A model generated the notes under the pieces. The model searched no databases. It was not told where the DNA came from and worked only from the letters and a program-made list of their open reading frames with translations. A DNA stretch of 5,965 bases from a bacterium (GTDB lineage: Bacteria; Planctomycetota; J058; JAJDCP01): assembly GCA_030428695.1 (NCBI GenBank), contig JAUIEM010000494.1, forward strand, positions 1 to 5,965, given 5' to 3'. Of this stretch, positions 1 through 5,965 are shown piece by piece. Every line of letters starts with the position of its first letter. The stretch's first letter is position 1. The position numbers were made by a program, and so were the translations under genes.

Positions 1-1
1 C

Positions 2-226
2 ATGATGCTGGGCGGCGACACCTGGCCCGGCGTGCAGCCGGTGGCCGACAAGACCGGCATGCTGTTCTCGACCCTGCTGCCCTCGGACCTGAGCCCCGAC
101 ACCACCACCCTGATCGCTCCGGCCGAGGTGCACCCGATCTACAACGTGACCGGCGTCGATTGGCTGGGGCAGAACAAGCCCGAGCTGAAGCGGGCCGTCA
201 TCTGCGCGCAGGACGATGCGCTGGGC
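2..226 (+). CDS. Internal fragment of an ABC transporter substrate-binding protein (branched-chain amino acid type)
   Basis: About 75 codons are open from the left edge, with almost every third base G or C, as in real coding sequence of this GC content. The protein reads like the inner part of a Leu/Ile/Val-type periplasmic binding protein (periplasmic-binding-protein-like I fold). A Gly-Gly segment near the start is followed by a stretch of the type that lines the ligand cleft. Then come TGVDWLGQNKPELKRAVIC and AQDDALG, which resemble the linker and the beta strand of the second lobe. Such proteins capture amino acids or small amides in the periplasm for an ABC permease. Both ends are missing: the 5' part lies outside the window, and after about base 226 the frame continues only as the antisense of trkA, so the gene is cut at that junction. 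The family call rests on pattern recognition; the coding call is firmer. Confidence 0.6.
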
Positions 227-916
227 CGCCTTGACCGTCATCCCGACGTGGGGCAGGAAGGCGGACAGGTGCTGCTTGGCGATCACGACGGAGATCGTGT
301 CGCCGGCCAGGATGCGCGTCTGACCGGTCGGAATCAGGAACTCGTCGTCGCGCACGACGCCAGCCAGCAGGAAGGGCGGCTCGGGGATGCGGGCGCGCAG
401 CTCGCGCAGCATCAGGTCGGCGAAGTCGGTCTGCTCGCCGACCGGGAAGCCCCGGAACAGGATCTCCCCGTCGGCGAAGTCCGCGACCTCGAGGGAGCCC
501 GGCACCTCGATCAGGCGCAGCAGCGTCTCGACGACCTCCTCGCCGGTGTGGATCATCTTGTCGATGCCGAGCCGCTCGCGCAGGAAGCCGTCGACGTCGC
601 CGGACAGCTCGGTGTTGCGGACCCGGGCGATCTTGCGCTTCACGTTTGGGTAGCGGCTCGCGAGCAGGCAGATGATCAGGTTGCGATGGTCGTTGTCGGT
701 GACCGCGATCACCAGCTCGGCCTCGCCGATCCCGGCCTCCTCGAGGATCTCCAGGCTCGCCCCCTCGCCGCAGACGGCGAGCACGTCGAGGCGCTCGTTC
801 AGCCGCTCGACCACCTCGGGGCTGCTGTCGACCAGCGACACCTCCTGGCCCTCGAGCGACAGTGCCTCGGCGAGGTTGGTTCCGACGACGCCGCCGCCGA
901 CGATCAGTACGCGCAT
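209..916 (-). CDS. trkA: TrkA, potassium uptake regulatory subunit, truncated after its first half
   Basis: TrkA is the cytoplasmic, nucleotide-binding (NAD/ATP) peripheral subunit that gates the Trk potassium channel subunits TrkH/TrkG. The start is the ATG at 916-914. The N-terminus is a Rossmann RCK_N domain: MRVLIVGGGVVG gives the GxGxxG loop (Gly7, Gly9, Gly12), and Asp30 closes the second strand (SLVDSS), as expected for NAD binding. GEGASLEILEEAG and the following AVTDNDHRN are typical TrkA motifs. An RCK_C (TrkA-C) domain follows at about residues 140-220, ending in LAGDTISVVIAKQHLSAFL. Full TrkA is about 450-460 residues with two such units. Here 236 residues match, ending in AAQRIVL, exactly where the second GxGxxG should start. 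Beyond that the frame stays open to the window edge but reads as the antisense of another gene. A promoter candidate lies upstream at 948-977, and a weak purine-rich AGGA lies 5' of the ATG. Confidence 0.88.
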
Positions 917-945
917 CCCTGTTCCTGTGCTGATTCCGTGACCGC

Positions 946-1221
946 TCATTGTAGCGCTCTGCCGCGGCCCTTGCCATCGGAGGACGCATCGGACGGGGCG
1001 CCCTTCCAGCGCGGGCGGCGTTCGGCGGCGCGGAGGGCTTCCGCCACGCGGTCGCGGGCCTCGCCAGCGGCGGGTCCGAAGCAGGCGTGCACCAGGCCTT
1101 CGATCGCCCTCCCCGTGCCCACCCGATGCCCCACGCATACCCAGCAACCGCTCTCCAACCGCTCTGCGCCTCCGCGACTCTGCGCCTCTGCGTTTCCTTC
1201 CGTCGGCCCGGCGAGGACCAT
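946..1221 (-). CDS. Doubtful small hypothetical protein (91 aa) upstream of trkA
   Basis: A minus-strand frame from an ATG at 1221-1219 to a TGA at 948-946 has no stops. Its last 50 or so codons (about 946-1105) have mostly G/C third positions and a plausible helical, Arg/Ala/Glu-rich composition (GEARDRVAEALRAAERRPRW), so they could be a real small protein or the remnant of a gene end. The first 30 codons run through the C/T-rich direct repeat at 1146-1197 and look unlike protein. No convincing ribosome binding site precedes the ATG, and the 3' end overlaps the trkA promoter candidate. I recognise no family. A start further in, at the GTG at 1095-1093, would give about 49 residues and avoid the repeat. 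In GC-rich DNA an open frame of this length also arises by chance. Confidence 0.22.
   Translation of the reverse strand: MVLAGPTEGNAEAQSRGGAERLESGCWVCVGHRVGTGRAIEGLVHACFGPAAGEARDRVAEALRAAERRPRWKGAPSDASSDGKGRGRALQ
948..977 (-). promoter_or_regulatory. Putative sigma-70-type promoter of trkA
   Basis: Read on the minus strand, TACAAT (953-948) matches the -10 consensus at 5 of 6 bases. ATGGCA (977-972) lies 18 bases upstream and matches TTGACA at 4 of 6. Transcription would start near 941, about 25 bases before the trkA ATG at 916. This is an A/T-containing hexamer in very GC-rich DNA at the right distance and orientation. It is unproven, and the organism's sigma-factor preferences are unknown. 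Confidence 0.42.
1146..1197. repeat. Short direct-repeat element of the CTCTGCGCCTC type (dispersed repeat candidate)
   Basis: Two perfect 11-base copies of CTCTGCGCCTC lie at 1162-1172 and 1178-1188 (period 16), followed by CTGCGTTTCC. Just upstream, AACCGCTCT occurs twice (1146-1154 and 1157-1165, period 11). Read on the minus strand this is the familiar ACGCAGAGGCGCAGAG pattern. From memory, very similar short blocks recur between genes in many environmental genomes and yield spurious peptides of the LCASATLRLCVSF kind. It sits between the divergent trkA and lipoprotein genes. Its function is unknown. I see no inverted repeats or transposase here. Confidence 0.55.
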
Positions 1222-1281
1222 CCCGAGGAGTGCCCACCCAGCCGCGGGATCCCCCCGCTGGCCGCCACCCCGGCGCTCGGC

Positions 1282-1287
1282 TATCCT
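1282..1287 (+). promoter_or_regulatory. Possible -10 element for a leaderless lipoprotein transcript
   Basis: TATCCT (4 of 6 matches to TATAAT, with the TAnnnT core) ends six bases before the ATG at 1294. That is the spacing at which transcription would begin on the A of the start codon. No purine-rich Shine-Dalgarno sequence lies in the 20 bases before the ATG, which fits a leaderless mRNA. The -35 position at 17-base spacing (TGGCCG, 1259-1264) matches only 3 of 6. This is an inference from spacing. Confidence 0.25.
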
Positions 1288-1293
1288 CGATGC

Positions 1294-2160
1294 ATGCGCT
1301 TGCTCCTCATCCTCCTCATCCCCCTGCTCGGCTGCCGCGGCCCGGCCCCGGCGAGCTCGCTCTACAACCCGCTCGGCTGGCCCGCCAAGGGCGTCGGCGG
1401 GCTCGGCACCCTGGCGGCGGCGAGCGGCCTCCCCCTGGTGCGCGACTGCGGCCGTCTGCTCCAGGGCAGCGGCGAGCTGCTCGAGGCGCCGGCGATGCTG
1501 GTCGAGGGCCTCGTGACCTTCGCCCCGGAGCAGCTGCTCGGCTCCGGGGTCAACCTCGTGCGGGGGACGGGCAGCGTCGTCGTCTCGGCGAGCGCCGCCC
1601 CGTTCTTCTTCGTGACGGGCGCGAACGTCGACCTCGCCCGCGACGCCGAGCGGGTCAACGCCGCCCTCGCCTACCTCGACACCCTCGACGTCGCGACCGT
1701 CGTCGACGCGGACGATCCGCGCCGGCAGGTCTTCCCGCCCGGCACCCGGGTCGAGCCCTGGGCCGGCCACCTGCTGTGGACGCTGCCCGACGGCAGCCGC
1801 ATCCTGCAGGTCGCCGAGATGAGCCCCTGGTTCTCCTTCTGGCTCTGGGCGACGGGCCAGTCGACCGACCGCGCCCAGGAGCGGCTGTGGGGCTTCGTGG
1901 TCGGGGATGCGGAAGCCTGGGAAGCGCGCAGCGCGCGGCACCGCACGGTCGCCATCCTCCATGAGATGTACCACCAGCAGTTCCAGCTCCGCGACCGCTT
2001 CCTCGGCTGGACGACGGCGTACTGGCCCGCCTACGGCATCAGCTACGCGCGGCACGGTTGGTACGGCACCTGGGCGGAGACCGGCCCCGGCATCGGCGCG
2101 GGCATCGTCGACGGCGCCCTGCGCAGCTGGAGGATGCCGCGCCTGGAGGATCCGCCGTGA
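1294..2160 (+). CDS. Predicted lipoprotein with HExxH zinc-metallopeptidase-like motif (288 aa)
   Basis: The ATG at 1294 gives a short lipoprotein signal (MRLLLILLIPLLGC): one Arg, a Leu/Ile core and an LLGC lipobox with Cys14 as the lipidation site. Arg at +2 gives no inner-membrane retention signal by the E. coli Asp rule. The mature part begins with a Gly/Pro/Leu-rich segment (SSLYNPLGWPAKGVGG) and a hydrophobic stretch near residues 100-110 (APFFFVTG). The C-terminal third holds HEMYH (His223, Glu224, His227), an HExxH zinc-binding/catalytic motif, and Glu262 (WAETG) sits 35 residues after the second His as a possible third ligand. The spacing, and the Gln/Arg-rich and Trp/Tyr-rich flanks, resemble small predicted peptidase families with a downstream NxxE-type ligand, but I cannot name the family. 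It may act on or bind something at the outer membrane. HExxH is short enough to occur by chance, so peptidase activity is unproven. The TMTC-like gene follows in the same direction. Confidence 0.8.
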   Translation: MRLLLILLIPLLGCRGPAPASSLYNPLGWPAKGVGGLGTLAAASGLPLVRDCGRLLQGSGELLEAPAMLVEGLVTFAPEQLLGSGVNLVRGTGSVVVSASAAPFFFVTGANVDLARDAERVNAALAYLDTLDVATVVDADDPRRQVFPPGTRVEPWAGHLLWTLPDGSRILQVAEMSPWFSFWLWATGQSTDRAQERLWGFVVGDAEAWEARSARHRTVAILHEMYHQQFQLRDRFLGWTTAYWPAYGISYARHGWYGTWAETGPGIGAGIVDGALRSWRMPRLEDPP

Positions 2161-2252
2161 GCTGCGGGTCGAGCGCGATGGGCCCATCCCCCCAGGCCAC
2201 CGCCCGCTTCGACGAGCTGGTCTCGCGCCTTCCGTCCTGAGCCCGGGGCTGG

Positions 2253-2275
2253 CACAATGGAGGTTTACGGGGAGG
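2253..2275 (+). promoter_or_regulatory. Possible extended -10 and strong ribosome binding site of the TMTC-like gene
   Basis: GGGGAGG at 2269-2275 is a strong Shine-Dalgarno sequence six bases before the ATG at 2282. It selects that start over all upstream in-frame codons. Upstream, CACAAT (2253-2258) preceded by TGG resembles an extended -10 (TGn plus 4 of 6), with no recognisable -35. If used, transcription would start near 2265, just before the ribosome binding site. The ribosome binding site is convincing; the promoter part is weak. Confidence 0.4.
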
Positions 2276-2281
2276 AACCGG

Positions 2282-4618
2282 ATGCGCGGGCTGGCGCGGC
2301 TGCTTCTCCCGGCGCTGCTGCCGGTGTGCGCGCTCGCGGTCTACGTCGAGACCCTCGGCCATCCCTTCCAGTACGACGACCGTTGGAACCTGGTCGAGAA
2401 CACCAACGTCGAGCTGGCGCGGCTCGACCTGCCCTCCCTGCGGCGCGCGGTCTACCTGCACAAGAAGAGCGTCCTGCGCCCGCTGTCGAACCTCGGTTTC
2501 GGCCTGTCCTACTACGTCGGCGGCCGGTCCCCGCGCGCCTTCCGGCTCGTCAACCTCGGCCTGCACGCCCTGAACAGCCTGCTCGTCTTCTTCCTCCTGC
2601 GCGCCACCGCCCGGCGCCTGGCCCGGCGCAGGCAAGAGGAAGCGGGACGCACGGACCCACAGCCACCGGCAGCTCCCCCTTCGTCGCTCTGGCCCGGGCT
2701 CGGCGCCCTCCTCTGGGCGGTGCATCCGGTCCACACCTCGGCGGTGATCTACATCCACCAGCGCATGGTGCTGCAGGCGTCGTGCTTCATGCTCCTCGCC
2801 CTGCTCGCCTACGGCCACGGCCGCGAGCACCCGCGGCGGCGGCGGCTCGCCTTCTTCGCCTGCGGGCTGTGCTTCGTGCTCGGGCTCTTGAGCAAGGAGA
2901 TCGCGCTCTTGCTGCTGCCCGCGCTGTGCCTGTACGAGTGGACCGTGTTCCGCTCCCCGGACCGCGGCTCCGCGCCGAAGCTGCTCGTCGGGCTCGGCCT
3001 GACGGTCGGCCTGGGCCTCTTCGCGCTGACGGTCTACGGCTCGAGCTGGCTGACCGGACTCCAGGGACGCCCCGACGTGCTCGGCCTGCGCCTGCTGACC
3101 CAGTGCCGGGTGCTCGGGCTGTACATCCTGCTGCTCTTCTTCCCCCACCCGAGCCTGCTGAACATCGATCACGCCTTCGCGCTCTCCCGCTCGCTGCTCG
3201 AGCCGTGGACCACGTTGCCCGGGCTGCTGCTCCCCCTCAGCCTGCTCGCCCTCCTCGTGTTCACCTGGCGGCGCCGGGCCTGGGCCGCCTGCCTGGGGCT
3301 CGGCTGGTTGCTGCTGATGCTCTCCCTCGAGGCGCCCGTGCACGTGACCGACGTGGTCGCCGAGTACCGCCTCTACCTCGCCAGCCTCGCCCCGCTGTTC
3401 CTGCTGCTCCCGCTCCCCGCCCGCCTGACCCCTCGCGGGCGCGCGCTGCTCGCCTGCGGGCTGCTCGCCGCGGCGCTGTTCGGCGCGGCCTGGACCCGCG
3501 AGCGCGGGAGGGTCTGGAGCACGCCGCTGCAGCTCTGGGCCGACGCGGCCGCGAAGAACCCCGACAGCCCCCGGCCGCGCCTGCACCACGGCCTGGCGCT
3601 GCTGCACCGCGGTGACCACGCCGAGGCCCTGCCCGAGCTCGAGGCCGCCGACCGCATGCTGCCCCTGCTCGAGACCCGCGTCGCCCTCGCCCGCTGCCTG
3701 TTCGCCCTCGGACGCCGCGAAGACTCCCGGGCCAAGCTCGACGGCGCCCTCGCGATGGAGGCGAAGAACGCGCGGGAGCGACGGCTGGTCGCGTCGGGCC
3801 TGCGGCTGCACGGCGAGCTCGGCCTCGCCTACTCGCTGGTGTTGCCGGACTCATCCGATGTGCGGAGCCGGGCCGAGCTCGGCCTGCTCGCCCTGCTGCG
3901 ACGCCGCCCGGCGCGCGCGCTGTACTGGGCGGAGAGCGGGGTCGCCCGGTATCCGGACCAGGTCGATCTGCGCCTGGTGCTCGCCCGGATCTACGCGACC
4001 CTCGGCCGGCGCAAGGACGCGCTGCGGGAGATGACCGTCGCCGAAGGGCTCGCCCCGCAGCCGCCGGCCTTCTACCGCGACCGGGCGCAGCTGCTGCTCG
4101 ATGCCGGGCTGGCCAACGAGGCCCGCGCGATCCTGCTCGAGCTGCTCGACGACCGGCCGGACGACGCCCGGGTGCTGCGGCTGCTCGCCGACGCCTGCGA
4201 GCTGCTCGGCGAGCGGGCGGAAGCCGACGCCTACCTGCGCCGGGCCGGGATCGACGCGGAGCAGCGCTGGCGCAAGCGCGGCGAGCGGGCCTTCAACCGC
4301 GGGGACTTTCCCGAGGCCGTGCGCTGCCTGCGCGAGGCCTATGCCCGCAGCGGCGGGCGGGAGGTCGCGGTCCAGCTCGCCGCCGCCCTGCTCGAGGATG
4401 ACGCGGCGGCCGAGGCCGAGCGCCTGTGCCGCGAGCTGCTGAGGGCCGACCCCGGCTTCGCCAAAGCCTCCGGCGTGCTCGGCCTGGCGCTCGCGCGGGG
4501 GGGCCGCTACCGCGAGGCGATCCCGCACTTCGAGGCGGCGCTGCGCGCTTCCCCGCAGGATGCGCGTGCGCTCCACAACCTGCGCCTGTGCCGGGAGAAG
4601 GCCGCGGAGCAGGAGTAG
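2282..4618 (+). CDS. Multi-pass membrane protein with TMTC/GT-C-like domain and C-terminal TPR repeats (778 aa)
   Basis: The ATG at 2282 follows a strong ribosome binding site and starts a transmembrane segment. Residues 1 to about 420 form about 11 hydrophobic segments of the kind seen in TMTC-type GT-C proteins (protein O-mannosyltransferase-like, CAZy GT105). Family landmarks are present. The first extracytoplasmic loop carries an acidic pair (HPFQYDDRWNLVEN, Asp32-Asp33), the position of the catalytic/metal-binding Asp in GT-C enzymes. HPVHTSAVIYIHQR follows at 148-161, then SKE at 204-206 and AEYRLYLASLAP around 360-371. The HP..T.AV.YI.QR form is that of the bacterial branch. A Pro/Gln-rich loop lies near 118-137. 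From about 426 to 775 there are eight or nine degenerate TPR units (for example ALARGGRYREAIPHFEAALRASP), a likely protein-binding surface. By family analogy it would transfer sugar from a lipid-phosphate donor to a protein, but many bacterial members are uncharacterised. It may be co-expressed with the lipoprotein 121 bases upstream. Confidence 0.88.
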   Translation: MRGLARLLLPALLPVCALAVYVETLGHPFQYDDRWNLVENTNVELARLDLPSLRRAVYLHKKSVLRPLSNLGFGLSYYVGGRSPRAFRLVNLGLHALNSLLVFFLLRATARRLARRRQEEAGRTDPQPPAAPPSSLWPGLGALLWAVHPVHTSAVIYIHQRMVLQASCFMLLALLAYGHGREHPRRRRLAFFACGLCFVLGLLSKEIALLLLPALCLYEWTVFRSPDRGSAPKLLVGLGLTVGLGLFALTVYGSSWLTGLQGRPDVLGLRLLTQCRVLGLYILLLFFPHPSLLNIDHAFALSRSLLEPWTTLPGLLLPLSLLALLVFTWRRRAWAACLGLGWLLLMLSLEAPVHVTDVVAEYRLYLASLAPLFLLLPLPARLTPRGRALLACGLLAAALFGAAWTRERGRVWSTPLQLWADAAAKNPDSPRPRLHHGLALLHRGDHAEALPELEAADRMLPLLETRVALARCLFALGRREDSRAKLDGALAMEAKNARERRLVASGLRLHGELGLAYSLVLPDSSDVRSRAELGLLALLRRRPARALYWAESGVARYPDQVDLRLVLARIYATLGRRKDALREMTVAEGLAPQPPAFYRDRAQLLLDAGLANEARAILLELLDDRPDDARVLRLLADACELLGERAEADAYLRRAGIDAEQRWRKRGERAFNRGDFPEAVRCLREAYARSGGREVAVQLAAALLEDDAAAEAERLCRELLRADPGFAKASGVLGLALARGGRYREAIPHFEAALRASPQDARALHNLRLCREKAAEQE

Positions 4619-4628
4619 CTCGGGCCCC

Positions 4629-5132
4629 TCAGTCGCCGATCTGCTCCTCGAGGCCGAGCTTGATCGCGCACTCCTTCTTGAAGCAGGTCGAGACCGTGTC
4701 GAACAGCTCCTCGAAGGTCGCCCTGACGTTCAGGGCCTTGTCGCGCTTCGGGTCGCCGATCATCGCGACCGTCAGATCCTTGGTGATCTCGACCAGTGAC
4801 ACTTCGTCCATCTTCAGGGTCTCCAGCTCCATGTCCCGTTCTCCCCAGCGTTCTTCGGTCTCCGCGACGCAGGCGTGGTTGTGGGCGCAGTCCAGGCAGG
4901 TCGCGTCGAGCGGCTGGTAGAGGAAGTCCGACTCGACCAGCAGCCCCTGCCCGAACTTGAAGCCGAAGCAGTTCGGGCGCTCGACGCCGCGGTCCCAGGT
5001 GAACATGCAGTTCCGTTCGCAGCCCGGGCTCACCCCGCCCTTCCAGCGACACACCCAGCCGACCATGCAGCCCCGGCCGGGCGTGGTCGACAGCGACAGG
5101 TCGAGGTGGCTGCAGCTTCCGGATTCCTCCAC
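4629..5132 (-). CDS. Cysteine-rich protein of unknown function (about 167 aa), 11 Cys with a CxxCxHxHxxC-like motif
   Basis: I do not recognise this protein. From a GTG at 5132-5130 it has 167 residues and 11 cysteines (7, 22, 28, 38, 42, 55, 79, 82, 88, 150, 155). A compact TCLDCAHNHAC segment (Cys79, Cys82, His84, His86, Cys88) looks like a zinc or other metal site. Aromatic and Gly-rich stretches (VGWVCRWKGG, DRGVERPNCFGFKFG) suggest a small disulfide- or metal-stabilised fold. The C-terminal third (about 100-167) is acidic and helical, with two more Cys and a QIGD end. There is no signal peptide or transmembrane segment from this start. The GTG is the only in-frame start near the upstream stop (13-base gap); a GAGG overlapping that stop is about 11 bases away. 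The next in-frame ATG (5066) would lose Cys7 and Cys22 and has no ribosome binding site. It probably shares an mRNA with the hydrolase upstream. It could be an accessory, chaperone-like or protective partner, but that is inference. Confidence 0.75.
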   Translation of the reverse strand: MEESGSCSHLDLSLSTTPGRGCMVGWVCRWKGGVSPGCERNCMFTWDRGVERPNCFGFKFGQGLLVESDFLYQPLDATCLDCAHNHACVAETEERWGERDMELETLKMDEVSLVEITKDLTVAMIGDPKRDKALNVRATFEELFDTVSTCFKKECAIKLGLEEQIGD

Positions 5133-5145
5133 CGTCGCGCCCGCC

Positions 5146-5965
5146 TCAGCTGGCGTCGTAGGGCTTCGGGGTCCGGCGCGCGTACAGGTACGGAGGGTTG
5201 GAGGTCTCGCAGCTGATGTTGAGCTTGCGGACGTTGCCGCCGCCGATCTTGTTGTTCGCCTGGTCCATGATCCAGGCGCGCCGCTTCTTGCTGCGCTCGT
5301 TGCCGTTGGCCCACTGGATGAACAGGAAGGCGTGGTTCGAGCCGCGGGGGCTGAAGCGCCACTTGCAGCACAGGTAGTCGCCCGGCTGGATCGCCTTGTA
5401 GTCCTCGAAGGGGATCGCCTGGGTCTGACGCAGCGGCCCGCCCGTGAAGTCGAAGGGTTTCCAGCGCCGCGCGTAGGGCTCCTTCGCCTCCTTCCAGGGC
5501 AGGTACTTCTTCCACTTCGCATCGTTGCTGTGGCTGGTGCGGATACCGGAATACTCCCACACCCGCTTCGCCCAGTGGCCGCAGCAGTTGGCGCGGGCGA
5601 CGCGCTGCTGCTCGTTCGGCCAGTGGCCGGGGCGGCTGCCCCACTTGCCGGGCTCCATGCGGCGGTCGTTGACGTGCATGATGCCGGCGAGCAGGATCTT
5701 CTGAGCGCGGGTCAGCTTGTGGTTGTCCCGCTTGAAGATCGCCGGCGGCTTGTCGGGCAGGCTGTAGTTGGCGAAGTAGGTCATCAGCTCCTGCTTCTCG
5801 GCGTCGCTGAAGCGGGCCTCTTCAGTCGGAGCAGTTTGGCCGACTTGGACGCGCGTCGGTCGGCTGTGGTGGATCATGTAACCGCCGTGCATGAGATTGT
5901 GGTCGGTCGGTTGGACTTTTCCGCTCGGCGACGATGCCCGAGCCAAGATCGTGTACTCGCCTGGA
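5146..5965 (-). CDS. Papain-like (NlpC/P60- or CHAP-like) cysteine hydrolase, 5' end outside window
   Basis: The frame is open from the right edge (PGEYTILARASSPSGK is the first readable part) to a TGA at 5148-5146, about 272 visible residues. A TTG at 5946-5944 could serve as a start, but coding-like sequence continues past it, so I treat the gene as 5'-partial. The C-terminal half has the order expected of a papain-like peptidoglycan/amide hydrolase. A Cys heads a helix (RANCCGHWAKRVWEY, Cys codons at 5586-5581). Then come a PGD turn (IQPGDYLCCKW), a His-led beta strand (SNHAFLFIQW, His codon 5334-5332), and a later strand MDQANN that may give the third polar residue. These match the usual Cys/His/polar layout of NlpC/P60 and CHAP domains, with two adjacent candidate nucleophiles. 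The N-terminal half is Lys-, Asn- and Trp-rich and unrecognised. It could be a cell-wall hydrolase, a secreted effector or a phage-derived lysin. The 5' end is needed to see any signal peptide. Confidence 0.72.
   Translation of the reverse strand, partial: PGEYTILARASSPSGKVQPTDHNLMHGGYMIHHSRPTRVQVGQTAPTEEARFSDAEKQELMTYFANYSLPDKPPAIFKRDNHKLTRAQKILLAGIMHVNDRRMEPGKWGSRPGHWPNEQQRVARANCCGHWAKRVWEYSGIRTSHSNDAKWKKYLPWKEAKEPYARRWKPFDFTGGPLRQTQAIPFEDYKAIQPGDYLCCKWRFSPRGSNHAFLFIQWANGNERSKKRRAWIMDQANNKIGGGNVRKLNISCETSNPPYLYARRTPKPYDAS

Follow-up and report, generated by a model that had tools for sequence, protein, structure and literature searches.

The join at bases 209-226 of the window, the whole 5,965-base stretch of DNA analysed here, is in all probability an artificial chimera made of the DNA of two organisms. 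Two gene identities, a difference in their taxonomic affinity, a sharp switch from one to the other and a short word into which both readings fit are directly observed at this place. The features concerned are the following:
2..226, plus strand: fragment of an ABC-transporter substrate-binding protein (SBP), 75 residues, Rhodobacterales-type, bounded by the left edge of the contig and the join, and identified from relatives and DNA matches.
209..226, no strand assigned: the join, with the word CAGGACGATGCGCTGGGC; the plus strand reads the SBP residues QDDALG and the minus strand the TrkA residues AQRIVL, the best-supported shared part being 212-226.
209..916, minus strand: first half of trkA, with the start codon at 916, the first NAD-binding domain and the first TrkA_C domain, cut before the second NAD-binding domain.

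The initial annotation had read the left plus strand as a substrate-binding protein, and this identification is borne out by the relatives. Using a 90-residue query, 1215 of 1247 scored candidates reached E <= 1e-3, and the 120 relatives listed of the 1215 found are 87-93% identical across 83% of the query. All six of the listed relatives that carry an organism name belong to Rhodobacterales (one Roseovarius, two Defluviimonas and three Rhodobacteraceae). The window shares with SBPs possessing PF13433/PF13458 (P0112 and others) a stretch of 75 residues that is 93% identical to the best relatives, but it differs from them in lacking whatever lies past the contig edge on one side and past the join on the other. 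The 11 aligned relatives all run on as AQDDALG-LPSVATY, while the window departs directly past the G (base 226). The pattern x-P-[S/G]-x-A follows the same G in 33 of 33 DNA rows of SBP relatives and is absent from the window; these rows come from relatives at 76-84%, from others at a greater distance and from three plasmid loci, so that their identities are 53-84% with none of the 93% relatives among them, and four of the rows repeat the stretch of another. In four family-route searches, SBP relatives at 76-84% identity were found in 1 of 2, 5 of 14, 6 of 11 and 6 of 28 genomes, and in the phylum of G007, three of 398 genomes had one at E <= 1e-100, with 46-50% identity. Among plasmids, 12 records match the whole-window DNA (11 Paracoccus and one Ponticoccus), none of which covers anything past base 227; the SBP protein matched 17 plasmid records at <=63% identity (Paracoccus, 11; Thioclava, 3; Ponticoccus, Falsirhodobacter, and Rhizobium, 1 each). 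No SBP relative was confirmed in the viral contigs searched.

The right minus strand is TrkA, as had also been proposed. Pfam matches on 916-209 are TrkA_N (E 1.5e-24) and TrkA_C (E 3.4e-8), and NCBIfam NF007039 is matched over positions 1-232 of 446 with 194.6 bits, which is below the whole-protein cut-off of 293. There are 111 TrkA relatives of the window among 7993 scored candidates, the closest one listed being P0001 with 58% identity. The first NAD-binding and first TrkA_C domains resemble those of TrkA, the Trk system potassium uptake regulator (NF007039, PF02254, PF02080), but the copy in the window is without the second half, being cut by the join: an intact TrkA has two NAD-binding and two TrkA_C domains in about 450 residues, and here 236 residues, the first half, extend to base 209. 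The fit stops with the beta-strand preceding the second Rossmann motif, where the initial annotation had placed the end of the match and where the residue scores collapse. It had also named, as a sign of a continuous gene, an intact TrkA running on into the minus-strand translation of the left edge; the 12 TrkA relatives aligned to the window and read through the join all diverge there, and none continues into that translation.

Residue scores were derived from 74 TrkA relatives, namely those of P0001-P0075 that have 430-500 residues. At the join, they are 0.19 (A), 0.11 (Q), 2.77 (R), 1.75 (I), 2.51 (V) and -0.45 (L), and the next eight residues past L total -21.7, with the first two at -4.15 (R) and -3.21 (A). 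The V, encoded by bases 214-212, is thus still positive, the L (211-209) is slightly negative, and everything beyond is strongly negative. The SBP reading is firm through base 226, and the TrkA reading is firm to 212 and permissible to 209. Since 212-226 fits both genes and 209-226 may do so, the shared word is probably about 15 and at most 18 bases long, and a longer overlap is not likely; this length rests on residues. The claim that all 18 bases are common to both readings therefore stands for the SBP strand, where it is certain, and on the TrkA strand it is firm only to 212.

Had the trkA DNA ended at 227, a resemblance to TrkA in the reverse reading of the SBP bases would be a matter of luck. 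The six TrkA-like residues sum to 6.88. Among the minus-strand hexamers of 31 SBP genes, 18 in 36,276 reach or exceed this score, as do two in 9,164 taken from the remainder of the window. One of 189 hexamers from the SBP part of the window itself also reaches it, which counts against a chimera. The hexamer of the window lies at the 12th percentile, below 88% of the 74 true TrkA relatives, and its fit to TrkA is fair, not strong. At the DNA level, identical runs of at least 12 bases between the trkA of the window and eight of the 31 SBP genes occur at a rate of 2e-6 per placement and extend to 13 bases at most. The whole 18-mer is present in two of the 33 SBP rows, which are identical to each other over the compared stretch. 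Among 55 trkA rows, some of them repeated genes or hits to the second domain, the closest agrees with it at 13 of 18 positions. A shared word of this kind at the join would be unlikely to arise by chance.

The affinities of the two genes point to different organisms. SBP relatives were found in 17 of 385 genomes of one class, which would be Alphaproteobacteria; in the eight best of these 17 genomes, the SBP is 77-83% identical to that of the window and the TrkA 27-37%, and the two genes lie on different contigs in all eight. Similarly, of 59 plasmid records with a TrkA match, 30 are listed, and the alphaproteobacterial TrkA proteins among these (Shinella, Sinorhizobium and Azospirillum) are 32-35% identical to that of the window. 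TrkA relatives at <=40% identity are scattered over many phyla, and no alphaproteobacterium appears in the record titles (80 loci listed of 243 found). In the phylum of G005 (record title: Planctomycetota), 38 of 198 genomes have TrkA at E <= 1e-40, the best at 46% identity; among 97 genomes from the phylum of G006 (record title: Omnitrophota), P0001 as a query found one at E <= 1e-80, with 36% identity. Conversely, the SBP relative P0112 found none of 294 genomes at E <= 1e-60 in the phylum of G005, which has TrkA relatives, in a search run without a positive control, and an SBP search in nine genomes with TrkA loci gave remote matches alone, 27% identical, in two of the nine. The bulk of the contig probably comes from one GC-rich, poorly sampled bacterium outside Alphaproteobacteria. 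Base composition was tried as a separator of the halves and failed, its values being near equal (GC 68.6% vs 69.1%; GC3 97.1% vs 96.5%), a likeness of the 226 bases to trkA that counts against a chimera.

The arrangement was not found in the loci and viral contigs searched. A relative with the same inverted arrangement, which the initial annotation had named as a sign of a real join, was sought in 140 fetched loci, 34 with SBP and 104 with TrkA at E <= 1e-15, and none had both genes together, most of the SBP loci being only about 3.2 kb long. None of the 26 24-mers lying within 197-245 occurs in these 140 loci, and the 31-base junction pattern was found in no viral contig. A database protein, P0232, is identical to the TPR protein of the window across 778 residues, and the one contig recorded for it is 5965 bases long; from this single entry, the window is most likely the whole contig, in which case the alien 226 bases would be its end tail. 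In length, such a tail would correspond roughly to a single short read or fragment.

The rest of the window has features of its own. A close pair of 15-base words, CTCTGCGCCTCCGCG and CTCTGCGCCTCTGCG, lies at 1162-1192 between trkA and the next gene; a similar intergenic word occurs in other environmental genomes, but a 16-base form was present in none of the 140 loci. The frame at 1294-2160 (plus), scanned against Pfam in a longer form from 1087, has a lipoprotein-like start, and the frame at 5146-5964 (minus) has a lower GC (65%) and runs off the contig; neither was matched by any Pfam or NCBIfam family at E <= 0.1, nor convincingly by PHROGs. The protein at 2282-4618 (plus) has a C-terminal TPR array and a hydrophobic first half. 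Some of its relatives are named protein O-mannosyl-transferase, while the two closest, at 44% and 40% identity, carry no protein name. In the phylum of G005, it was found in none of 392 genomes, a search also run without a positive control.

A microhomology-mediated chimera, which was the leading proposal of the initial annotation, agrees with the differing affinities, the sharp switch and the shared word. We infer an annealing step and the stage of its occurrence as follows. The 3' end of one molecule, whether from the second bacterium's trkA or from the SBP gene of Rhodobacterales type, would anneal to the other molecule at the shared word (about 15-18 bases) through mis-annealing or template switching. 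Its extension would follow, be it during amplification, in end repair or in library PCR. The resulting chimeric read or reads may then have become the terminal 226 bases in a contig otherwise derived from one bacterium.

Two published kinds of chimera resemble this course of events. In the MDA chimeras described in PMC1855051, displaced 3' ends prime on complementary words, and >70% of the junctions show such a word of 2-21 bases. Inverted joins make up 406 of 475 chimeras; the parts of 337 of these 406 lie <10 kb from each other, and the authors favor an intramolecular route. The opposite orientation and the short complementary word (2-21 bases there, about 15-18 here) are shared with the window, but the chimeras described there arise mostly within one molecule, while two organisms seem to be involved here. 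In the account of PMC8674242, single strands with microhomology mis-anneal during end repair and give rise to chimeric reads; the mis-annealing of two single strands at a short homology, followed by extension to a chimeric read, would be the same here, while the material described there is formalin-fixed human tissue. The shared word agrees with both routes. Since a join between organisms requires an intermolecular event, the end-repair route or library PCR would suit the window better than MDA.

The join may also have been made by the assembler, which would have linked the sequences of two organisms at the shared word with no chimeric molecule existing. This would be an artificial join as well, and its chances lie inside those of the artificial chimera in the broad sense. 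The position of the join near the contig end, where wrong extension occurs, speaks for it, together with the unchanged 18-mer in the two mutually identical SBP rows. The k-mers common in assembly exceed 15-18 bases, and the shared word is shorter than the usual k-mers or overlaps. A chimeric molecule or read is therefore the likelier of the two routes that the initial annotation had offered, and an error of assembly at a short k-mer is rather unlikely, with perhaps a minor share of the probability.

An origin in one living genome fares far worse. A real chromosomal join, that is, a non-alphaproteobacterial bacterium with a Rhodobacterales SBP piece inside its trkA, is very improbable. The same is true of a genuine rearrangement, in which an inversion or illegitimate recombination would have put the SBP gene and trkA together: the equal GC and GC3 of both halves are in its favor, and real rearrangements are also mediated by microhomology, but the affinities of the halves differ, none of the 140 loci (with the short SBP loci among them) has both genes, and P0112 has no match in the phylum of G005 under the uncontrolled search given above. 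The genuine inversion that the initial annotation had kept as its less likely alternative accordingly finds no support, and with halves that point to two organisms, the word "inverted" has little meaning. Horizontal transfer of a Rhodobacterales SBP gene piece into the trkA of another bacterium is the least probable of all. It would account for the 87-93% identity to a Rhodobacterales-type family within the contig of another organism, but the stretch from contig edge to join holds a gene fragment only. The scanned frames (six against Pfam and six window frames against NCBIfam) hit no family of mobile elements, and a search of phages with 209-5965 found no match.

The join has its sole import in annotation hygiene, and bases 1-226 are to be trimmed or flagged. 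A gene caller would report the truncated trkA and the SBP fragment as belonging to one genome, and the 226-base tail could mislead binning, screens for horizontal transfer and searches for fusion proteins.
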